Part shown: positions 1 through 64,000 of the stretch, piece after piece
Position numbering within the stretch: position 1 is the first letter of the stretch
How the letters are laid out: each line of letters begins with the position of its first letter
NCBI GenBank assembly: GCA_019637555.1
Contig: JAHBVK010000006.1
Span: 62,001 to 126,000, forward strand
Origin: Anaerolineae bacterium
GTDB lineage: Bacteria > Chloroflexota > Anaerolineae > Aggregatilineales > UBA2796
DNA: 64,000 nucleotides
Direction of reading: 5' to 3'
Notes under the pieces: generated by a model
The model's input: only the letters and a program-made list of their open reading frames with translations
Told to the model about the DNA's origin: nothing
The model's database searches: none
Made by a program: the position numbers and the translations under genes

Positions 1-2
1 CC

Positions 3-863
3 GCCAAAGCGGGTCTGAAGAAAGGCGATGTGATCAGCGCCATTGACGGCAAGAAAGTCAGCTCGGCGGATATTGCTGCTAGCGTCGCTGCCCTACAGGT
101 CGGTAACGCAGTGAAGCTGTCGATCACCCGCGACGGCAAAGCGATGGAAATCTCCGTGACGCTGGGCGATATGCCCGTCGATACGCTGTGGATCAATGGC
201 GCGGATGAGACGGTATTCGTCTACCACGCGGGGCAGGATAACTGGGAAGTTCGTAAGCTGGCGGATTCTTCCGCGCTGTATAAGGCAGGACTACGCGCTG
301 ACGACCTGATCGCTACCTTCAACGGCAAGCCTTACACTGCCGAAACACTGGCGACCTATGTCCTGAGCCTGAAAAAGACCGATGAGGTGACCTTAGCTGT
401 TGACCGCATGGGCAAGAAGCAGGACATCAAGGTTACGGCGGAAGCACTTTCGGACATCAGCGCCAACCCGACGATCTTCTATCAAGATGAACTGCAAAGC
501 AGCGCCCAACTGGAAATCCAGTTCCTGCCACTGACCGACACGCTGGCAAAGGATTATGCCACCTCCGTAAAGGAAGGACTGCTGATCGTGAACGCCTCCG
601 CAAACATGCAGAAGGCGGGGATCAAGCTGCTAGATGTGATCACTGGTGTCAACGGTAAGCCATTTACAACTCAATACGCACTCTCTGATGCACTCAAGAG
701 CATCAAGAACGGCGATAAAGTATCACTGGATGTCAACCGCGCCGGTAAGACCATGAAGATCGATGTCACCGTCGCCATGACCGCCAGCGCCGCTTCCGCC
801 AACGGAACATCGCAGCTAGCCGAAATGGCTAACTTACTCAAGGGCTTCGTGCAGCATATGTAA
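3..863 (+). CDS. Multi-PDZ domain protein, 3' part (5' end outside window)
   Basis: The reading frame is open at the left edge, so the true start lies upstream. The visible 286 residues hold three PDZ-like units, each with the AGLKKGDVI...IDGK type motif: residues 1-60 (AKAGLKKGDVISAIDGK), about 88-145 (YKAGLRADDLIATFNGK) and about 181-258 (MQKAGIKLLDVITGVNGK). Tandem PDZ domains usually bind C-termini of misfolded or partner proteins, often at the C-terminal end of DegP/HtrA-type serine proteases. No protease catalytic motif is visible here, so either it lies upstream or this is a stand-alone PDZ scaffold. The gene ends in TAA and is followed by a strong terminator. The family call is firm; the full architecture is unknown. 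Confidence 0.8.
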   Translation, partial: AKAGLKKGDVISAIDGKKVSSADIAASVAALQVGNAVKLSITRDGKAMEISVTLGDMPVDTLWINGADETVFVYHAGQDNWEVRKLADSSALYKAGLRADDLIATFNGKPYTAETLATYVLSLKKTDEVTLAVDRMGKKQDIKVTAEALSDISANPTIFYQDELQSSAQLEIQFLPLTDTLAKDYATSVKEGLLIVNASANMQKAGIKLLDVITGVNGKPFTTQYALSDALKSIKNGDKVSLDVNRAGKTMKIDVTVAMTASAASANGTSQLAEMANLLKGFVQHM

Positions 864-904
864 AACACGACCCTTTACAACCTGCCAAAATCACCCCAAC
901 GCGC

Positions 905-949
905 GGCAGACACTCGGCTCATGCGGATGAACGAGTGTCTGCCTTTTTT
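905..949 (+). terminator. Rho-independent terminator after the PDZ gene
   Basis: A perfect 12-bp stem (ggcagacactcg at 905-916 with cgagtgtctgcc at 932-943) closes a 15-nt loop and is followed by six T. It sits 42 bp after the PDZ stop codon. Confidence 0.92.
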
Positions 950-950
950 A

Positions 951-1068
951 GTGCTGAGTGCTGAGTGCTGGGTGCTGAGTGATAAGGGAACTACAGTGCC
1001 GAAAGTGCCACCAGTGCCTTGAGTCCCGTAGGGACTTCGTTCGTTCAGCACGGCAATTTATTGCCGTG
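951..1068. repeat. Short GTGCTGAGT tandem repeat and two small palindromes
   Basis: Four imperfect copies of the 9-mer gtgctgagt run from 951 to about 981. Next come the palindrome gtcccgtagggac (about 1024-1036) and a hairpin with arms cacggcaa/ttgccgtg (1049-1056 and 1061-1068). The space lies between two converging genes. The hairpin could end the minus-strand transcript, but there is no clear T-run. A related gtgctgagt string occurs after the second DUF2298 gene near 43190. Confidence 0.5.
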
Positions 1069-1098
1069 ACTAGAGGGCGGACTAGAGGTGTCGGGGAG

Positions 1099-3453
1099 TT
1101 AAGGCGTGGAGGCGTATTGCAGCGTCAGCGGCAGGATCACCGCGCCGTGTGTGCTGCGCCCTAGTTCGTCGGTAGCGTCCAGCAGTTCCAGATCATCATC
1201 GGCGCAGGGCAGAAGCTGATTCAAGCTGCACGCCCCCAGCCGCAAGCGCAGCGTATATTGTCCTGCTGACAGCGCGGTGGGAAGTTGCAGCGTAAACTCG
1301 TCGCGCACGAATTGATTGACCACCCAGCGCAGCGCAGGAATGCCACCGGGATGACGATGCGCCGCCGCCGCCACGATCCGACCAGCGGCATCGGTCAGCA
1401 GCAACTGCGACTGGTATGAACCCACGATAGGACGGGAGGCACCCCAATACGCGGTCAGGGTAAAACTGCCGCCCGCCCGCAGCGTCGCATCGGGGAGGTT
1501 GTAGCCAAGCAGATCGACGCCGCCTTGCCAGAAGCGCCGGAACGGGGTGATGCGCTGCTGCGTTTGCGTGGTGCTGATCAACGCTGGCTCACTGCGAATC
1601 CATGCCGTCAACCCGATCCAAGCGATCAGTACTACTGCCACCACCAGCGCATCTTCGGAGCGCAGCGACAGCCGCAGTGGTTTGACCTGCCAGCGCGGAC
1701 GACGGCGGATCAGCAAGATGGTGGCTACCACGCCCGCGAAGGTCAACGCCCAAGCGGCATCCCGCGCACCAGTAGCACCGAGCGAGACTTCCACGTTGCC
1801 ACGATCAGCGGGCAGGCTGAGGCGCAAAAATCCTTCGGGACTGATGCTGGTGGCGAGTGGTCTGCCGTCAAAGGTGGCATTCCAGCCCGCCCAATTCAAC
1901 AGTCCGAGGGTCACGGTCACCGCACGTTCGCTAACCAGTGTGAAGCGGCTTTGCGTCGGTCCTTGTACTACCGTATCCAGCCGCGTTTCGCCGGAGAGCG
2001 ATCCACGTAGCACCCGCGTAAACGTGCCCTCCTGCAAATCCTGTAATAGACGCGGCGGCGCAGCGGGCAGTTCCTGCATGCTGGCTGGCAGCAGAATGCC
2101 ATCGCGCAGGGTGCCGCTGTGATAGCCCGGCAGTTCGTCGCTGATCATGGTCTGCACCGTTGGTGGGTTTTGAGCTGTCCATGGCGGCGGGTAGGCGGCT
2201 GGTAGTGCCGTCAGCAGTGGGAAGAGGCACGCCCCCACCGTCCCCGCGATGCGCCAGCGCAAATCATCCTCCTGCTGCAACCAGCGTCCGATCTGGGCGC
2301 TCACCAAGCAGAAACAGACCAGCGCGATCAGCAGCGCGTGATATGGCTGGATCGCCATGAAGACCGTGGGCGGAGCGTAAAACAGCGGTGAGAATGTCTG
2401 CGACGCGGTGCCAACTAGCAGTAAGCCCAGTACCATCAAGACCGCCAGCGAGCTGCGATCCGGCGGCTTCTGCAACGCCAGTACTGCCGCGATGCCGCCG
2501 AGGGTCAGCAGCCATGCACTCAAACCGATGGATCGGCTGGGCGCGGGATTTAGCAGTGCCTTTTCATAGCCGGGCATGGTGGCAAATGCTTCGGTGATCG
2601 GCACCGCGCCGGAAAGTGTGTTCGGGGTAGCGCTGATCCAGTTGATGGTGCTACGTTCCAGCAGCGCGGGCAACCAGAAGAACGCCGCCAGCAAAAACGC
2701 CGCGATCAGGATGCTGCTGGCACGACGGCGCAAACGGGGACTACCTGCTATAGTGGTTACGCACCATAACAGCAGCGGTGCGCTGATCGTGACGAGGCGC
2801 GCATCGGTCAACAGGTAAGCACTGCTGATCGCGATAGCCAGCAAGACACTCAGAGAGCGATTGTCGTAGCGCAGACGATCCAGCGACCACAAGGTCAGCG
2901 GCAGCAGCGCCAGCGCCAGCAGTAATGCCAGATCGCCCGTGCTGTAGGGCAGCGTCAGCGCCAACGGCGGGCTGTACAGATACATCACCGCCGCAATAAT
3001 CCCCGCCAAGCTGCCCCATCTGCCACGCACGAACAAATACATGCCGACGCCCGCCGCCAGTAGAGATAGCACCATCATCACGCGCACGCTCACCAGTGGA
3101 TTGACATCCGTGATGGCTTGATGCAGTCCTGACAGATAGTGCGGCAGTGGCGCGAGGAAATTGAACAGCGGCGATCCATAAGTGTAGTGGAAATCCGCCG
3201 CCCAACGGGAATAGAGAACGCCCGCCCGCATTTCTTCCGCCGTCTCCAGCGAACGGTAGGCGTACATCAGCGCTTCGTTGTCCTGCGGCAGCCCTGCCCG
3301 CGTGAACAAGGGGATAGCGCTGACGATGGCAAAGGCGAGTACCAGCAGCAATCCCCAATCGCTGTGCCGCTGGCGCGGACGCATCCACGACGGAAGATCA
3401 TCAAGCGTCAGTTCGTCGGGCGTCAGGGCGGGCAGTTCAGGGTTCGTGCTCAT
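1099..3453 (-). CDS. Large multi-pass membrane protein, PTPS-related / GT39-like
   Basis: This 784-residue protein has a short acidic N-terminus and then about a dozen hydrophobic segments from residue 30 to about 420. A motif region near residues 55-110 (RAGLPQDNEALMYAY, YTYGSPLFNFLAPLPHYLS) resembles the '6-pyruvoyl-tetrahydropterin synthase related' membrane family (PF10131) and, more distantly, GT-C glycosyltransferases. A soluble stretch follows (about 440-600), then two more membrane segments. A C-terminal beta-rich domain (about 650-784) looks like an extracytoplasmic Ig-like fold. A role in moving lipid-linked sugars at the membrane is inferred from family resemblance only. The start codon overlaps the stop of the 98-residue gene by four bases (ATGA), so the two are translationally coupled. 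Confidence 0.7.
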   Translation of the reverse strand: MSTNPELPALTPDELTLDDLPSWMRPRQRHSDWGLLLVLAFAIVSAIPLFTRAGLPQDNEALMYAYRSLETAEEMRAGVLYSRWAADFHYTYGSPLFNFLAPLPHYLSGLHQAITDVNPLVSVRVMMVLSLLAAGVGMYLFVRGRWGSLAGIIAAVMYLYSPPLALTLPYSTGDLALLLALALLPLTLWSLDRLRYDNRSLSVLLAIAISSAYLLTDARLVTISAPLLLWCVTTIAGSPRLRRRASSILIAAFLLAAFFWLPALLERSTINWISATPNTLSGAVPITEAFATMPGYEKALLNPAPSRSIGLSAWLLTLGGIAAVLALQKPPDRSSLAVLMVLGLLLVGTASQTFSPLFYAPPTVFMAIQPYHALLIALVCFCLVSAQIGRWLQQEDDLRWRIAGTVGACLFPLLTALPAAYPPPWTAQNPPTVQTMISDELPGYHSGTLRDGILLPASMQELPAAPPRLLQDLQEGTFTRVLRGSLSGETRLDTVVQGPTQSRFTLVSERAVTVTLGLLNWAGWNATFDGRPLATSISPEGFLRLSLPADRGNVEVSLGATGARDAAWALTFAGVVATILLIRRRPRWQVKPLRLSLRSEDALVVAVVLIAWIGLTAWIRSEPALISTTQTQQRITPFRRFWQGGVDLLGYNLPDATLRAGGSFTLTAYWGASRPIVGSYQSQLLLTDAAGRIVAAAAHRHPGGIPALRWVVNQFVRDEFTLQLPTALSAGQYTLRLRLGACSLNQLLPCADDDLELLDATDELGRSTHGAVILPLTLQYASTP

Positions 3454-3746
3454 AGCTTCAAGTATACTCGCGCCGCCGAAACCAGACCTCCCGGCGTAAT
3501 GATCTGCGCTTCCTGTACTTGCTCGCCAGCCAGCCGGAATAGGCTGTACACGTTCGGCTTAAACCAGCCAACCCAGCAGTCTTGATCGCCGTAACTGAGG
3601 CGCAGCAGCGCTCCCTGCACCTCGAACCTGACGGTGTCCGGTAAGCCCTCTCGCAAGGCTGCTAGCGCTGCCAGCATATCTCTTGCCAGCACCCCGTAGC
3701 GGGGATCATTCACGCTCGACTCAAAGGAATCTGAAAGAGACATCAT
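3450..3746 (-). CDS. Hypothetical 98-residue protein, coupled to the membrane protein gene
   Basis: A small soluble protein with no recognised family. The first half is helical (LARDMLAALAALREGL). The second half has alternating beta-type segments with Trp, Cys and Tyr (DQDCWVGWFKPNVYSLF). No signal peptide or membrane segment is seen. Its TGA overlaps the ATG of the downstream 784-residue membrane protein, which implies co-expression. It may be a cytoplasmic partner, but that is inference. An internal Met at residue 2 is an alternative start. Confidence 0.6.
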   Translation of the reverse strand: MMSLSDSFESSVNDPRYGVLARDMLAALAALREGLPDTVRFEVQGALLRLSYGDQDCWVGWFKPNVYSLFRLAGEQVQEAQIITPGGLVSAARVYLKL

Positions 3747-3852
3747 CGTTTAGTCATTTGTGACGGTAACTCAATTAGAATACGAGTGTTTCATCAAAAG
3801 ACGAAACAATTTGATTCTAGGTTATCAGCCAAATCGATAGAAGAACGCAGCA

Positions 3853-3866
3853 ACATCAATTGATGT
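3853..3866. promoter_or_regulatory. Perfect 14-bp palindrome, candidate operator
   Basis: The palindrome acatcaattgatgt sits in the 229-bp space between the divergent 98-residue gene and the AI-2E family gene, about 110 bp before the latter's start. The symmetry and divergent setting suit a dimeric regulator site. No convincing -35/-10 pair could be assigned. Confidence 0.3.
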
Positions 3867-3975
3867 AAAATAGTATTGTTGGCGGATGCATCAGTCGAGT
3901 AAGCGTGCTGGATCGGTAAGAAGGCATGAGTCCACGTAGGACAAGTTAAGTAGAGGCACAGGGTTAAGTAAGCAT

Positions 3976-5196
3976 ATGCAAGAGACGGTTAAAACCACGA
4001 ATGGTCAAATCGCGCGGTGGGTGCTGATCACTCTGATCGCGCTGCTCGTCTTCGCTGCCGTCTGGCTGATCCGCGATATCGTCATGCTGACGTTGACAGC
4101 GGTGATCTTCGCCATTCTGATCAACGCGCCAATGCGATTTTTCGTGCGGTTGGGTGTCAACCGCCCTGTATCGTTGATCCTCACCATAATCCTGATCATC
4201 GCTCTCATCGGCTTGTTGATCACGGTAGTGCTGCCGCCATTGCTGGAACAGGTTGCCACGCTGGTGCGAGATACCATTCCTAATGCCATCACCCGCCTAC
4301 AGAATGAGATCAATGCCGAGGATCTAGCGAACCGCTTTACCTTCCTCAAAGGGTGGATTGATCAGGATAACTTCAATCTGCAATCCACGCTGCAGGAGTT
4401 CTCGACGCAGTTCGTGGAACGCATCGCCGCGCTGCCGGGGCAGATATTCCCCTTCGTGGGCAGCGTTTTTTCCAGCATCCTGAGCATCTTGATCGTGCTC
4501 TTTCTGGCGCTCTACTTCAGCGCCGAACCGCATGTTCACACCGAAGGATTGATCCGTCTTGTCCCTCTGAGCTACCGCGATCGCGCACGGGACATCATGG
4601 CGAAGCTGTATATCTCACTCAAGGAGTACCTGAAGGCACAGCTTCTGCTGATGCTGATGATCGGCGTTAGCACGGGCATCGCGCTGGCGCTGATGGGGGT
4701 ACCACTCTCTACCGCGCTGGGGACGATCACGGGTGTGTTCTCCTTCGTGCCGAACTTCGGTCCACTGGTAGCCATCGTGCCTATTCTGGCGGTAGCGATC
4801 ATCAATACGCCAGATAAAATCCTGCTGATCATCGTGGTCTACTACATCTTGCAGTTCATCCAGAGCCAGATCGTCACCCCACTGCTGTTGGGGCAGGGCG
4901 TCAATATGCCTCCTGCATTGATCCTGCTGGCGCAGATCATCGCAGGAATTTTCTTCGGCTTTATGGGCTTACTGCTCGCCGTGCCACTGGCAGCGATCTT
5001 CATGATCTTGATCCGCGAAGTCTATGTGCGCGACGTTCTGGGCGATACCAGCGTAGATGCGGCAGAGGTAACTGCTCCTCGATTCCGCGCTACCGTGGCT
5101 GCCTCGCTGGCATCACGGGGGCGAACGAAAGCGGGGCTACCATCAGCAACGCCACAGCCACAACCTGAAGGCGGCGATGCGGGCACACGGCAGTAA
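3976..5196 (+). CDS. AI-2E family transporter (YdiK/PerM-like)
   Basis: A 406-residue multi-pass protein with the layout of the AI-2E exporter/PerM family (PF01594). Two or three N-terminal membrane segments occupy residues 15-95. An amphipathic extracytoplasmic region follows at about 95-160 (TLVRDTIPNAITRLQNEI), and then paired hydrophobic segments to about 350. The family signature region around GVFSFVPNFGPLVAIVPI and the later MPPALILLAQIIAGIFFG is well preserved. The last 50 residues are a Pro/Ala/Arg-rich tail. Members have been linked to autoinducer-2 export and to ion/proton transport; the substrate cannot be read from sequence. The neighbouring genes give no functional hint. Confidence 0.88.
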   Translation: MQETVKTTNGQIARWVLITLIALLVFAAVWLIRDIVMLTLTAVIFAILINAPMRFFVRLGVNRPVSLILTIILIIALIGLLITVVLPPLLEQVATLVRDTIPNAITRLQNEINAEDLANRFTFLKGWIDQDNFNLQSTLQEFSTQFVERIAALPGQIFPFVGSVFSSILSILIVLFLALYFSAEPHVHTEGLIRLVPLSYRDRARDIMAKLYISLKEYLKAQLLLMLMIGVSTGIALALMGVPLSTALGTITGVFSFVPNFGPLVAIVPILAVAIINTPDKILLIIVVYYILQFIQSQIVTPLLLGQGVNMPPALILLAQIIAGIFFGFMGLLLAVPLAAIFMILIREVYVRDVLGDTSVDAAEVTAPRFRATVAASLASRGRTKAGLPSATPQPQPEGGDAGTRQ

Positions 5197-5245
5197 CACC
5201 ACGCGCGCCGGAGCGACGCTACGATCCGGTAGGTAAGCAGCACGT

Positions 5246-5316
5246 ATTAGCCTGTACTTTTCTGCTCATCCTCTAGCGCAAAATGGAGCAAGAGTAGAAA
5301 GTCGGGCTAATTTTTT
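5246..5316 (+). terminator. Probable terminator after the AI-2E family gene
   Basis: Outer arms attagcc (5246-5252) and ggctaat (5304-5310) enclose a partly paired stem that includes acttt/aaagt. Six T follow directly at 5311-5316. The element lies between converging genes and has the polarity to end the plus-strand gene. Confidence 0.6.
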
Positions 5317-5343
5317 GCTGATTTCGTTTATTTGTGTGAATGG

Positions 5344-5814
5344 CTAGTAGTAGACGTAGAAATCGACATCACCGACACTGATCAGGTCGCCCGGAATGAG
5401 CGCTTTGGAACCATTTTCGGGTAGGCGAGTACCGTTGACCCACGTACCGTTGCGGCTTTGCAGATCGCGCACCCGTAACGTGCCATCTTTGAAGTAGAGC
5501 GCGGCATGACGGCGCGAGATCGTTTGCGAGTAGTGGCTGTAACTCGTCAGATCGATCATGGCGTAATTGGTTTCCGGCGTGCGTCTGCCGAGCAAGACAT
5601 ACTGATCAACTTCGGCGAAGATGGTCTCGCCCACCGTCGTGATCATCAGCGCGATCTCGGAGGGACGCAAGAGCTGCAGCGGCGCACCCGGCGCCGATCC
5701 GGCGGCTGGCAGATCGGGGCGTGATGACAGCGGCGCCGTTGGCAGCGCTTTGCCGCACTTACCGCAGACGGAAACATTGTTGGGGAGCAGTTCACCGCAA
5801 TTAGGACAGTTCAT
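5344..5814 (-). CDS. Zinc-ribbon FHA domain protein (copy A)
   Basis: A 156-residue protein. A short zinc ribbon with Cys 3, 6, 17 and 20 (CPNCGELL...CGKCGK) is joined by a Pro/Ala-rich linker to a forkhead-associated domain at about 73-154. The FHA core motifs are present: LGRRTPE, SRRHA (100-104) and SRNGTWVNG. FHA domains bind phosphothreonine, so this protein probably reads out Ser/Thr kinase signalling; zinc-ribbon FHA proteins are common in Chloroflexota. The ATG at 5814 was preferred over a TTG at 5832 because the zinc ribbon starts immediately and GAGG lies 12 nt upstream. A paralogue lies next to it on the same strand. Confidence 0.88.
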   Translation of the reverse strand: MNCPNCGELLPNNVSVCGKCGKALPTAPLSSRPDLPAAGSAPGAPLQLLRPSEIALMITTVGETIFAEVDQYVLLGRRTPETNYAMIDLTSYSHYSQTISRRHAALYFKDGTLRVRDLQSRNGTWVNGTRLPENGSKALIPGDLISVGDVDFYVYY

Positions 5815-6007
5815 CGCTCTTACACGCCTCAATTAGGGCGGAAACCAGCACCGTGTAGCCTTGCAATTTGCCACCAATTCTACAATATAGTTTACGACAT
5901 TTCTTGCTGTGGAACAAGCAACTTCCGGCAAATTCACTGCAGGAATTGATGTGGCAGACGATTATTTGTTTAGTCGTCAGTACTAGCCGCAAATGGGTTG
6001 CAGCTAA

Positions 6008-6502
6008 TCACACATAGTAAAGGTGGATACTGAAGCGCCCCAACATCACCACCATGCCGGAGATCAAACGCATGATCTGGTCGCCTTCCAGCCGTTCGCC
6101 GTTGATGTACGTACCGTTGGTGCTGCCCACATCGCGGATACATAGGACGCCATGCTCATCGAAAAATACCTGCGCGTGCCGCCGTGATACTCCTAAGGCA
6201 ATACCGCCGTATGAAGTAAGATCAAAGACTTCCAACAACGAGGTATTGGCTAACCTTCTACCCAGTGTGACGGGCTGCGCCAGCGATAGAACCACTGTCT
6301 CGCCCGTACCGAGGATGGTCATGGCGATCTCGGTCTGATCGAGTTGTGGCGGAGTCGGCGGCGGAAATGGGGTGGTAGATGGTGAAATATCACCGTTGAA
6401 CGGACGCGCGTCGTAAGTCGATTCGTCGATCAGCAAATTGCCGCAATTCGGGCAAATGGTCATCCCACTTGGCACATGCAATCCGCATCGACTACAAATC
6501 AT
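6008..6502 (-). CDS. Zinc-ribbon FHA domain protein (copy B)
   Basis: A 164-residue paralogue of the next gene. The zinc ribbon has Cys 3, 6, 17 and 20, the linker is Pro-rich (PFPPPTPP), and the FHA domain spans about 78-160 with GRR (81-83), SRRHA (106-110) and STNGTYINGE. Both paralogues share an unusual DLTSY segment just before SRRHA, which marks them as a duplication. The 190-bp gap between them could hold a separate promoter. The ligand is presumably a phosphothreonine peptide; no kinase gene is visible nearby. Confidence 0.88.
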   Translation of the reverse strand: MICSRCGLHVPSGMTICPNCGNLLIDESTYDARPFNGDISPSTTPFPPPTPPQLDQTEIAMTILGTGETVVLSLAQPVTLGRRLANTSLLEVFDLTSYGGIALGVSRRHAQVFFDEHGVLCIRDVGSTNGTYINGERLEGDQIMRLISGMVVMLGRFSIHLYYV

Positions 6503-7033
6503 AACAGGCGTTCCCTTGAATTTAATGGAAAGCGGTTGCAGCCTGCGCTACTCAGAACGTGAATTCATAAAACCTACTGTTAAGAGTATCATTGGGAATA
6601 GCAAAAACGTCAATTCGCAGGTTCATCGCAATTTACTGGTTCATAACGCCAAGTATCGGCTCTAGCACAGGCTACCAGACAGCTCAGAACAGGCGTTCTT
6701 GACCGTCCAGATGGCACCGAGTACACTTGCGATTGGGCAATCTTCCAACGCAGTAACATAAGCATCAGGTTGAAGCAGAGATTAGATATGAAGCCGAATC
6801 GGCGATCAAGGCTCTGACGCTGCGATTGATCGAGACTGAGACTGATCTTAAATATCGCCAGAAATATTCCGGCGTCTGGAAGACTAAAGGCAGTAAATCC
6901 TAAGGCGATGGTGGCACCAGTCGCTGTCGTTTTTATACAAGATGCGCTCCTATTGCTCTGCTATCATGCAGCTATTGTGTACAGCACAGGAGCTAGAAAT
7001 TAGGCACCATTGGCATTGTGGAGGAGAAATCTC
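6503..7033. other. 531-bp intergenic space with a possible coding remnant
   Basis: No complete gene is seen. From about 6756 to 6902 one plus-strand frame reads as a charged helical tail (QVEAEIRYEAESAIKAL ... ending in TAA) directly after an upstream stop and without a start codon, so it may be the tail of a lost gene. The rest is featureless apart from the GAGGAG ribosome binding site of the next gene at 7021-7026. Confidence 0.35.
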
Positions 7034-7840
7034 ATGCCGAATTTCATTTGCCAAACCTGTGGAGTGCAGTACGCGGAAACGGAAACGCCACCCGCGCACT
7101 GCCTGATCTGCGAAGATGATCGCCAGTATATTGCACCTGCGGGACAAAAGTGGACGACGCTTGACGAACTGCGGGAGAACCATCACAACGAGACGCGCGC
7201 CGTCGAACCGAACCTGATCGGTATCTCCACCACGCCGACGTTCGCCATCGGTCAGCGCCCGCTGCTGATCCAGTCGCCCAATGGCAACATCTTGTGGGAC
7301 TGTATCTCGGTGATCGATGATATGACGGTGGCGGCGCTGAACAATCTCGGCGGTGTTTCGGCAATTGCTATCTCGCATCCGCATTTCTACGACTCGATGA
7401 TCGAATGGAGCGAAGCCTTCGGTGATGCGCCGATCTACCTGCACCACGACAACAAAGAGTGGGTGATGCGTCCTGATCGGCGGATCGTCTACTGGGATCT
7501 GGAGACGCACTCACTGCTGCCCGACGTCACACTGATCCGCTGTGGCGGGCATTTCCCCGGCTCGACGGTACTGCACTGGGCATCCGGCGCGGAAGGTAAA
7601 GGCGTGTTGATGACGGGCGATACGATCATGGTGGTGGCGGACACGCGGTGGGTCACCTTCATGTACAGCTACCCCAACACGATCCCGCTGAACCGCAAAG
7701 CAGTCGAACGCATTGTGGCGGCGGTGGAACCGTTCGAGTTTGATCGGCTGTACAGCGGTTGGTGGGAGAAGGTGGTTAAATCTGACGCGAAGAACGCGGT
7801 CAAACGTTCAGCGGAGCGCTACGTCCGCGCCATCGAGTGA
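7034..7840 (+). CDS. MBL-fold metallo-hydrolase with N-terminal zinc ribbon
   Basis: A 268-residue cytoplasmic protein. A rubredoxin-like or zinc-ribbon knuckle has Cys 6, 9, 23 and 26 (CQTCG...CLIC). A metallo-beta-lactamase fold follows, with SHPHFYD (His115, His117, Asp120), GGHFPGS (His173) and TGDT (Asp196) as metal ligands. The first motif departs from the usual HxHxDH. Reaction and substrate are unknown. The ATG at 7034 was chosen over an in-frame start 24 bp upstream because GAGGAG sits 7 bases before it and the CxxC knuckle follows at once. A DUF1905 gene starts 28 bp after its stop, so the two probably form an operon. Confidence 0.88.
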   Translation: MPNFICQTCGVQYAETETPPAHCLICEDDRQYIAPAGQKWTTLDELRENHHNETRAVEPNLIGISTTPTFAIGQRPLLIQSPNGNILWDCISVIDDMTVAALNNLGGVSAIAISHPHFYDSMIEWSEAFGDAPIYLHHDNKEWVMRPDRRIVYWDLETHSLLPDVTLIRCGGHFPGSTVLHWASGAEGKGVLMTGDTIMVVADTRWVTFMYSYPNTIPLNRKAVERIVAAVEPFEFDRLYSGWWEKVVKSDAKNAVKRSAERYVRAIE

Positions 7841-7868
7841 ACAGCGAACAGACATCAAGGAGTAATCG

Positions 7869-8318
7869 ATGAAAGCAACCTTCACGACGACCATCCTGAA
7901 AGATGCGGAGATCAACGCCACAGGCATCAACGTGCCGCCGGAGATCATCAAGCAGTTTGGTAAGGGCAAGAAACCGCCTGTCAAGGTGACGATCAACGGC
8001 TTCACGTATCGCAGTACCGTGGCGGCTTACGGCGACGTGTTCATGCTGCCGCTAAGTCAGGAACGGCGCGCGGCGGCAGGGATCACGCCGGGGGATACGG
8101 TTGAGGTTACGCTGGAACTCGATGAAGAACCGCGCACCGTCGAAGTACCCGACGATCTGGCGGCGGCGCTGGAGGCGAAAGCGGGCGCGCGGGCAGCCTT
8201 CGACAAGCTAGCTTATTCGGCGCGGAAGGAATTCGTGCGCCAAGTAACCGAAGCGAAGGCGCAAGAGACGCGCGAACGGCGGATCGCTGGTATCGTCGCC
8301 AAGATGGGTGGGGAGTAG
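7869..8318 (+). CDS. DUF1905 / YdeI (OmdA-type) protein
   Basis: A 149-residue soluble protein. The first 85 residues match the DUF1905 beta-barrel pattern (VPPEIIKQFGKGKKPPVKV, SQERRAAAGITPGDTVEV). The C-terminal 60 residues have the helical YdeI/OmpD-associated pattern (LAALEA...AFDKLAYSARKEFVR). This two-domain layout is widespread; some relatives are annotated as bacteriocin-protection proteins, but the mechanism is unclear. It follows the MBL gene closely on the same strand. Confidence 0.85.
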   Translation: MKATFTTTILKDAEINATGINVPPEIIKQFGKGKKPPVKVTINGFTYRSTVAAYGDVFMLPLSQERRAAAGITPGDTVEVTLELDEEPRTVEVPDDLAAALEAKAGARAAFDKLAYSARKEFVRQVTEAKAQETRERRIAGIVAKMGGE

Positions 8319-8449
8319 ATCGAATCTCACTAGCGACGGCTATTTCGCTTTGATGGCGGTTGGAGGTTAATAGCGTAACGATCAGCGGTGAGGCACATAC
8401 GAACACCGGACAAGCCTTTTAGCTTCGGGTATACCGTGAGGATAACACT

Positions 8450-8797
8450 ATGAATCAGCAAGTGACCGAGTACATTGATAAGATCACGCAAGATTGGCAG
8501 TTACCAATTGCCAAGCGGCTGCGCGAGATTGTGCATCAGAGCGTGCCGGGGATTGAGGAACGCCTGCAATACAGCAAGCCTCATTATCTGAAGAACGGCA
8601 AGTATGCCGCGGTGATCGGTACAGCTAAAGGTTGGGTCAGTTTCACGATTTTCAACGCTGCCGAGTTAAACCCACCCGCAGGTTTATTCGAGGAGTCGGA
8701 AGTACAGGAACGCCGCACGGTCAAAATCCGCAAGGATCAACAGGTCGATTACGATCTGCTAGCTAAACTGCTCAAGCAAGCAGCCGAGTCGCTCTAG
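8450..8797 (+). CDS. DUF1801 domain protein
   Basis: A 115-residue protein of the DUF1801 (YdhG-like) family. The pattern is an N-terminal helix (VTEYIDKI), a helical segment (AKRLREIVHQSVPGIEERL), then KPHYLKNGKYAAVIGTAKGWVSF and a final helix. The family is related in fold and genome context to YdeI proteins, matching its place 131 bp after the DUF1905 gene. Cellular role unknown. A palindromic repeat follows the gene and may end the transcript. Confidence 0.8.
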   Translation: MNQQVTEYIDKITQDWQLPIAKRLREIVHQSVPGIEERLQYSKPHYLKNGKYAAVIGTAKGWVSFTIFNAAELNPPAGLFEESEVQERRTVKIRKDQQVDYDLLAKLLKQAAESL

Positions 8798-8845
8798 AAT
8801 CGCCCTCTGATTTCACCACCGCTATCGGTTGTAGTCGGTGCGTAA

Positions 8846-8888
8846 ACCCTTACCCCCTGCCCTCATCCCGCAAGCGGGAGAGGGCGAT
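8846..8888. repeat. Dispersed palindromic repeat, cccgcaagcggg type
   Basis: Contains taccccctgccctcatcccgcaagcggg split around a cccgcaagcggg palindrome, followed by agaggg. Related copies lie at about 21280-21374 (an inverted pair) and 40340-40380, with a weaker relative at 11085-11130. All copies are intergenic. Confidence 0.7.
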
Positions 8889-9151
8889 CCGTTTCGGGAG
8901 ATGATCCCTCCACAGGTTGTCGGGGTTAGCGCCGTTTACGTTGCATCGTGTTTATAGCCGGATGCTTTGGTGTCCGGTGTTCACTCTACGCACTTGCCCT
9001 AAACTCCCAAACGTTCGATATTGAATCGCATGGAGAGAGCTGCGATCATCAAGCCATTGCCCTAGTGCTGATCCCCTATGACGCTGCTATACTGTTGTTG
9101 TGGATGCTGTTGCCTGCCAGCGCGTCAGTATATTTGGGAGATGAGCGACTT

Positions 9152-10975
9152 ATGGAGTTAACGTTATTACCCCCGCCTCGCCGCGTGATCGCCCTGCCGG
9201 GGACGATGATATTGCCATTGGACGCGGTGATTGTGGCGGATCCACGTCTGTTATTTGAGGCACAACAGATTCAATCGGCGCTGCGTGAAATCGGTTTACG
9301 GTGGGCAATCGTGGCTTATGCTGAGCGCAATGTTGGTGTGCGCCTGAAGCTGGACGACGCGATTGAACGCGCTCAGAGCTATACCCTGTCAGCCGCCGAC
9401 GGCGAGATCACCATACTAGGGCATGACGCGGCGGGTGTCTATTATGGCGTGTGTACGCTCAAGCAGATGCTGGCGCAGCTTGGCGAAGATCGCAGCCTGC
9501 CCGCGTTGATGATCGAGGACTATCCCGACTTCGCCCAGCGCGGCGTGATGCTCGATGTCAGTCGGGATCGGGTGCCGCGTATGGATACGCTGTACAAACT
9601 GATCGATATGCTGGCAAGCTGGAAGGTCAATCAGTTTCAACTGTATATGGAGCACACTTTCGCCTATCAGGATCATCACGAGGTGTGGGAAGATGCTTCG
9701 CCCTTCACGGGTCAGGAAATTCTGGAGCTAGATGCTTACTGTCGGCAGCGCCACATCGATCTGGTGCCTAACCAGAACAGCCTAGGACATATGGAGCGCT
9801 GGCTCAAATTTGATCGTTACCGCGATCTTTCAGAATCGCCGGACGGATTCCCATGGCGTGAGGGGGCAAATTCCTTCACTATGCCCGCTTCGACGCTCAA
9901 TCCACTCGATCCGCGTTCGCTGGAATTTGTCGGATCGCTGTACCGCGAACTGCTGCCTCACTTCACCAGCCACTACTTCAACGCGGGGGGTGACGAACCG
10001 TGGGAGTTGGGTAAAGGCAGGAGCAAACAGGCAGTTGAGGAGCGCGGTGGGCGAGTCTATCTGGACTATTTGCTTGGCTTATATCGGCTGGTCAAAGCGC
10101 AGCACCGTCAGATGATGTTCTGGGCAGACATCATCGTACATCATCCCGATTTGATCAAAGAACTGCCTCCTGACTTGATCCCGATGATCTGGGACTACGA
10201 GCCGGATCGTCCCAAAGAGTCTGATGTGGCGATGGTCGCGGCGGCAGTCAGCGAGTTCTACGTCTGTCCGGGTACGAATACATGGCGCAGCATCGCTGGT
10301 CGCACCGATGCCGCGATTAGTAATCAGCGCACGGCAGCGCAGCTTGGCATGAAGTACCAAGCGGCAGGCTACCTGAACACTGATTGGGGTGATGCAGGTT
10401 ACTGGCAACCGCTGGTCACTAGTTATCTCGGATTCGCTCACGGCGCGGCGCAGGCGTGGAACCATAAAGGGGAATTCGATCTCGTCCGTGCCCTCGACTT
10501 GTTCGCCTTCCATGATCGGGCGGGTGTACTGGGCAAGCTGGCTTACGATCTGGGTAACGTTTACCGGATCACCTCGCCGGAGATCAACATTCAGGTCTTG
10601 TTCAACGCGCTGCAAGTGCCACATACGCGCCTGCAAGCGGAGATCAGCCACCTGCGTGAGCGATTCCCGCAAATTAAGTTGGATGCCGCCACGCTGCGTA
10701 AAGTGATAGGACGCATCGCGGAGATCAGCGCACCACTGGCGCAAGCCGATCTGCGCGACGACGATGCCGAGCAGAATCGCGCCGAGTTCCGTCAAGCCGC
10801 TGATCTGCTCAACTACTCCGCCAAGCGGCTGCTCAGTTTCTTAGGCGAACCCGTCGCCACCCCGGAACAGATGCGGAGCGAATTCGACAGGTTGATCGCA
10901 CAGCAGCGCAAACTGTGGCTTGGTCGCCATCGGCTCGGCGGACTGAAAGAGAGCTTAGCGCGGTTTATGCAGTAG
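9152..10975 (+). CDS. Family 20 glycoside hydrolase (beta-N-acetylhexosaminidase)
   Basis: A 607-residue protein with the two-part GH20 layout. A GH20b-type N-terminal domain (to about 135) includes YTLSAADGEITILGHDAAGV. A TIM barrel follows, starting at DYPDFAQRGVMLDVSRDRVP. The catalytic Asp-Glu pair of the substrate-assisted mechanism is at 281-282 in FNAGGDEPWELG, and LGHMERW is a likely barrel motif. It should release terminal N-acetylhexosamine from glycans or peptidoglycan fragments. No signal peptide is seen, so it is probably cytoplasmic. The frame is open upstream to 8948, but ATG 9152 is preferred: the conserved domain starts there and GGGAG lies 11 nt before it. Confidence 0.88.
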   Translation: MELTLLPPPRRVIALPGTMILPLDAVIVADPRLLFEAQQIQSALREIGLRWAIVAYAERNVGVRLKLDDAIERAQSYTLSAADGEITILGHDAAGVYYGVCTLKQMLAQLGEDRSLPALMIEDYPDFAQRGVMLDVSRDRVPRMDTLYKLIDMLASWKVNQFQLYMEHTFAYQDHHEVWEDASPFTGQEILELDAYCRQRHIDLVPNQNSLGHMERWLKFDRYRDLSESPDGFPWREGANSFTMPASTLNPLDPRSLEFVGSLYRELLPHFTSHYFNAGGDEPWELGKGRSKQAVEERGGRVYLDYLLGLYRLVKAQHRQMMFWADIIVHHPDLIKELPPDLIPMIWDYEPDRPKESDVAMVAAAVSEFYVCPGTNTWRSIAGRTDAAISNQRTAAQLGMKYQAAGYLNTDWGDAGYWQPLVTSYLGFAHGAAQAWNHKGEFDLVRALDLFAFHDRAGVLGKLAYDLGNVYRITSPEINIQVLFNALQVPHTRLQAEISHLRERFPQIKLDAATLRKVIGRIAEISAPLAQADLRDDDAEQNRAEFRQAADLLNYSAKRLLSFLGEPVATPEQMRSEFDRLIAQQRKLWLGRHRLGGLKESLARFMQ

Positions 10976-11084
10976 GAGTTTGCATACCCCCGGCACTAAA
11001 GAACAAAATGCCAGCGAGGAGGATACAAAATCCACCATTACAAAACGAAACGCTGGAAACCTGCTAAAAGCCCAAATTGCTTAG

Positions 11085-11130
11085 CCTCACCCCCTCTCCA
11101 ATCCGAGTACAGATTAGGAGAGGGGAATCC
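11085..11130. repeat. Hairpin repeat after the GH20 gene, with flanking intergenic space
   Basis: In the 381-bp gap after the GH20 gene, the arms cccctctccaatc and gattaggagagggg form a 13-bp stem over a short loop. Its ends resemble the ctctccc/gggagag repeat family. No T-run follows. The rest of the gap shows only the GGAG ribosome binding site of the next gene near 11341. Confidence 0.6.
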
Positions 11131-11356
11131 AGAGGTGAAGTTAGCCTCAAATGTCTACGAATGAATATTGAACTACGCTTCGTGAATTGTCCAAGCACCG
11201 CCGGATGTTGAACAGTCCGGTATTCGCTTGCCATAGATTTTTACTGCGATTTTTACAGCGAATTTGCGAGTTCTTGCCGAAATCAGGGAACCAGAGCGCC
11301 TAAGATCGTTTCTATTCAGGTAGATGTAACGAACACCTGAGGAGCAAACGAAACTG

Positions 11357-12565
11357 ATGTCTAGCTATCGCAATCGTCATCATCAACAGTATTTCGGTGC
11401 GGCGCTGATCTTAGTGCTGCTGGCGATCCTATTCGCTTACCCGCCTGCGCTCAATGTCGCCAAGATGCAGGGCGGACCAACAGGCACGGAAGATCCCAAT
11501 ACCGCGTTCGGTGGTATGAACGTCAATTCGTACTTCACCGATCTGAGCTTCAGCATTACCCCCGATGGTCCAGCGATGAACTATTTCGCGGGCGGTACGA
11601 CGCAGATCTATGCGCGCTGGAACTACATCAACATTGGACCGGAGGCACGCGTCACGCGGCACTGGTATCTGAATGGTCAATTGTTCATCAACCGCAGCGA
11701 TCCGTGGACGTATGGCGCAAATGGACGACTGAACAGCATTTCGATCTTCGACTTCAGTGAAGGACTGACGCCCGGTTACTGGCACGTGGTGATCTTCCTC
11801 GAGCCACAAGCGGCATATCCGGCGGCGGTTCTGGAAGGCGATTTCGTGATCGCTGATTACCAGCCCGGTCCGCAGCCGATCCCGAACGGTCAGCCCGCGT
11901 TCAGCAATTTGACCATGAGCAGCAGCGCGGCAGGTGCCACGACCTTCCAGTTTCCCGCTGGTACGCCGCTGGTGAGTGCGCGTTGGGACTATGCCAATAT
12001 CCCTATCGGGGCGCTAATGGTGCGCGAGTGGTATCGCTACGGCGTGCTGTTCCACGTGGTTGAGGAGGCGTGGAGCGCCAACTGGGGATCCAGCGGACGC
12101 CTGACGCATGTGGCGCTGTACGACTATCAGAATGGCTTGCAGTCGGGTGATTATCAACTGCGGATCTATCTCAAGGATCGCCCTGACGTACAGGCATCGG
12201 TGGCGTTCAGCATCGGGCAGCAGCAGCCCGGAGCAGGCTACTTCTACAATCTGACCTTCAGCACCAGCGCGGATGGTCAGGCGCAGGGGATCTTCTACAA
12301 TCGTCCGGCGCAGATCTTCGCCCGCTGGGATTTCGCCAACGTGACCAACTTCGTCGATGGCGTGACGGTGCAGCGTCGCTGGTATCGCAATGGTGTGCTG
12401 TGGCTGACCCGTAACGAGACATGGACGTATGGCGTCAACGGGCACATCAACAACGTCTCGATCTACGACTTCTATAACGGCTTGCTACCGGGTAGTTATT
12501 ACGTGGAGATCGAATTGCTCGGCGTTCAGGGATCGCTAATCACGGGGACGTTCGAAATTCGGTAA
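11357..12565 (+). CDS. Exported protein with three copies of an unrecognised domain
   Basis: A 402-residue protein with an N-terminal hydrophobic segment (13-30, signal or anchor). Three tandem units of about 105 residues follow: 59-165, 182-286 and 296-401. Each unit has the same run of landmarks: a beta-strand start (F..L..S.S.DG), ARW(D/N)(Y/F)AN, a W(Y)R.G.L motif, W.YG..G....VSI(F/Y)D, and G(L).(P/S)G.Y.V.I. The pattern predicts three beta-sandwich or jelly-roll-like modules displayed outside the membrane. I do not recognise a named family. Such units occur at the C-terminus of secreted Chloroflexota proteins, suggesting a binding rather than enzymatic role; this is inference. A strong terminator follows. 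Confidence 0.75.
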   Translation: MSSYRNRHHQQYFGAALILVLLAILFAYPPALNVAKMQGGPTGTEDPNTAFGGMNVNSYFTDLSFSITPDGPAMNYFAGGTTQIYARWNYINIGPEARVTRHWYLNGQLFINRSDPWTYGANGRLNSISIFDFSEGLTPGYWHVVIFLEPQAAYPAAVLEGDFVIADYQPGPQPIPNGQPAFSNLTMSSSAAGATTFQFPAGTPLVSARWDYANIPIGALMVREWYRYGVLFHVVEEAWSANWGSSGRLTHVALYDYQNGLQSGDYQLRIYLKDRPDVQASVAFSIGQQQPGAGYFYNLTFSTSADGQAQGIFYNRPAQIFARWDFANVTNFVDGVTVQRRWYRNGVLWLTRNETWTYGVNGHINNVSIYDFYNGLLPGSYYVEIELLGVQGSLITGTFEIR

Positions 12566-12591
12566 CAGCGAGCCTCGATCAGCAGAAAACG

Positions 12592-12622
12592 AAGGGCGAG
12601 TCCAGTTGAACTCGCCCTTTTT
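12592..12622. terminator. Rho-independent terminator between converging genes
   Basis: A perfect 10-bp stem (aagggcgagt/actcgccctt) closes an 8-nt loop and is followed by T-rich sequence on the plus strand. It ends the triple-repeat gene and could also serve the minus-strand gene ending at 12631. Confidence 0.9.
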
Positions 12623-12630
12623 GCTTTGAT

Positions 12631-13074
12631 CTACGATCCCGGCGTTGCTGTCGCCTCACCCGTTGATCCTGTTGCGCCGGCAGGTGGCGGTGGCGCATCG
12701 CGGGAGACTAAGGGCACGCGAACAGCGACCCAGTACAGCTTGTCGTTCTCGCGCCAGAGGATGTTGCCGCCCGTCTCGCGGATGGTGAGCCAGAGCTGCT
12801 TGAAGGCAACGCCAGTCGCCCACGTCGCTTGCTGCGTGCTGGCGATGTCCGCCATCTTGAACGGCGCAGTATCGGGCCAATCGGCGTAGGGCGCGTTGTT
12901 CTCCTCCGTGATCTCGTACGCCGTCACCCAACCAGAATCTGGCTCGACTCTTACAGGCGAATCACTAAGTGTGCGGCAGCGATCCAGAATTGTGGAATAG
13001 ACATCGTTGGGCCACAGCCGATAGTTGCGAACGGTATGTACCTGTCCTGCCAGATACAGCGTCATACCGTCCAT
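12631..13074 (-). CDS. Hypothetical protein, probably the 3' part of a longer broken gene
   Basis: A 147-residue frame with mixed hydrophobic and acidic composition and a Pro/Gly/Thr-rich C-terminus (PPPPAGATGSTGEATATPGS). No domain was recognised. The reading frame continues upstream of the first Met (TDFTLDGNCRNRHNAG) to a stop near 13140. Beyond that, plausible coding sequence continues in other frames, so the true gene probably began further upstream and is frameshifted. It marks the start of the 11-kb broken region. Confidence 0.45.
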   Translation of the reverse strand: MDGMTLYLAGQVHTVRNYRLWPNDVYSTILDRCRTLSDSPVRVEPDSGWVTAYEITEENNAPYADWPDTAPFKMADIASTQQATWATGVAFKQLWLTIRETGGNILWRENDKLYWVAVRVPLVSRDAPPPPAGATGSTGEATATPGS

Positions 13075-13139
13075 GCCTGCATTGTGGCGGTTGCGGCAGT
13101 TCCCGTCCAGCGTGAAGTCGGTATCTCTGGTAGATCTTC

Positions 13140-14830
13140 AGGTCGCGGATCAGAATTCGAGGAAGCTGCGAAATTGAACATCATCGACTAATGCTTCAGC
13201 ACTTTCGCCTTGTGGTTGTAAGAAGTTAGTCCACACAACGCGCCCGTCACCGTATGAAAGTACACAGCGGCAAGCGGTTGAAACGCGGTATGGCGGTACT
13301 ATTTAAGACCTGCCGATCCACGCGAAAGATCGCGATATTCGTCTTTATCCCATGCCAGCGGTGTACCTCCGCCCGTACCAGCATCCTGAATGGATCGGGG
13401 TCGGATTAGTTCCTCCAGGCGCGAATGCAAGGGCGATAGCAAAGAGCACTGATCGACGAAAAACAGGTTGCGGCGCATGTATTCACCTCTCCAACACCGC
13501 CATTGTATGCGCTTGGCAGCACTAAAGCCAAGTTTCAAACATATGTGTCAAAGAAGAGGAGCGTGCCAACCAGCGGCGGCAGCATTCAGGTTTTAGATTC
13601 GCTTTTCAGGTTAGCCGGAAGCGTGCCTGCAAATCAGCGATCATTGACCGATGCTGCGGCGTGACAATTTCGGGATGTGCTGCGCACAGTGGCAGGATGT
13701 CGTCTTGTCAACAGCGCGTACCTTAGCAGTGGCGTCCTCGACCCTAACCACAGATCGCAGCATTTCGTTAACGCTAGCAAAGAATTTAGAATGTCGTGAT
13801 AGCGTGAGTCCAAACTTGCGAAACAACATAGGGCAAGAAGGAGGATGCTCGGCTTCGAGACATCTGTAAGGATATGCGAACTACCTGTGGGGCGACAATA
13901 CATATCACGCCCGAAATTAATGCCGCGTCGGAATACTGGGCAGCTTCGGTTAACCTAATACGGCGCTGGGAATACTGCCCTAGCGCGAGTACAGGAAGCT
14001 ACCATGCGTCGCTTTCAGATGCATCAAGCGCAGCATATCTCCCGACCGTTCCGCCGTGGCGGCTGCGCACGCGCACGTAATTGCTGCCCGAGACAAATCG
14101 CCCAGCAAAAAGCGCTGCCGCCATGTAGTTCAGCGCACTAATCTGCTTAGGCGGATGTTGCCCAATCTTCCAGTGCCAGATGGCCGCCAGTTTCGCCTGC
14201 TCATATAACTGCTGAAACCAGAAGCGTTCGCCGTGCAGAATGCCAGCATGATGCACACGCATGAGCAGCATTTTGTTGCCCTGCGCCTGATTTCCATCGA
14301 GGTCAACAATTGTCCGCCGCTGGCGCTCAGTCTCCAGCGAATTTCCAGCTTTAATCAGCGCCAGAAACTTCAGTTCCGTTTCGTCGGAGTGATTGCCCGC
14401 CTGCGCATAGGTCTCGCGCAGCACCTCTTCCAGCCCCTACCGCTGCGTAAACCACCGTAATTGAGATGATGGATCCACAGCTTGAACCAGCGCAGCTTGA
14501 TTCGAGGACCGGCTGATTGGCGATCGCGTTCATCAGGTTAGTCAGGCGCGCATCGGAGCAAATCCCACTGTCCGACCTGCTCCAAAATCGAGAATCAATA
14601 GTTCGAGGATTTCCAGCGTCGATTTGATGTAGCGCGGTATCTCCAGCGCACCAGCCATCTGAAGTGGAATTGAGGATGTCGGCGATACGCCCTGCAGTTC
14701 CTGAGGAGTTTGTTGGTTGTGGCGAACGGAAGCGGTTCCTTCCAATTGCGAGGCGCTCTCTTCAAATGCTTTCCGGTGAGACTGGTGATGCGGCGGAGAG
14801 TGACGAATAGGGATTTGAGTGTTGCTCGTA
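13140..14830 (-). pseudogene. Fragmented coding region of unknown function
   Basis: Several minus-strand open fragments look like real protein but cannot be joined without frameshifts. They include a segment at 13299-13538 (VDQCSLLSPLHSRLEELI), a longer one at 13999-14424 (SDETELKFLALIKAG, FWFQQLYEQAKLAAIWHW) and another at 14351-14533. A further fragment at 14542-14745 reads IPRYIKSTLEILELLILDFG. No family was recognised. Fragment edges are approximate. Confidence 0.35.
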
Positions 14831-15139
14831 GCTGAGCTGGCTGGTAGTGTGGAGCGTCAGCAAACTGCTACAACTTGCTGATCAAGATTTCAATCCCGGA
14901 ATTCATCATCAATAAGGCCCGCGTGATCCTCGCCGTTGGAAACGTTTGGGTTCCGCGACGATTCAAAATCAAACGTGACCAACGCATAGCGTTACGAGTT
15001 GCGTTATACGATGCGTTACCTTAATGGAATGGTGGCAACACTATACATCCAGCAAAGTGGAGAAGTCAAGAAATGCGAGGCATTATCATCTGGTGGAAGG
15101 CGTGCTGCAGCAGTGCGTAGTGGTAACAGCAATGCAGCA

Positions 15140-15710
15140 AGCACGCGCAAAGACCAGGCCGGTGAAAACTGGGCAAAGCCTCCAGCGCACCACATCTGCC
15201 CACTTAGCGCGATCCCTTTCGGTGAAGATCGCCGCTTGTGCTACCACTGTCGCGCCAGCTTTCTTTCGTGATCAAGCGCATACCCATGAGGGTGCTGCCT
15301 GTGCTGGGATCACGTCATCGATGACATCGCCGCCTGCCTGCCCACCAGCAGCTTACGGTCTTTTCATCGAGGTACAGCGTTTGTGGCTTGCCAGTAGTGA
15401 TCGAAAGCGTTCCGCTTCCAGCGCCGCGCCCATATACGGTTTATACGACTTGCGCAAACCAGATAAGGCAAATCCATGACGGTGGAGAGAGCGTGAACCA
15501 GCGGGATGCTCTTTGCTTCCGCCGCGTCACCAGCACTTCCAAGTTGCGATCTGCAAGCTGCTTGGCGAGTTCCTTGGCAGCGTACTGCGTCAATTCCGTA
15601 TCGCCCAGAATGTTGACCACTGCGATACGCACACCAGAGCCATACCTGAAACAGAGGAAATTGGCACATCCAGCCACTTCGACACGATGCGTTTCGCGTT
15701 GTTCAGTCAT
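15140..15710 (-). pseudogene. Frameshifted phosphoribosyltransferase (apt-like)
   Basis: Reading across frames on the minus strand gives an N-terminus MTEQRETHRVEVAG, then GSGVRIAVVNILGDTELTQ and LAKQLADRNLEVLVT. It continues as AEAKSIPLVHALSTVMDLPYLV and YKPYMGAALEAE. The PRPP-binding loop then follows as a broken VIDDVISTGSTLMGMRL-like string, and after it AGATVVAQAAIFTE. This order is typical of adenine-type purine phosphoribosyltransferases, which make nucleotides from a base and PRPP. At least three indels break the frame as the sequence stands. Confidence 0.65.
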
Positions 15711-15768
15711 CGGAGTTGGACTTCCAAGTTGATTCAAAGATCGAATAAATACAATCCATCAATTGAGT

Positions 15769-16042
15769 TCAGTAAGCAGGTGGCGTGCTGTCAACGCCAA
15801 CCTCATCCTGCGATTCAGCGATTTCCGCCGCCGAAGGATTTTCCCATATTGGCGGCGCGCATACACGACCAGCATTAACATTCGATGCGCTGCTTTTCCA
15901 TAATCCACCGAGAAGCGTAACCCAGATACCCGGTGATACCTGGCTCGAAAGTACAGTTTTCGATCCACACTTAACGAGCACAGCCGACGGAGCTCTGAGC
16001 TTGCCGATACTGCTGCTGTCGTCGCATCGCCCGATGGCATGA
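15769..16042 (-). pseudogene. Fragmented small protein, unknown
   Basis: Two overlapping minus-strand frames appear to be parts of one protein. An N-terminal piece reads MFNLFMPSGDATTAAVSASS (15996-16055). A C-terminal piece ending at 15769 reads VSPGIWVTLLGGLWKSSASN and ends in STPPAY. It lies between the phosphoribosyltransferase fragment and the divergent glycosyltransferase fragment. No family recognised. Confidence 0.3.
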
Positions 16043-16069
16043 ACAGGTTGAACATCCCGCCGAAGCGAT

Positions 16070-17283
16070 CCCGCCGCGTCGTTTGCGCGTCGGTATGTGG
16101 ACTCCGCTGCCGCCTGCGCCCAGCGATCAGCGATTATGCGTGGCGCTGATTCAGGCGCCGCTCAATCTATCGACATCACGGTTTACACCATCCTCACCGC
16201 CGATACCTCCTCTCGTTTCAGGGCTTGCCCAGCACGAGGGTGCGCTCGTACACTGATTACCGCCGCGACGCCCGCGCTATCGACGCACACGTCTATCACA
16301 TGGGCAACAGCGCCCACTACCACACCGAGATCCACGATCAACTGCTGCGCGAACCCGGCATCACCGTACTCGCACGATCTGGCGCTGTTCGACTTACCCT
16401 ACAACCTCTTTATCTCGGTTCAATAGCAAGGGCAATTGCGATGAGAGGGTCAGCACAGCACGGTGGCGCGATGGTCAGGCAAGCGGGAAAATACATCAGT
16501 GGTGAGTTGAACACATGGCTAGACATCCTGATGAATAATCGCCGCGTGGTTGAATCCAGTTAGTCAACCATATCGTGCACACACAGTACGGTAAGGATCA
16601 ACTGAAACAGCGCTTCCCGCAGGCGGATGTTCACCACATCATGCACGGGCGCGGGTACTTGGATGACTGGCTGGCGCTGATTTGCGAATGAAGCTGGGCT
16701 GGCGACACGATCAACTGGTGACGGCGCATTCGGAGAGATCAGCCCGCATAAGCGCGTTCATGTGCTGCTCGGCGTTACGCCCAAACTGCTCAAGCAGTAT
16801 CCCAACGCACGGGCTTTTCGATCGTATGGACGCGACGGTCCCAACAACGCCTATCCGGCAGCGCATCCGCCAGAGCGTTGCGATCCCGCGCCATCCGCGA
16901 TGTCGTCCACTACGCTGATCAAGTACCGACGCCGCTGTTGGAGCAGGTATTCTAAGCGGTGGATATTGCTGTGAACTTGCGCTGCCCACCACAGGTGAGA
17001 TGTCGGGGATTCGCTGCGGGCGTTAGGTGCAGTGCAAATTGGTGATCTGCCTGATGTGCCGTGCCGCCGAACTGCCCGATCATTCGTCTGGAAAGTCCCT
17101 GTCGATGATTCAATCGTCCACACTGCTGGACATAAGTTGACCAACGCCGCGCTGCAATCAGGACATGCTGCGGCGGTTCGCGCGTCGCCCGTCAGTTCAT
17201 CGCCACCAACGCGACGTGGGAATCTGGTGGCGCAGCGTTACCTCGCTGTGATCGAGGCGGTGGTACAGCGCAGCCGAAAATAG
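16070..17283 (+). pseudogene. Frameshifted family-4 glycosyltransferase
   Basis: Joined across frames, the plus strand encodes a GT4-type protein. The N-terminal Rossmann start is VGMWTPLPPAPSAISDYAW. The acceptor-side motif follows as VYHMGNSAHYHTEIHDQLL with EPGITVL and HDLALFDLPYN. Later pieces are VHTQYGKDQLKQRFPQADVH, then a second-domain pattern (LLRALRPLLKQYPNAR-like, VGRDGPNNA), and LAVIEAVVQRSRK at the end. GT4 enzymes move a sugar from a nucleotide-sugar donor to a glycan or lipid. About eight indels interrupt it as given. Confidence 0.65.
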
Positions 17284-17379
17284 TCAGACCCAAGTAAAAC
17301 CAGTGACTTCCGCCGCGACTTCAGCTATCAGCTTTGCGTATTCACAGATAAGACTGATCGCTGCCAATGGTTACTGTCT

Positions 17380-17912
17380 GATCAGGACACGCCGCGGATC
17401 CGGCGAAAACATCGCCAATCAAGTAGCACGTCGCAAGTGGCAATATCGTGTGCTGTTCTTCGCCACGCATCTGATCTTCTACGCGATCTCGATGCTGACC
17501 ATCTGGCTGACGGCGCGGGTTATGCTTCACACGGCGGCGGTATGAAACCGGTGCATGGCGCCATCCCCTTGTGCCCACCATACTTTGACGGCGGTGCTGC
17601 TCTTCCACGTGGCTTTCCTTTATTTTTTGAAACCAGCGCAGGCGAAGCAGCGATCCGTGAACGGCTGATGATGCGGGTGTCCCAGAGGGAAATGCTGCGT
17701 AAGGGAATGCTAGCCGATGAAGCAACGGAAAGCCCAAGGATATGCTGCGAAACTCTCCGACGACGATGGCGAACTTATTCCCGCTGATGATGATGACATT
17801 CGCCGGGAGTTGAGGCAGGACCCACACCCGCCCGCCCTAATCATCTCGGCTCGTCATAACGATTCTTCGTCGCTCCTTCGTTCCCCTCCGCACAGCTATT
17901 GCGTCAGGTGAG
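17380..17912 (+). pseudogene. Fragmented protein with a short membrane hairpin (possible 2TM type)
   Basis: A plus-strand fragment carries VARRKWQYRVLFFATHLIFY and AISMLTIWLTA. This resembles the charged-helix plus membrane-hairpin pattern of 2TM-domain proteins. A later fragment (17717-17911) is acidic (KLSDDDGELIPADDDDI). The frame changes at least twice between them. The assignment is tentative. Confidence 0.3.
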
Positions 17913-17929
17913 GCTATTTTGTCACGTCC

Positions 17930-18660
17930 GGCAAGCCTTCCATCCGCGCATAGTCACGCAGAATCCCGGCGCACCTGATCGGCATCCTCGACAATGTCAG
18001 CCCCTAGAGATAGCTGTGTACCGCTGATTCAGTCTGTGCCACCTGCGGATAAATGAACTGGCAGCGCGGCGTCTCAGCGTTGAGCGCGAAATTCAGTTCT
18101 CCTTTATGAGGAGAGTAATGCACCGTATAGCTTGATCTCGCCAGCCTCGCGGATCGCCGAACTCGTGGTGAACCACCACAGCGTATGATCTCATTTGCTG
18201 CCGCTTCATCAGTAGTATTAGGCATGTTTACCGAACATCTGCTGCCGTATCGCAAAATCTTCTTCACCGATCTGGTGAAAAGCTTACGATGCCGGAAAAG
18301 ATTCGCGAATGATCAGGCAGCGGCGTGAACTCGATCTCGTGCGGGCGGCGAATGCAATTGGTGACGGGTGGGGAACGGCGCTCCGCCAGATGCTCGAACC
18401 ATTCCGTGCGTCCGGAGATAGGCATTCTGCGCGTCACTGAGCGTCCAGCCCGTCGTATGTTTCTCGATCCGCTGTGCGCTGATCTCCGCCGCTACTGGCA
18501 CGCGCGGTCGATCTTAGCCAGCTTCGCCATCCCCGCTATCCACTTCGAAAGCGATGTTCTGCACGCGATCCCATTGACGGCGGCAGGTACAACTCGCACC
18601 ACGTTCCGTGATTCACGCTGCTGTACGTCAGCGTTGGTCATACGATTTGACGGTCATCGC
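17930..18660 (-). pseudogene. phhA: Frameshifted phenylalanine 4-hydroxylase
   Basis: Reading the minus strand across frames gives SGRTEWFEHLAERR, then PVTNCIRRPHEIEFTPLPD. This is the conserved lead-in to the iron site of aromatic amino acid hydroxylases. GEEDFAIRQQMFGKHA follows, then HTLWWFTT, EAGEIKLYGALLSS and KGELNFALNAETP. These match the LWWFT.EFG..RE.GE.K.YGAGLLSS block of the family. The iron-ligand HEFFGH-type segment falls at a frameshift near 18300 and is lost or garbled. The enzyme converts phenylalanine to tyrosine. Its neighbours upstream on the same strand are the next steps of tyrosine breakdown. Confidence 0.65.
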
Positions 18661-18769
18661 TATTTCCTTGTGATTATTTGGTGGTTAGCCCTCATTCCCA
18701 AATCCTTTCCGCGAGAAGGACTTCAAGATCAGTTTTATTCTCTCTGCAGGGGAGAGGGGTTAGGTGAGG

Positions 18770-19660
18770 CAAGCCACGATCTTCCGGCAGCCAACTGGTC
18801 GAGACTTGATCTTCCATCTGTCGCGCCCGCGGTCACGCAGCGACGAAAGTGCATCATCACCGCCAGTTCTTCAGTCTGGTCTGCCACCGATCCCCTCATA
18901 GGTGCCCGGATGCGGACCAGGCGGGATGCTTCGTTCGGATGCACCGTGATCGAGGCACGTTCGATGCCCTTGCGCGATTACGCAAAGTTGCCTTCCACGT
19001 AGTACAGCACTTCATATCGAATCCGCGCTGAATGGTTGTACGGCGCGGGATCGACCTGCGGGTGATAGTCGAACAGGGCGCGGCACGAACGAGCAGAGAA
19101 CGAAGCCTGGACCATCAAAGGTCTGATGCACAGGTGGCGGCTGATGCACGCGCCCCGTGATCGGCTCGAAGTCCTCAATGTTGAAGGCGAAGGTGGTGAT
19201 GCCCATCCTCTAACCGACCACATCCAGCGGATGGTGATCGTACTGGTAGCGGGGTGATTCGTCCGCGCGATTTGACATGTAAGTAGAACGCCACCCGTCT
19301 CGTCGTGCGTAATCAAGCTGATCCGGCACAGAATATCGCGTTCGCAGTAGGGCGAATGTTCCCCAGAAATTGCCCGTAATTGTTGAGGTAACGCTTGGGC
19401 GGTGGATATGCCCGAAGTTGATTCGACGTTGCGCGCCCGCTGCGGCACATTCTCATCAGGCACGAAGCGCCGCAGATCACGCCAGCGGGGATCACCAGAT
19501 AGTCGCCAGCGCGGTAACGCAGATCACTGAACTGCGATTCCAGCACGCCCGTACTCAGATGAAGATCGCGCCGCCGCCTTGCCCGTGCTTGTAGTAATAG
19601 TTCATGGCGCATCAAAGTGCGGCGTACAGCACCATCATGATTGCCCAGCATCGGCGCACG
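18770..19660 (-). pseudogene. hmgA: Frameshifted homogentisate 1,2-dioxygenase
   Basis: Minus-strand pieces in order are NHDVVLYAAHFDAP, then STGVLESQFSDLRYRAGDYL, PKRYLNNYGQFL and HSPYCERDI. These are followed by LITHDETGG, FNIEDFEPITGRVHQPPPVH, QTFDGPGFVLCSFVPR, LFDYHPQVDPAPYNHSA, DEVLYYVEGNFA-like and TEELAVMM. This is the order of a homogentisate dioxygenase, including the iron-site HPQ...PAPYNHS segment. The enzyme opens the homogentisate ring to maleylacetoacetate. Numerous indels break the frame, yet residues between them are well kept. Confidence 0.72.
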
Positions 19661-19988
19661 GTTGTCGATCGATCACCGCCTTCGCGTTTGTGCTGCCAGA
19701 AAGCCGATGGCGCAGCGGTCCGGTTTCTCAAATACTCCACTTTTGCACAGTACTTCCATATTGCGAATTCATGTTTATGGATGCAAAAATGATAGAGAAT
19801 CGACTGATGCCAAAGCCATTAACGCCCGATCACTCTTCGTGATGCAAAGTGATCCATCTGCTTTGCGAAAACTGCGTATGTTGCTTAAAGTGGATACGCT
19901 TGAGTTTAGGTAGTACATCGCCAAATTCTCCAGTAACAGTAATTACGCTTAGTCCAAATTGCAGCATCCACTGCCACAATCAGAGAGA

Positions 19989-20107
19989 GAGAGAGGTTGA
20001 AACCTCTTGGCTACAAATCCTCTGTGTGGTAACCCACTGAAGTGGGTTGCTCTCGGTGCTAACCCTCTTTTAGAGGGTTTCCAGAGTGTTGTAGCTGGGG
20101 GGTTTTG
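19989..20107. repeat. Modular palindromic repeat (cccactgaagtggg family), locus 1
   Basis: Three palindromes in a row: gagaggttgaaacctct (from 19989), aacccactgaagtgggtt (20031-20048) and aaccctcttttagagggtt (from 20061). Then comes ccagagtgttgtagctgggg. The same modules recur at 40241-40295, 40431-40492, 43246-43343 and 57259-57316. The surrounding 490 bp between the hmgA and hppD fragments show no other feature. Confidence 0.8.
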
Positions 20108-20149
20108 AACTTCAGTTACTTGTGACGCTCACATTTCGCTCTCGTCACT

Positions 20150-21243
20150 CGTTACTGCTATTTTTACAGAGATTGCCGCGCAATTCCTGCTCGCTCATTA
20201 ATCGCCCTCGAACAGCGCCTGCCCGCCGAAGCCGCGCGATCCGTGTCGCTCGATCACTGCAGAACACGGTGGGCGATCCAACGGGCTCGCTGAAGATTTG
20301 CAGCAGATAGCCTTCTCCTCGTCGCGGTCAACCAGCACACCGAGCCGCGCCAAGTCCTCGATTGCTCATCGATCTCGCTGACGCGATCTTGCAGCGTTTC
20401 ATGCTGGCGGCACGCGCAGCCTGATGCCGCTGTTTTGCAAAGCGCGGTCACGGTCTGACGACGTCACCCGTCGAGAGGCATGTAAGTTGGATGCCGGGGA
20501 CCGTAATAGAAATCGAGGAGTTCCTGACACCCAGAACGCTTCTGCCTTCGGCTGGCTCATTGATCGGGAACTTGACCTGTCTGCGCATCCCCATCACGCA
20601 CATCAGCGCGGAGTATTCGGTGGAAATATCCTGATCATCAGCGGATCAGTTGGGTGAAGCCCATCGTCTCAGCGAAGAACTTGACCCAGCGATTCATCGC
20701 GCCGAGTTCTACATTGCCGACCATGTGATCGACCGCAGCCAAGCCAACGCCGCGATAACTACGGGTTTGCTGTTCATCGACTGCGGCGCACCTTCCACTT
20801 GCCGATAACCGCGCAAATACGCCGCGATAACCACTGCGATCCACGAACTGATCAGCGTGTCGCCGTAAGCCTGAACAGTAATAGCGCAGCACGCTGCTAT
20901 TCATCCGCCATTTGCCGGCTTGATTGCGCCCGCCGTGCCGCGCTTGATCGTCCTGTGGTGGCGGATCTGGCATCGGGGACTTTTAGCGCCACCACGCCAA
21001 CGCCATCAGCAGATGTACTTGCCGCGCGATCCGCTGATCCGGTCCTAGCGGTGGGTCACACGAAGTAATCCGTCCCTGCTCCATGACGTAGGAGGCAGTT
21101 TCACGAGATTGCCCGTCTCTAATCCAAATGACGTTGGCGAAGCCCATGCCGTGCTTGTAGAAATAGGCTGCTTGCTTGGCGTTGCCGACGTAAAATTCAA
21201 GGTGATCAATAGCTTTGATTGGTAAAAAGTCGATTTCGTTCAT
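20150..21243 (-). pseudogene. hppD: Frameshifted 4-hydroxyphenylpyruvate dioxygenase
   Basis: The intact first 85 residues start MNEIDFLPIKAIDHLEFYVG and continue NAKQAAYFYKHGMGFANV, the N-terminal vicinal-oxygen-chelate domain. Downstream frames hold AVDHMVGNVELGAMNRWVKF and FAETMGFTQLI (second domain with its iron-ligand His), then EYSALM-like, GCQELLDFYYGPGIQLTCLS-like, DRVSEIDEQ and a C-terminal EQELRGNL. The enzyme makes homogentisate from 4-hydroxyphenylpyruvate. Length and domain order are normal if indels are repaired. The next downstream gene on the strand is hmgA, as expected for the pathway. Confidence 0.75.
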
Positions 21244-21279
21244 GCTAGGTTCCCCACTTTACATACCATGTTGATGACT

Positions 21280-21374
21280 ACCCTCACCCCCAGCCCCCTC
21301 TCCCGCAAGCGGTTAGAGGGGGAGTAGGAATTAGCCCTTCTCCCGCTTGCGGGAGAGGGGTTGGGGTGAGGGTT
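21280..21374. repeat. Inverted pair of cccgcaagcggg palindromic repeats
   Basis: A copy in one orientation (ctcacccccagccccctc, then tcccgcaagcggttagaggg) is followed about 20 bp later by the reverse-oriented copy (ccttctcccgcttgcgggag, aggggttggggtgaggg). Together they can form a very long hairpin between the hppD fragment and the Lrp fragment. Confidence 0.75.
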
Positions 21375-21375
21375 G

Positions 21376-21834
21376 CTATTCCAACTCCACCGCCAGCTCC
21401 GTCGTGTTTTTGACCTCGCTCAAGACGATGCTGGTAGTCATGCGGGCGACATCGGGAATGTGCGTAAGTTTTTCCAATAAGAAACGCTCTAATTCTTTAC
21501 GGTTACGTGCGACTACCTTCAATAGATAGTCGAATTCGCCGGTGACTGAGTAGCACTCCAACACTTCCGGCATTTGCTGGATCGCGCTGGTGGAAGTTCC
21601 CAAATTGCTGGATCGGTGATGTTCCAGTGTCACGCCGACGATGCGCCAGCAAGCCAGCCAACTTTCTCCCGATCCAGCAGCGCCACCACCTTTGCGATGT
21701 AACCGAGTTCGTACAGCCGCTTTGATCCGTGCTAACGGCTGCGGGTGAAAGCGAGATCCGGCGGGCGAGTTCTGCGCCCGGACCTATTCGCGCTGAATTT
21801 CACGCAGGATCACTCTAGCTGATCTAAGTTTGCT
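21376..21834 (-). pseudogene. Frameshifted Lrp/AsnC-family regulator
   Basis: The C-terminal ligand-binding (RAM) domain is intact for 85 residues, including MPEVLECYSVTGEFDYLLKV and DVARMTTSIVLSEVK. Upstream in other frames lie the winged-helix pieces LDQLE, ILREIQRE, AELARRISLSP and IKRLYELGYIAKVVALLDRE. Lrp-type proteins sense amino acids. Its place directly upstream of and in line with hppD, hmgA and phhA makes it the likely regulator of that set. Confidence 0.65.
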
Positions 21835-22040
21835 AAATAATCTTCACCACGTTATGCCTCCATTCTTAGAGTAATATAGAAAAAGTGGGGGACAATCTGA
21901 ACGGAAACCGACGAAAATTCGGTGCAATCTGGACCGATCTTCATTCATTTACGACATTATGCAATTCTGGTACCTTTACTTCCATGTTACGGACGGTGTT
22001 TTATACTGTAACGACTTTCTAGGCAGAATCGACGAGAACT

Positions 22041-23659
22041 ATGCGACGCCAACCAAAGGCAACAGCCACAACCGGGCAATCACAACCTGTCCGCTACGTG
22101 CAAAAGCGCACGCAGCAGGTGGTTTATCCACAACAGCGAGCACCTTATCCGCAGGGCAATACCCGCAGTATGGATACGCAGCAGATGATCATGCCTGCGC
22201 GACGCCCTCGCGATCGGTGGCTTACCCTTCTGGTTGATGGTCAGCGCGGCGCGCTGCTCGCTGGCTTTGTGCTCACCGCTGTGTTGTTTGGCGTGATTCC
22301 GATGATTTTCCTCGCGCTCAGGCGGATCTTGCCCTTGGCGGTCAGCATGTTGGGTGTGCGCTGCGGCGGCATGACCAGCGCGGAAGCTGCGCAGGCAGCG
22401 CCGTCAGCGCAGATCACGCTGCGGGATGGTGATCGCAATTGGCAGGTGAACATGAGCGATCTCGGGCATCGCACTTGATGCCAACGCCAGTGCGAGAAAG
22501 CCGTCCGTACGCCGGGACGCGGCGAAGGATCAGTGGTCAACCGGCGTTTCTACGCACGGTCGTCCTCAGATCAATGTGGATCAGGTCGCCTTGATCGACG
22601 CGCTGGAACAAGATCACAGAGCATGTCAATTTGCCTGCACAGAACGCCACGATCCGCATGGTTAACGGAGCGCTGATCCCTGCTTCCGCCAGCGGACGTG
22701 TACTGGATGTCAACGCTCGCCGCTGCACTGCCGGGCGCCGGTGCCGCTGAATTTGCCGATGGGCTGCCTGATCTGCGATGCAAACCACGCAGCCAGAAGT
22801 GCTGGACGCCGCGCCGTTACTGTGGATCGCTCTCCGCTTACCGTTGGCGTCGCCACCGCCGATCAACGCTTACGGCGCGATCAGGGCAGCAGGCGGGAGT
22901 CATATTGAACAATGGGGCGCATGGCTGACCACCCAGAACACGGCGACGGGCGTCAGCCTGTTACGGCAATGCACTCAGCCAACATTCCGACGCAGATGAA
23001 TGCACAGCTTATAGTGGGCGCAGCGTGAAAGTGGATGAAGCAGCAGCAGGTGCAAGCGCTGGCGACAGCGCGCAATAACAGCAGCACCGTCCGCATCTAT
23101 CACGAGCCGCCGACGACCCACACCGTCCACTGGAGACACGCTCGGCGGCATCGCGTGGAGCATGGTATCCCCTATTGGTATATCCAAGAGGCGAATCCCG
23201 TGGATTAGCTTGAATTACGTGAATCCGGTCAAACGCTGATTCCCAGTAAGGATGATGCTGCTGCTGCCCGTCGATTTCAACAAGCGCATCGTGGCTGTAC
23301 ATCACGCAGCAGCGGCTCCGAGAACGATCAACTGAAGTGGGGAGGCGGGCGGTAAGCACGGGGCATCAGTGTGATATCCGACCATGCCGCCAGGGGTGTA
23401 ATTAGGCAATCGAATGATGGCACGGCTTACGCAGGCAACCGAATCTGTACATGCCCTCGCCCGCGAGCATCTACGCAGGGCCGTACCGGGATTTTTCAAT
23501 CAGGTATTCATGGCTTCCTTGGCGCAACGGCTACCAGATTTTGTGGAGCAACGCGCTCGGTTCTGCTGCGTCACCTACGGCTGCATTTTTGATCAAACCG
23601 CGAATGCCGAAGCCTCTACAACTGGGCGGAAGATGGCGTGGTGGTGGAGATCAAGGTAG
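22041..23659 (+). pseudogene. Frameshifted VanW-type / LysM / L,D-transpeptidase protein
   Basis: The first 145 residues are intact: a basic Gln-rich N-terminus, one membrane anchor (GALLAGFVLTAVLFGVIPMI), then VSMLGVRCGGMTSAEAA and ITLRDGDRNWQVN of the peptidoglycan-binding domain found in VanW-type proteins. Across later frames come NGALIPASASGRVLDVN, a LysM-like IPYWYIQEANP, and a YkuD catalytic region (NGTAYAGN, GYQILWSNALGSAAS, TYGCI, LYNWAEDGVVVEI). The enzyme would crosslink peptidoglycan outside the membrane. The usual SHGC reads TYGC here. Many indels interrupt the gene. Confidence 0.6.
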
Positions 23660-23699
23660 CGATTGGAAACATCCAAAGAAGGAAAGTTTCCACGAAGCT

Positions 23700-24139
23700 G
23701 GTGGTTGAAACCCCAGGCATTATGAAGGCGTTAGGCGAGGGTCGGAGTTTCCTCCGAACACCGAGGCCAAAGCGCCCGGCTACAGGGGCATACCGCTAGC
23801 CGACTAAAGTCGGCTTCCGCTAACTGGCGTGGAGTTGTTATCCCTGCCGTCGGCGGGCATTAGCACACGGGAGGCGGCTTCAGCCGTCTTTTCCTGCTCT
23901 GATGGTGTAGCCGTTGTTTAGCCGAACAGCAGCATGACGCTACAAACGCCAATTGTTTGTGGCTTACCAACGGACTTCCAATAATTGCCTACCATAACCC
24001 ATTTTTTGCCCATTTTTCCCATTTAAAAAATGGGTTTTAATGGGCTGCCTTCGCCTCACTTTTTTTCGCCTCAGTACCTTAGCTTGATGCCTATGAGTTT
24101 CCAAACCTACCCTCTGGTATTATTTTCCGCCTTCACTGT
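23700..24139. repeat. Intergenic palindromes
   Basis: No gene is seen. Palindromes include gccgactaaagtcggc (near 23797), gaggcggcttcagccgtctt (near 23871) and cccatttaaaaaatggg (24018-24034, followed by tttt). They resemble the logic of the other small dispersed palindromes in this window but differ in sequence. Confidence 0.5.
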
Positions 24140-25402
24140 TCACCCCGTCGCTGTCGCCACCGGACGGAACTGCCGCCAGCCCGCTAATGTCAACGGCAGC
24201 AGCGCCATGATCGCCCCGATCAAGCACAGAGAACCGTAGCCGAACGCCGCTAGTATAAATCCACCGCTGAGACTGCTGCTGGCAGAGGTCAGATTGACCA
24301 GCAGATCGCTGACGCCCTGCACGCGCGGACGTTCATTCGGGGCGGCGCAATCCGCCAGCAGCGACGATCCGCCGATGTAACACAAATTCCAGCCCAAGCC
24401 GACCAGAAACAACGCCAGCGACATATGCTCGGTCACCAGAGAAGTGGGGGCAAGCAGCGCACCCGCCATCAGCACGATTGCGCCGAGCAGGATCGTCCGC
24501 AGCCGCCCGATCCGACCCGCCAGATAGCCGGACAGCGGCGACAGGGCATACATACCCGCCACATGCAAGCTGATCACCCAGCCAGCATCCTCCAGCGTGT
24601 GGTTGTGATCGACCATGTACAGCGAGGTGACACCCATCACCAGCACCATCACCGCTTGCCCGATGACCAGCGCCGCCACTGCTACCTGCGCTAATGGCTG
24701 CCGCAGCACATCGGCTACGCTGCGACCAGCTTCGGCGGTAGTCGTCGTTGCCGTCTCGCTGGCGGTGGCGTAGGTGCGGGCGATCACCTGCGGATCGGGG
24801 CGTAGGAACAGCCACAAGATCACAGCGGCAGCAGTGAACAAGATCAAGCCACCGATCATCGGTCCGGTTAGCGGATCGAGTCCAAGGCGGCTGACCAGAT
24901 CGCCCAGCGGCGCGGCGAGTTTGGGTCCAGTGATACCGCCAATCGTACCTGCCCAGACTACGGCGCTGATCGCAGCAGCGCGGCGTGATGGCGGGTTGGC
25001 ATCTGCTCCGGCGTAGCGGCTGAGATCGAGGAAGCCGCGTGCCATGCCGATCATCGCGGAACCGAGCAGGAACAGCCCAAATGAATGAGTCGCCACCGCT
25101 GTACCACCCACGATCATGCCCGTCATACCTACCGTTTGCCCGATTAGCAGTCCGCGCCGCCAACCGAGTCGGGGCACAATCCGACCTGCGAGGAATGCCG
25201 CATACGCCGCGCCGATCAGCAGCAGTGTAGCGGGCAGTCCGGCAAGCGTAGTTTGCCCACTAAGCTGCTTGCCAACGATGGGGTTGACGGTGCTGTTAAC
25301 TACAAATGCTGCTGAAGTGATCGCCTGACAGGTGAACAGCGTGATCATAATCCGCTGCGTGCGTTCATGCCGCTGCGGAGAGGGTTGAGGGGCTGATGTC
25401 AT
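24140..25402 (-). CDS. MFS transporter
   Basis: A 420-residue protein with 12 predicted membrane segments and the major facilitator layout. The loop after the second segment carries a weak motif A (GRIVPRLGWRRGLLIG), and a matching loop in the second half reads GYLAGRIGRLRTILLGA. The substrate is not evident; the pattern fits drug or small-molecule exporters. The frame is intact, so this gene marks the right border of the broken region. The ATG at 25402 is preceded by a spaced promoter-sized gap; no clear ribosome binding site. Confidence 0.85.
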   Translation of the reverse strand: MTSAPQPSPQRHERTQRIMITLFTCQAITSAAFVVNSTVNPIVGKQLSGQTTLAGLPATLLLIGAAYAAFLAGRIVPRLGWRRGLLIGQTVGMTGMIVGGTAVATHSFGLFLLGSAMIGMARGFLDLSRYAGADANPPSRRAAAISAVVWAGTIGGITGPKLAAPLGDLVSRLGLDPLTGPMIGGLILFTAAAVILWLFLRPDPQVIARTYATASETATTTTAEAGRSVADVLRQPLAQVAVAALVIGQAVMVLVMGVTSLYMVDHNHTLEDAGWVISLHVAGMYALSPLSGYLAGRIGRLRTILLGAIVLMAGALLAPTSLVTEHMSLALFLVGLGWNLCYIGGSSLLADCAAPNERPRVQGVSDLLVNLTSASSSLSGGFILAAFGYGSLCLIGAIMALLPLTLAGWRQFRPVATATG

Positions 25403-25498
25403 GGATGATGAATTCCGAGATTAATTTTTGGTTGACTCACAAAGTCCAATGATAGCACCATCCAGCAGGCAGCATGAAAATACCGCATAACGATTTAC

Positions 25499-26173
25499 TC
25501 AGCGTGCTGTGGCTAGATAATGTTTAATCGTCGTAAACCCCTTCCAGCGCAAAAGGAGGGGAGACTGGCAGCGTTTATAGTCAGGTTTGGAGATGAAAGA
25601 TTGAAGAAACGAGTTGGCGTAAAGGGACCCTGATGGATTGACCAAGGTGAATTCAAAAGTGGGATATATCAGGGTAAATGCGTAACTTTGCTTTATGACC
25701 GCTACTCCACAGGGATTGCCAAAGAGAAGAATAATGTCGTTTACTGAGAATTCTGATAATGCTGCCGATGACGAGGTCATCCTTGAGGTCAAGTTCTGAA
25801 AGGTCAACTCATAAGTATCAATCACACCGGAAACGAAGGGATCAGCAGGAGGGTTCGCCTCTGTAGCGGTCTTTGCAGTCCGATAGCGCCGATAAAGAAC
25901 TAGTCGTAGTTCGTCAACATTTGCGCCCAAATTCATGCCGATGGCATTCGTGCCGTGTAAATAAGTCTGAAAGCGCGCCGTCAGTTGACTAGATGCTGCC
26001 CAATCTGTCTCCCCGGCAACCATGCCCATAAAGCATGGATCACCGTCGCACACACCGAGTCCCAACTGCTGAAGCCGATTTTGATACGCTTGCGCCCGCC
26101 CGATCAGCAGCGTACCGCTAGTTGCAGCAACTAGGGCGACTACCATGATTAGTGACCAGCGGAGAAGTCGCAT
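25499..26173 (-). CDS. Membrane-anchored hypothetical protein
   Basis: A 224-residue protein with one N-terminal hydrophobic segment (residues 6-25, LIMVVALVAATSGTLLIG) and the rest outside the membrane. Two Cys at 42 and 47 (VCDGDPCF) and two later ones (GNPCGVAV, YKRCQSP) could form disulfides. Beta-rich repeats (SYAFTLIYPTFEFTLVNP) suggest a compact extracytoplasmic fold. No family recognised. It stands alone, with about 110 bp before the PNPOx-like gene's stop. Confidence 0.65.
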   Translation of the reverse strand: MRLLRWSLIMVVALVAATSGTLLIGRAQAYQNRLQQLGLGVCDGDPCFMGMVAGETDWAASSQLTARFQTYLHGTNAIGMNLGANVDELRLVLYRRYRTAKTATEANPPADPFVSGVIDTYELTFQNLTSRMTSSSAALSEFSVNDIILLFGNPCGVAVIKQSYAFTLIYPTFEFTLVNPSGSLYANSFLQSFISKPDYKRCQSPLLLRWKGFTTIKHYLATAR

Positions 26174-26285
26174 CTTGAGTTCTGTACATGTCCATTAATG
26201 GATAATGTAGAATAACATTTATGTCTAGCCGTCGCAAAAGTATCGCCCTCAGTAGAAGTACTCCGATTTACCGTATCGGCTTGCC

Positions 26286-26738
26286 TCACGGCTGCCAGAT
26301 GATCGATTCGCCGTTTAGCCTGTAAAGTTCGATTCGCCACGGCGTGAGTTTCAGCAGTCCGAAATGGATGTGATCGACAGTGCGGAAGTGTGGCTCAGGA
26401 TCGTAGCCCATCGGCGGCGGCGTGACTTTGATCACCTCCCAGACGCGCCGTTTTTCCTCACGCTCATGTTTCCATTCAGCGGTCCATTCGGCGTAAACAG
26501 GCTTGTTGATGTCGTTGATGTACGCCAGCGAAACATGAGGATTGCGGGCGATGTGCTTGCTCTTGGGCGTTGCCGGATACGAGACGATCCATGAGTTCGC
26601 GCCTTCCCAGATCGGATGTATGATGCGCGAACGGGGACGATCTTTGGTGTCAATCGTGGAGAGGCAGGCGTAAACCGCGCTGCTCACGCGCTGTAGAAAT
26701 TCGGGTTGCAACTCAGCAAAAGTGGAAACGTTCATCAC
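26286..26738 (-). CDS. Pyridoxamine 5'-phosphate oxidase family protein
   Basis: A 150-residue flavin-split-barrel protein. It has the PNPOx pattern: N-terminal helix, SAVYACLSTIDTKDRPRSR, the flavin-phosphate strand RIIHPIWEGANSWIVSYP, SKHIARNPHVSLAYIND, and a closing HIHFGLLKLTPWRIELYRL. Such proteins bind FMN, F420 or heme, and many are not true PNP oxidases; the cofactor cannot be decided. The Met at residue 2 is an equally good start. It follows the cNMP/PH gene on the same strand by 21 bp and may be in an operon with it. Confidence 0.85.
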   Translation of the reverse strand: MMNVSTFAELQPEFLQRVSSAVYACLSTIDTKDRPRSRIIHPIWEGANSWIVSYPATPKSKHIARNPHVSLAYINDINKPVYAEWTAEWKHEREEKRRVWEVIKVTPPPMGYDPEPHFRTVDHIHFGLLKLTPWRIELYRLNGESIIWQP

Positions 26739-26759
26739 TACTGCTCACTTGCACAGGAA

Positions 26760-28301
26760 CTACCGCCCCGATCTCCGCATCTGCTCCTGATAACGCTGCA
26801 CGCGCTGGAGCACTTCTTCCGCCGTGCGACCCGGATCGGTAATGTCCTCAAAGACCATCGTGCCTTGCTCGGCGGCGGTCTGGATGATCACGTCGCCCTT
26901 GTTGTACAAGCGATCCACGATCCCCTTGATGCGGCTGGTGACGTTCTGCACCTGCCCCAAGCCCGCCTGAATCCGCACTTCCTGTAACCAAAGCGGACGC
27001 CGCTTCACATCGATCACCGACATACTATCCACGATGAACAGATCGTCGCGCCAATCGGCGAACTGCCAGTACCACCAGAAGGTGTTGATCGCCAGCCAGA
27101 TCAGCGCGCCCATCACGATCAGCGAGCCGGGCAGCGCGTTTAGCATCGGCAGTCTACCGGAGAAATAGACACTCAGCAGGATCAGCAGCAGCAGATAGAA
27201 AAATGAGGGCGCGAGGATGTTGCGCAGCAGCACGATCCAGTGCCGCCGATAGGTGATGCGATCTCCCTCCACGACGCGAATCTTGGGGATTAGCACGCGG
27301 AAGATGCCGCCTAGCAAGCTAGTGTTGCCACCGGGGATCGGCACGGGGATCGGATCGACGCTGGCGGTCAAGCCCTGTTTCCGCAGCGAGTCGAAGATCA
27401 ACTCCTGCACATTGTAGGGATTACTCAGCCGATCTAGCACCACTGGCTGCGGCACGCCCGCCGTACTGACGATCAGATCACCAAAATTCAGCGCCTCGGA
27501 GATGAATCCGCTGCGGCGCACGTTGATATTCTGCACGTTGGTCAGCAGTGCCTGTTCGCGCCGCTGCGTGAAGGTCAGCAGATTGCGCTCGTCGTGGATC
27601 ACCCGCTGATCGGTGACTGTATAGGTGTCGTTGCTCCATTCCAGCACCACGTAAATGCCGTAGATCACCGGAAAGGTCAGCGCGATGCCAACTAGCAGCA
27701 GCGGCAGGGCGGGCGAGAGCAGATTAGCGCGACTCGTCAATCCTGCCAACACAAACAAGAGGAGCACCAGCAGCAGCGCCCGCGCCAACCGTCCCACGAT
27801 CACCCACCAGTGTCGGCGCGTGAACAGGAGCACATGTTCATCGCTGCGTGCTCCCTGATTGCGCTGCTGCGCCAACCGCTGCGCGATGTCCGGCGCTGGA
27901 TTGAGCATGGTACGAATTTGCGGGAAGGCGTCGAGGGTTTGATCGAAGGCGAGGCGCGGGATCAGCAGTACGTCGCTCGGCTTGACCACCAGTACCGTAG
28001 TTGGTGATGCCTCGTTGAAAAACAGCGCCGCTTCCGCGATGTACGTGCCAGTATGAATATCGCTGACGCTGCGCTCGATGCCATCCGGTCCGCGCATCAA
28101 CTCCTGTGCGCTGCCACTGAGCAGCAGATACAAACCAGCGGGCACCTGTCCCTGCTGAAACAGGCGCGTGCCCGGCATTACCCGCGTGATCTGCGCTGCT
28201 GCACCCAGCGCGGAAAGCAGATTCGGTGGCAACTTGGCGAACAGAGGCAGGCGCGTCAGAGCCGCGTAAGCGTTGGGGACAGGATTCGCAGGCGCGTTCA
28301 A
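26760..28301 (-). CDS. Cyclic-nucleotide-domain / double bacterial-PH membrane protein
   Basis: A 513-residue protein. Residues 18-135 are a cNMP-binding-like beta barrel (FAKLPPNLLSAL, FQQGQVPAGLYLLLSGSAQE, GTYIAEAALFFNEASPTTV). Two modules follow, each a membrane hairpin (166-220, 357-412) with a bPH2/DUF304-type domain (222-312, 418-505). Markers are YTVTDQRVIHDERNLLTF, ALLTNVQNINV and FGDLIVSTAG in the first, and RRPLWLQEVRIQAGLGQVQN and YNKGDVIIQTA in the second. The layout suggests a membrane sensor or scaffold in which a ligand-binding domain acts on PH-like domains. In the cNMP module the phosphate-binding GE..L..R signature is replaced (IAEAAL...SPTT), so it may not bind a cyclic nucleotide. 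Confidence 0.82.
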   Translation of the reverse strand: MNAPANPVPNAYAALTRLPLFAKLPPNLLSALGAAAQITRVMPGTRLFQQGQVPAGLYLLLSGSAQELMRGPDGIERSVSDIHTGTYIAEAALFFNEASPTTVLVVKPSDVLLIPRLAFDQTLDAFPQIRTMLNPAPDIAQRLAQQRNQGARSDEHVLLFTRRHWWVIVGRLARALLLVLLLFVLAGLTSRANLLSPALPLLLVGIALTFPVIYGIYVVLEWSNDTYTVTDQRVIHDERNLLTFTQRREQALLTNVQNINVRRSGFISEALNFGDLIVSTAGVPQPVVLDRLSNPYNVQELIFDSLRKQGLTASVDPIPVPIPGGNTSLLGGIFRVLIPKIRVVEGDRITYRRHWIVLLRNILAPSFFYLLLLILLSVYFSGRLPMLNALPGSLIVMGALIWLAINTFWWYWQFADWRDDLFIVDSMSVIDVKRRPLWLQEVRIQAGLGQVQNVTSRIKGIVDRLYNKGDVIIQTAAEQGTMVFEDITDPGRTAEEVLQRVQRYQEQMRRSGR

Positions 28302-28385
28302 GCCTCACCTCCACAGGATCAGTCGTAAAGATGGGCATATTCTAGACGCAGATCGGAGAGTGAGCGAGGGCAGGCGGAAAATCAA

Positions 28386-28417
28386 CGAGTCCGCCAACAT
28401 GGTCGTCAGCGGACTCG
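28386..28417 (-). terminator. Terminator after the four-repeat exported protein
   Basis: Arms cgagtccgc (28386-28394) and gcggactcg (28409-28417) pair perfectly. On the minus strand the stem is followed by a T-rich run (ttgatttt). It lies 14 bp after the stop at 28431. Confidence 0.65.
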
Positions 28418-28430
28418 CGAACTACACCGA

Positions 28431-29792
28431 TTAGCTAGTGATCGTAATATCCAGCGCGTAGCTGACCACACCCGAACCAGCAGGTACTGTGATATACAAC
28501 TGATAATCACCGGTTTCCGTGAGCACGAAACTGGTTGACGGTTCGCCGTTGGTGACGCCACGCAGCAGCGGCGTACCGGAAGGCGAAACGACCGTCAGAT
28601 TAGCATCACTGAGCGCCAGCGTCATGGTCTGGCCAGCGAAGGCGTAGAGCACAAAGCTATTCTGGATCGTGCCTGATACCGCGCCGTAGACTCGTGCGCT
28701 GGTCGCCCCCGCCGCGAAGCTGATCCGTTCGGCTGATCCGACGCGGTACGGCGTGCCCACAATCGACACATACAGCGTGTAGTTGACTGTGCCTGTGCCC
28801 GGTGGTACCGAGATCTCGATGCTGTAGTCACCAGAATCGTTGAGCGTCTGGGTCAGGGATTGGGCGTTATTCTGCGCCCGCGCCATTGGATCACCAACTG
28901 GCGAGACGACGGTCATGAAGGCGTTGGTCACATTGACCGTCATCGACTGTCCGGCGAATGCGCCAAGCACATAGCTTTTGCGTACCGTGCCGCTGACCTG
29001 TCCGGTAATCGTGGCGCTAGTGCCACCCGCCGCAAAGGTGATCCGTTCAGGGGTGCTGCTGCCGCCGCTAATACTGCCCGTGACGGAAGCGGCTAAGGTG
29101 TACCCTATCGCCGGAGAGCTGGCAGGCACGGACACCTGAATGGTGTAATCGCCTGTCTCCGGTAAGACCATGTTAAAGCTGCGAATTGGCTCCGCCGTCA
29201 CTGTGCCGCGCACCAACGGCGATCCCGATGGCGAGACGACAGTCAGGGTGCCGTTATCAAGAGTCAACGTCATGGTTTGACCAGCGAAGGCGTAGAGCAG
29301 ATAGCTGTTCTGGTTGCCGCCCGCAACGTAGCCTGTCACTACCGCGCCAGTTCCGCCGGGCACGAAGCGGATGCGCTCGGCTGTTGGTGCGCTGCCACCA
29401 CCGCCACCGCTGACGATGGACACGTTCATGGTGTAATTAAGTGCGCCAGAGCCAGCCGGAGCTGTGATGTAGATCAGATAGTCGCCCGTTTCGGGTAACA
29501 CCGTGCTGAAGCTGCGAACCGGATCAGCCGTCACCGTGCCGCGTACCAGCGGCGATCCCGATGGTGAAACGACGGTTAGTGTGGCGTTGTTGATGTTGAT
29601 GTCCATCTGCTGACCAGCGAAGGCGTACAGCGCGTAGCCTTTGCCTACTGTCCCTGTGACCTGCCCGCTGACCGAAGCGCTGGTCGCACCCGCCGCGAAG
29701 CTGATCCGTTCCAGTCCTGTTGATCCTTGTGCAAACGCGGGCGCAGCCGCGAGTAATAGCGTGAACACTAGTAAACTCAGCAATTTTCGCAT
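28431..29792 (-). CDS. Secreted protein with four tandem PPC-like domains
   Basis: A 453-residue protein. A clear signal peptide (MRKLLSLLVFTLLLAAAPAF then AQG) is followed by four near-identical units at about 28-127, 139-238, 249-345 and 355-453. Each opens with ERI.FA.G.T.A...G.V, has Y.LYAFAGQ.M.....N..LTVVSPSG.PL.RG, and closes with ETGDY.I.I..P..S....Y.L. This resembles bacterial pre-peptidase C-terminal (PPC) beta domains. Units 1, 2 and 4 are closest. The start at 29792 is preferred over an in-frame one 99 bp upstream because the signal peptide begins there and GGAGG lies 10 nt before it. Function probably adhesion or surface display; no catalytic motif. Confidence 0.82.
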   Translation of the reverse strand: MRKLLSLLVFTLLLAAAPAFAQGSTGLERISFAAGATSASVSGQVTGTVGKGYALYAFAGQQMDININNATLTVVSPSGSPLVRGTVTADPVRSFSTVLPETGDYLIYITAPAGSGALNYTMNVSIVSGGGGGSAPTAERIRFVPGGTGAVVTGYVAGGNQNSYLLYAFAGQTMTLTLDNGTLTVVSPSGSPLVRGTVTAEPIRSFNMVLPETGDYTIQVSVPASSPAIGYTLAASVTGSISGGSSTPERITFAAGGTSATITGQVSGTVRKSYVLGAFAGQSMTVNVTNAFMTVVSPVGDPMARAQNNAQSLTQTLNDSGDYSIEISVPPGTGTVNYTLYVSIVGTPYRVGSAERISFAAGATSARVYGAVSGTIQNSFVLYAFAGQTMTLALSDANLTVVSPSGTPLLRGVTNGEPSTSFVLTETGDYQLYITVPAGSGVVSYALDITITS

Positions 29793-29934
29793 GTAATCAC
29801 ATCCTCCCTGTGTTGAGTTGAATGTCCTTTGCTTTATGATAGTCCTTTTGTGGTAAATACAATCAGAAAGACTACTTAAAACACTATACACGCTTAATCA
29901 AATGCTCACATACTGAATTATCAATGATTGACAC

Positions 29935-30003
29935 CACACAACGACAAAACCAATACAGTACCAACAAAAAACCCGCGCCATCGTGGTGCGGGTTTCTTTC
30001 AAT
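29935..30003. repeat. Direct repeat flanking the xyl operon, left copy
   Basis: The 69-bp segment starting cacacaacgacaaaacc and ending cgggtttcttt recurs in the same orientation at 34559-34627 with about 75-80% identity. The two copies bracket the 4.1-kb xylFGH operon. The left copy contains the operon's terminator. Confidence 0.75.
29965..29995 (-). terminator. Strong terminator of the xylFGH operon
   Basis: A 12-bp stem (aaacccgcgcca/tggtgcgggttt, one G-T pair) over a 3-nt loop. On the minus strand it is followed by six T. The stop of xylH lies about 50 bp upstream. The plus-strand side also carries a T-rich tail, so it could work in both directions. Confidence 0.88.
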
Positions 30004-30047
30004 GTAACTTTTACTGCGCGCAAAGGATCGCGCAGCGACAAGCGAAC

Positions 30048-31271
30048 TTAGCGATTTCTCCGTAGTCGAACGTCGGTATATACCGCCAGAATCAGGACGC
30101 CAGCCTTGATCACGTACTGCCACTCATTGGGGATATTCATCAACTGAAGACCATTGGTAAGGGTAGCCATGATCAGAGCACCGATCATCGCGCCGAGGAT
30201 CGTGCCTTCGCCACCGAGGGTCGAAGCTCCACCCAGAATACAAGCAGCGATGACATCAAGTTCCATACCTGTTCCGGCAGCAGGAGTGCCACCGCCTACA
30301 TAGGATGCCAGCACGACTCCGGCTACACCGCACAGGAAACCCATCAGGACGAAGAGTGCAAATAGGTTGTTGCGGATATTGACGCCGGAGAGCCTTGCCG
30401 CCTCGCGGTTGCCGCCGATGGCATAGGCATAACGACCAAAACGGGTATTATTGGAAACGTAGTTGACCACTATCGCCACGATAGCGAGGATCAGCACAGG
30501 TGACTGCACGCCATTATACTGATTGACCACGTACACGTAGAGGATAAATGCCGCCGCAAAAATCCCGGTCTTGAGCACATCTAGATACATGGCAGGCAGC
30601 GCAAAGCCGTACTTCAATTTTCTGCGGCGGCTGAGTACCATACTGACGAAGAGGAAGACAGTTACCGTTGCCGCAAGTAAGGTTCCTGCCCATGTCGGTA
30701 AGTAGCCATTGGCAATGCTCAGGAACACCTCCTGCTTGGCGGAGATGGTCTGTCCTCCCGTGACGATCAGGATTGCGCCTTGCAGTGCCCACAAACCGCC
30801 GAGAGTGACGATAAACGCGGGAACTCGCAGTTGGGCAATGACGTATCCCTGATAAATACCAAATAAAGTCCCTACGACTAACCCTATCAGCACGGACAGC
30901 AGGGTCGTCCAGACTACAAAGTTCACCGGATCCTGTCCGGGGAATAGCTGTGGAATGAGCTTGGGCCATAGCTGCATCTGGCACATCGCTACAATCACAG
31001 AGACGAAACCAGCCAGTCGCCCAACAGACAGGTCAATGTTACCCGTCACGATGACCAGAACCATGCCGACTGACATGATGGCTGTTACGCTCATCTGCCG
31101 GAACAGGAAGGAAATGTTACGGGCACCCAGAAAAGTCCCATTGGTCAGGACGGCAAAGAACAGCCAGATGAGGATGACGGCACCAATCAGTCCGTAGGTT
31201 TGGAGATTGGCACCCAGACGCCTGATTAAGCTGGGCGTCTCGGTGGGAGCAGATGTTGTTATCGAGGTCAT
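30048..31271 (-). CDS. xylH: Xylose-type sugar ABC transporter permease
   Basis: A 407-residue inner-membrane permease of the XylH/MmsB (BPD_transp_2) family with about 10-11 hydrophobic segments. Family markers are NISFLFRQMSVTAIMSVGMV, TGNIDLSVGRLAGF, AFIVTLGGLWALQGAIL and GRYAYAIGGNREAARLSGV (EAA-type loop). It forms the channel with the ATPase encoded 28 bp upstream. The start at 31271 (MTSITTSAP) is preferred over an in-frame start 87 bp upstream because that one lies inside the preceding gene and AAGG is properly placed at 31271. Substrate by analogy is xylose or another monosaccharide. Confidence 0.9.
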   Translation of the reverse strand: MTSITTSAPTETPSLIRRLGANLQTYGLIGAVILIWLFFAVLTNGTFLGARNISFLFRQMSVTAIMSVGMVLVIVTGNIDLSVGRLAGFVSVIVAMCQMQLWPKLIPQLFPGQDPVNFVVWTTLLSVLIGLVVGTLFGIYQGYVIAQLRVPAFIVTLGGLWALQGAILIVTGGQTISAKQEVFLSIANGYLPTWAGTLLAATVTVFLFVSMVLSRRRKLKYGFALPAMYLDVLKTGIFAAAFILYVYVVNQYNGVQSPVLILAIVAIVVNYVSNNTRFGRYAYAIGGNREAARLSGVNIRNNLFALFVLMGFLCGVAGVVLASYVGGGTPAAGTGMELDVIAACILGGASTLGGEGTILGAMIGALIMATLTNGLQLMNIPNEWQYVIKAGVLILAVYTDVRLRRNR

Positions 31272-31299
31272 AGGAACAACCTTATCGAAAATCGGTAGA

Positions 31300-32886
31300 C
31301 TAAGCGATGCTAGGCACAGTCTTACTGGTGGCAGCGTTAGCGTTGGCGCTTGCTGCAATGCCAGTAGCCAGCGCCATGATTTTTTCTTCGGTGGCGTCAG
31401 CGATGTCGAGTATGCCTGCCGAATGACCTTCGCACATCACCATAATCCGGTCACTCATGCCCAGTATTTCTTCTAGTTCACTGGAGATCATGATGATGGA
31501 GATACCCTGCTCTGCTAAGTCATTCATCAATTTGTAGATCTCGTACTTGGCACCAACGTCGATGCCGCGCGTCGGGTCATCCATAATCAGTACTTTGGGC
31601 TTAGACATCAGCCATTTGGAGATGACCACTTTTTGCTGGTTACCGCCGGAGAGAGAGTCAACTTTAGCCTGAAGCGTTGGCGTCTTAATGGAGAGACTCT
31701 TGGCGAAATTGGTACTGGCATCGAGTTCCGCGTCGGCGTCGATCCGCATCCACGAAGAGAATTGATCGAGGTTCGCCAACGAAATATTCTTGAGAATGGT
31801 TTGGATCAGGATCAGACCGTGCCGTTTTCGATCTTCTGGCACCAGTCCGAGTCCTTGCAGCATCGCCTGACGGGAGTTACGGATCGTTAATGATCGTCCC
31901 TCTAGCTTGATCGTGCCCTGAGTGATCTTGCCGTACTCGCCAAATAGGGTCATCACCAGTTCGGTGCGCCCTGACCCCATCAGTCCGGCGATCCCCAGAA
32001 TTTCACCCTTACGCAGGTTGAAAGAAACGCCCTTGAGTACTTCACGCTGCGCGTTCTCAGGTGGCAGTGCGTGGAGGTTTTCTACTTCGAAAATGACCTC
32101 ACCCGGCTGCCGATTCCCTGTGGGGAAGCGCTCCTTCATTTCGCGCCCGACCATCAGGCTAACGAGTTGTTCGAGCTTCAAGTCCTTAGTTGGCTTGGTG
32201 GTTACTATCTTGCCATCACGCATGACGGTGATGGAATCGGCAATCCTGAAGAACTCACCGATTTTGTGCGTGATATAAATGCAGGTCACGCCATGTTCTT
32301 TGAGTACGGTCAGGATTTCCATCAGTTTGTCGATCTCAGCTTCGCTGAGGGCACTGGTCGGCTCGTCTAGAATCAAGACTTTGGCATTTTCGGAAAGCGC
32401 CTTGGCAATTTCCGTCATCTGCTGTTGACCAACACCCATTTGCTTGATTAATGTGTGAGGCTGAATCTCCAAACGATAGGTTGTTAGAATGTTCTGGGTC
32501 TCTGAATATAACTTATCCCAGTTGATGACGCCGTTTTCTACTGGTTCTTTGCCGAGGAAGATGTTCTCGCCCACGGTCATGTTACCGACCAGCGTCAGCT
32601 CTTGATATACAATGGCGATTCCTTCTTTGATCGCTTGCCGGATCGAACTACCTTCTAGCCGTAACTCGCGCCCATTGTATAAGATGCTGCCTTCGTAAGA
32701 ACCCGAGGGGTAGACTCCGCAGAGGATCTTCATCAGAGTAGATTTGCCTGCGCCGTTTTCACCGCACAGACCATGTATCTCGCCACGGCGAATCTGGAAA
32801 GATACGTCATTGAGAGCCGTCACGCCGGAGAATCGTTTGGTGACGTTTCTTATGTCAAGAATGATATCAGTCGTGTTGTCGCTCAT
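31300..32886 (-). CDS. xylG: Xylose-type sugar ABC transporter ATP-binding protein
   Basis: A 528-residue protein with two fused ABC ATPase domains, the usual length for XylG/MmsA. The first has Walker A GENGAGKSTLMKIL, and a signature area MGVGQQQMTEIAKAL leading to VLILDEPTSAL. The second, degenerate in its P-loop as in the whole family (LMGSGRTELVMTLF), has LSGGNQQKVVISKWL and VLIMDDPTRGIDVG. It powers sugar uptake with XylH and the XylF binding protein. The C-terminal 20 residues are Ala-rich and variable. A 149-bp gap with a stem-loop separates it from xylF. Confidence 0.92.
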   Translation of the reverse strand: MSDNTTDIILDIRNVTKRFSGVTALNDVSFQIRRGEIHGLCGENGAGKSTLMKILCGVYPSGSYEGSILYNGRELRLEGSSIRQAIKEGIAIVYQELTLVGNMTVGENIFLGKEPVENGVINWDKLYSETQNILTTYRLEIQPHTLIKQMGVGQQQMTEIAKALSENAKVLILDEPTSALSEAEIDKLMEILTVLKEHGVTCIYITHKIGEFFRIADSITVMRDGKIVTTKPTKDLKLEQLVSLMVGREMKERFPTGNRQPGEVIFEVENLHALPPENAQREVLKGVSFNLRKGEILGIAGLMGSGRTELVMTLFGEYGKITQGTIKLEGRSLTIRNSRQAMLQGLGLVPEDRKRHGLILIQTILKNISLANLDQFSSWMRIDADAELDASTNFAKSLSIKTPTLQAKVDSLSGGNQQKVVISKWLMSKPKVLIMDDPTRGIDVGAKYEIYKLMNDLAEQGISIIMISSELEEILGMSDRIMVMCEGHSAGILDIADATEEKIMALATGIAASANANAATSKTVPSIA

Positions 32887-32979
32887 GAACTGTATGTCCT
32901 TGGTTGGGACAGATGGCTCCCTGCGTTAGGCAAGCTGCTGTTCTGCAGGAAGCCTCTTCGTAATGAATCCGCCATGATC

Positions 32980-33006
32980 ATCCCGGTAGGTTTTGCCCAC
33001 CGGGAT
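32980..33006 (-). promoter_or_regulatory. Stem-loop between xylF and xylG
   Basis: Arms atcccggt and accgggat pair over an 11-nt loop that itself has gg/cc. No T-run follows on the minus strand. Such intercistronic hairpins often stabilise the upstream binding-protein mRNA and lower the expression of downstream transporter genes. Confidence 0.45.
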
Positions 33007-33035
33007 GCCAGCAGGCGTCATTCACCAATCTAATG

Positions 33036-34163
33036 TCACGGTGCCTTGGTCGCTTCTGGACGGGCTGGTTTCTCTGCTTCAGGAATATCCTGATAAACGT
33101 CGTCATAGCTCTGGAAGCCACTCACGACGACTGCCTCATACAGGTTATCTTTGGTTACTTCTGTAACGGGCAGGTACTTCGCCATGACGTCACCAGTCAG
33201 GGATGCATTCCCCGTCAGGTCGGCTAGCTTGTAGGATTTCAGATCAGGATCGGTCTTGCCATTGAGGAATTCATCGACCAACTCGACTGCCTGCGGTGCC
33301 ATCACGCGATAGTCCTTCAGGATCGTGACGGTCAGTTGACCCTTGGCAATGCTGTTGCAGCCCGGAGCAGTGGCATCCTGACCGGAGACCGGCACGGACA
33401 GCTTCTGCGCTGTGAGGGCTTGCAGGGCACCCAATCCCAAGTTGTCGTTGGCGGCGATAACCGCATCAACTTTGTTGTTCTGCGAGGTTAGGATGTTTTC
33501 CATCGCCGTCACGGCATTGGTCTCATCCCAGTTGGCGATATTCTGACGAGCAACTACCTTAACAATACCTGCATCGACATACGGCTTGAGGATTTCATCC
33601 TGACCGGCTTCGAAGAACTTGGCATTGTTGTCACCGGGGTCGCCTTCTAGCTTGACGAGGTTGACGGGATTGTCTTTGGTCCACTTGCCAGTGCTGTCGA
33701 TGGCGGTGATACCGAGCGCCTTGAGCACTCCATCAGCCTGCCCGTTACCAACCTGAGTCAGACCGAAGGTAATGTAAGCCGCAATCTTAGGCGTGGCGAT
33801 CAGACGGTCGTAAGCGATAACGACTACGCCTTCCTTGGCAGCATCTTCAACTGCTGTCGCGGCGGCATCGGCGTCCTGAGCGACGATGATAATCGCCTTG
33901 GCGCCCTGAGTAACCATGTTGGCGATCTGGTCGTTCTGGGTCTTGGGATCGTGACCAGCCTGCTGCGAAACGACATCATAACCCATAGCCTTGAGGGCAT
34001 CGGTCATGATCACGTTTTCTTGTGGCCAGCGCGGCGTTTCAAAGTCCGAGAAAGAAAGACCGACGAGGACCTTGCCTTGCGCCTGAATAGGCGTCGTAGA
34101 CAGGCTAAACGCAAATACTGCCGACATAACGGCAGCAACTAAACGGGCAAATTTGCCGAACAT
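33036..34163 (-). CDS. xylF: Xylose-type periplasmic sugar-binding protein
   Basis: A 375-residue exported binding protein of the XylF/ChvE group (Peripla_BP_4). It has a signal peptide (LVAAVMSAVFAFSLSTTPIQ then AQG), an N-domain start KVLVGLSFSDFETPRW, and the XylF-type hinge VVVIAYDRLIATPKIAAYIT. A ligand-pocket region reads DAVIAANDNLGLGALQAL and VSGQDATAPGCNSI. Substrate is probably xylose or a similar aldose. ATG 34163 has AAGGAG 6-7 nt upstream; an in-frame start 93 bp upstream lacks one and would precede the signal peptide. It is first in the operon xylF-xylG-xylH. Confidence 0.92.
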   Translation of the reverse strand: MFGKFARLVAAVMSAVFAFSLSTTPIQAQGKVLVGLSFSDFETPRWPQENVIMTDALKAMGYDVVSQQAGHDPKTQNDQIANMVTQGAKAIIIVAQDADAAATAVEDAAKEGVVVIAYDRLIATPKIAAYITFGLTQVGNGQADGVLKALGITAIDSTGKWTKDNPVNLVKLEGDPGDNNAKFFEAGQDEILKPYVDAGIVKVVARQNIANWDETNAVTAMENILTSQNNKVDAVIAANDNLGLGALQALTAQKLSVPVSGQDATAPGCNSIAKGQLTVTILKDYRVMAPQAVELVDEFLNGKTDPDLKSYKLADLTGNASLTGDVMAKYLPVTEVTKDNLYEAVVVSGFQSYDDVYQDIPEAEKPARPEATKAP

Positions 34164-34263
34164 TTGTGACTCCTTGATTTCTGACCATGCTAATATCTTT
34201 GAATTAGCAGTAAGACACGCAGGATTTTCTCCCTTGTTCACCTCCTTCAATCTCATGGTCGGG

Positions 34264-34290
34264 GCATATTTTCTGAATAAGGAAATATGC
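34264..34290 (-). promoter_or_regulatory. Inverted repeat upstream of xylF, candidate operator
   Basis: Arms gcatattt (34264-34271) and aaatatgc (34283-34290), 11 bp apart, lie about 100 bp upstream of the xylF start. Position and symmetry fit a regulator site for the sugar operon. No adjacent regulator gene is present. Confidence 0.4.
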
Positions 34291-34373
34291 GGACTACACT
34301 TACCTTAAGCTAAATATAGATACCTAAATCGCATTTCATTAGTGATAAAAGTCACAATTAAGCAGTATGCGTG

Positions 34374-34571
34374 TCACTTCACTACTAGAAAGAAAGTTGA
34401 TATGTCCGCTTGACGATTAAGGGGATTGGTACACAGCGACTGCAACAATAATGAGACAGCTAGCGCGATTGCAGACAGCCGATGAAGCTGCGGCTGCCAG
34501 CCCTGCGCGGAATCCAGCAGCGATCTACCCGCCAGTGTGGTGAGCACCAAGTAACCAGCACACAACGACAA
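34374..34571 (-). pseudogene. Possible remnant of a membrane-protein gene
   Basis: A 65-codon frame encodes two hydrophobic stretches (LSLCAGYLVLTTLAGRSLL, LSAIALAVSLLLQSL) with a charged linker. It overlaps the right-hand direct repeat that brackets the xyl operon. No ribosome binding site is seen. It may be the end of a lost membrane-protein gene. The rest of the 580-bp gap between xylF and the next gene shows only the operator-like inverted repeat and the direct repeat. Confidence 0.25.
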
Positions 34572-34627
34572 AACCGATACAGCACCATCACCAAACCTTC
34601 GCTATAATGGCGCGGGTTTCTTCAAGT
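34559..34627. repeat. Direct repeat flanking the xyl operon, right copy
   Basis: Matches 29935-30003 in the same orientation. The shared core begins cacacaacgacaaaacc and ends gcgcgggtttctt. The terminator stem present in the left copy is decayed here. Confidence 0.72.
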
Positions 34628-34743
34628 TCATGGTAAATTTGCTGCCCGCGAGGGATCGCACTGTGAGGATTCCGCTGCGGGCGCGTGTATGACTAGACTC
34701 AGGGTGCGAACCACCGACTCAGTGATCGCAGGTAACTTAGCTT

Positions 34744-37700
34744 ATGACTTTTGAGACGTACTCCGAAACTTCCGTTGATCTGCCAAAACTGAAACACAGC
34801 GCCGGATCGCGGAGGAGCGAAAACCTGATCGTCGCGGTGCTGCTGATAGCGGTGCTGCTGGCGGGGGCGTACTTCCGTTTCGTCGGGCAGAACTGGGACG
34901 ATTTCACCCATCTGCATCCCGACGAGCGTTTTCTGACGCAGGTGGCGGAAGCGGTGGGTGCACCATACCTCAACCTCTCCGCCGATCCCAAAGACCTCGA
35001 TCCCACGCTGGCAGATGCTCAGAACCCGACTGCCACGCGCGATCTACAGATGGCGTACTGCCTGAAAACTTATCCCGACACAGGCGGCGTCGGTGATTTC
35101 TTCGATTCGCGCTGCTCGCCGTGGTATCCAGTCAACATCGGGCACGGATTGTACGTTTACGGCGAACTGCCGCTGTATGTGGTCAAGTTCTCCGCCGAGA
35201 TGACCCAATCGATCCATATGATGTTGGTGCCGAAGATTCCCGATCCCAACAACCCCGGTCAGATGATCACCGACACCAGCGATCCGCAGTACCAGATCGC
35301 CAATGCGTGGACGACCTACAACGGCATCCATCTAGTGGGGCGAACCGTCTCCGCCATTGCCGATCTACTGGCAGTCTTTTTCGTCTTCCTGATCGGGCGG
35401 CGGCTGTATAACAAGTGGGTCGGTCTGATCGCGGCGGCGTTGATGTCAGCGGCGGTGCTGCACATCCAACTGGCGCACTTCTGGACGGCGGACGCCTTCA
35501 CCGTGCTGCCCGTCGTGATCGCCTTCTACTTTGCGGCGCGGGCGCAGGATACGGGCAGTCTGGCTGACTTCATTGGCTTCGGCATCTTCATGGGCGCAAG
35601 CGTCGCCAGCCGCGTTAATACTCTGCCGCTGGTCGGCGTGATCGGGTTGGCGGCACTGATGCACGCTCTGCCCGTCCTCGATGCTGCTGTACCCCGTCAA
35701 GAACGTGTCCGCATGATACTCAAGATGGCGCTCGGCTTGGTCTTGATGGGCATCTTCATGCTGGTCACCTTCCGCTTTGCCATGCCGCATGCCTTTCAGG
35801 GTGGTCCCGGACTCGGCGGTATCCTCAACATCCGTCCCTATGGACCGTGGTTGAGTGATGTCGGGGAAGCGCAGTACCTGACCAGCGGCGCGGCGGACAT
35901 CCCGCCTAACCACCAGTGGACCAGCCGCATTCCCTATTTCTTTGCGTGGTGGAACATGGTCGCCTACGGCATGGGCTTGCCGTTGGGCTTGATGGCATGG
36001 GCGGCGTTTGCGTGGGGCGGCATTCAGATATTGCGCGCTGTCCCCGGCTGGACTCGTCATGCGCTGCCCGTCGTCTGGGTGTTCGTATACTTCGCGCTAA
36101 TGGGGCGATTGTGGGTCATGGCGATGCGCTACTACATCGTCTTGTATCCATTCCTATGTATTTTAGCGGCGTGGGCGCTGGTGGAGTTGTTCATGCGGGC
36201 GCGGGCGGCGTTAACACACAGCCAGTCGTCCGGCACCATGGCGCGTCTACGATTAGGCTTGGCATCGCTGCTGTTGGTCGTGGTGATCGGCGGGGCGTTC
36301 CTCTACGCCACCATGTTCACCAGCATCTACCGCCGACAGCTTACGCGCGTGCAAGCATCGACGTGGGTGATCCGCAACATTCCCGGCGCAATGTCCGCCA
36401 CCTTCACACTGGAAGATGGACACCAGCAGCTCGTCAATTTGCCCGCGTGGGCAACCACAAGTTGGAGCGCGGGCGCGAATCCGCCGATCCTATTCACTGT
36501 GCCAGTCAGCGGTACGTTCCAACAGATCGACTTCTCGCACATCCTGACGACGGCGGGCATTCCTAGTACGGGTACGCTCCAAGTCAGCGTCTTTGGTGCG
36601 GATAACGTCCTGTTGGCAGAGGGATCGCTGGAGTTGAGCACACTCAGCCAGCGCACGTCGCAGTACGGCGATCCGCAGTCAATCTCGCTGGATAAGCCAG
36701 TGACGGTGGAGAAGGACAAGCAGATCAACTTCGTAGCGACCATTAGCGGCGATGTCGGTCTCGATCTCACGGGTACGGTGATCGCCACCGAAGGACCGTG
36801 GGACGATCCGATCCCGCAGAAGGTCTGCTATCAACCGCTGGATCAGCCCTTCAGTACGGATACGCCATCGGGCTTGTTCAACGTGGCGAACTGCGGTGGA
36901 CAGGAGCCGTGGAATTACCTGTACAAGCCGCTGGAACTGTACATGGCGGCGGAAGATGACGCCACCAAACAGGGCATCATGCAGACCGCGCTGGACTCGA
37001 CGGATTACGTAACCATCAGCAGCAACCGTTTCTACGACTCGCTGTCGCGCATTCCGACGCGCTTCCCGATGAGCATCAACTACTACAACGCGCTGTTCAG
37101 CGGTCAGTTGGGTTTCGATCTGGTGGGTGAGTTCACCAGCTTTGCCTCTATCGGTGGCTTCCAGATCGCGGATCAGAATCTGCCTTTCTGGAACACGCCC
37201 AAGTGGTACAACGAGCTAGAAGCTGAGGAAAGCTTCACCGTTTACGACCATCCGACGGTATTGATCTTCAAGAAAACGGATCGCTACCAGTCCGGCAACA
37301 TCGCCAAGGTGCTGGCGCAAGTGCCGCTGACCGATGCCACCGCCGCCTCTCCGATGTACTACGATACCAACGGGCGCTTGCTCAGTGAAAACAACCAACT
37401 GGTCAACGTGATCCGCTGGGGAGCGCAGCCCGCTTCCGCCGCGCCGACGGCGTTCGAGATGTCCGATAGCTTGCTGGATATTCAGACCAACGGCGGCACA
37501 TGGTCGGAACTGTTCAACCGCGATTGGCTGGTCAATTCCTCCGAGCCGCTGACGGTGGCGATCTTCTGGCTGACCATCATCCTGTTCGGCTGGATCATCT
37601 ATCCACTGCTGTGGGCGATTTTCCCCGGTCTGGCGGATCGCGGCTACGCGCTGGCGAAGATCGCCGGTTTGCTGGTGGTCTCGTGGATCGTCTGGGCGTT

Positions 37701-40227
37701 AGGCACGCTGCGCTTCACTTCATGGTCGAGTTGGGGCATCCTGCTGACCATGATCCTAGTCGCCGTCGTCGGTCTGATCGCTGTACTGCGCAGGGATCGG
37801 GGTGCATTTTTCGCCTACGTTCGCATGAATTGGCGGCACTTCGCCATCGTGGAGATGATCACGCTGATCATGTTCCTCGGCTTCCTGTTGGTGCGGCTCG
37901 GCAATCCCGATCTGTGGCACCCCTCGTTTGGCGGTGAGAAGCCGATGGACTTCGCCTATTTCAACGCCGTCCTGCGCAGCACCGTGTTCCCGCCCGTCGA
38001 TCCGTGGTACGCGGGTGGCTACCTCAATTATTACTATTACGGCTATGTGCTGGCAGGTACACCGATCAAGCTGCTCGGCATCGTGCCTTCGGTTGCCTAT
38101 AACTTGCTCGTTCCCACCATGTTCGCGCTGACCGGCATCACGGCGTTCGGTCTCGGCTTCAATCTGGTGGCGGCACGCTGGTTTTTGCCGCGTGAAGAAG
38201 GCAGCGACGAAAAATCCGCGCCATTAGGCGAACGGCTCAAATTCGCGCTTAAAGCCCCCGGTGCAAGCCCCTATATTGCTGGAGTGCTGGCGCTCCTGTT
38301 GACCACCGTGCTCGGCAACCTGCATACGCCGTCGGTGGCGCTGGAGGGCGTGATTCGGCTAGGTGGCTGCACTGCTGATTACGACATGGTGCAGTGGTTG
38401 GAAGATACATACACCAAAGAGAATGGTGCAGCACCGGACGTTGACCAGATCATCGACTTTCAGGTGCGCGCGGAAACACCGGGCATTGGCGACTCAATCG
38501 CTTACGGGCTGTACATGACGCAGCGCAACTTGAGTTGTCTCGGTTCCGGCATCAGCAACATGAGCACAGGCGCTACATGGCCCCTCGCCACTAACCGCTG
38601 GTTCTGGGCGGCACGCAGCATCGTCGGTGAACTGCCCGGCAACAGTTCCGAGATCGGGGAATTCCCGATGTTCACCTTCACCTATGGCGACTTGCATGCG
38701 CATATGATCGCTATGCCGATGACGCTATTAGTGCTCGGCTGGCTGCTGGCGGAGATTTTAATCGTCGGGCGGGAGAATCGCGCGACGTGGAAAGTCATAG
38801 CGGCAACGATCCTCGGCGGGTTGGCGGTGGGCATCTTGCGTCCGACCAACACATGGGACTGGCCCACCTATCTGGCGTTAGGAGTGCTGGGGTTAGGCTT
38901 CACACTGCTGCTGCGACATCGCCAATTCAAGCGCGTTACGCTGATCCGCGTAGTGGCACAGATCGCGCTGTTCTTCGCCGCGCAATTCGTGGCTGCCCAA
39001 CCGTTCATGGCATTTTTCGCCACTTCCTACAGCGCCGCCGCTGGTTTCCTAGGCAACAAGACGCCGATCTGGGCGTATGTCGATATGCACGGTCAGTTCC
39101 TCTTTTTCATCGTCTCGTACTTGATCTGGCAGACGGCGCGGGTGCTGCGTCACGTCTACGTCCGCGATCTGCTGGCGCGGCGTTGGGCATTGCTGCTGCT
39201 GGTCGCCGCCATCGGACTCGGCATCTTCCTGATGTTGTTCTTCCTGATGCTGCGCGGACAAGTCTCGCTGGTCATGCTGCCTGTGCCCATAGCATGGATA
39301 TGCATCCCGCTGCTGATCTGGTGCTTGATCCTGTTCTTCGTGCCCTACCAGACGCGCGAGACGCAGATCATGTTGGCGATGACCGGACTGGCGCTCGGTT
39401 TGACGATGGTGGTGGAGCTGGTGGTACTGGCGGGTGATAATGGGCGTCAGAACACTTTCTTCAAGTTCTACATGCAAATCTGGTTCCTCTACGGCATCGT
39501 GGCAGCGGTAGCCGCGGCGTGGCTGATCCATGCCTCCTCCAAGTGGAACGCGGCGCTGCGCGTCTCGTGGTTAGGCATCGCGGCGGTACTGCTGGCGACG
39601 GCGGCGCTGTATCCCATCGTGGCACCGCAGGCGAAGAACATCGAGCGCTTCACGGCGTCAGTTCCCGCCACGCTGGATGGCGATGCTTACATGGAATACG
39701 CCTCGCACTACGAGTTCCGCAACATCAACGGAATGCCCGTTGAGCCAATTACGCTGCCGCTGAAGGACGATCTAGCGATCATCCGCTGGTTGCAGGATAA
39801 CGTCAAAGGCACACCAGCAATCCTCGAAGCGCGGCAGCCTGCCAGCGAATACAAGTGGAATTTGCGGATCGCTATCAATACGGGACTACCTTCCGTCGTC
39901 GGTTGGAACTACCATCAGAAGCAGCAGCGCACGCTCGATCCGCTGCCGACTCTGGTGGAGCAGCGCGGCAACAATGTCTCGTTCATGTACAATTCTACCG
40001 ATGTCAGCACCGTGTGGGGAATGCTGCGCTTCTATCGCGTTAAGTACATCATCGTGGGCAAGCTGGAGCAGGCGATCTATACGCCGGAGGGCTTGCTCAA
40101 GTTCGATGCGATGGCGGATGATGGGTTGCTGCGCGTCGTGTTCGAGAACGAAGGCGATAAAATATATCAAGTCGTGGATGATGCCGCCCCCAGTGATGCG
40201 CTGCTCGGCATGGCACTGACGAAGTAG
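34744..40227 (+). CDS. Giant GT39-like / DUF2298 fusion membrane protein
   Basis: A 1827-residue protein with two membrane modules. Residues 40-510 look like a GT39/PMT-type GT-C transferase, with an acidic first loop (DDFTHLHPDERFLTQVAEA) and about 10 membrane segments. A soluble beta-rich stretch covers about 530-920. Residues 930-1827 are a DUF2298 (Chlor_Arch_YYY) module, marked by GEKPMDFAYFNAVLRSTVFP, PWYAGGYLNYYYYGYV and a conserved GDLHAHM with later NTFFKFYMQIW and PSVVGWNYHQ. DUF2298 proteins are typical of Chloroflexota and archaea and accompany surface glycosylation genes. The enzyme chemistry is not proven. Two further large proteins of the same kind follow, so the three probably work on the same pathway. 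Confidence 0.85.
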   Translation: MTFETYSETSVDLPKLKHSAGSRRSENLIVAVLLIAVLLAGAYFRFVGQNWDDFTHLHPDERFLTQVAEAVGAPYLNLSADPKDLDPTLADAQNPTATRDLQMAYCLKTYPDTGGVGDFFDSRCSPWYPVNIGHGLYVYGELPLYVVKFSAEMTQSIHMMLVPKIPDPNNPGQMITDTSDPQYQIANAWTTYNGIHLVGRTVSAIADLLAVFFVFLIGRRLYNKWVGLIAAALMSAAVLHIQLAHFWTADAFTVLPVVIAFYFAARAQDTGSLADFIGFGIFMGASVASRVNTLPLVGVIGLAALMHALPVLDAAVPRQERVRMILKMALGLVLMGIFMLVTFRFAMPHAFQGGPGLGGILNIRPYGPWLSDVGEAQYLTSGAADIPPNHQWTSRIPYFFAWWNMVAYGMGLPLGLMAWAAFAWGGIQILRAVPGWTRHALPVVWVFVYFALMGRLWVMAMRYYIVLYPFLCILAAWALVELFMRARAALTHSQSSGTMARLRLGLASLLLVVVIGGAFLYATMFTSIYRRQLTRVQASTWVIRNIPGAMSATFTLEDGHQQLVNLPAWATTSWSAGANPPILFTVPVSGTFQQIDFSHILTTAGIPSTGTLQVSVFGADNVLLAEGSLELSTLSQRTSQYGDPQSISLDKPVTVEKDKQINFVATISGDVGLDLTGTVIATEGPWDDPIPQKVCYQPLDQPFSTDTPSGLFNVANCGGQEPWNYLYKPLELYMAAEDDATKQGIMQTALDSTDYVTISSNRFYDSLSRIPTRFPMSINYYNALFSGQLGFDLVGEFTSFASIGGFQIADQNLPFWNTPKWYNELEAEESFTVYDHPTVLIFKKTDRYQSGNIAKVLAQVPLTDATAASPMYYDTNGRLLSENNQLVNVIRWGAQPASAAPTAFEMSDSLLDIQTNGGTWSELFNRDWLVNSSEPLTVAIFWLTIILFGWIIYPLLWAIFPGLADRGYALAKIAGLLVVSWIVWALGTLRFTSWSSWGILLTMILVAVVGLIAVLRRDRGAFFAYVRMNWRHFAIVEMITLIMFLGFLLVRLGNPDLWHPSFGGEKPMDFAYFNAVLRSTVFPPVDPWYAGGYLNYYYYGYVLAGTPIKLLGIVPSVAYNLLVPTMFALTGITAFGLGFNLVAARWFLPREEGSDEKSAPLGERLKFALKAPGASPYIAGVLALLLTTVLGNLHTPSVALEGVIRLGGCTADYDMVQWLEDTYTKENGAAPDVDQIIDFQVRAETPGIGDSIAYGLYMTQRNLSCLGSGISNMSTGATWPLATNRWFWAARSIVGELPGNSSEIGEFPMFTFTYGDLHAHMIAMPMTLLVLGWLLAEILIVGRENRATWKVIAATILGGLAVGILRPTNTWDWPTYLALGVLGLGFTLLLRHRQFKRVTLIRVVAQIALFFAAQFVAAQPFMAFFATSYSAAAGFLGNKTPIWAYVDMHGQFLFFIVSYLIWQTARVLRHVYVRDLLARRWALLLLVAAIGLGIFLMLFFLMLRGQVSLVMLPVPIAWICIPLLIWCLILFFVPYQTRETQIMLAMTGLALGLTMVVELVVLAGDNGRQNTFFKFYMQIWFLYGIVAAVAAAWLIHASSKWNAALRVSWLGIAAVLLATAALYPIVAPQAKNIERFTASVPATLDGDAYMEYASHYEFRNINGMPVEPITLPLKDDLAIIRWLQDNVKGTPAILEARQPASEYKWNLRIAINTGLPSVVGWNYHQKQQRTLDPLPTLVEQRGNNVSFMYNSTDVSTVWGMLRFYRVKYIIVGKLEQAIYTPEGLLKFDAMADDGLLRVVFENEGDKIYQVVDDAAPSDALLGMALTK

Positions 40228-40240
40228 ACCGGAGGAAGTA

Positions 40241-40295
40241 GACCGGAGGTTTAAACCTCCGGCTACAAACCCTTTGAAACCCACTGAAGTGGGTT
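40241..40295. repeat. Modular palindromic repeat, locus 2a
   Basis: The palindrome ccggaggtttaaacctccgg is followed by ctacaaac and the palindrome aacccactgaagtgggtt. It starts 14 bp after the stop of the 1827-residue gene and could serve as its terminator or mRNA end. Confidence 0.85.
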
Positions 40296-40339
40296 AATAC
40301 GATGCGATCTCACAGAAGTGAGCACCCGCCGACACGGAT

Positions 40340-40380
40340 CACCCTCTCCCGCTTGCGGGATGAGGGCAGGGGGTGAGGGT
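40340..40380. repeat. cccgcttgcggg palindromic repeat
   Basis: Reads accctctcccgcttgcggga then tgagggcagggggtgagggt, with ctttttc after it. It is the reverse orientation of the copy at 8846-8888 and shares its arms with the pair at 21280-21374. Confidence 0.75.
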
Positions 40381-40430
40381 CTTTTTCTGACCGAAATCAC
40401 TTAGCACTAAGGACACTGTTTCTTAGTCCT

Positions 40431-40492
40431 AACCCACTGAAGTGGGTTTCCAGAGTGTTGTAGCCGGAGGTTTCAACCTCCGGTCTGCTCAC
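40431..40492. repeat. Modular palindromic repeat, locus 2b
   Basis: The modules appear in the opposite order and orientation to locus 2a: aacccactgaagtgggtt, ccagagtgttgtagc, then ccggaggtttcaacctccgg. With 2a and the element between them it fills most of the 360-bp gap between the two DUF2298 genes. Confidence 0.85.
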
Positions 40493-40587
40493 ACTCGACC
40501 AAACTAAAAATAAGAAAACGCAACCAACAGCGTGGTCAACACTTAACTCAACCGCGCTGACTTGCACGATGATTTGAGGTTCGTTCG

Positions 40588-41139
40588 ATGATCCTTGACT
40601 GGCTTTCACGCGAGGGTGGCGCGATCCTGATCTGGTGGCTGTTGAGCACACTGGCAGGCGTTGCGGTCTATCCGCTGCTGTTCCGGCTGATGGGCGGGCT
40701 GCCCAGTCGCGGCTATGTGCTGGCGCGTGCGGCGGGTTTGATGCTCGTCGCCTTCGTATACTGGCTGCTGAACATCCTCGGTTTGTTCCGCAATGATGCC
40801 AACGCCATTTTACTAACATGGTTGATCGTGCTGATCATCAGCGTGGCGGTGTACCTCGGCTGGCGGGATCGGCTGTCGATCCGCGACTGGCTGCGGCAGA
40901 ACTGGCGGCTGATTCTGGTCACGGAACTGCTGTTCGTGGGACTGTTCTTCAGTTGGTGTTACGTGCGGGCGCTCAACCCCGATCTGCGCAACACCGAAAA
41001 GCCGATGGAAATGGCGTTCCTCAACGCCATCCGCCGCACCGACACTTTTCCCACCACCCGATCCGTGGATGTCCGGTTACGCCATCAGCTACTATCACTT
41101 CGGCTACATCATGGCGGCGATGCTGGCGAAAGTCAGTGA
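40588..41139 (+). CDS. DUF2298 protein, N-terminal part (before a frameshift)
   Basis: The first 155 or so residues are the N-terminal membrane part of a DUF2298 protein: five hydrophobic segments, then EKPMEMAFLNAIRRTDTFP, matching GEKPMDFAYFNAV..TVFP in the giant fusion upstream. After Pro the meaningful sequence jumps to the +1 frame (PDPWMSGYAISYYHFGYIM), so the last 30 codons here are out-of-frame read-through. One extra base in the run cccaccaccc at about 41050-41059 explains this. The intact gene would run from 40588 to 43186, about 865 residues. Confidence 0.75.
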   Translation: MILDWLSREGGAILIWWLLSTLAGVAVYPLLFRLMGGLPSRGYVLARAAGLMLVAFVYWLLNILGLFRNDANAILLTWLIVLIISVAVYLGWRDRLSIRDWLRQNWRLILVTELLFVGLFFSWCYVRALNPDLRNTEKPMEMAFLNAIRRTDTFPTTRSVDVRLRHQLLSLRLHHGGDAGESQ

Positions 41140-43186
41140 TGTCGGCAGTGGCGTCGCATTCAACCTGATGGTCTCGCTGCTGTTCGCACTGGCGGGCACG
41201 GGCATCTTCGGTGTGGTCTACGATCTGGTTGCCTCGCGTGCCATTGCCCAACGGTGGAAAGCGATGGCAGCGGGCTTGCTCGGCACCTTCATGCTGGTAC
41301 TGATGGGCAACTTCGGCACCACAGCAGTTGAGGTTCCCTACCAGCTCGGATTGTTCCCCAAAGATTCGGCATATCTGCAATTCCTCGATCTGCAACATCG
41401 CCCCGCCGATCTGAGCAACTGCCCGCCGTCAGGATCACTCGATCCGAATACGTGGTGCGGTGGCGGTTGGTGGTGGTGGACGTACAGCCGCGTCGTCCAA
41501 GATCGTGATCTCGGCGGCGGCGCTTATGAAGTGATCGCGGAGAATCCGATCTTCAGCTTCGTGCTATCCGATATGCATCCGCATGTGCTCTCGCTGCCCT
41601 TCACCATGCTGGTGGTCGGATTGGGCTTGAATCTGGTTTTGAGTCGCGAAAAGCCTGCCAACTGGCACATGCTGCTCTACGGCATCTGGGTTGGCGGCAT
41701 GATCTTCCTCAACTCGTGGGATGCTGTCTATCTGGCACTGTTCGTTGGCGCAGAGGCACTGCGGCGACTGATCAACAATGGTACGGGCTGGTTCAAAAAC
41801 AGCGATTGGCGCGGCTTAATCGGTTTCGTGCTCACACTGCTTGGTCTGACCGCCGTACTCTATTCGCCTTTTTTCATCAGCTTCCGCTCTCAAGCGGGCG
41901 GTGTGCTGCCCAACGTGATCTGGCCCACGCGCTTCCCGCAGTTCTTCATCATTTTCGCGCCCTTCCTGTTCCTGCTCGTACCTTTCCTCTACGTCGAAAT
42001 ACGACGCGGCGGCGAGACGGTCAACTGGGCATTCGCGCGGCGGGTACTAATCTACGCCATTGGCACAATCCTCGTACTGTTCGTAGGCTTGGCGATCCTG
42101 GCGTGGCTGCGACCTGAGATCGCGGGCATCGTCTACCGGCTCGGCTTTGAGTCCGGCGGCATCCTCAACGTGGCAGTGGAAGTGATCGTGCGGCGCATCT
42201 GGTACGGCATCCTGACTCACGCGCTGCTGCTGGGCATCCTGTTTGTGGTGGTGGCGCGCTTGTTCGCCCATTCGGATCGCAGTGACGAGCAGGGACAGCC
42301 ACTTCCTGCTATCAACTATCCGCCAGCGGCAGGCTACGCACTGCTGCTGATCGCGGCGGGGGCGTTCCTCGCTTTGACGCCGGAATTCGTCTATCTGCGC
42401 GACGGCTTCGGCACCCGCATCAACATGATCTTCAAGCTATACTATCAGACGTGGTCGCTGTGGAGCGTGGCGGGGGCATATGCCGCGTGGTCGCTGATCA
42501 CCGAACTGAGCTGGGAACCTGTCAAGCGCATCTCACCGCGATTCCGTACCGTTTGCATCGCGCTGCTGGTCGTCGTGATCATTTCCGGCGTGGTCTACCC
42601 CGCCGCCGCGATCACCACCCGCGCTTATCGTGATGGCGGGCATCTCTACAGCGATGTCGCGCTCACATTGGACGGTGGACCGTCGATGGCGATGGGTGCG
42701 GATGACTACAGCGTGATCCAATGTCTGGCGCGGGTCGCGACCAATCAGAATGACGTGGTAGCGGAAGCGACGCGGCGCGGATTGGCGTACACCGGACAGT
42801 TCGGGCGCGTCTCTGCGCTGACGGGCATTCCCACGCTGCTCGGTTGGGATAACCACGAAGGGCAGTGGCGCGGCGACACGTTTGACGCCGCCGTGAATAC
42901 CTTGCTGCCGGGTGGTGGCTACGAACATCGCGCCGATGCTATCCAGCGGCTTTACAGCACGACGGATTGGGAAGAAGCGCGTACCATCATCCGCCGTTAC
43001 GGGATCACCTATATTTTCGTGGGCTTTACCGAGCGCAACGAACATAACAGCGACGGTACGCCGCTGTTCAATCCGGCGGGTCTTGCCAAGTTCGCGGATC
43101 TAACGCCCGTCTGCCAATCGGGTGATGTTGCCGCTTACTCCGTGGTCACCATTTTGCGCGGCGAGGATCAGCAGGTTGGCGGCTAG
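41069..43186 (+). CDS. DUF2298 protein, C-terminal part (after a frameshift)
   Basis: These 705 residues carry the rest of the DUF2298 module. They have WMSGYAISYYHFGYIMAAML, the conserved short motif SDMHPHVLSLPFTML (compare GDLHAHM in the upstream fusion), about ten membrane segments, an NMIFKLYYQTWSLWS motif, and a soluble C-terminus with LTGIPTLLGWDNHEGQWRGD and YGITYIFVGFTERN. The ATG at 41069 lies inside the conserved core and has no good ribosome binding site, so it is unlikely to be a natural start; the natural N-terminus is the preceding frame. The family has a presumed role in surface sugar transfer. Confidence 0.78.
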   Translation: MSGYAISYYHFGYIMAAMLAKVSDVGSGVAFNLMVSLLFALAGTGIFGVVYDLVASRAIAQRWKAMAAGLLGTFMLVLMGNFGTTAVEVPYQLGLFPKDSAYLQFLDLQHRPADLSNCPPSGSLDPNTWCGGGWWWWTYSRVVQDRDLGGGAYEVIAENPIFSFVLSDMHPHVLSLPFTMLVVGLGLNLVLSREKPANWHMLLYGIWVGGMIFLNSWDAVYLALFVGAEALRRLINNGTGWFKNSDWRGLIGFVLTLLGLTAVLYSPFFISFRSQAGGVLPNVIWPTRFPQFFIIFAPFLFLLVPFLYVEIRRGGETVNWAFARRVLIYAIGTILVLFVGLAILAWLRPEIAGIVYRLGFESGGILNVAVEVIVRRIWYGILTHALLLGILFVVVARLFAHSDRSDEQGQPLPAINYPPAAGYALLLIAAGAFLALTPEFVYLRDGFGTRINMIFKLYYQTWSLWSVAGAYAAWSLITELSWEPVKRISPRFRTVCIALLVVVIISGVVYPAAAITTRAYRDGGHLYSDVALTLDGGPSMAMGADDYSVIQCLARVATNQNDVVAEATRRGLAYTGQFGRVSALTGIPTLLGWDNHEGQWRGDTFDAAVNTLLPGGGYEHRADAIQRLYSTTDWEEARTIIRRYGITYIFVGFTERNEHNSDGTPLFNPAGLAKFADLTPVCQSGDVAAYSVVTILRGEDQQVGG

Positions 43187-43189
43187 GGA

Positions 43190-43343
43190 AAGTGCTGGGT
43201 GCTGAGTGCTGAGAAAAGAGTGCCGTAGTGCCAAGCGTATCACAAGTAGACCGAAGGTTGAAAGCTCCGGTTACAACACTAGGTAAACCCACTGAAGTGG
43301 GTTTTGAGAGATTGGGCTTTGTAGCGGAGGGGTGACCCCGCCA
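43190..43343. repeat. GTGCTGAGT repeat and modular palindromic repeat, locus 3
   Basis: First comes a short gtgctgggtgctgagtgctg string (43192 onward), like the one at 951. Then a degenerate copy of the modular repeat: gtagaccgaaggttgaaagc, aacccactgaagtgggtt (43286-43303 area) and gtagcggaggggtgacccc. Confidence 0.75.
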
Positions 43344-43412
43344 CGTAGGCAGCAAACGCAAATTCTGCCGGACTCGCAAGATCGGTTTCGGCGTCGAGGG
43401 AAATACAAGCTG

Positions 43413-45467
43413 ATGGATATGACTCAAGACCACCTTTCGCCAGCACCTCAGACTTCTACGTCTGGCTTTGTGATCACGGCGGAGATGCTGATCTACGCGC
43501 TGATCTTCTTACTGGCGCTGCTCACCCGTGTTGCCGATCTGGGCAAGTTTCCGTTAGATGGTGGCGAAGCGCGGGAGGCATTAGCAGCTTACCGCGCGAT
43601 CACGCCGGAAGCTGCTGGCAGCGCGATCACTTCGTCGCAGCCATTGGCATTCAGCTTCAACGCTATCGCGCTGACCATCGGTGGAGCGGATAACGGCGTG
43701 GCGCGGCTGCCGACGGCGCTGCTCGGTGCCTTGATCGTATTAATTCCGCTGCTCTACCGCCGCTGGTTGGGTGTGGGCATCGCGCTGTTACTCTCGATTG
43801 GGCTGGCACTCTCGCCTGTGTTATTTATGTCCTCGCGCGAGATGGGCGGCGCGGTCTGGTCAACAGCGCTAGCACTGCTCAGCGTCTGGTTGATCGGGCG
43901 CTACATCGAGTCGGCGCGGGCATCCTTTGCTATAGGGGGAACAACCACGTTCGCCTTACTGGTGCTGATGGCAGAACCAGCCGGATTCCTGATGGCGATC
44001 TTGCTGATCGTGGGCATCCTCTTTGCACTGACCACTGGCGACGACGAGAACAACATCCTGCGGACTACGCTTGCCGAGGCACGGGCGGCATTCCCGATCA
44101 TGTCGGCGCTGCCCATCGCCGGATTAGTGATCATCGCTCTTGCCACCGTCTTCCTGATCTATCCGTCGGGCATCTCCGGTATTGCGGAAGTAGTCGGACG
44201 CGGACTGCGTGGCTTCATCACCCGTCCCGATCATAACCCGCTGGCGTATCCGCTGCTGCTCTCGCTGCTGCACGAACCGCTATTCTGGGTGTTCGGCACG
44301 GCGGGTGCATATCTGGTGATCGTTGATGATTTCGGTATCGCAGAGGGCGAAGGTACCTTGCCGCCGCTGCGAATCTTCGGGCGTATCTGCATTGGTTGGT
44401 TCGTCGGGGCGGTGCTCCTTAGCTTGCTTTACGCGGGCGCACAGAATGATAGTGCCCTGTGGCTGACCTTGCCACTAGTAGGACTGAGTGCACTGGCGGT
44501 TAACCGGCTGTTCGCACCGATCCGATCCGGCGCTCCGGCATATGTACCGCTGTTGCACGCAGTGGCATCCATCGCCATTTTGAGCATCATCGCCATTAAC
44601 CTGATGATGGCGGGTCGATCTCTGGCACAGTACGCGCCGACATTCGCCAGCGCAGGTGGACAGATCAGCGATGTCTTTTTGCTCGGTTTGATCGTGGCAC
44701 TGTCGATCACCGCCTACATCGTGATCGGTGGGCTGGTCAGCCTACGAGCCGCGCCGCTTGCCTTCATTGTCGGCGGGCTGATCTTCCTATTTATCCTCGT
44801 GCGCTCAGTGGTACCGCTGCTGACGACGGATTTCTTGAATGCCGTGCCGCCTCAGCTGCTGCTGCGTCTGCTGATGGTCGGCTTTGCGACAGCGCTGTTC
44901 GTGATCTCCTTCTTTCTAGCGGGCAGCATGTATGATAATGGCACGGCGTGGCGCGGCATGGCGCTGGGCGCTCTGCTATTCCTGACCGCCTATAGTCTGC
45001 GCGTAGGCTGGCAGGCAGGCGTGATAGAGCCGGATAATGCCGCCGATCTGTGGCACATCAATCCAGCGGGGCGCAACCTCACGTTGATCGAAGACACGCT
45101 GGAAGAAGCCTCGCTGCGTTCGGTGGGATCACGCTATGACATGGACATCGTGGCACAAACAGCCGACGATTCGACCATCGCATGGCTGCTGCGACGCTTC
45201 CACAAAACCGAGTTCGTCAGCGAATTGAGCAGCACCGTCAACACCCGCGCGGTGATCGCCAAGCTGCAAGAACCGGAACCATCGCTCGGCGCTGCTTACG
45301 TGGGACAGGAATTCGCCAGCTCATACATCTGGGATCGCGCTACGATTCAGACGTTCGACTTGCTGACGTGGCTCTACGATCATCAGCCCCGCGTCCAACT
45401 GACACCATTAGACAAGATGGTGCTCTACGTCCGCAGCGATGTGTACGGCGTAGATGCAGGGAAATGA
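43413..45467 (+). CDS. Agl23-like GT39-family membrane protein
   Basis: A 684-residue multi-pass protein with about 14 hydrophobic segments. The N-terminal loop FPLDGGEAREALAAYRAITP carries the acidic motif of GT-C transferases, and the following NGVARLPTALLGALIVL-type segment fits the family called 'flippase activity-associated protein Agl23' (TIGR03663), often found beside DUF2298 genes. The C-terminal 120 residues are soluble. The start at 43413 was preferred over an in-frame start 81 bp upstream because the earlier part overlaps repeat sequence and GAGGG lies about 12 nt before 43413. It probably transfers or presents lipid-linked sugars together with the two upstream proteins. Confidence 0.78.
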   Translation: MDMTQDHLSPAPQTSTSGFVITAEMLIYALIFLLALLTRVADLGKFPLDGGEAREALAAYRAITPEAAGSAITSSQPLAFSFNAIALTIGGADNGVARLPTALLGALIVLIPLLYRRWLGVGIALLLSIGLALSPVLFMSSREMGGAVWSTALALLSVWLIGRYIESARASFAIGGTTTFALLVLMAEPAGFLMAILLIVGILFALTTGDDENNILRTTLAEARAAFPIMSALPIAGLVIIALATVFLIYPSGISGIAEVVGRGLRGFITRPDHNPLAYPLLLSLLHEPLFWVFGTAGAYLVIVDDFGIAEGEGTLPPLRIFGRICIGWFVGAVLLSLLYAGAQNDSALWLTLPLVGLSALAVNRLFAPIRSGAPAYVPLLHAVASIAILSIIAINLMMAGRSLAQYAPTFASAGGQISDVFLLGLIVALSITAYIVIGGLVSLRAAPLAFIVGGLIFLFILVRSVVPLLTTDFLNAVPPQLLLRLLMVGFATALFVISFFLAGSMYDNGTAWRGMALGALLFLTAYSLRVGWQAGVIEPDNAADLWHINPAGRNLTLIEDTLEEASLRSVGSRYDMDIVAQTADDSTIAWLLRRFHKTEFVSELSSTVNTRAVIAKLQEPEPSLGAAYVGQEFASSYIWDRATIQTFDLLTWLYDHQPRVQLTPLDKMVLYVRSDVYGVDAGK

Positions 45468-45484
45468 CGAGGATGAGTTAAGCA

Positions 45485-46342
45485 GTGAATGACTACCAGC
45501 CACCAGTTGATAAACTGCTGCGTTATGGAGATCCTAGTAAGCGCGTTGATTGGCCCGATTATCTGGCGCTAGGGCTAACTCAGCAACACGCTCCCGAACT
45601 TATCCGAATGGCGACGGATCGGGAATTAGCGCACGCGTTATCAGAATCACTAGAGGTCTGGGCACCTGTTCACGCGTGGCGTGCATTGGGACAGTTGAAA
45701 GCTACATCAGCCATCGAGCCACTGATCGGATTGTGGAAGCAATACTCTGACGATCTCGAAGATGATTGGCTGTTGGAGGACTTACCACACGTTTTTCCTC
45801 ATTTCGGCGTGGCAGCAGTTGCTCCCCTACAGGTTTTCATCAGCAATGCCAGTTATCCCGTTTGGGGACGTGTTGCTGGCACCGCAGCCTTATATCATCT
45901 GGTAGAGCAAGAGCCAGACCAGCGCGACACCGTAGTATCTATTCTTACTGCTGAACTCGCTAAGCAACTTGATGACGACATATGGAATGCCGAATTGATC
46001 GCCTCACTGCTCGACCTCCGTGCTATCGAATCGGCAGAAGTGATCAAAGCAGCTTATGCCGCCGAAAGAGTTGATCTCATGGTTAACGGCGATTGGAATG
46101 ATGCTCGCACTGAACTAGGCATTCCCGATGGCGTGATCATTCCCGGTCCAGAGCCGAAACCAATGGATAAATCCCCATTCCCTATGTTTTCCGATATTCG
46201 CGCCTTCCCTGATCTTGATTCTGATTTCGACTTTGCTTTGCCTACACCTCCGTTACGAATCGAGCGCAAAGATCAAAAGAAAGCCAAGAAGAAACAAAAA
46301 CAGCAGAAGCAATCGCGTAAGCAAAATCGCAAGAAGAAATAG
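45485..46342 (+). CDS. DUF1186/HEAT-like protein with basic tail
   Basis: A 285-residue cytoplasmic protein. Residues 15-200 are paired helices in HEAT-like order (WAPVHAWRALGQLKATSAIE, FGVAAVAPLQVFI, VAGTAALYHLVEQEP), matching the DUF1186 pattern. The last 25 residues are almost all Lys, Gln and Arg (KKAKKKQKQQKQSRKQNRKK), as in SEC-C/DUF1186-type proteins that sit near nucleic acid or ribosomes. It starts with GTG at 45485, 17 bp after the preceding gene. A small GC-rich hairpin (tacccc...ggggta, about 46482-46512) follows in the 299-bp gap. Function unknown. Confidence 0.7.
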   Translation: MNDYQPPVDKLLRYGDPSKRVDWPDYLALGLTQQHAPELIRMATDRELAHALSESLEVWAPVHAWRALGQLKATSAIEPLIGLWKQYSDDLEDDWLLEDLPHVFPHFGVAAVAPLQVFISNASYPVWGRVAGTAALYHLVEQEPDQRDTVVSILTAELAKQLDDDIWNAELIASLLDLRAIESAEVIKAAYAAERVDLMVNGDWNDARTELGIPDGVIIPGPEPKPMDKSPFPMFSDIRAFPDLDSDFDFALPTPPLRIERKDQKKAKKKQKQQKQSRKQNRKKK

Positions 46343-46641
46343 CGCATCAAACGCTAATGTAGACCTAGGGTTTTACCTTCTGCCTCTAACCCACTGATGG
46401 ACACTGACAACTAATTCGATGATGAGTCATTCGGTGTTGAAGTGATCCTCCCGGCTTGACTTCATTTATCCATTGAAAACCTACCCCCCGACAGGCAGTA
46501 CAGCCGGGGTAAGGTAAAACATACACCCCTCACTACACCCCCATCTTCAACTGCGGTAGGACGACGCTGCACCCACTGCTCTGGCATCCTATAGGCAGAG
46601 TAAGGTTAGCCAAGTAACGCTATCGTTAGGGGGATACAACA

Positions 46642-47376
46642 ATGTTCGATCAAGACACCATCATCACCATCATCGGGCGCAGAGTCGTGCGGCGGCTGAT
46701 CCACACCATGCTGCACATTGATGTTAACCAGTTAGGGGAACTGCCCGCAGGACCGAAGATTTACGCGCCGAACCATCCGACGACACTTGATCCACTGGTG
46801 GTTGGTACGCTGTTCAGTGAGCCGGTGCATGTGCTGATCACAGAGTCCGCGTTCAAGGTACCAATCGTGCGCGACTATTTACGCGCCGAGGGACATATCC
46901 CCGTGGTCACAGGGCGCGGCGCGGATGCCTATCAGGGGGCGCTCGATCTGCTGCGCAAGGGTAAGAACGTGGCGATCTTCCCCGAAGGTGCGCTCAGCCC
47001 GCTGGATAGCACCCGCAAGATGGAAGTGGGTAAGCTGCACACAGGCACGGTCAGGCTGGCGCTGGAAACGGGCGCACCGATCATCCCACTGGGGATTGCG
47101 CTTAACGCCGATGCGCTGCACTTCATCAATACGGGCGTGCTCGATCCCTACGGCAAGATGGAAGTCGCCCGCTTGATCACGCACGGACCGTATGCGATCA
47201 CCATCGGGACACCGGAGTATGTCTACGGCAACGTGCAGGATCAGCCATTCGTGCGCTCCCTCTCTGCACGCCTTGAGCAGCAGTTGGCTCACTTGCAGTG
47301 GCAGAGCGAACAGCGGGTACGCAAGCTGCTGCTAGCGCCCGTCGCACCGCTGGAGGTCGTACACAGCCTCAATTGA
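46642..47376 (+). CDS. plsC: 1-acyl-sn-glycerol-3-phosphate acyltransferase family protein
   Basis: A 244-residue protein with the PlsC acyltransferase motifs. APNHPTTLDPLVVGTLF contains the catalytic NHxxxxD, and a later block reads VAIFPEGALSPL (FPEG). GAPIIPLGIALNADAL follows as the third conserved region. It would acylate lysophosphatidic acid or a similar acceptor at the membrane surface. The N-terminus has a weak hydrophobic helix. The ribosome binding site AGGGGG sits 8 nt before ATG. Substrate specificity is not readable. Confidence 0.88.
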   Translation: MFDQDTIITIIGRRVVRRLIHTMLHIDVNQLGELPAGPKIYAPNHPTTLDPLVVGTLFSEPVHVLITESAFKVPIVRDYLRAEGHIPVVTGRGADAYQGALDLLRKGKNVAIFPEGALSPLDSTRKMEVGKLHTGTVRLALETGAPIIPLGIALNADALHFINTGVLDPYGKMEVARLITHGPYAITIGTPEYVYGNVQDQPFVRSLSARLEQQLAHLQWQSEQRVRKLLLAPVAPLEVVHSLN

Positions 47377-47450
47377 GAGGGAGTAGAAAGTAACGAGTAA
47401 TGAGTGATGAGTGATGAGGGGTTATGAACTGAGGTTGTGACTTGCTGAGT

Positions 47451-47530
47451 GCCTCAACGATCTTATGCGTCGAATTGAGTAAGTTTGCGTATACTGTTGT
47501 ACGTGAACAGACGAGCAGGATCGTTGAGGC
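47451..47530 (+). promoter_or_regulatory. Long-range inverted repeat covering the LuxR gene's ribosome binding site
   Basis: A perfect 12-bp inverted repeat, gcctcaacgatc (47451-47462) and gatcgttgaggc (47519-47530), with 56 bp between the arms. The right arm contains GAGG (47526-47529), the ribosome binding site for the ATG at 47540. If both arms are transcribed, the hairpin would hide the site. Confidence 0.5.
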
Positions 47531-47539
47531 GCTTTTGTT

Positions 47540-50200
47540 ATGGTCGGCTTGCTGCTGACAACCAAGTTATACGCTCCCAGACCGCGGCACAACGTTGTGC
47601 CGCGTCCGCGTTTGGTGGCACAGCTTGAGGAGAGCGTGCGGATCGGGCGGGCGCTGACGTTGATCGCGGCTCCGGCGGGCTTCGGCAAGACCACACTGCT
47701 CGGTGAGTGGCTGGCAGCAGGTGAGTACCAACCTGTCTGGTTATCGCTGGATGAAGGCGATAACGACATCGCCAGCTTCCTGCACTATCTGATCAACGGA
47801 CTGCAAGCGCTCGATGACCAGATCGGCGCGACGGCACAGCAACTACTCGGATCGCCTCAACTGCAAGCCTCTGCGCTGCCGAGCATCCTCACCAGCTTGA
47901 TCAACGATCTGGCGCACTACGACGATCCGGTGATCATGGTGCTCGATGATTACCACCTGATCGAAGAAGCGGGCGTGCATCAGGCGGTGGCGTTCTTGCT
48001 GGATCACCTGCCGCCACGCGTTCATGTGGTGATCAGCACGCGGGAGTTGCCGCCGCTGCCACTGCCGCGACTGCGTGCCCGCGACCAGATCACCGAGATC
48101 AACGAACGGCAACTGCGCTTGACCAGTGAGGAAACGGCGGCATTTCTCAATGGCACAATGGCACTGGAACTGCCCGCCGAGTCGATTGCCGCGCTGGAGT
48201 CGCACACCGAAGGCTGGATCGCTGGACTGCAATTGGCGGCGCTGGCGCTGCGGCAGCGGGATCACAGTGCGGCATCGTTATTGGCATCGTTACCTGCTGC
48301 CAAGCGTTACATCGCTGATTATCTGGTGTCCGAAGTGGTGGAACGCGAATCGGCGGCGGTACAGCACTTCCTGACGCAAACCTCGATCCTCGATCACTTC
48401 ACGGCATCGCTGTGCGCGGCGATCACCGGAATGGCGGAAGCCGAGTGCCAGCGGATGCTCGACTATCTGGACGACAGCAACCTGTTCATCGTGCCGCTGG
48501 ACGATCAGCATGGCTGGTATCGCTACCATCGCTTGTTCGCGGAGACGCTGCGGGCGCGACTTTCGGCTCAACATGCCGCGCCGCTGCATCTTCAGGCGGT
48601 AGGCTGGTACGAGACGCGGGGATTCAATCAGGAGGCGGTGCAGCAGGCGCTGCGATTCGGGGTGGTGTCGGGCGATTTCGCGGCAGCGCTGCGCTTGATC
48701 CGTAGCCGTGCAGATGCCTTATTTCACGCGGGCAATATCCACACGCTGCGCGGTTGGTTGGCGCTGCTGCCAGATGCCGATGTCCGCGCCGATGCTGATC
48801 TGGCGGTGCTAAAGGGTTGGCTGCTGGTGCTCAGCGGCGACATGAGTTCGGCGCGAGGTTACTCCGAAGCGCTGGCAGGTCAGACGGACAGCGGTAAGGT
48901 GCTGTTGTTTCAGGCATATCTGGCGTTAGGGCGGCAGGAGTACACAACCACTACCACGCTGGCGCGGCAGTCGCTGGAACTGTTCGCGGCGACGAGGGAC
49001 AAGGATCACGACGGCTGGCGCGTTCTGGCATTGTGGGCAGTGGCGGAAGCGGAAGAACGCAGCGGCACGATCACGGCGGCGATTGAGGCGCTGCGCGAAG
49101 CCAGACGCTTGAGTCGGGAAGCGGGTAACTCGATGTTCGGTGCGATGCTGGAGAATTCGCTGATGTCGGCGCTGGATTTGAACGGGCGCAGTCAGGAAGC
49201 GATCAGCATCGGTGAGGAGACGATCCGGCGCTACACCACAGATCGCGGGACGGCGAACCCACTGCTGACGCTGATCTATCATCGGCTGGCGCTGCTGCAC
49301 CTTCAGGCGAACCGGATCGAGGAGGCACAGCGCTGCTACGATCTCGCCGCCAAGCTGATGCAAACATTGGAGATCGACAGCGTGACCGCACTCTCGCATG
49401 GCGTGGCAGCGCAGCTTCACTTCGCCGCTGGCGATGCCGATGCTGCACTGGCGCGGATCGGGCGGGTGGCGCTGGCGGAGGGGAGTGGCGAACAAGTGGC
49501 GGATACGACGTGGCTTGCCGCACTGCAAGCGACGATCTGGCTGCGGCAGGGCAAGCTGACGCTGGTCAAGGAATGGGTGGAAGCGCAGCGGCTGACAGTG
49601 GAGGATACCCCGACTTATTTACGCTTTGACGCACAACTGGTGCTAGCGCGATTGCTGCTGGCACAACCCGATCATGAATTGGCGCGGCAGTGGCTGGCTA
49701 AATTGCACACGTTCGCCAGCGATCACCAGTGGACGCGGCATGTGCTCACGTTGGAGGTACTGCGGACGCTAGCGGCTGCACAAGCGGAGCAATGGGAGGC
49801 GGCGCGGGATCAATTGCGGAGCGCGGTGGAGTTGGCAGCGGACAATGGTAATTATCGTCCATTCCTTGATGAGGACTCGGCGCTGCTGGCGTTGCTGCCC
49901 GCTGTGCGTGCGACTGCTCCGGCATTCGTAGATCAAGTGCTGCGCTATGCCAGAGGAGAGCACGCCGTGACGCCCATCGCTGCCGCCAACGCGCTGGTTG
50001 ATCCGCTGAGTGAGCGCGAGATCGAGGTGTTGCAGTTGATCGCGGCGGGTCTGAACAATGGGGAGATCGCGGATCGGCTGTTCATCTCGCTAGGTACGGT
50101 GAAGCGGCATATCAACCACATTTACGGCAAGTTAGAGGCGCAAAGCCGCACTCAAGCGATTGTGCGGGCACGATCCTTACGCTTATTGCAAGAAAACTAA
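47540..50200 (+). CDS. MalT-like LuxR-family transcriptional activator (STAND ATPase)
   Basis: An 886-residue regulator. N-terminal STAND ATPase with Walker A APAGFGKT (44-51), Walker B VIMVLDDYH (131-139) and a typical following RARDQITEI area. A middle region of about 400 residues is built of TPR-like helix pairs (TLARQSLELFAATRDKDHDG, LALLHLQANRIEEAQRCYDL). A C-terminal LuxR-type helix-turn-helix starts at LSEREIEVLQLIAAGLNNGE and ends KLEAQSRTQAIVRARSL. The layout is that of MalT: inducer binding and ATP drive oligomerisation and promoter activation. The inducer is unknown. Its own leader carries a long inverted repeat that covers the ribosome binding site. Confidence 0.92.
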   Translation: MVGLLLTTKLYAPRPRHNVVPRPRLVAQLEESVRIGRALTLIAAPAGFGKTTLLGEWLAAGEYQPVWLSLDEGDNDIASFLHYLINGLQALDDQIGATAQQLLGSPQLQASALPSILTSLINDLAHYDDPVIMVLDDYHLIEEAGVHQAVAFLLDHLPPRVHVVISTRELPPLPLPRLRARDQITEINERQLRLTSEETAAFLNGTMALELPAESIAALESHTEGWIAGLQLAALALRQRDHSAASLLASLPAAKRYIADYLVSEVVERESAAVQHFLTQTSILDHFTASLCAAITGMAEAECQRMLDYLDDSNLFIVPLDDQHGWYRYHRLFAETLRARLSAQHAAPLHLQAVGWYETRGFNQEAVQQALRFGVVSGDFAAALRLIRSRADALFHAGNIHTLRGWLALLPDADVRADADLAVLKGWLLVLSGDMSSARGYSEALAGQTDSGKVLLFQAYLALGRQEYTTTTTLARQSLELFAATRDKDHDGWRVLALWAVAEAEERSGTITAAIEALREARRLSREAGNSMFGAMLENSLMSALDLNGRSQEAISIGEETIRRYTTDRGTANPLLTLIYHRLALLHLQANRIEEAQRCYDLAAKLMQTLEIDSVTALSHGVAAQLHFAAGDADAALARIGRVALAEGSGEQVADTTWLAALQATIWLRQGKLTLVKEWVEAQRLTVEDTPTYLRFDAQLVLARLLLAQPDHELARQWLAKLHTFASDHQWTRHVLTLEVLRTLAAAQAEQWEAARDQLRSAVELAADNGNYRPFLDEDSALLALLPAVRATAPAFVDQVLRYARGEHAVTPIAAANALVDPLSEREIEVLQLIAAGLNNGEIADRLFISLGTVKRHINHIYGKLEAQSRTQAIVRARSLRLLQEN

Positions 50201-50221
50201 GTCAATTGAGGTGACAGCGGC

Positions 50222-50806
50222 ATGAACCCTCTCTACTTCGGCACGCCGGAAGAACTGCGCGCTTGGCTGGCGGAGAATCACGATAAGGCGACGGAACTCC
50301 AGATCGGCTTCTACAAGGTCAGCACCAAGAAGCAGAGCATCACTTACGCACAGGCATTGGATGAGGCGCTGGCATTCGGCTGGATCGACGGCGTGCGCCA
50401 CAGCATTGATGAGGAACGCTGGACGCAACGGTATACGCCGCGCAAGAAAGGCAGCATCTGGAGCGCGGTGAACATCAAGCGGGTGGGCGAATTGAAGGAA
50501 CTGGGCAGGATGCACCCCGCTGGCTTGAAGGTGTTCGAGGAACGCGACGAGCGCAAGACGCAGCTCTATTCGCACGAACGCGAGAATCTAGCCTTCAGCG
50601 AGGCGCAGGAGCAGCAGCTTAAGGGCAACGAGAAGGCGTGGGCGTACTTCCAGAAGCAGCCGCCTTCGTACCAGCGTGCCGCGATCTGGTGGGTGATCAG
50701 CGCCAAGCGGGAGGAGACGCAGGAGAAGCGGTTAGCCACGTTGATCGAGGATTCGGCAAACGGGCGCACCATCAAGCCGCTGACTCCGCCGAGTAAGAGG
50801 AAGTAG
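50222..50806 (+). CDS. YdeI/OmpD-associated family protein
   Basis: A 194-residue soluble protein of the YdeI (OmdA) family: FGTPEELRAWLAENHDKATE, then IGFYKVSTKKQSITYAQAL with the DEALAFGWIDGVRHSID motif, the basic block RYTPRKKGSIWSAVNIKR, and the C-terminal helices WAYFQKQPPSYQRAAIWWV. This family is often named bacteriocin-protection protein. It follows the MalT-like gene by 21 bp and may be co-transcribed. A different YdeI-type protein is encoded at 7869. Confidence 0.88.
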   Translation: MNPLYFGTPEELRAWLAENHDKATELQIGFYKVSTKKQSITYAQALDEALAFGWIDGVRHSIDEERWTQRYTPRKKGSIWSAVNIKRVGELKELGRMHPAGLKVFEERDERKTQLYSHERENLAFSEAQEQQLKGNEKAWAYFQKQPPSYQRAAIWWVISAKREETQEKRLATLIEDSANGRTIKPLTPPSKRK

Positions 50807-51078
50807 GATGGCAGCGTGGTGGGGAATGCGGGCGATGGTTAGCGGCGAGGGGCAAAATCGCTGCCTGAAGTTCGCAGGGAATACAGGGCGGATTCAGGCG
50901 CTTTGTTGGAAAACGGTTTGGAGATGTGCGGGAAAGCCTGAGGCTAAAGCCAGCAGGCTTAATGTGATTAGCGGCGACGATCAGGTGGTTAGGGCGCGAT
51001 TGTCGGTGAAGCGATTGGCGTCCAAACAGGCAGAGTCACCGGAAATGGCGTGCTGGTTGGTGGTGGCGCGCTATGGTC

Positions 51079-51156
51079 GCCTGTGAGATCGGGGGGTGGC
51101 TCGACCTCACAGGCAGTCACCACTGATCGCAACAGGAGGGAAGGACGCGATCAGTG
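51079..51156. terminator. Two perfect hairpins in tandem between converging genes
   Basis: First stem gcctgtgag/ctcacaggc (51079-51087 with 51106-51114). Second stem cactgatcgc/gcgatcagtg (51121-51130 with 51147-51156), slightly extendable with one bulge. They lie 13 bp beyond the stop of the PEP synthase gene. Neither has a T-run, so they may be processing or mRNA-end structures rather than classical terminators. Confidence 0.5.
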
Positions 51157-51168
51157 TGAACTCGCGGG

Positions 51169-53595
51169 TTAGTACGCCAGCACTGGCAGCGATTTGCGAT
51201 GATGCTCCTCCTCGGCGATGCGCTCCTTGACCTTGATCACACTGTCGGGGTTCAGCGAGATCGAGTCGATGTCGTGTTCCACCAAGAAGGCGGCGAAATC
51301 AGGATAGTCACTCGGCGCTTGTCCGCAGATACCGACTTTGCTGCCCGCTTCATGCGCGTCGCGGAGCAGGTTGCGGATCATGATCTTGACCGCTTCGTTA
51401 CGCTCATCGAACAGCTTGGCGAGCAGCGCGGAGTCGCGGTCAACGCCCAGCACCAACTGAGTCAGGTCGTTGCTACCGATGGAGAAGCCATCGAAGCGAT
51501 CAGCGAACTGCTTCGCCAGCAGGATGTTCGAGGGGATTTCCGCCATCACGTAGACTTGCAGCCCTTTGCGCCCGCGCTTGAGTCCGTGCTTCGCCATCAC
51601 TGCCAGCACGTTATCGGCTTCCTCCAGCGTGCGGCAGAAGGGGATCATGACGATCACGTTGGTCATGCCGATCTCCTCACGCACGCGGCGGATCGCCTTG
51701 CACTCCAGCGCGAAGCCTTCACGATACAGCTCGTGAGCGTAACGCGAAGCTCCGCGGAAGCCGAGCATCGGGTTGGATTCCTGTGGCTCAAACTGCGCGC
51801 CGCCGATTAGATTGGCGTATTCGTTGGTCTTGAAGTCGCTCATACGCACGATCACGGGTTCGGGATACTGCGTGGCGGCGATCTTGGCGATACCGCGCGC
51901 CAGATGATCCACGAAGTACTCAGTCTTGTCGTGATAGCCTCTGGTCAGCGTTTCGATCTCTCTGCGCGCCCCGCGATCCTTCAGTTGATCAAAGTGGATC
52001 AGTGCCATCGGGTGAATCTTGATGATGTTGCTGATGATGAACTCCATCCGTGCCAGCCCGATGCCCGCGCAAGGCAGCCGCCACCAACGCATCGCCGCTG
52101 CTGGATCACCGATGTTCATCATGACGCGTGTGGAGGTTTTGGGCACATCCTCTAGCTTGAGCAGGTGTTCCTCATACTCCAGAATGCCGTCATAGATATG
52201 ACCCTGATCGCCTTCGGCGCAGGAGAGTGTGACGGGCTGCTTATCCTTCAACACCTGTGTAGCCGCGCCCGTACCAACTACCGCCGGAACACCCAACTCG
52301 CGGCTGACGATAGCAGCGTGGCAGGTGCGACCACCGAAATCGGTGATGATTCCCGCCGCGCGCTGCATGATCGGCACCCAGTCGGGGTCGGTCATGCCCG
52401 TCACCAAGATGGCGCCGTCCTCGAACTGGTCGATCTCGGAGATGTCTTTGATCAGGCAGACTTTGCCAGTGGCAACCGCCTCCCCGATGCTCAGTCCGGT
52501 GAGCAGCGGCGTAAGGGTCTCAGCAGCCTGTTTGAGGCTGTAGGTCTTGAGCGACGCCGCCTCGCGCTGTGACTGCACCGTTTCAGGACGCGCCTGCACG
52601 ATGAACAGCTCACCCGTTTGACCGTCTTTCGCCCATTCAATATCCATTGGACGCCCGTAGTGCTTCTCGATCAGGCACGCCCAACGCGCCAGATGCATTA
52701 GTTCTTCGTCATTGAGGACGAGCGTGCGGCGCTCCTCTACCGTCGTATCGACGTTCTTGGTGACTTCGCTGCCACCGACAGCGTAGACCAGTTTCTTCTC
52801 CTTCGAGCCTAGTGTCTTCTGAATGATCGGCGTCAAATCGGGCGTATTGACCAGCGGTTTGAAGATCATGTATTCGTCGGGCGTTACCGATCCCTTGACC
52901 ACGTTTTCGCCCAAGCCCCACGAGGCATTGATCACGATGACAGCGGGGAAGCCCGTTTCGGTGTCGATGGTGAACATGACGCCCGCGCCCGCTTTATCCG
53001 AGCGCACCATCTTCTGCACGCCAATGGACAAGGCGATACGCAGATGGTCGAAGCCCTGCACTTTGCGGTAGCTGATCGCGCGATCCGTGAACAGCGAGGC
53101 ATAGCATTTGCGGCAGGCGTCCAGTAGTTCTCGATCTCCGGTGATGTTGAGGAAAGTCTCTTGCTGTCCGGCGAAGCTGGCTTGCGGCAGATCTTCCGCC
53201 GTAGCGCTGCTGCGAACCGCCACATCGACGTGCTCGGTGTGATAGCGCTGGCACAGTTGGTGATACGCGGTCTGGATCGGCTCCGCTAGATCGTCGGGGA
53301 ACCCGGCGTGCAAGATGTGACGACGGATCGCTCTGCCCGCCTGTTCCAGCGATAACTCGCCTTCTTCCCATTGGCGTAGGTACTGACGGATCACTACCGT
53401 TAGCTTGTTGGTTTCAAGGAAGTGCCGATAGGCGTCGGCGGTGGTGGCGAAGCCATCAGGCACGCGAATGCCCTGCGCTTTGAGCGAACGGATCATTTCT
53501 CCGAGAGAGGCGTTTTTGCCGCCAACGATAGGCACATCGTTGACGGTGATCGTCTCGAACCAGCGAATGTAGTTCTCGATCTTCTTGGTATTCAC
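51169..53595 (-). CDS. ppsA: Phosphoenolpyruvate synthase
   Basis: An 808-residue enzyme with all three PEP synthase domains: N-terminal ATP-grasp nucleotide-binding part (VPIVGGKNASLGEMIRSL, VAVRSSATAEDLPQASFAGQ), central phosphohistidine swivel (DFGGRTCHAAIVSRELGVP, catalytic His near 425) and C-terminal TIM barrel (GIGLARMEFIIS, VGICGQAPSDYP with catalytic Cys near 755). It makes PEP from pyruvate and ATP, a gluconeogenic step. It starts with GTG at 53595, with GGAGG five bases upstream. The gene just upstream on the same strand encodes its regulator. Confidence 0.95.
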   Translation of the reverse strand: MNTKKIENYIRWFETITVNDVPIVGGKNASLGEMIRSLKAQGIRVPDGFATTADAYRHFLETNKLTVVIRQYLRQWEEGELSLEQAGRAIRRHILHAGFPDDLAEPIQTAYHQLCQRYHTEHVDVAVRSSATAEDLPQASFAGQQETFLNITGDRELLDACRKCYASLFTDRAISYRKVQGFDHLRIALSIGVQKMVRSDKAGAGVMFTIDTETGFPAVIVINASWGLGENVVKGSVTPDEYMIFKPLVNTPDLTPIIQKTLGSKEKKLVYAVGGSEVTKNVDTTVEERRTLVLNDEELMHLARWACLIEKHYGRPMDIEWAKDGQTGELFIVQARPETVQSQREAASLKTYSLKQAAETLTPLLTGLSIGEAVATGKVCLIKDISEIDQFEDGAILVTGMTDPDWVPIMQRAAGIITDFGGRTCHAAIVSRELGVPAVVGTGAATQVLKDKQPVTLSCAEGDQGHIYDGILEYEEHLLKLEDVPKTSTRVMMNIGDPAAAMRWWRLPCAGIGLARMEFIISNIIKIHPMALIHFDQLKDRGARREIETLTRGYHDKTEYFVDHLARGIAKIAATQYPEPVIVRMSDFKTNEYANLIGGAQFEPQESNPMLGFRGASRYAHELYREGFALECKAIRRVREEIGMTNVIVMIPFCRTLEEADNVLAVMAKHGLKRGRKGLQVYVMAEIPSNILLAKQFADRFDGFSIGSNDLTQLVLGVDRDSALLAKLFDERNEAVKIMIRNLLRDAHEAGSKVGICGQAPSDYPDFAAFLVEHDIDSISLNPDSVIKVKERIAEEEHHRKSLPVLAY

Positions 53596-53681
53596 AATGA
53601 CCTCCTATACGGTTACGGTTACTGCTGTCGCGGGGGAGTTCACAACCATATTCAGGAGCTTCACAGCGGCAGACCATCAAT

Positions 53682-54491
53682 TCATTTGAGCTTTTGCGTC
53701 ACGATCCGGATGATCTCATGCCCACTTTCCTCAATCGGGGAATCGGTGGTGTTGACGATAGCGAATTGACCTCTCCTGAATACCTGTCGCGCAAAGTCCA
53801 GTTCATCGACTAACTCTTGCGGGGCGGTATACGCCGACTCGCTGGTCGTGCCGAGGTGACTCTGGCGGCGCTTGCGGTATGCCACCAACTGCCCCGCATC
53901 AATGAACAAGCCGACGACGCGGCGGTTGTCGATGCTGAACAGTTCGGCGGGCGGTTCAAGGTCCTTGATCAGCGGCACGTTTGCCACTTTCCAGCCCATG
54001 GTGGAGAGGTAAATGCTTAGCGGTGTCTTGCCGACGCGGGAGACGCCCACCAGCACGATCTCGGCACTCGCCAAATCCTGTATGCGTTTACCGTCATCGT
54101 GATCGACGGCGTACTCAATCGCTTCGATGCGGCGCAGATCGTGTTCGCGGAGTTTGCGGTATAAGCCGGGTTCGCCAAGTGGTTCGGTGAGTAGGTTCGC
54201 CTGCAAATAGCGCATCACCGGACCAATCAGATCGACTTCGCTGACTTTATCGCTGTTGGCGACATCGATCAGCCGATTGCGCAGTTCGCGGTCTACCAGC
54301 GTGTGAACCAGCAGACTGTTGGAGACGCAGGCTTCGCCCACTGCCTGATCAATTTCGGCGGCGGTGCGGATGCCGGGCTTGATGGTAAGGGAGACATGGG
54401 CATCGGGGAACTGGGCAAGCGCCGTCCGCACCAGCCGTTCGGCGCTGTGTCCTACCCCGCCCGTAACGACGAGGATCGAGAGCGCTTCCAT
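53682..54491 (-). CDS. ppsR: PEP synthase regulatory protein (DUF299 kinase/pyrophosphorylase)
   Basis: A 269-residue protein of the DUF299 family, which phosphorylates the PEP synthase swivel-domain threonine using ADP and reverses it with phosphate. The P-loop LVGVSRVGKTPLSIYLS (G149-T156 core GVSRVGKT) and the downstream KVANVPLIKD are conserved. The N-terminal motif usually reads SDSTGETA but here is TGGVGHSAERLVRTALAQF, with the Asp and Glu lost. The target would be ppsA 86 bp downstream; the enzyme there carries the RTCHA motif including the expected Thr. The pair is a classic switch between glycolysis and gluconeogenesis. Confidence 0.9.
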   Translation of the reverse strand: MEALSILVVTGGVGHSAERLVRTALAQFPDAHVSLTIKPGIRTAAEIDQAVGEACVSNSLLVHTLVDRELRNRLIDVANSDKVSEVDLIGPVMRYLQANLLTEPLGEPGLYRKLREHDLRRIEAIEYAVDHDDGKRIQDLASAEIVLVGVSRVGKTPLSIYLSTMGWKVANVPLIKDLEPPAELFSIDNRRVVGLFIDAGQLVAYRKRRQSHLGTTSESAYTAPQELVDELDFARQVFRRGQFAIVNTTDSPIEESGHEIIRIVTQKLK

Positions 54492-54609
54492 AGTGCACCT
54501 TCAGCTTCCGTTAGGATGCCGCGCCATCAGGTCGGGCTGTCGAGGGATCGAGGCGTTCGCCCAATGGCTGCCAACTAACGGTAACAGCGGCATACAGCGG
54601 CGCTACCTA

Positions 54610-55059
54610 TCAATGTGGATAGAGATGCATCTTCTCTTCAACGACCTGTTTCAGAGTCGTGAGCAAGCCCTCTATGTGGACGATGTTGTACTGAATGACC
54701 TCTTGCTGCCCGTGTTTATGCAGCAGCGGCGCTGGTACCTCATAAGCATATTCGACCTCCACTTCCGTCCCCTGATCGGAGGGATGGAGGCGCAGCCAGA
54801 TATTGCCCTCGATGCCGCCCCAGAACTGAAGATGCACTTCCCGCTGAGGCGTGACTTCCGTCAGATCAGCAACGCCGACGAAATGTACTCCCAACAGCTG
54901 CACTTCCCAGTTAAAGCGCGTCGTTTTGAGGGTACGCAGCTCGTCCGAGACTCTGATCAGCGGCTGATAAATATTGTGCAGCTTGCTCGGTTCGTTGAGG
55001 TAGCGAAAGATGATCTCGGCAGGAGCCTGTATGACCGACGATCTTTTGACCGTAACCAT
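54610..55059 (-). CDS. SRPBCC (START-like) family protein
   Basis: A 149-residue protein with the SRPBCC pattern: strand-start VKRSSVIQAPAEIIFRYLNE, central beta sheet (LQFWGGIEGNIWLRLHPSDQ, GTEVEVEYAYEVP), and long C-terminal helix IEGLLTTLKQVVEEKMHLY. The cavity usually binds a lipid, quinone or hydrophobic ligand; the ligand is unknown here. ATG 55059 has GGAAGG 8 nt upstream. An in-frame start 150 bp upstream would add a non-conserved basic stretch and cross a leader hairpin, so it was rejected. Confidence 0.82.
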   Translation of the reverse strand: MVTVKRSSVIQAPAEIIFRYLNEPSKLHNIYQPLIRVSDELRTLKTTRFNWEVQLLGVHFVGVADLTEVTPQREVHLQFWGGIEGNIWLRLHPSDQGTEVEVEYAYEVPAPLLHKHGQQEVIQYNIVHIEGLLTTLKQVVEEKMHLYPH

Positions 55060-55082
55060 GTGTAGACACCTTCCTGATAAAG

Positions 55083-55127
55083 CCGAAAGGACGCTACCCG
55101 CCCGTTTGTGGAGTAACGTCCTTCCGG
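55083..55127 (-). promoter_or_regulatory. Leader hairpin upstream of the SRPBCC gene
   Basis: Arms ccgaaaggacg (55083-55093) and cgtccttccgg (55117-55127) pair with one mismatch, and on the minus strand are followed by ctttatc and then the ribosome binding site. Possible attenuator or regulatory leader. Confidence 0.35.
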
Positions 55128-55361
55128 TATATCGTGCTGTTGTAGGTGGGCGGGCACAAAATCTATTTTCTGCTGATCTCAGCATAATCCCTGACGAGGA
55201 TGCGCTCAACTGTGGGTTGTCATGGAATCGGGGTTACAAACGTTATAGATCGAATCGGAGTCGGGCGTGGTGATCAGCGCTTTTGCAACTTGCGTCGTCA
55301 TTCCTGCGTACAATTGATTGCACTATTTTTCACTTGTAAAACCTAGATCGAGGATTCGAGT

Positions 55362-57242
55362 ATGGGAATGCGTGGGGGTAGATCGCGCGGGCGTCGCGGT
55401 GGTCGGGATAAGGCAGAGGAGCTAGATCCGCTGCCGGGGACGCCGGTGCAGTGGGGACGATTGTTCGGCTATCTGCGCCCCTATACCGGACGCATGATCA
55501 TCGCGGTGATCGCGCTGGCGATTTACACGGGCGTCAATTTGCTGTTCCCGTTGTTAATCAGCGACATCATCGGCATCGTGATCCAGCAGCAGGATTATGA
55601 TCGGCTGAACACACTGACGCTGCAACTGGCGCTGTTGTTCCTTGTGCAGGCGGGCTTCTCTTTCGTCCAGAACTTTCAACTCACCTATGTGGGCGAGAAA
55701 GTCGTGTTCGATCTGCGGACGCGGCTGTTCAATCACCTGCAAACTTTGTCTTTTGATTTCTTCGCCGCACGTCCGGTGGGTGAACTGCTGTCGCGCATTT
55801 CCAACGATGTGAACAGTGTGCGGACGCTGCTGACCAACAGCATCGTGGATGCACTCTCACAGGTGGTCACGCTGGTCGGCGCGTTGATCCTGATGTTCGT
55901 GTTCAACCCCTCGCTGATGGTCTTCATCCTGATCTTGATCCCGCTGCTGTTCGGCGCGGCGTTCCTGTTCAGCCGTCCGCTGTCATCGTTGAGCACCAAA
56001 GTGCAGGACGATCTGGCGGAGGCGACCAACATCGCTACGGAATCGCTCGGCGGTATCCGCATCGTCAAGAGCTTCACCCGCGAACCGTATGAGATTTCGC
56101 GCTATTTCGGCAAGATGACGCAGATGTTCGGCAGCACAATCCGCTTGTCGCTGTGGCGCGCTGGTTTCGGATCGCTGATGTCGTTCCTCGGCTTCGGCAC
56201 CATCGCGGCGATCCTGTGGTTCAGCGGGCGCGAGGTGATCGCGGGGCGGCTGACCTTCAACTCGGTGATCCTGATCCTGATCTACGGCATCAACGTGGCA
56301 GGATCGCTCGGCGGGCTGGCGAATCTGTACCGCAATTACCGCGAAACCGTCGGCGCGACCAAGCGCGTGTTCCAGATTCTGGACAGCGAACCCACGATCA
56401 AGGATGCGCCTGATGCCAAGGCATTGGGCACGGTGGAGGGTCGGATCGCGTTCGAGGATGTGTCATTTAGCTACGACGGGCGGATGACGGTGCTGGAAGA
56501 TGTCAGCCTGGAGATCGAGGCGGGCGAGATTGTGGCGCTGGTGGGACCGAGCGGCGCGGGCAAGAGCACCATGTTCAATCTGATCCCGCGATTCTACGAC
56601 CCGACGAAGGGCGCGATGAAGATCGACGGGCAGGATTTACGCTCGGTGACGCAGCAGAGTTTGCGTTCGCAGATCGGCATCGTGCCGCAGGAGACGGCGC
56701 TGTTCAGCGGCAGCATCCGCGAGAACATCATGTATGGACGCCTTGACGCCAGTGAGAGCGATCTGATCGCGGCGGCGACGGCAGCGAACGCGCACGAGTT
56801 CATCATGGAACTGCCCGAAAAGTACGAGACACTGGTCGGTGAGCGTGGGATCAAACTCAGCGGCGGTCAGCGGCAGCGCGTCGCCATCGCACGGGCGATC
56901 CTGAAGAATCCGCGCGTGCTGCTGTTGGATGAGGCGACCAGTTCGCTGGATAATGAGAGCGAAGAACTGGTGCAGGACGCGCTCAACAATCTGATGCAGA
57001 ACCGCACCACCGTGATCATCGCGCACCGCCTGAGCACGATCAAGATCGCGCATCGGATCTGCGTGCTGGAACACGGCAAGATCACCGAGCTAGGCACGCA
57101 CGCGGAGTTGATGGCGCTGAATGGCTTGTACGCCAAGCTGTACAACATGCAGTTCAGGGAAGATGAGGAAGCGCAGTTGTTGGCGGGCAATGGCAACGGT
57201 GTAGGTATAAGTGGTGGTATCGGCGTTGGTGCGGGGAAGTAG
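55362..57242 (+). CDS. ABCB-type ABC exporter (fused permease and ATPase)
   Basis: A 626-residue half-transporter. Six membrane segments cover residues 30-320, including NDVNSVRTLLTNSIVDALSQ and the long cytoplasmic helix of the coupling region. The nucleotide-binding domain follows with VEGRIAFEDVSFSYDG, Walker A GPSGAGKST (about 394-402), Q-loop GIVPQETALFSGSIRENI, signature LSGGQRQRVAIARAIL, Walker B VLLLDEATSSLDNESE and the H-loop TTVIIAHRLSTI. It would work as a homodimer exporting lipids, drugs or peptides (MsbA/BmrA-like). The N-terminal 25 residues are Arg/Gly-rich; the last 20 are Gly-rich and low complexity. It ends 17 bp before a palindromic repeat. Confidence 0.93.
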   Translation: MGMRGGRSRGRRGGRDKAEELDPLPGTPVQWGRLFGYLRPYTGRMIIAVIALAIYTGVNLLFPLLISDIIGIVIQQQDYDRLNTLTLQLALLFLVQAGFSFVQNFQLTYVGEKVVFDLRTRLFNHLQTLSFDFFAARPVGELLSRISNDVNSVRTLLTNSIVDALSQVVTLVGALILMFVFNPSLMVFILILIPLLFGAAFLFSRPLSSLSTKVQDDLAEATNIATESLGGIRIVKSFTREPYEISRYFGKMTQMFGSTIRLSLWRAGFGSLMSFLGFGTIAAILWFSGREVIAGRLTFNSVILILIYGINVAGSLGGLANLYRNYRETVGATKRVFQILDSEPTIKDAPDAKALGTVEGRIAFEDVSFSYDGRMTVLEDVSLEIEAGEIVALVGPSGAGKSTMFNLIPRFYDPTKGAMKIDGQDLRSVTQQSLRSQIGIVPQETALFSGSIRENIMYGRLDASESDLIAAATAANAHEFIMELPEKYETLVGERGIKLSGGQRQRVAIARAILKNPRVLLLDEATSSLDNESEELVQDALNNLMQNRTTVIIAHRLSTIKIAHRICVLEHGKITELGTHAELMALNGLYAKLYNMQFREDEEAQLLAGNGNGVGISGGIGVGAGK

Positions 57243-57258
57243 CATTGCGTAGAGCGAA

Positions 57259-57316
57259 GTAGACCGGAGGTTGAAACCTCCGGCTACAACACTTGGTAAA
57301 CCCACTGAAGTGGGTT
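57259..57316. repeat. Modular palindromic repeat, locus 4
   Basis: gtagaccggaggttgaaacc, then tccggctacaacacttgg and the palindrome aacccactgaagtgggtt. The best preserved single copy in the window. It starts 17 bp after the exporter stop codon. Confidence 0.85.
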
Positions 57317-57345
57317 AGGCACAGAAAGAACTCGTGTGAACGCTC

Positions 57346-57429
57346 ATGTCTCAACAAATGATTGTGCGTGAACTGACGGGTCTAGATGCGGCGGCGTATC
57401 ATGCGATCCGGCTTTGTTTCGATCCATAA
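57346..57429 (+). pseudogene. 5' fragment of a GNAT acetyltransferase gene
   Basis: 27 codons (MSQQMIVRELTGLDAAAYHA, then IRLCFDP and stop) match the first 23 residues of the intact GNAT protein at 59547 (MSQQLIVRDLSGADAAAYQA, IRL). After IRL the sequence departs into the AT-rich island. The rest of this copy is missing. The two copies differ at several silent sites, so they are old paralogues rather than a fresh duplication. Confidence 0.75.
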
Positions 57430-57440
57430 TAGCAACAACT

Positions 57441-58880
57441 AGATATGTCTTTTCTCCTCATCTAAGTCATCAATAATCTGTTGTAAATCATCAGTCATTT
57501 TACCTTGTCGTAATGCATATTCAAATTGCGCTAAACGAAGCTATTGAATAATTTTGATTTATCAACATCCTCCGTTGCGATCGCATCGATAATTCACGAT
57601 GTTTAGCTACTAGGATCTTTGTCGGGAAATTTTAGTAGAAGCTCGAACATCATCATTTGAGTCTTCAAGAGCGATTTTCAGCGCTCGAACGATCTCATCA
57701 GACACTCTATGCTACATGCAGAACCGATCATTCCCTAAAAGCCAGACAGCGATGGGCGCAAGAGTCATCTTTATCTTTAAGTGCAATCGCAAAAATCGGA
57801 CTTAGCGTACAGCGTACGACCAACAGGACCCTGGCCAAAGGCAGCGTCAAGACGCAAATCTTCTTCATCTAGGAGACTAATAAGTGTGGGCACAGCAGGT
57901 GCACCGATATCAGCAAGTGCGCATAATACAACTGCCTGCTATTGTTTCAGATCGTCGGCTTTGCTGCGGCTATAACGAGGGTATTGCTGGCGCACCTTCT
58001 CCCTGCATCGCGGATGGCATCAATTATTTGATACTGACGTCTGGGATTATTCCGCTTTACTTTAGAGCTTTTAGTAATACAGAGATGAAAAAGATAATAT
58101 GTAGAGTTTGATGAGTAGACCGAATAATTCGTGTACCCGCCTGTGAATCCTCTTGCAGCAAGTTAAGATTAATCCCATCATTAACGGACACTCTACCAAC
58201 TTTCCGCGTTGCCCATCTTCGTTCTGCAACCGTACCCTTTCTCACCTCGCACCCGATCATTTCATAAGCTGGGGTTCGCATTTTGACGCAATTGTTCTGC
58301 TGGTAGCCGAATAACCCGCTTGCCAAAATAATCCTTGTATGTGACATCAAAGAAACGGTCGTAAAGTATGTTCAGCCGGTCGGTATCTTTGGCAATTATC
58401 AGTTCTGTAAGAAAGTTCGAAGTTCTTGATAGGTTGTGACAAGCAACATAAGCATATAGGGATTAGTAGCAAGATCGCGTAGTGTAGAAAATCTCTCTAA
58501 TACATAGAAAATCATACGACTTGCTGTGAAGGCAGAATTCAACAAAAGCTTTTGATTCGTGCGGTATCTAATGGTGTAACTCGAAGTACGGTAAATCACC
58601 AAGTAAAAACTTACTGTCAAGCGAGAATTTCCATCTATGTTTTGTCGTTGTATTCGGTTTTCGGAAGGTTTTTGGTAATCAGCCTCACGACAAGTTACCG
58701 TCACTGATACATTGGGGTACTTTGCCAACAACACCCGAATTGACTCAACGTCGTTGAGGTGCGGTGACTTTCTGCTCTGGCAATTCGTTTAATCCATCAA
58801 GGAACAACCGCACCTGTTATCTCTCAAAGCTTGCTCGGCATTTCCGGGCAAATTCTGTAAGCGCCAATGCTGTTCCAACA
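57441..58880 (-). pseudogene. Decayed NACHT-HEAT NTPase gene
   Basis: Read across frames on the minus strand, this is one degraded gene. The NACHT part shows VRLFLDGLNELPEQKV (Walker B), LLAKYPNVSVTVTCREADY (58680-58734) and LERFSTLRDLATNPYMLMLL (the sensor/winged-helix lead-in); Walker A was not found. HEAT repeats follow toward 57441: VLCALADIGAPAVPTLISLL, ALKDKDDS, KIALEDSNDDVRAS, and a tail ending LQQIIDDLDEEKRHI. NACHT proteins of this layout are STAND NTPases, many of them linked to antiphage defence. Multiple stops and indels make it non-functional as given. Edges are approximate. Confidence 0.6.
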
Positions 58881-59055
58881 GCATAAGAGCACATCGAGCT
58901 CATTCTCGCTGTATCCAAGATCCGGTCTCCACAGCGGATAGTAAGAAATTCATCGCCACAATACACTTCAAGTGTATTTATTGCCTTAGCGCCTCTGACA
59001 TATTTGTGGATCGCTTCAATTCCATAGGTTCGGAAACAGGTACTCAGTGCTGCGG
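58840..59055 (-). other. Open fragment upstream of the NACHT remnant
   Basis: A minus-strand frame without a clear start reads CSAALSTCFRTYGIEAIHKY, then VRGAKAINTLEVYCGDEFLT, and ends in a stop near 58835. It may be the N-terminal part of the NACHT protein in another frame or a separate small gene. No family recognised. Confidence 0.3.
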
Positions 59056-59059
59056 AACA

Positions 59060-59395
59060 CTAGACTGGTCGCAACCATATCTCACTGCCGTTGTAGATTT
59101 GAGTGACATATATCTCGCCAGACCATTCATTACCGAATGGGACTAGCCGCAAGTTCAGACTTTCGATATTTTCTTCATAGAAGTCAGCAGGTTCGGTACC
59201 AATTTGCTCGTTACTTGGCTCGTTGACTAATTTAGCGTAAGCATCAAATATGTGACGATAGGTTTCGTATTGGGAAGTTGGCTCGAAGTCGCAGATATAC
59301 CAAGGCTGATCTTGGCTACGAAAATACGCCGTTCCAATCAAAACATCACCAGCGTATAGAAGCCAACCATCTTTACGGTTATCAACCATATACAT
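59060..59395 (-). CDS. Hypothetical 111-residue protein in the AT-rich island
   Basis: An intact acidic, aromatic-rich soluble protein: VDNRKDGWLLYAGDVLIGTA, DQPWYICDFEPTSQYETYRH, a Glu-rich middle, and a C-terminus with beta-type strands (SGEIYVTQIYNGSEIWLRPV). No family recognised. The start at 59395 has AAGAG a few bases upstream; in-frame starts up to 59464 are possible. It lies just upstream of the decayed NACHT gene on the same strand, so it could be a former partner of that gene; this is only inference. Confidence 0.6.
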   Translation of the reverse strand: MYMVDNRKDGWLLYAGDVLIGTAYFRSQDQPWYICDFEPTSQYETYRHIFDAYAKLVNEPSNEQIGTEPADFYEENIESLNLRLVPFGNEWSGEIYVTQIYNGSEIWLRPV

Positions 59396-59546
59396 TATGC
59401 TCTTGCACATTAATTTAGCAGCATTATAGCATAAACAATAAACCGTTATGTGACGCATCACCATTCATCGCTGGAGATTGCGTCATGTGGTCTTTGTCCA
59501 TATTATGAAGTGCTACTTTGACTAAGCAAGCGATATGATGGAAATC

Positions 59547-60068
59547 ATGTCTCAACAACTGATTGTGCGCGACCTTAGCGGAGCGGATGCGGCAGCGTAC
59601 CAAGCGATCCGGTTGCGGGCGCTGAAAGATCATCCAGAGGCGTTCGCGTCGGCGTATGAGGATGAGAAAGAGAAACCGCTAGCGCAGATCGTCGAGTCGC
59701 TCGATCAGCCGACGACAGAACGGTTCATGCTCGGTGCGTTCGATGGCGAGGTGCTGGTGGGCATCGTCGGCGGTTATCGGGATGGGCATCGTAAATCCAA
59801 GCATCGGGCACATATCGTTGCTATGTATGTAGCGGAGGAAGCACGCGGACGAGGTATCGGGCGATCTTTGCTGGTCGAAGCGATCAAGCGGCTGCGGGCG
59901 ATGGATGGTGTCGAGGAGATCGTGCTGGCGGTGACGGTGGGCAACGATACAGCGCGATCACTGTATGCCAGCTTGGGATTTGAGGCGGCGTACATCGAGC
60001 CGAGATTCTTCAAGATTGAGGGCAGCTACTACGATCTGGAGTGGATGATCCTGCGGTTTGTAGATTAG
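59547..60068 (+). CDS. GNAT family N-acetyltransferase
   Basis: A 173-residue acetyltransferase. Standard GNAT fold: IVRDLSGADAAAYQAIRLRA at the start, LGAFDGEVLVGIVGGYRD (beta 2-3), then HIVAMYVAEEARGRGIGRSL with the acetyl-CoA pyrophosphate loop RGRGIG, and VTVGNDTARSLYASLGFEAA at the end. Acceptor substrate unknown. ATG 59547 was chosen because the truncated copy at 57346 starts at the equivalent ATG; in-frame ATG codons at 59535 and 59538 are alternatives. Confidence 0.9.
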   Translation: MSQQLIVRDLSGADAAAYQAIRLRALKDHPEAFASAYEDEKEKPLAQIVESLDQPTTERFMLGAFDGEVLVGIVGGYRDGHRKSKHRAHIVAMYVAEEARGRGIGRSLLVEAIKRLRAMDGVEEIVLAVTVGNDTARSLYASLGFEAAYIEPRFFKIEGSYYDLEWMILRFVD

Positions 60069-60092
60069 TGCTGCGGATCGTGCGGAGCAAAT

Positions 60093-60125
60093 CGAACGGT
60101 CAGCCGACATTGGGCTGACCGTTCG
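60093..60125. terminator. 13-bp hairpin after the GNAT gene
   Basis: Perfect stem cgaacggtcagcc/ggctgaccgttcg over a 7-nt loop, 25 bp after the stop. The T-run is weak (tgatt), but the stem strength and position fit a terminator. Confidence 0.65.
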
Positions 60126-60192
60126 TGATTCTGGTGGTAGCACGATGGACGTCAGCGTGGTCTCCGCCGCTTCCTGCCAGCCGTGATCGAAA

Positions 60193-60232
60193 GAGGACTG
60201 AGCACCTCCAAGATCGGGAAGTGTCAGTCCTC
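60193..60232 (-). terminator. Hairpin after the peptide-binding protein gene
   Basis: Arms gaggactga (60193-60201) and tcagtcctc (60224-60232) lie 25 bp beyond the stop of the minus-strand gene ending at 60257; on that strand ctttc follows the stem. Confidence 0.5.
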
Positions 60233-60256
60233 ATCGCTAACCTAGCGGATTCGCAA

Positions 60257-62092
60257 TTACTGCGACGGGGTCGGCTCCGGCGTGGGCGCTTCCAGACCAG
60301 CACCAGCACCACCACGAGCAGCTAACTGCGCCGCCTGATCGATGGTGTAGTAGTCGTAGTGTGCACCGCCGAAGGTGGCATCGGTAGCGAACGGTCCGGT
60401 GTACCACGGCTTATACAGCGTCAGCGAAACCGAAACGTAGATCGGCAGGATGGGGAATAAGCCCTCTTTACCGAAGAACGCTTCCTCGATATCGCCGTAC
60501 ATCTTTTCGCGCGTGGCGAGGTCTTGTTCCTTGGCAGCTTCATCGATCTTGGTGTCCACGTCAGAGCAGACGGTCTTGAAGTCGTTGCCAACGTTGCAGC
60601 TTAATACGTCGTGTACCCAGTTCTGGGCATCGGCGTAGTCAGCGAACCACGAGATGAACCACATGTGCGGACGCTCTTCAGTTGGCGTATCCGCGCTGGT
60701 GGATTGCAGCAGTACCGAGAATTCTTGCTGTTCCAGATTGATCTTGCTGACATCGCAGCCCAGATTCTGAACCAGCGCATTTTGCAGGAATTCCGCACTG
60801 GCGACGGAAGTGCCAGACTGCGAGGTCAGGATGGTGATCGAGGGGAAGCCTTCGCAGTTGGGATAACCAGCGGCAGCAAGCTGCTCTTTGGCGAAGTCCA
60901 GATCGTAGCCGGGGTTATCCTCGCCGCCGATCCATGCCGTGTTGAGGGGCACCGAGCCGAAGATGCCGGGAGGCATGAAGTGCGAGATCGGCAGCCCTAA
61001 ACCAGCGCGCACATCCTGAATGTAGAGCACGCGGTTGAAGGCAGCACTGAAGGCACGGCGCACTTCGGGCTTATCGAACGGCGCTTTGTCGTTGGCGAAG
61101 CCGAAATAATACGTACCCAAGCCGATGGTCTGCACCATTTCAGTGGAGAGTTTAGGATCAGCCTTCACGTTGGCGACTTCGCCGCTGGGGACAGATCCCG
61201 CATCGATCTTATCAGCGAGGTAGAGCGAATAGACGGTGCTGCTCTCCTCCACGAAGATCGTCTCGCGCACTTCGATGTTGCCTGTGGCATCGGCGTGAAC
61301 CACCGGATACAGCGGATTCTTGGCGAATGTCCAAGCAATATCCTTATCCCACTTGGTCACGACGTATGGTCCGTTGGTGATAATGCTGCCGGGATCAGTC
61401 CAGCTCTCGCCAAATTCCTCAATGGCTTCCAGCGGTACGGCACGGATCATCCACATGGGGGAGGCTTGCAGGAAATAGGCGAGGCTGCCCTGCGTCTCGA
61501 TCACCACAGTAGTGTCATCCGGGGCGCTGACGGCTACCTGATCGAAATCCTCAGGCTTGATGGCTGAAGGATCAAGCGCCATCGTGGCATCGCAGCCTTT
61601 GACCAAGCCAGCCGTAATCGCTGAATAATAAGCGCCGAGGCGTGGATCGCAGGAGCGTTTGATGCCGTTCACTACGTCGCTGGCGACCACTTTGCGAACT
61701 TCAGTGGTCTCGCCCGTCGAAGGGTTGTAGCGTACCCACGGTACATCACTGCGCAGTTTGAACGTCCACACGTCGCCAGCTTCGTTGGTAGACCACTCCG
61801 TTGCCAGTTCGGGGCGGACGTCCAAGGTGACCGGATCAACATCAGTCAAGCCGAGAAAAAGATTTTCAATGGCGTCAATCGAAATAGAGTCTTCTGCTAG
61901 CGCGGGATCGAGGTAAGAAATTTTACTATTTGAAGCTCCGTAACGGGTGACTGGTTCAGTGCCCTGACGCATCTCACTGGTGATGGTGAGTGCGCCGTCG
62001 GCGCTGCTTGCTCTGGCGATGCCCGGCGCGGCGATGCTCACCGCGACGGCAGTACAGAGCAGGAGGTTGCGAAACAGATTACCAGCTCGCAT
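60257..62092 (-). CDS. Oligopeptide-type ABC transporter substrate-binding protein
   Basis: A 611-residue exported protein of the SBP_bac_5 (OppA/DppA) family. Signal peptide LLLCTAVAVSIAAPGIARA. Family features: SISIDAIENLFLGLTDVDP, LATEWSTNEAGDVWTFKLR, the pocket-forming ITNGPYVVTKWDKDIAWTF, then DKPEVRRAFSAAFNRVLYIQ and MPPGIFG. The C-terminus has a short Pro-rich tail (LEAPTPEPTPSQ). It would bind peptides, or nickel or sugars in some relatives, for import. ATG 62092 has AAGGAG 8 nt upstream. No permease or ATPase genes are adjacent, so it is an orphan binding protein in this window. Confidence 0.9.
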   Translation of the reverse strand: MRAGNLFRNLLLCTAVAVSIAAPGIARASSADGALTITSEMRQGTEPVTRYGASNSKISYLDPALAEDSISIDAIENLFLGLTDVDPVTLDVRPELATEWSTNEAGDVWTFKLRSDVPWVRYNPSTGETTEVRKVVASDVVNGIKRSCDPRLGAYYSAITAGLVKGCDATMALDPSAIKPEDFDQVAVSAPDDTTVVIETQGSLAYFLQASPMWMIRAVPLEAIEEFGESWTDPGSIITNGPYVVTKWDKDIAWTFAKNPLYPVVHADATGNIEVRETIFVEESSTVYSLYLADKIDAGSVPSGEVANVKADPKLSTEMVQTIGLGTYYFGFANDKAPFDKPEVRRAFSAAFNRVLYIQDVRAGLGLPISHFMPPGIFGSVPLNTAWIGGEDNPGYDLDFAKEQLAAAGYPNCEGFPSITILTSQSGTSVASAEFLQNALVQNLGCDVSKINLEQQEFSVLLQSTSADTPTEERPHMWFISWFADYADAQNWVHDVLSCNVGNDFKTVCSDVDTKIDEAAKEQDLATREKMYGDIEEAFFGKEGLFPILPIYVSVSLTLYKPWYTGPFATDATFGGAHYDYYTIDQAAQLAARGGAGAGLEAPTPEPTPSQ

Positions 62093-62210
62093 ACGACAAT
62101 CTCCTTGCAAAAACTATGGGATTTTCACCCGCGCAGGCTTGGCGGGTTAAGTGGGGAAGTATAGACAGGCTTAAAACGAGCGTCAACTTAAGAATCCTTA
62201 AGGTGCGCAA

Positions 62211-62729
62211 TCAGGCTGCCCGTGCTGACCACCACCAGAGTAGGAAGTAGACGATTATGATGAGGAGGACGAAGATTACAACCGCCAGCGACCACAGCAG
62301 TGCTTTTGCAGTGACATCCCGCGATGACCTGATCAGTGTTTGAAAGCGCTCGGCGAGAGCTGGCGCTTCAGCTTCGTAGTGCTTTGGAATAGGCAGCGAA
62401 AGCTTCGTAATGCTGGAACCTTCCAACAGCCTGCCGATGAACTGAACTTGACGCAGCAGCGTGATGATCTCAGATACTACGGGAATCCCCGCAATCGCAG
62501 GGTTAGGCTGCCCCTGTTCCCGCCACTCAATTAGCAGGTGGGCAGGCTGCCCCGGAACAAACTCTACGCGCGTAAGCTGACCAAACTTAATCAACAAGGG
62601 TGGTTGGCTAGTCCATTTGATCCCATCTGGACCAATAAAACAATGCCCGACCTCCCGCTGCCGTCCGTCGGTTAATTGCTCACGCTCTGCGGTCTCATAC
62701 ATCCATTCAGCCCACCAGATTTCCCTCAT
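62211..62729 (-). CDS. Hypothetical tail-anchored membrane protein
   Basis: A 172-residue protein with a soluble N-terminal part and one strong C-terminal membrane segment (LLWSLAVVIFVLLIIIVYFL). The soluble part has alternating strands (FIGPDGIKWTSQPPLLIKFG, HLLIEWREQGQPN) resembling a small PH-like or beta-barrel fold, with helices before the anchor. No family recognised. ATG 62729 has AGGAAAGG about 10 nt upstream; a TTG 9 bp earlier is an alternative. Confidence 0.65.
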   Translation of the reverse strand: MREIWWAEWMYETAEREQLTDGRQREVGHCFIGPDGIKWTSQPPLLIKFGQLTRVEFVPGQPAHLLIEWREQGQPNPAIAGIPVVSEIITLLRQVQFIGRLLEGSSITKLSLPIPKHYEAEAPALAERFQTLIRSSRDVTAKALLWSLAVVIFVLLIIIVYFLLWWWSARAA

Positions 62730-63003
62730 ACAAGGCAAACCTTTCCTACTTTGACAGCAACAAGCGGCTGTTAGGAAAACACCCGTCTATGAAACTATAA
62801 CGTGGTCGCTGCTTATTGCAGCCAATGCTTTAGCACCGCGATTCCTTGCTGCCCTCACACTCACTACTAATACTCATTACTCCTTGCCTTAGCTCACGAT
62901 TCGCCTACGCCCTCAATCCGAGTGCATCCAGATGACTGCGCGGCTGGTATGATTGCCACGTTTTCGCCAGAACATGTTAAGTTGTCCGGGAATCATACGC
63001 CCC

Positions 63004-64000
63004 ATGAAACGTACTGTAACGCTGCTGATCATTTGCCTGCTGCTGCTGGGCTTCGGTGCCTTTAGCGCGCCTGCCAGCTCCACCATTAGCGCACAGGGAT
63101 TACCAACCAACACCAAAAGCGCCGCCACGGGTGGCAGTGGGTTACCCACCAACACGCCGCGCTCATTGAATACCAGCACTCCAACCGCTTCACCGACGCT
63201 CGTGCCCACGTTCACGCCATCTTACACCGAGACTCCAAGCGCCACGCCAACTACCATCGGACCGTTGGATTATCCCGATGGCATCAATTCGCTGACCGGA
63301 CTGCCCTTCCCTGATGAAGCGGCGATGAATCGGCGCAACCTGATCGTCAAGGTGTCCAACTATCCGTGGGTGGTGCGTCCGCAAAGTGGTCTGAGCTATG
63401 CGGATATCGTGTTCGAGTACGAGGTTGAGGGCGGCGTGACGCGCTTCGCGGCGATCTTCCGCAGCCACGGCGCGGATTACGTCGGCTCCATCCGCAGCGC
63501 CCGTTTACCCGATCTGGAACTGGTAACCATGTATAACGCGCTGTTGGCGTACAGCGGCGCGAACGACAACATCAAGAAGCTGATCGGTGAATCCGAGTGG
63601 AAGTATCAGGCGATGACGCCACAGTGGGGCGATAACTGCCCGCCGTTCTGCCGCTTCCCGCGTCCGGGTGTACCCTTCGAGCATACGCTGTTCGGCAACA
63701 CCTACAAAATGTGGGAATTGGCGGAGCGCCGCAACGTCAATCAGGGCTATCCGGGGCGCGGCTTCGCCTTCAGCGCGGTGCCTGACGCGGGTGGGATTCC
63801 GGCGAACGATGTGTTCATCGAGTGGTACGGCGATCAGGATGCGCGCTGGCAGTACGATCCGACGACGGGCAAGTATCTGCGCTGGAATACCGGACTGCCG
63901 CACATTGACGCGGCTACTGGTGTGCAACTGAGCGCCGATAACGTGGTCATCCTGCAAGCGGAACATGTCGAGCGCCCCGATATTTACGAGAGCGAGTCCG
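63004..64000 (+). CDS. DUF3048 (YerB-like) exported protein, 5' part (3' end outside window)
   Basis: The frame is open to the right edge (332 codons visible). A signal peptide (TVTLLIICLLLLGFGAFSAP) is followed by a Thr/Pro-rich linker of about 55 residues, then the DUF3048 domain: DGINSLTGLPFPDEAAMNRR, LIVKVSNYPWVVRPQSGLSY, ADIVFEYEVEGGVTRFAAIF, GSIRSARLPDLELV and GNTYKMWELAERRN. DUF3048 proteins such as YerB are extracytoplasmic lipoproteins or secreted proteins of unknown role. No Cys lipobox follows this signal peptide, so it is probably secreted or anchored by its signal. The upstream 274 bp show no other gene. Confidence 0.88.
   Translation, partial: MKRTVTLLIICLLLLGFGAFSAPASSTISAQGLPTNTKSAATGGSGLPTNTPRSLNTSTPTASPTLVPTFTPSYTETPSATPTTIGPLDYPDGINSLTGLPFPDEAAMNRRNLIVKVSNYPWVVRPQSGLSYADIVFEYEVEGGVTRFAAIFRSHGADYVGSIRSARLPDLELVTMYNALLAYSGANDNIKKLIGESEWKYQAMTPQWGDNCPPFCRFPRPGVPFEHTLFGNTYKMWELAERRNVNQGYPGRGFAFSAVPDAGGIPANDVFIEWYGDQDARWQYDPTTGKYLRWNTGLPHIDAATGVQLSADNVVILQAEHVERPDIYESES

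What the first reader, a model, noticed from the sequence alone, without database searches (positions are those of the whole stretch)
57346..59547. AT-rich island with a decayed NACHT-HEAT NTPase between a truncated and an intact GNAT gene
A 5' fragment of a GNAT gene ends after 23 matching codons and gives way to sequence that looks AT-richer, with a NACHT Walker B, RDLATNPYMLMLL-type block and several HEAT repeats in one direction. The intact GNAT gene follows the island. NACHT proteins of this kind are found in bacterial immunity loci, so this may be the scar of a defence gene that inserted into, or replaced part of, a GNAT paralogue.
Basis: partly seen in the sequence, partly recalled or inferred. 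Interest (0 to 1): 0.62.

Follow-up and report, generated by a model that had tools for sequence, protein, structure and literature searches.

The report
Decayed NACHT defence gene in island
A short AT-rich stretch in a Chloroflexota-related metagenome genome holds the broken remains of a common kind of bacterial immune-like gene (NACHT ATPase plus HEAT repeats) lying behind the stump of an acetyltransferase gene; this is an ordinary genomic scar, not a new system.

Summary
Window 57412-59544 has 42.8% GC against about 57-58% in the flanks. It starts after 22-23 codons of a GNAT gene (57346-57411), 81% identical at DNA level to the start of the intact GNAT gene at 59547. On the minus strand, 59059 to about 57440 reads as one colinear NACHT-HEAT ATPase broken by many lesions. 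A frameshift-aware alignment to an intact 727-aa NACHT-HEAT protein (Anaerolineaceae MAG RI_313) scores 210; 25 shuffles reach at most 46. It needs 15 frameshifts and 5 stops at the setting used, and 3-4 frame changes at the strictest. The gene has lost its N-terminal ~150 residues, and the Walker A lysine is not preserved. The interpretation, a decayed acquired bNACHT-like gene that landed in or replaced part of a GNAT paralogue, is plausible but only partly supported: no empty site could be compared, because the sister species lacks this gene order and this GNAT gene, and no mobile-element ends were found. The flanking genes are housekeeping or transport genes, not a defence island. Ordinary, low interest.

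The parts
57258..57320 (+). intergenic palindromic repeat (GGAGGTTGAAACCTCC ... CCCACTGAAGTGGG); one of a dispersed family, not specific to this island
   Evidence: 60 copies of the core genome-wide with up to 2 mismatches, 0 for the reversed control pattern; 4 in the window with up to 3 mismatches, none expected
57346..57411 (+). 5' stump of a GNAT acetyltransferase paralogue (22-23 codons)
   Evidence: 81% identical over 68 nt to the start of the intact GNAT gene; differences 2/2/9 by codon position
57440..59059 (-). NACHT-HEAT ATPase pseudogene (from about the Walker A position to a plausible C-terminus), with many frameshifts and stops
   Evidence: frameshift-aware alignment to L086 aa 154-590 over 59044-57643, score 210 vs shuffle maximum 46; colinear tblastn pieces; the last stretch to 57440 is read by eye
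58778..58807 (-). Walker B, LFLDGLNELP
   Evidence: 90% identical over 10 aa to L086; same block in most relatives
58672..58740 (-). VTCREADY block of NACHT, in a different frame from Walker B
   Evidence: tblastn with the relatives
58399..58506 (-). LRDLATNPYMLMLL block
   Evidence: tblastn with the relatives; read in ORF 58399-58734
58051..58239 (-). region after the NACHT core, with the THQTLHIIF motif
   Evidence: 35% identical to L086 aa 392-455
57643..57917 (-). degenerate HEAT-repeat region
   Evidence: aligns with the L086 HEAT array; HEAT_PBS E=0.078, sub-threshold
59060..59464 (-). intact small ORF (134 aa, or about 111 aa from a later ATG), uncharacterised family, lying directly 5' of the truncated NACHT gene
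   Evidence: no Pfam, NCBIfam or PADLOC match; scattered distant homologues in Chloroflexota
59547..60068 (+). intact GNAT acetyltransferase gene
   Evidence: Acetyltransf_1 E=9.9e-20

Best explanation
A foreign, AT-rich segment carrying a NACHT-HEAT STAND ATPase gene (with a small gene upstream of it) came to lie next to two tandem GNAT paralogues. In the process, or later, it replaced all but the first 22-23 codons of the first one. The NACHT gene then lost its N-terminus with the effector region, kept no recognisable Walker A, and collected frameshifts and stops, so it no longer makes the protein. The ancestral protein would have worked like other NACHT STAND ATPases: C-terminal repeats sense a trigger, the NACHT module oligomerises on ATP, and the N-terminal part (with a hydrophobic, transmembrane-like stretch in the closest intact relative) acts. 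Shown: the decayed gene, the GNAT stump, the composition break. Inferred: the insertion, the order of events, any defence role.
For: NACHT-HEAT identity; architecture of the intact relative L086, NACHT E=7.6e-9 plus HEAT_2 E=5.1e-58; GC break over the island; GNAT stump whose codon-position pattern marks a former working paralogue; other NACHT-profile matches are common in this genome, 20 at E<=0.001, so loss of one is tolerable. The tripartite sensing / NACHT / effector model is from PMC12169576.
Against: No empty site, target duplication, inverted ends or integrase/transposase gene was found at the edges. The GNAT stump could have come from a plain deletion next to a resident gene. The closest relatives are only about 34% identical, so the donor is unknown. 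The number of lesions depends on the frameshift penalty.
Confidence: 0.72

Rival explanations
1. The NACHT gene was an old resident between or beside the GNAT genes; a deletion, not an insertion, joined its 3' end to the GNAT stump.
For: The NACHT reading seems to end about 28 nt from the stump, as a deletion join could leave; no mobile ends found. An intact relative's NACHT gene is equally AT-rich without decay.
Against: GC differs sharply from the flanks over the whole island including the small ORF; the gene order is not conserved in any relative looked at, so residence cannot be traced.
Confidence: 0.2
2. The frameshifts are sequencing or assembly errors in a MAG, and the gene is intact in the organism.
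For: The genome is a draft with 5.33% contamination.
Against: Flanking ORFs over some 10 kb are open. The lesions include stop codons and are not confined to homopolymers. The N-terminus with Walker A is missing altogether.
Confidence: 0.05
3. The NACHT/HEAT resemblance is chance in AT-rich non-coding DNA.
For: Pfam finds nothing in the pieces above its cut-offs.
Against: Score 210 against a shuffle maximum of 46; colinear order of blocks in tens of relatives.
Confidence: 0.01

Closest known systems
NACHT-HEAT STAND ATPase of Anaerolineaceae MAG RI_313 (L086, WGMX01000020.1)
   Same: Colinear from just after Walker A through the NACHT core and HQ-motif region into HEAT repeats, 139/406 identical; similarly low GC gene (43.6%)
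   Different: L086 is intact (727 aa) with Walker A, an N-terminal hydrophobic part and a longer HEAT array
EruA, NACHT antiphage protein (NCBIfam NF058535)
   Same: NACHT core region, E=3.2e-5
   Different: Partial match only, 22 bits against a full-length cut-off of 1000; EruA is a far longer protein (profile of 1318 positions)
bNACHT proteins (bNACHT25 and others; PMC12169576)
   Same: Central NACHT with a C-terminal putative sensing part
   Different: No effector part or Walker A left; clade not assigned; no test of phage defence
cyanobacterial plasmid NACHT proteins (Nostoc, Acaryochloris, Tolypothrix)
   Same: About 26-28% identical to the L086 NACHT core
   Different: Found with L086, not with the island itself, which had no plasmid match at 1e-5

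Membership tests
NACHT STAND ATPases | Walker B and following NACHT blocks in order | tested here: met
   LFLDGLNELP, VTCREADY, LRDLATNPYML colinear with the relatives
NACHT STAND ATPases | Walker A (GxxGxGKS/T) | tested here: not met
   Alignment begins at the S/T after the lysine; the position reads CSAALST, with the small ORF's stop codon directly upstream; so it is a pseudogene of the family, not a working member
NACHT STAND ATPases | open reading frame | tested here: not met
   3-4 frame changes at the strictest penalties, 15 frameshifts and 5 stops at penalty 12
NACHT-HEAT architecture | HEAT repeats C-terminal to NACHT | tested here: inconclusive
   colinear with L086's HEAT array, but single repeats are below Pfam cut-offs
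bNACHT antiphage systems | phage protection | not testable with these tools
   needs experiment; the gene is broken
bNACHT antiphage systems | N-terminal effector domain | tested here: not met
   absent; the DNA upstream is taken by a small ORF without similarity to known effectors
mobile genetic element | integrase/transposase, target duplication, terminal repeats or tRNA site | tested here: not met
   none found in or next to the island

The most novel reading that the evidence does not exclude
The small ORF at 59060-59464, intact beside a heavily decayed neighbour and headed by a TATAAT-like box, is a retained gene of an undescribed family with a function of its own (for instance once a partner or regulator of the NACHT gene).
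Probability: 0.12. Interest if true: 0.35.

Novelty: new member of a known kind. Interest (0 to 1): 0.2.

Why it matters
It documents turnover of an immune-type NACHT gene in a genome rich in such genes, and shows that strict profile searches miss decayed copies which a frameshift-aware alignment finds easily. Beyond that it is ordinary.

Tried and rejected
Pfam, PADLOC and PDB searches of the joined NACHT piece: no match. Plasmid DNA and protein searches with the island, the NACHT piece and the small ORF: none at 1e-5; loose search with the small ORF gave only weak Streptomyces matches. Viral contigs for the small ORF: none; phage records: none. Copy of the island elsewhere in the own genome: none. 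Empty-site comparison: the ABC transporter upstream has a 74% identical orthologue in the only same-genus genome and about 60% in the family, but none shares the downstream genes, and the best GNAT hit in the sister is only 30% identical. NACHT genes next to homologues of the small ORF: none in the loci looked at. Selection on the small ORF from its openness alone: the probability of no lesion ranges from 0.003 to 0.26 with the frameshift penalty, so not conclusive. At the loosest penalty the L086 alignment runs on across the small ORF; judged spurious. One alignment was too loose for a genome scan and was narrowed.

Full report
The window lies in a 6.5-Mb draft genome of 116 contigs (contig C73; completeness 94.4%, contamination 5.33%). 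Genomes that carry similar NACHT genes are mostly Anaerolineae and other Chloroflexota MAGs, with some Acidobacteria and Proteobacteria. The organism itself is unnamed; a place in Chloroflexota is inferred, not shown.

Composition and GNAT genes. GC falls from about 58% to 42.8% between 57412 and 59544 and recovers at the intact GNAT gene. The ORF of an ABC transporter (55362-57242; ABC_membrane and ABC_tran) is followed by a palindromic repeat that occurs about 60 times in the genome, and then by the first 22-23 codons of a GNAT gene. These match the start of the intact GNAT gene (59547-60068) at 81% DNA identity over 68 nt. The differences sit 2/2/9 on codon positions 1/2/3, the mark of two copies that diverged while both were working. 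So the stump is the remnant of a paralogue, not a target duplication made by the island. The rest of that paralogue is not in the island.

NACHT pseudogene. The minus strand carries NACHT blocks in changing frames. A hand-joined piece gave a partial match to the NACHT antiphage protein EruA (NF058535, E=3.2e-5) and none in Pfam, PADLOC or the PDB. Since the joining was done by eye, that is weak evidence alone. A scan of 84,980 species genomes with an alignment of relatives gave 40 loci. tblastn of their NACHT proteins against the island shows the same order of blocks in most of them. The best, L086 of Anaerolineaceae RI_313, is a 727-aa protein with NACHT and a long HEAT array. A frameshift-aware alignment of L086 covers aa 154-590 over 59044-57643 with 139 of 406 positions identical and a score of 210; 25 dinucleotide shuffles reach at most 46 and the plus strand 36. 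The count of lesions depends on the penalty: 15 frameshifts and 5 stops at 12, 7 and 4 at 16, and 4 or 3 frameshifts at 20 or 25 over a shorter stretch. Some of the 15 may be alignment artefacts; about three to four frame changes are unavoidable.

5' end of the pseudogene. The alignment begins exactly behind the Walker A lysine. The codons in the place of GSGK read SAAL, and a few codons further upstream is the stop codon of an intact small ORF (59060-59464, minus strand). The N-terminal ~150 residues, which in L086 hold a hydrophobic stretch and Walker A, are gone. The small ORF has distant homologues scattered in Chloroflexota (E about 1e-5 to 2e-3) whose neighbourhoods, so far as read, hold no NACHT gene. 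Its C-terminus aligns with the ends of two of them, so it is probably a whole gene next to a truncated one. Whether it is under selection cannot be told.

Origin. The island has no close copy elsewhere in the genome, and no plasmid DNA match. Its edges show no terminal repeats, and no transposase, integrase or tRNA was found. The surroundings are PEP-utilising enzyme, kinase/pyrophosphorylase, cyclase-like, ABC transporter and solute-binding protein genes, so this is not a defence island. The only same-genus genome searched has a 74% identical orthologue of the ABC transporter but different genes beyond it and no close GNAT gene. Low GC alone does not prove recent transfer or decay: the intact L086 gene has 43.6% GC in a 49.1% locus.

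Function. Bacterial NACHT proteins have a C-terminal sensing part, a central NACHT module for oligomerisation and an N-terminal effector, and some defend against phages (PMC12169576). The ancestor of this gene presumably worked so; the present copy, without N-terminus, Walker A lysine or open frame, almost certainly does not. The genome has 20 matches to the NACHT profile at E <= 0.001, about half of them over the family's cut-off, so the loss is unremarkable.

Verdict. Observation confirmed, interpretation partly supported, an ordinary decayed member of a known kind.

Noticed in passing
window 59060-59464 (-): Intact 134-aa ORF in the island, family without a profile in Pfam, NCBIfam or PADLOC; distant homologues in a few Chloroflexota genomes (L024, L126, L127, L128). 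A TATAAT-like box lies just upstream of its later start codons.
   Followed up: partly
window 57258-57320; also 40245-40268, 40458-40481, 43253-43276: Dispersed REP-like palindrome GGAGGTTGAAACCTCCGGCTACAA, 60 copies in the genome with up to 2 mismatches and none for the reversed control; paired opposite copies about 200 nt apart at 40245/40458.
   Followed up: partly
G000 and G001 (whole genomes): 20 and 21 matches to the NACHT profile in the own and the sister genome, against 4-14 in the other relatives searched; the two genomes are also the larger ones.
   Followed up: no
G000:C73:145214-145627: Another weak NACHT-profile match (E=7.3e-4) in a 1627-aa open frame on the same contig, about 19 kb beyond the window's right end.
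   Followed up: no
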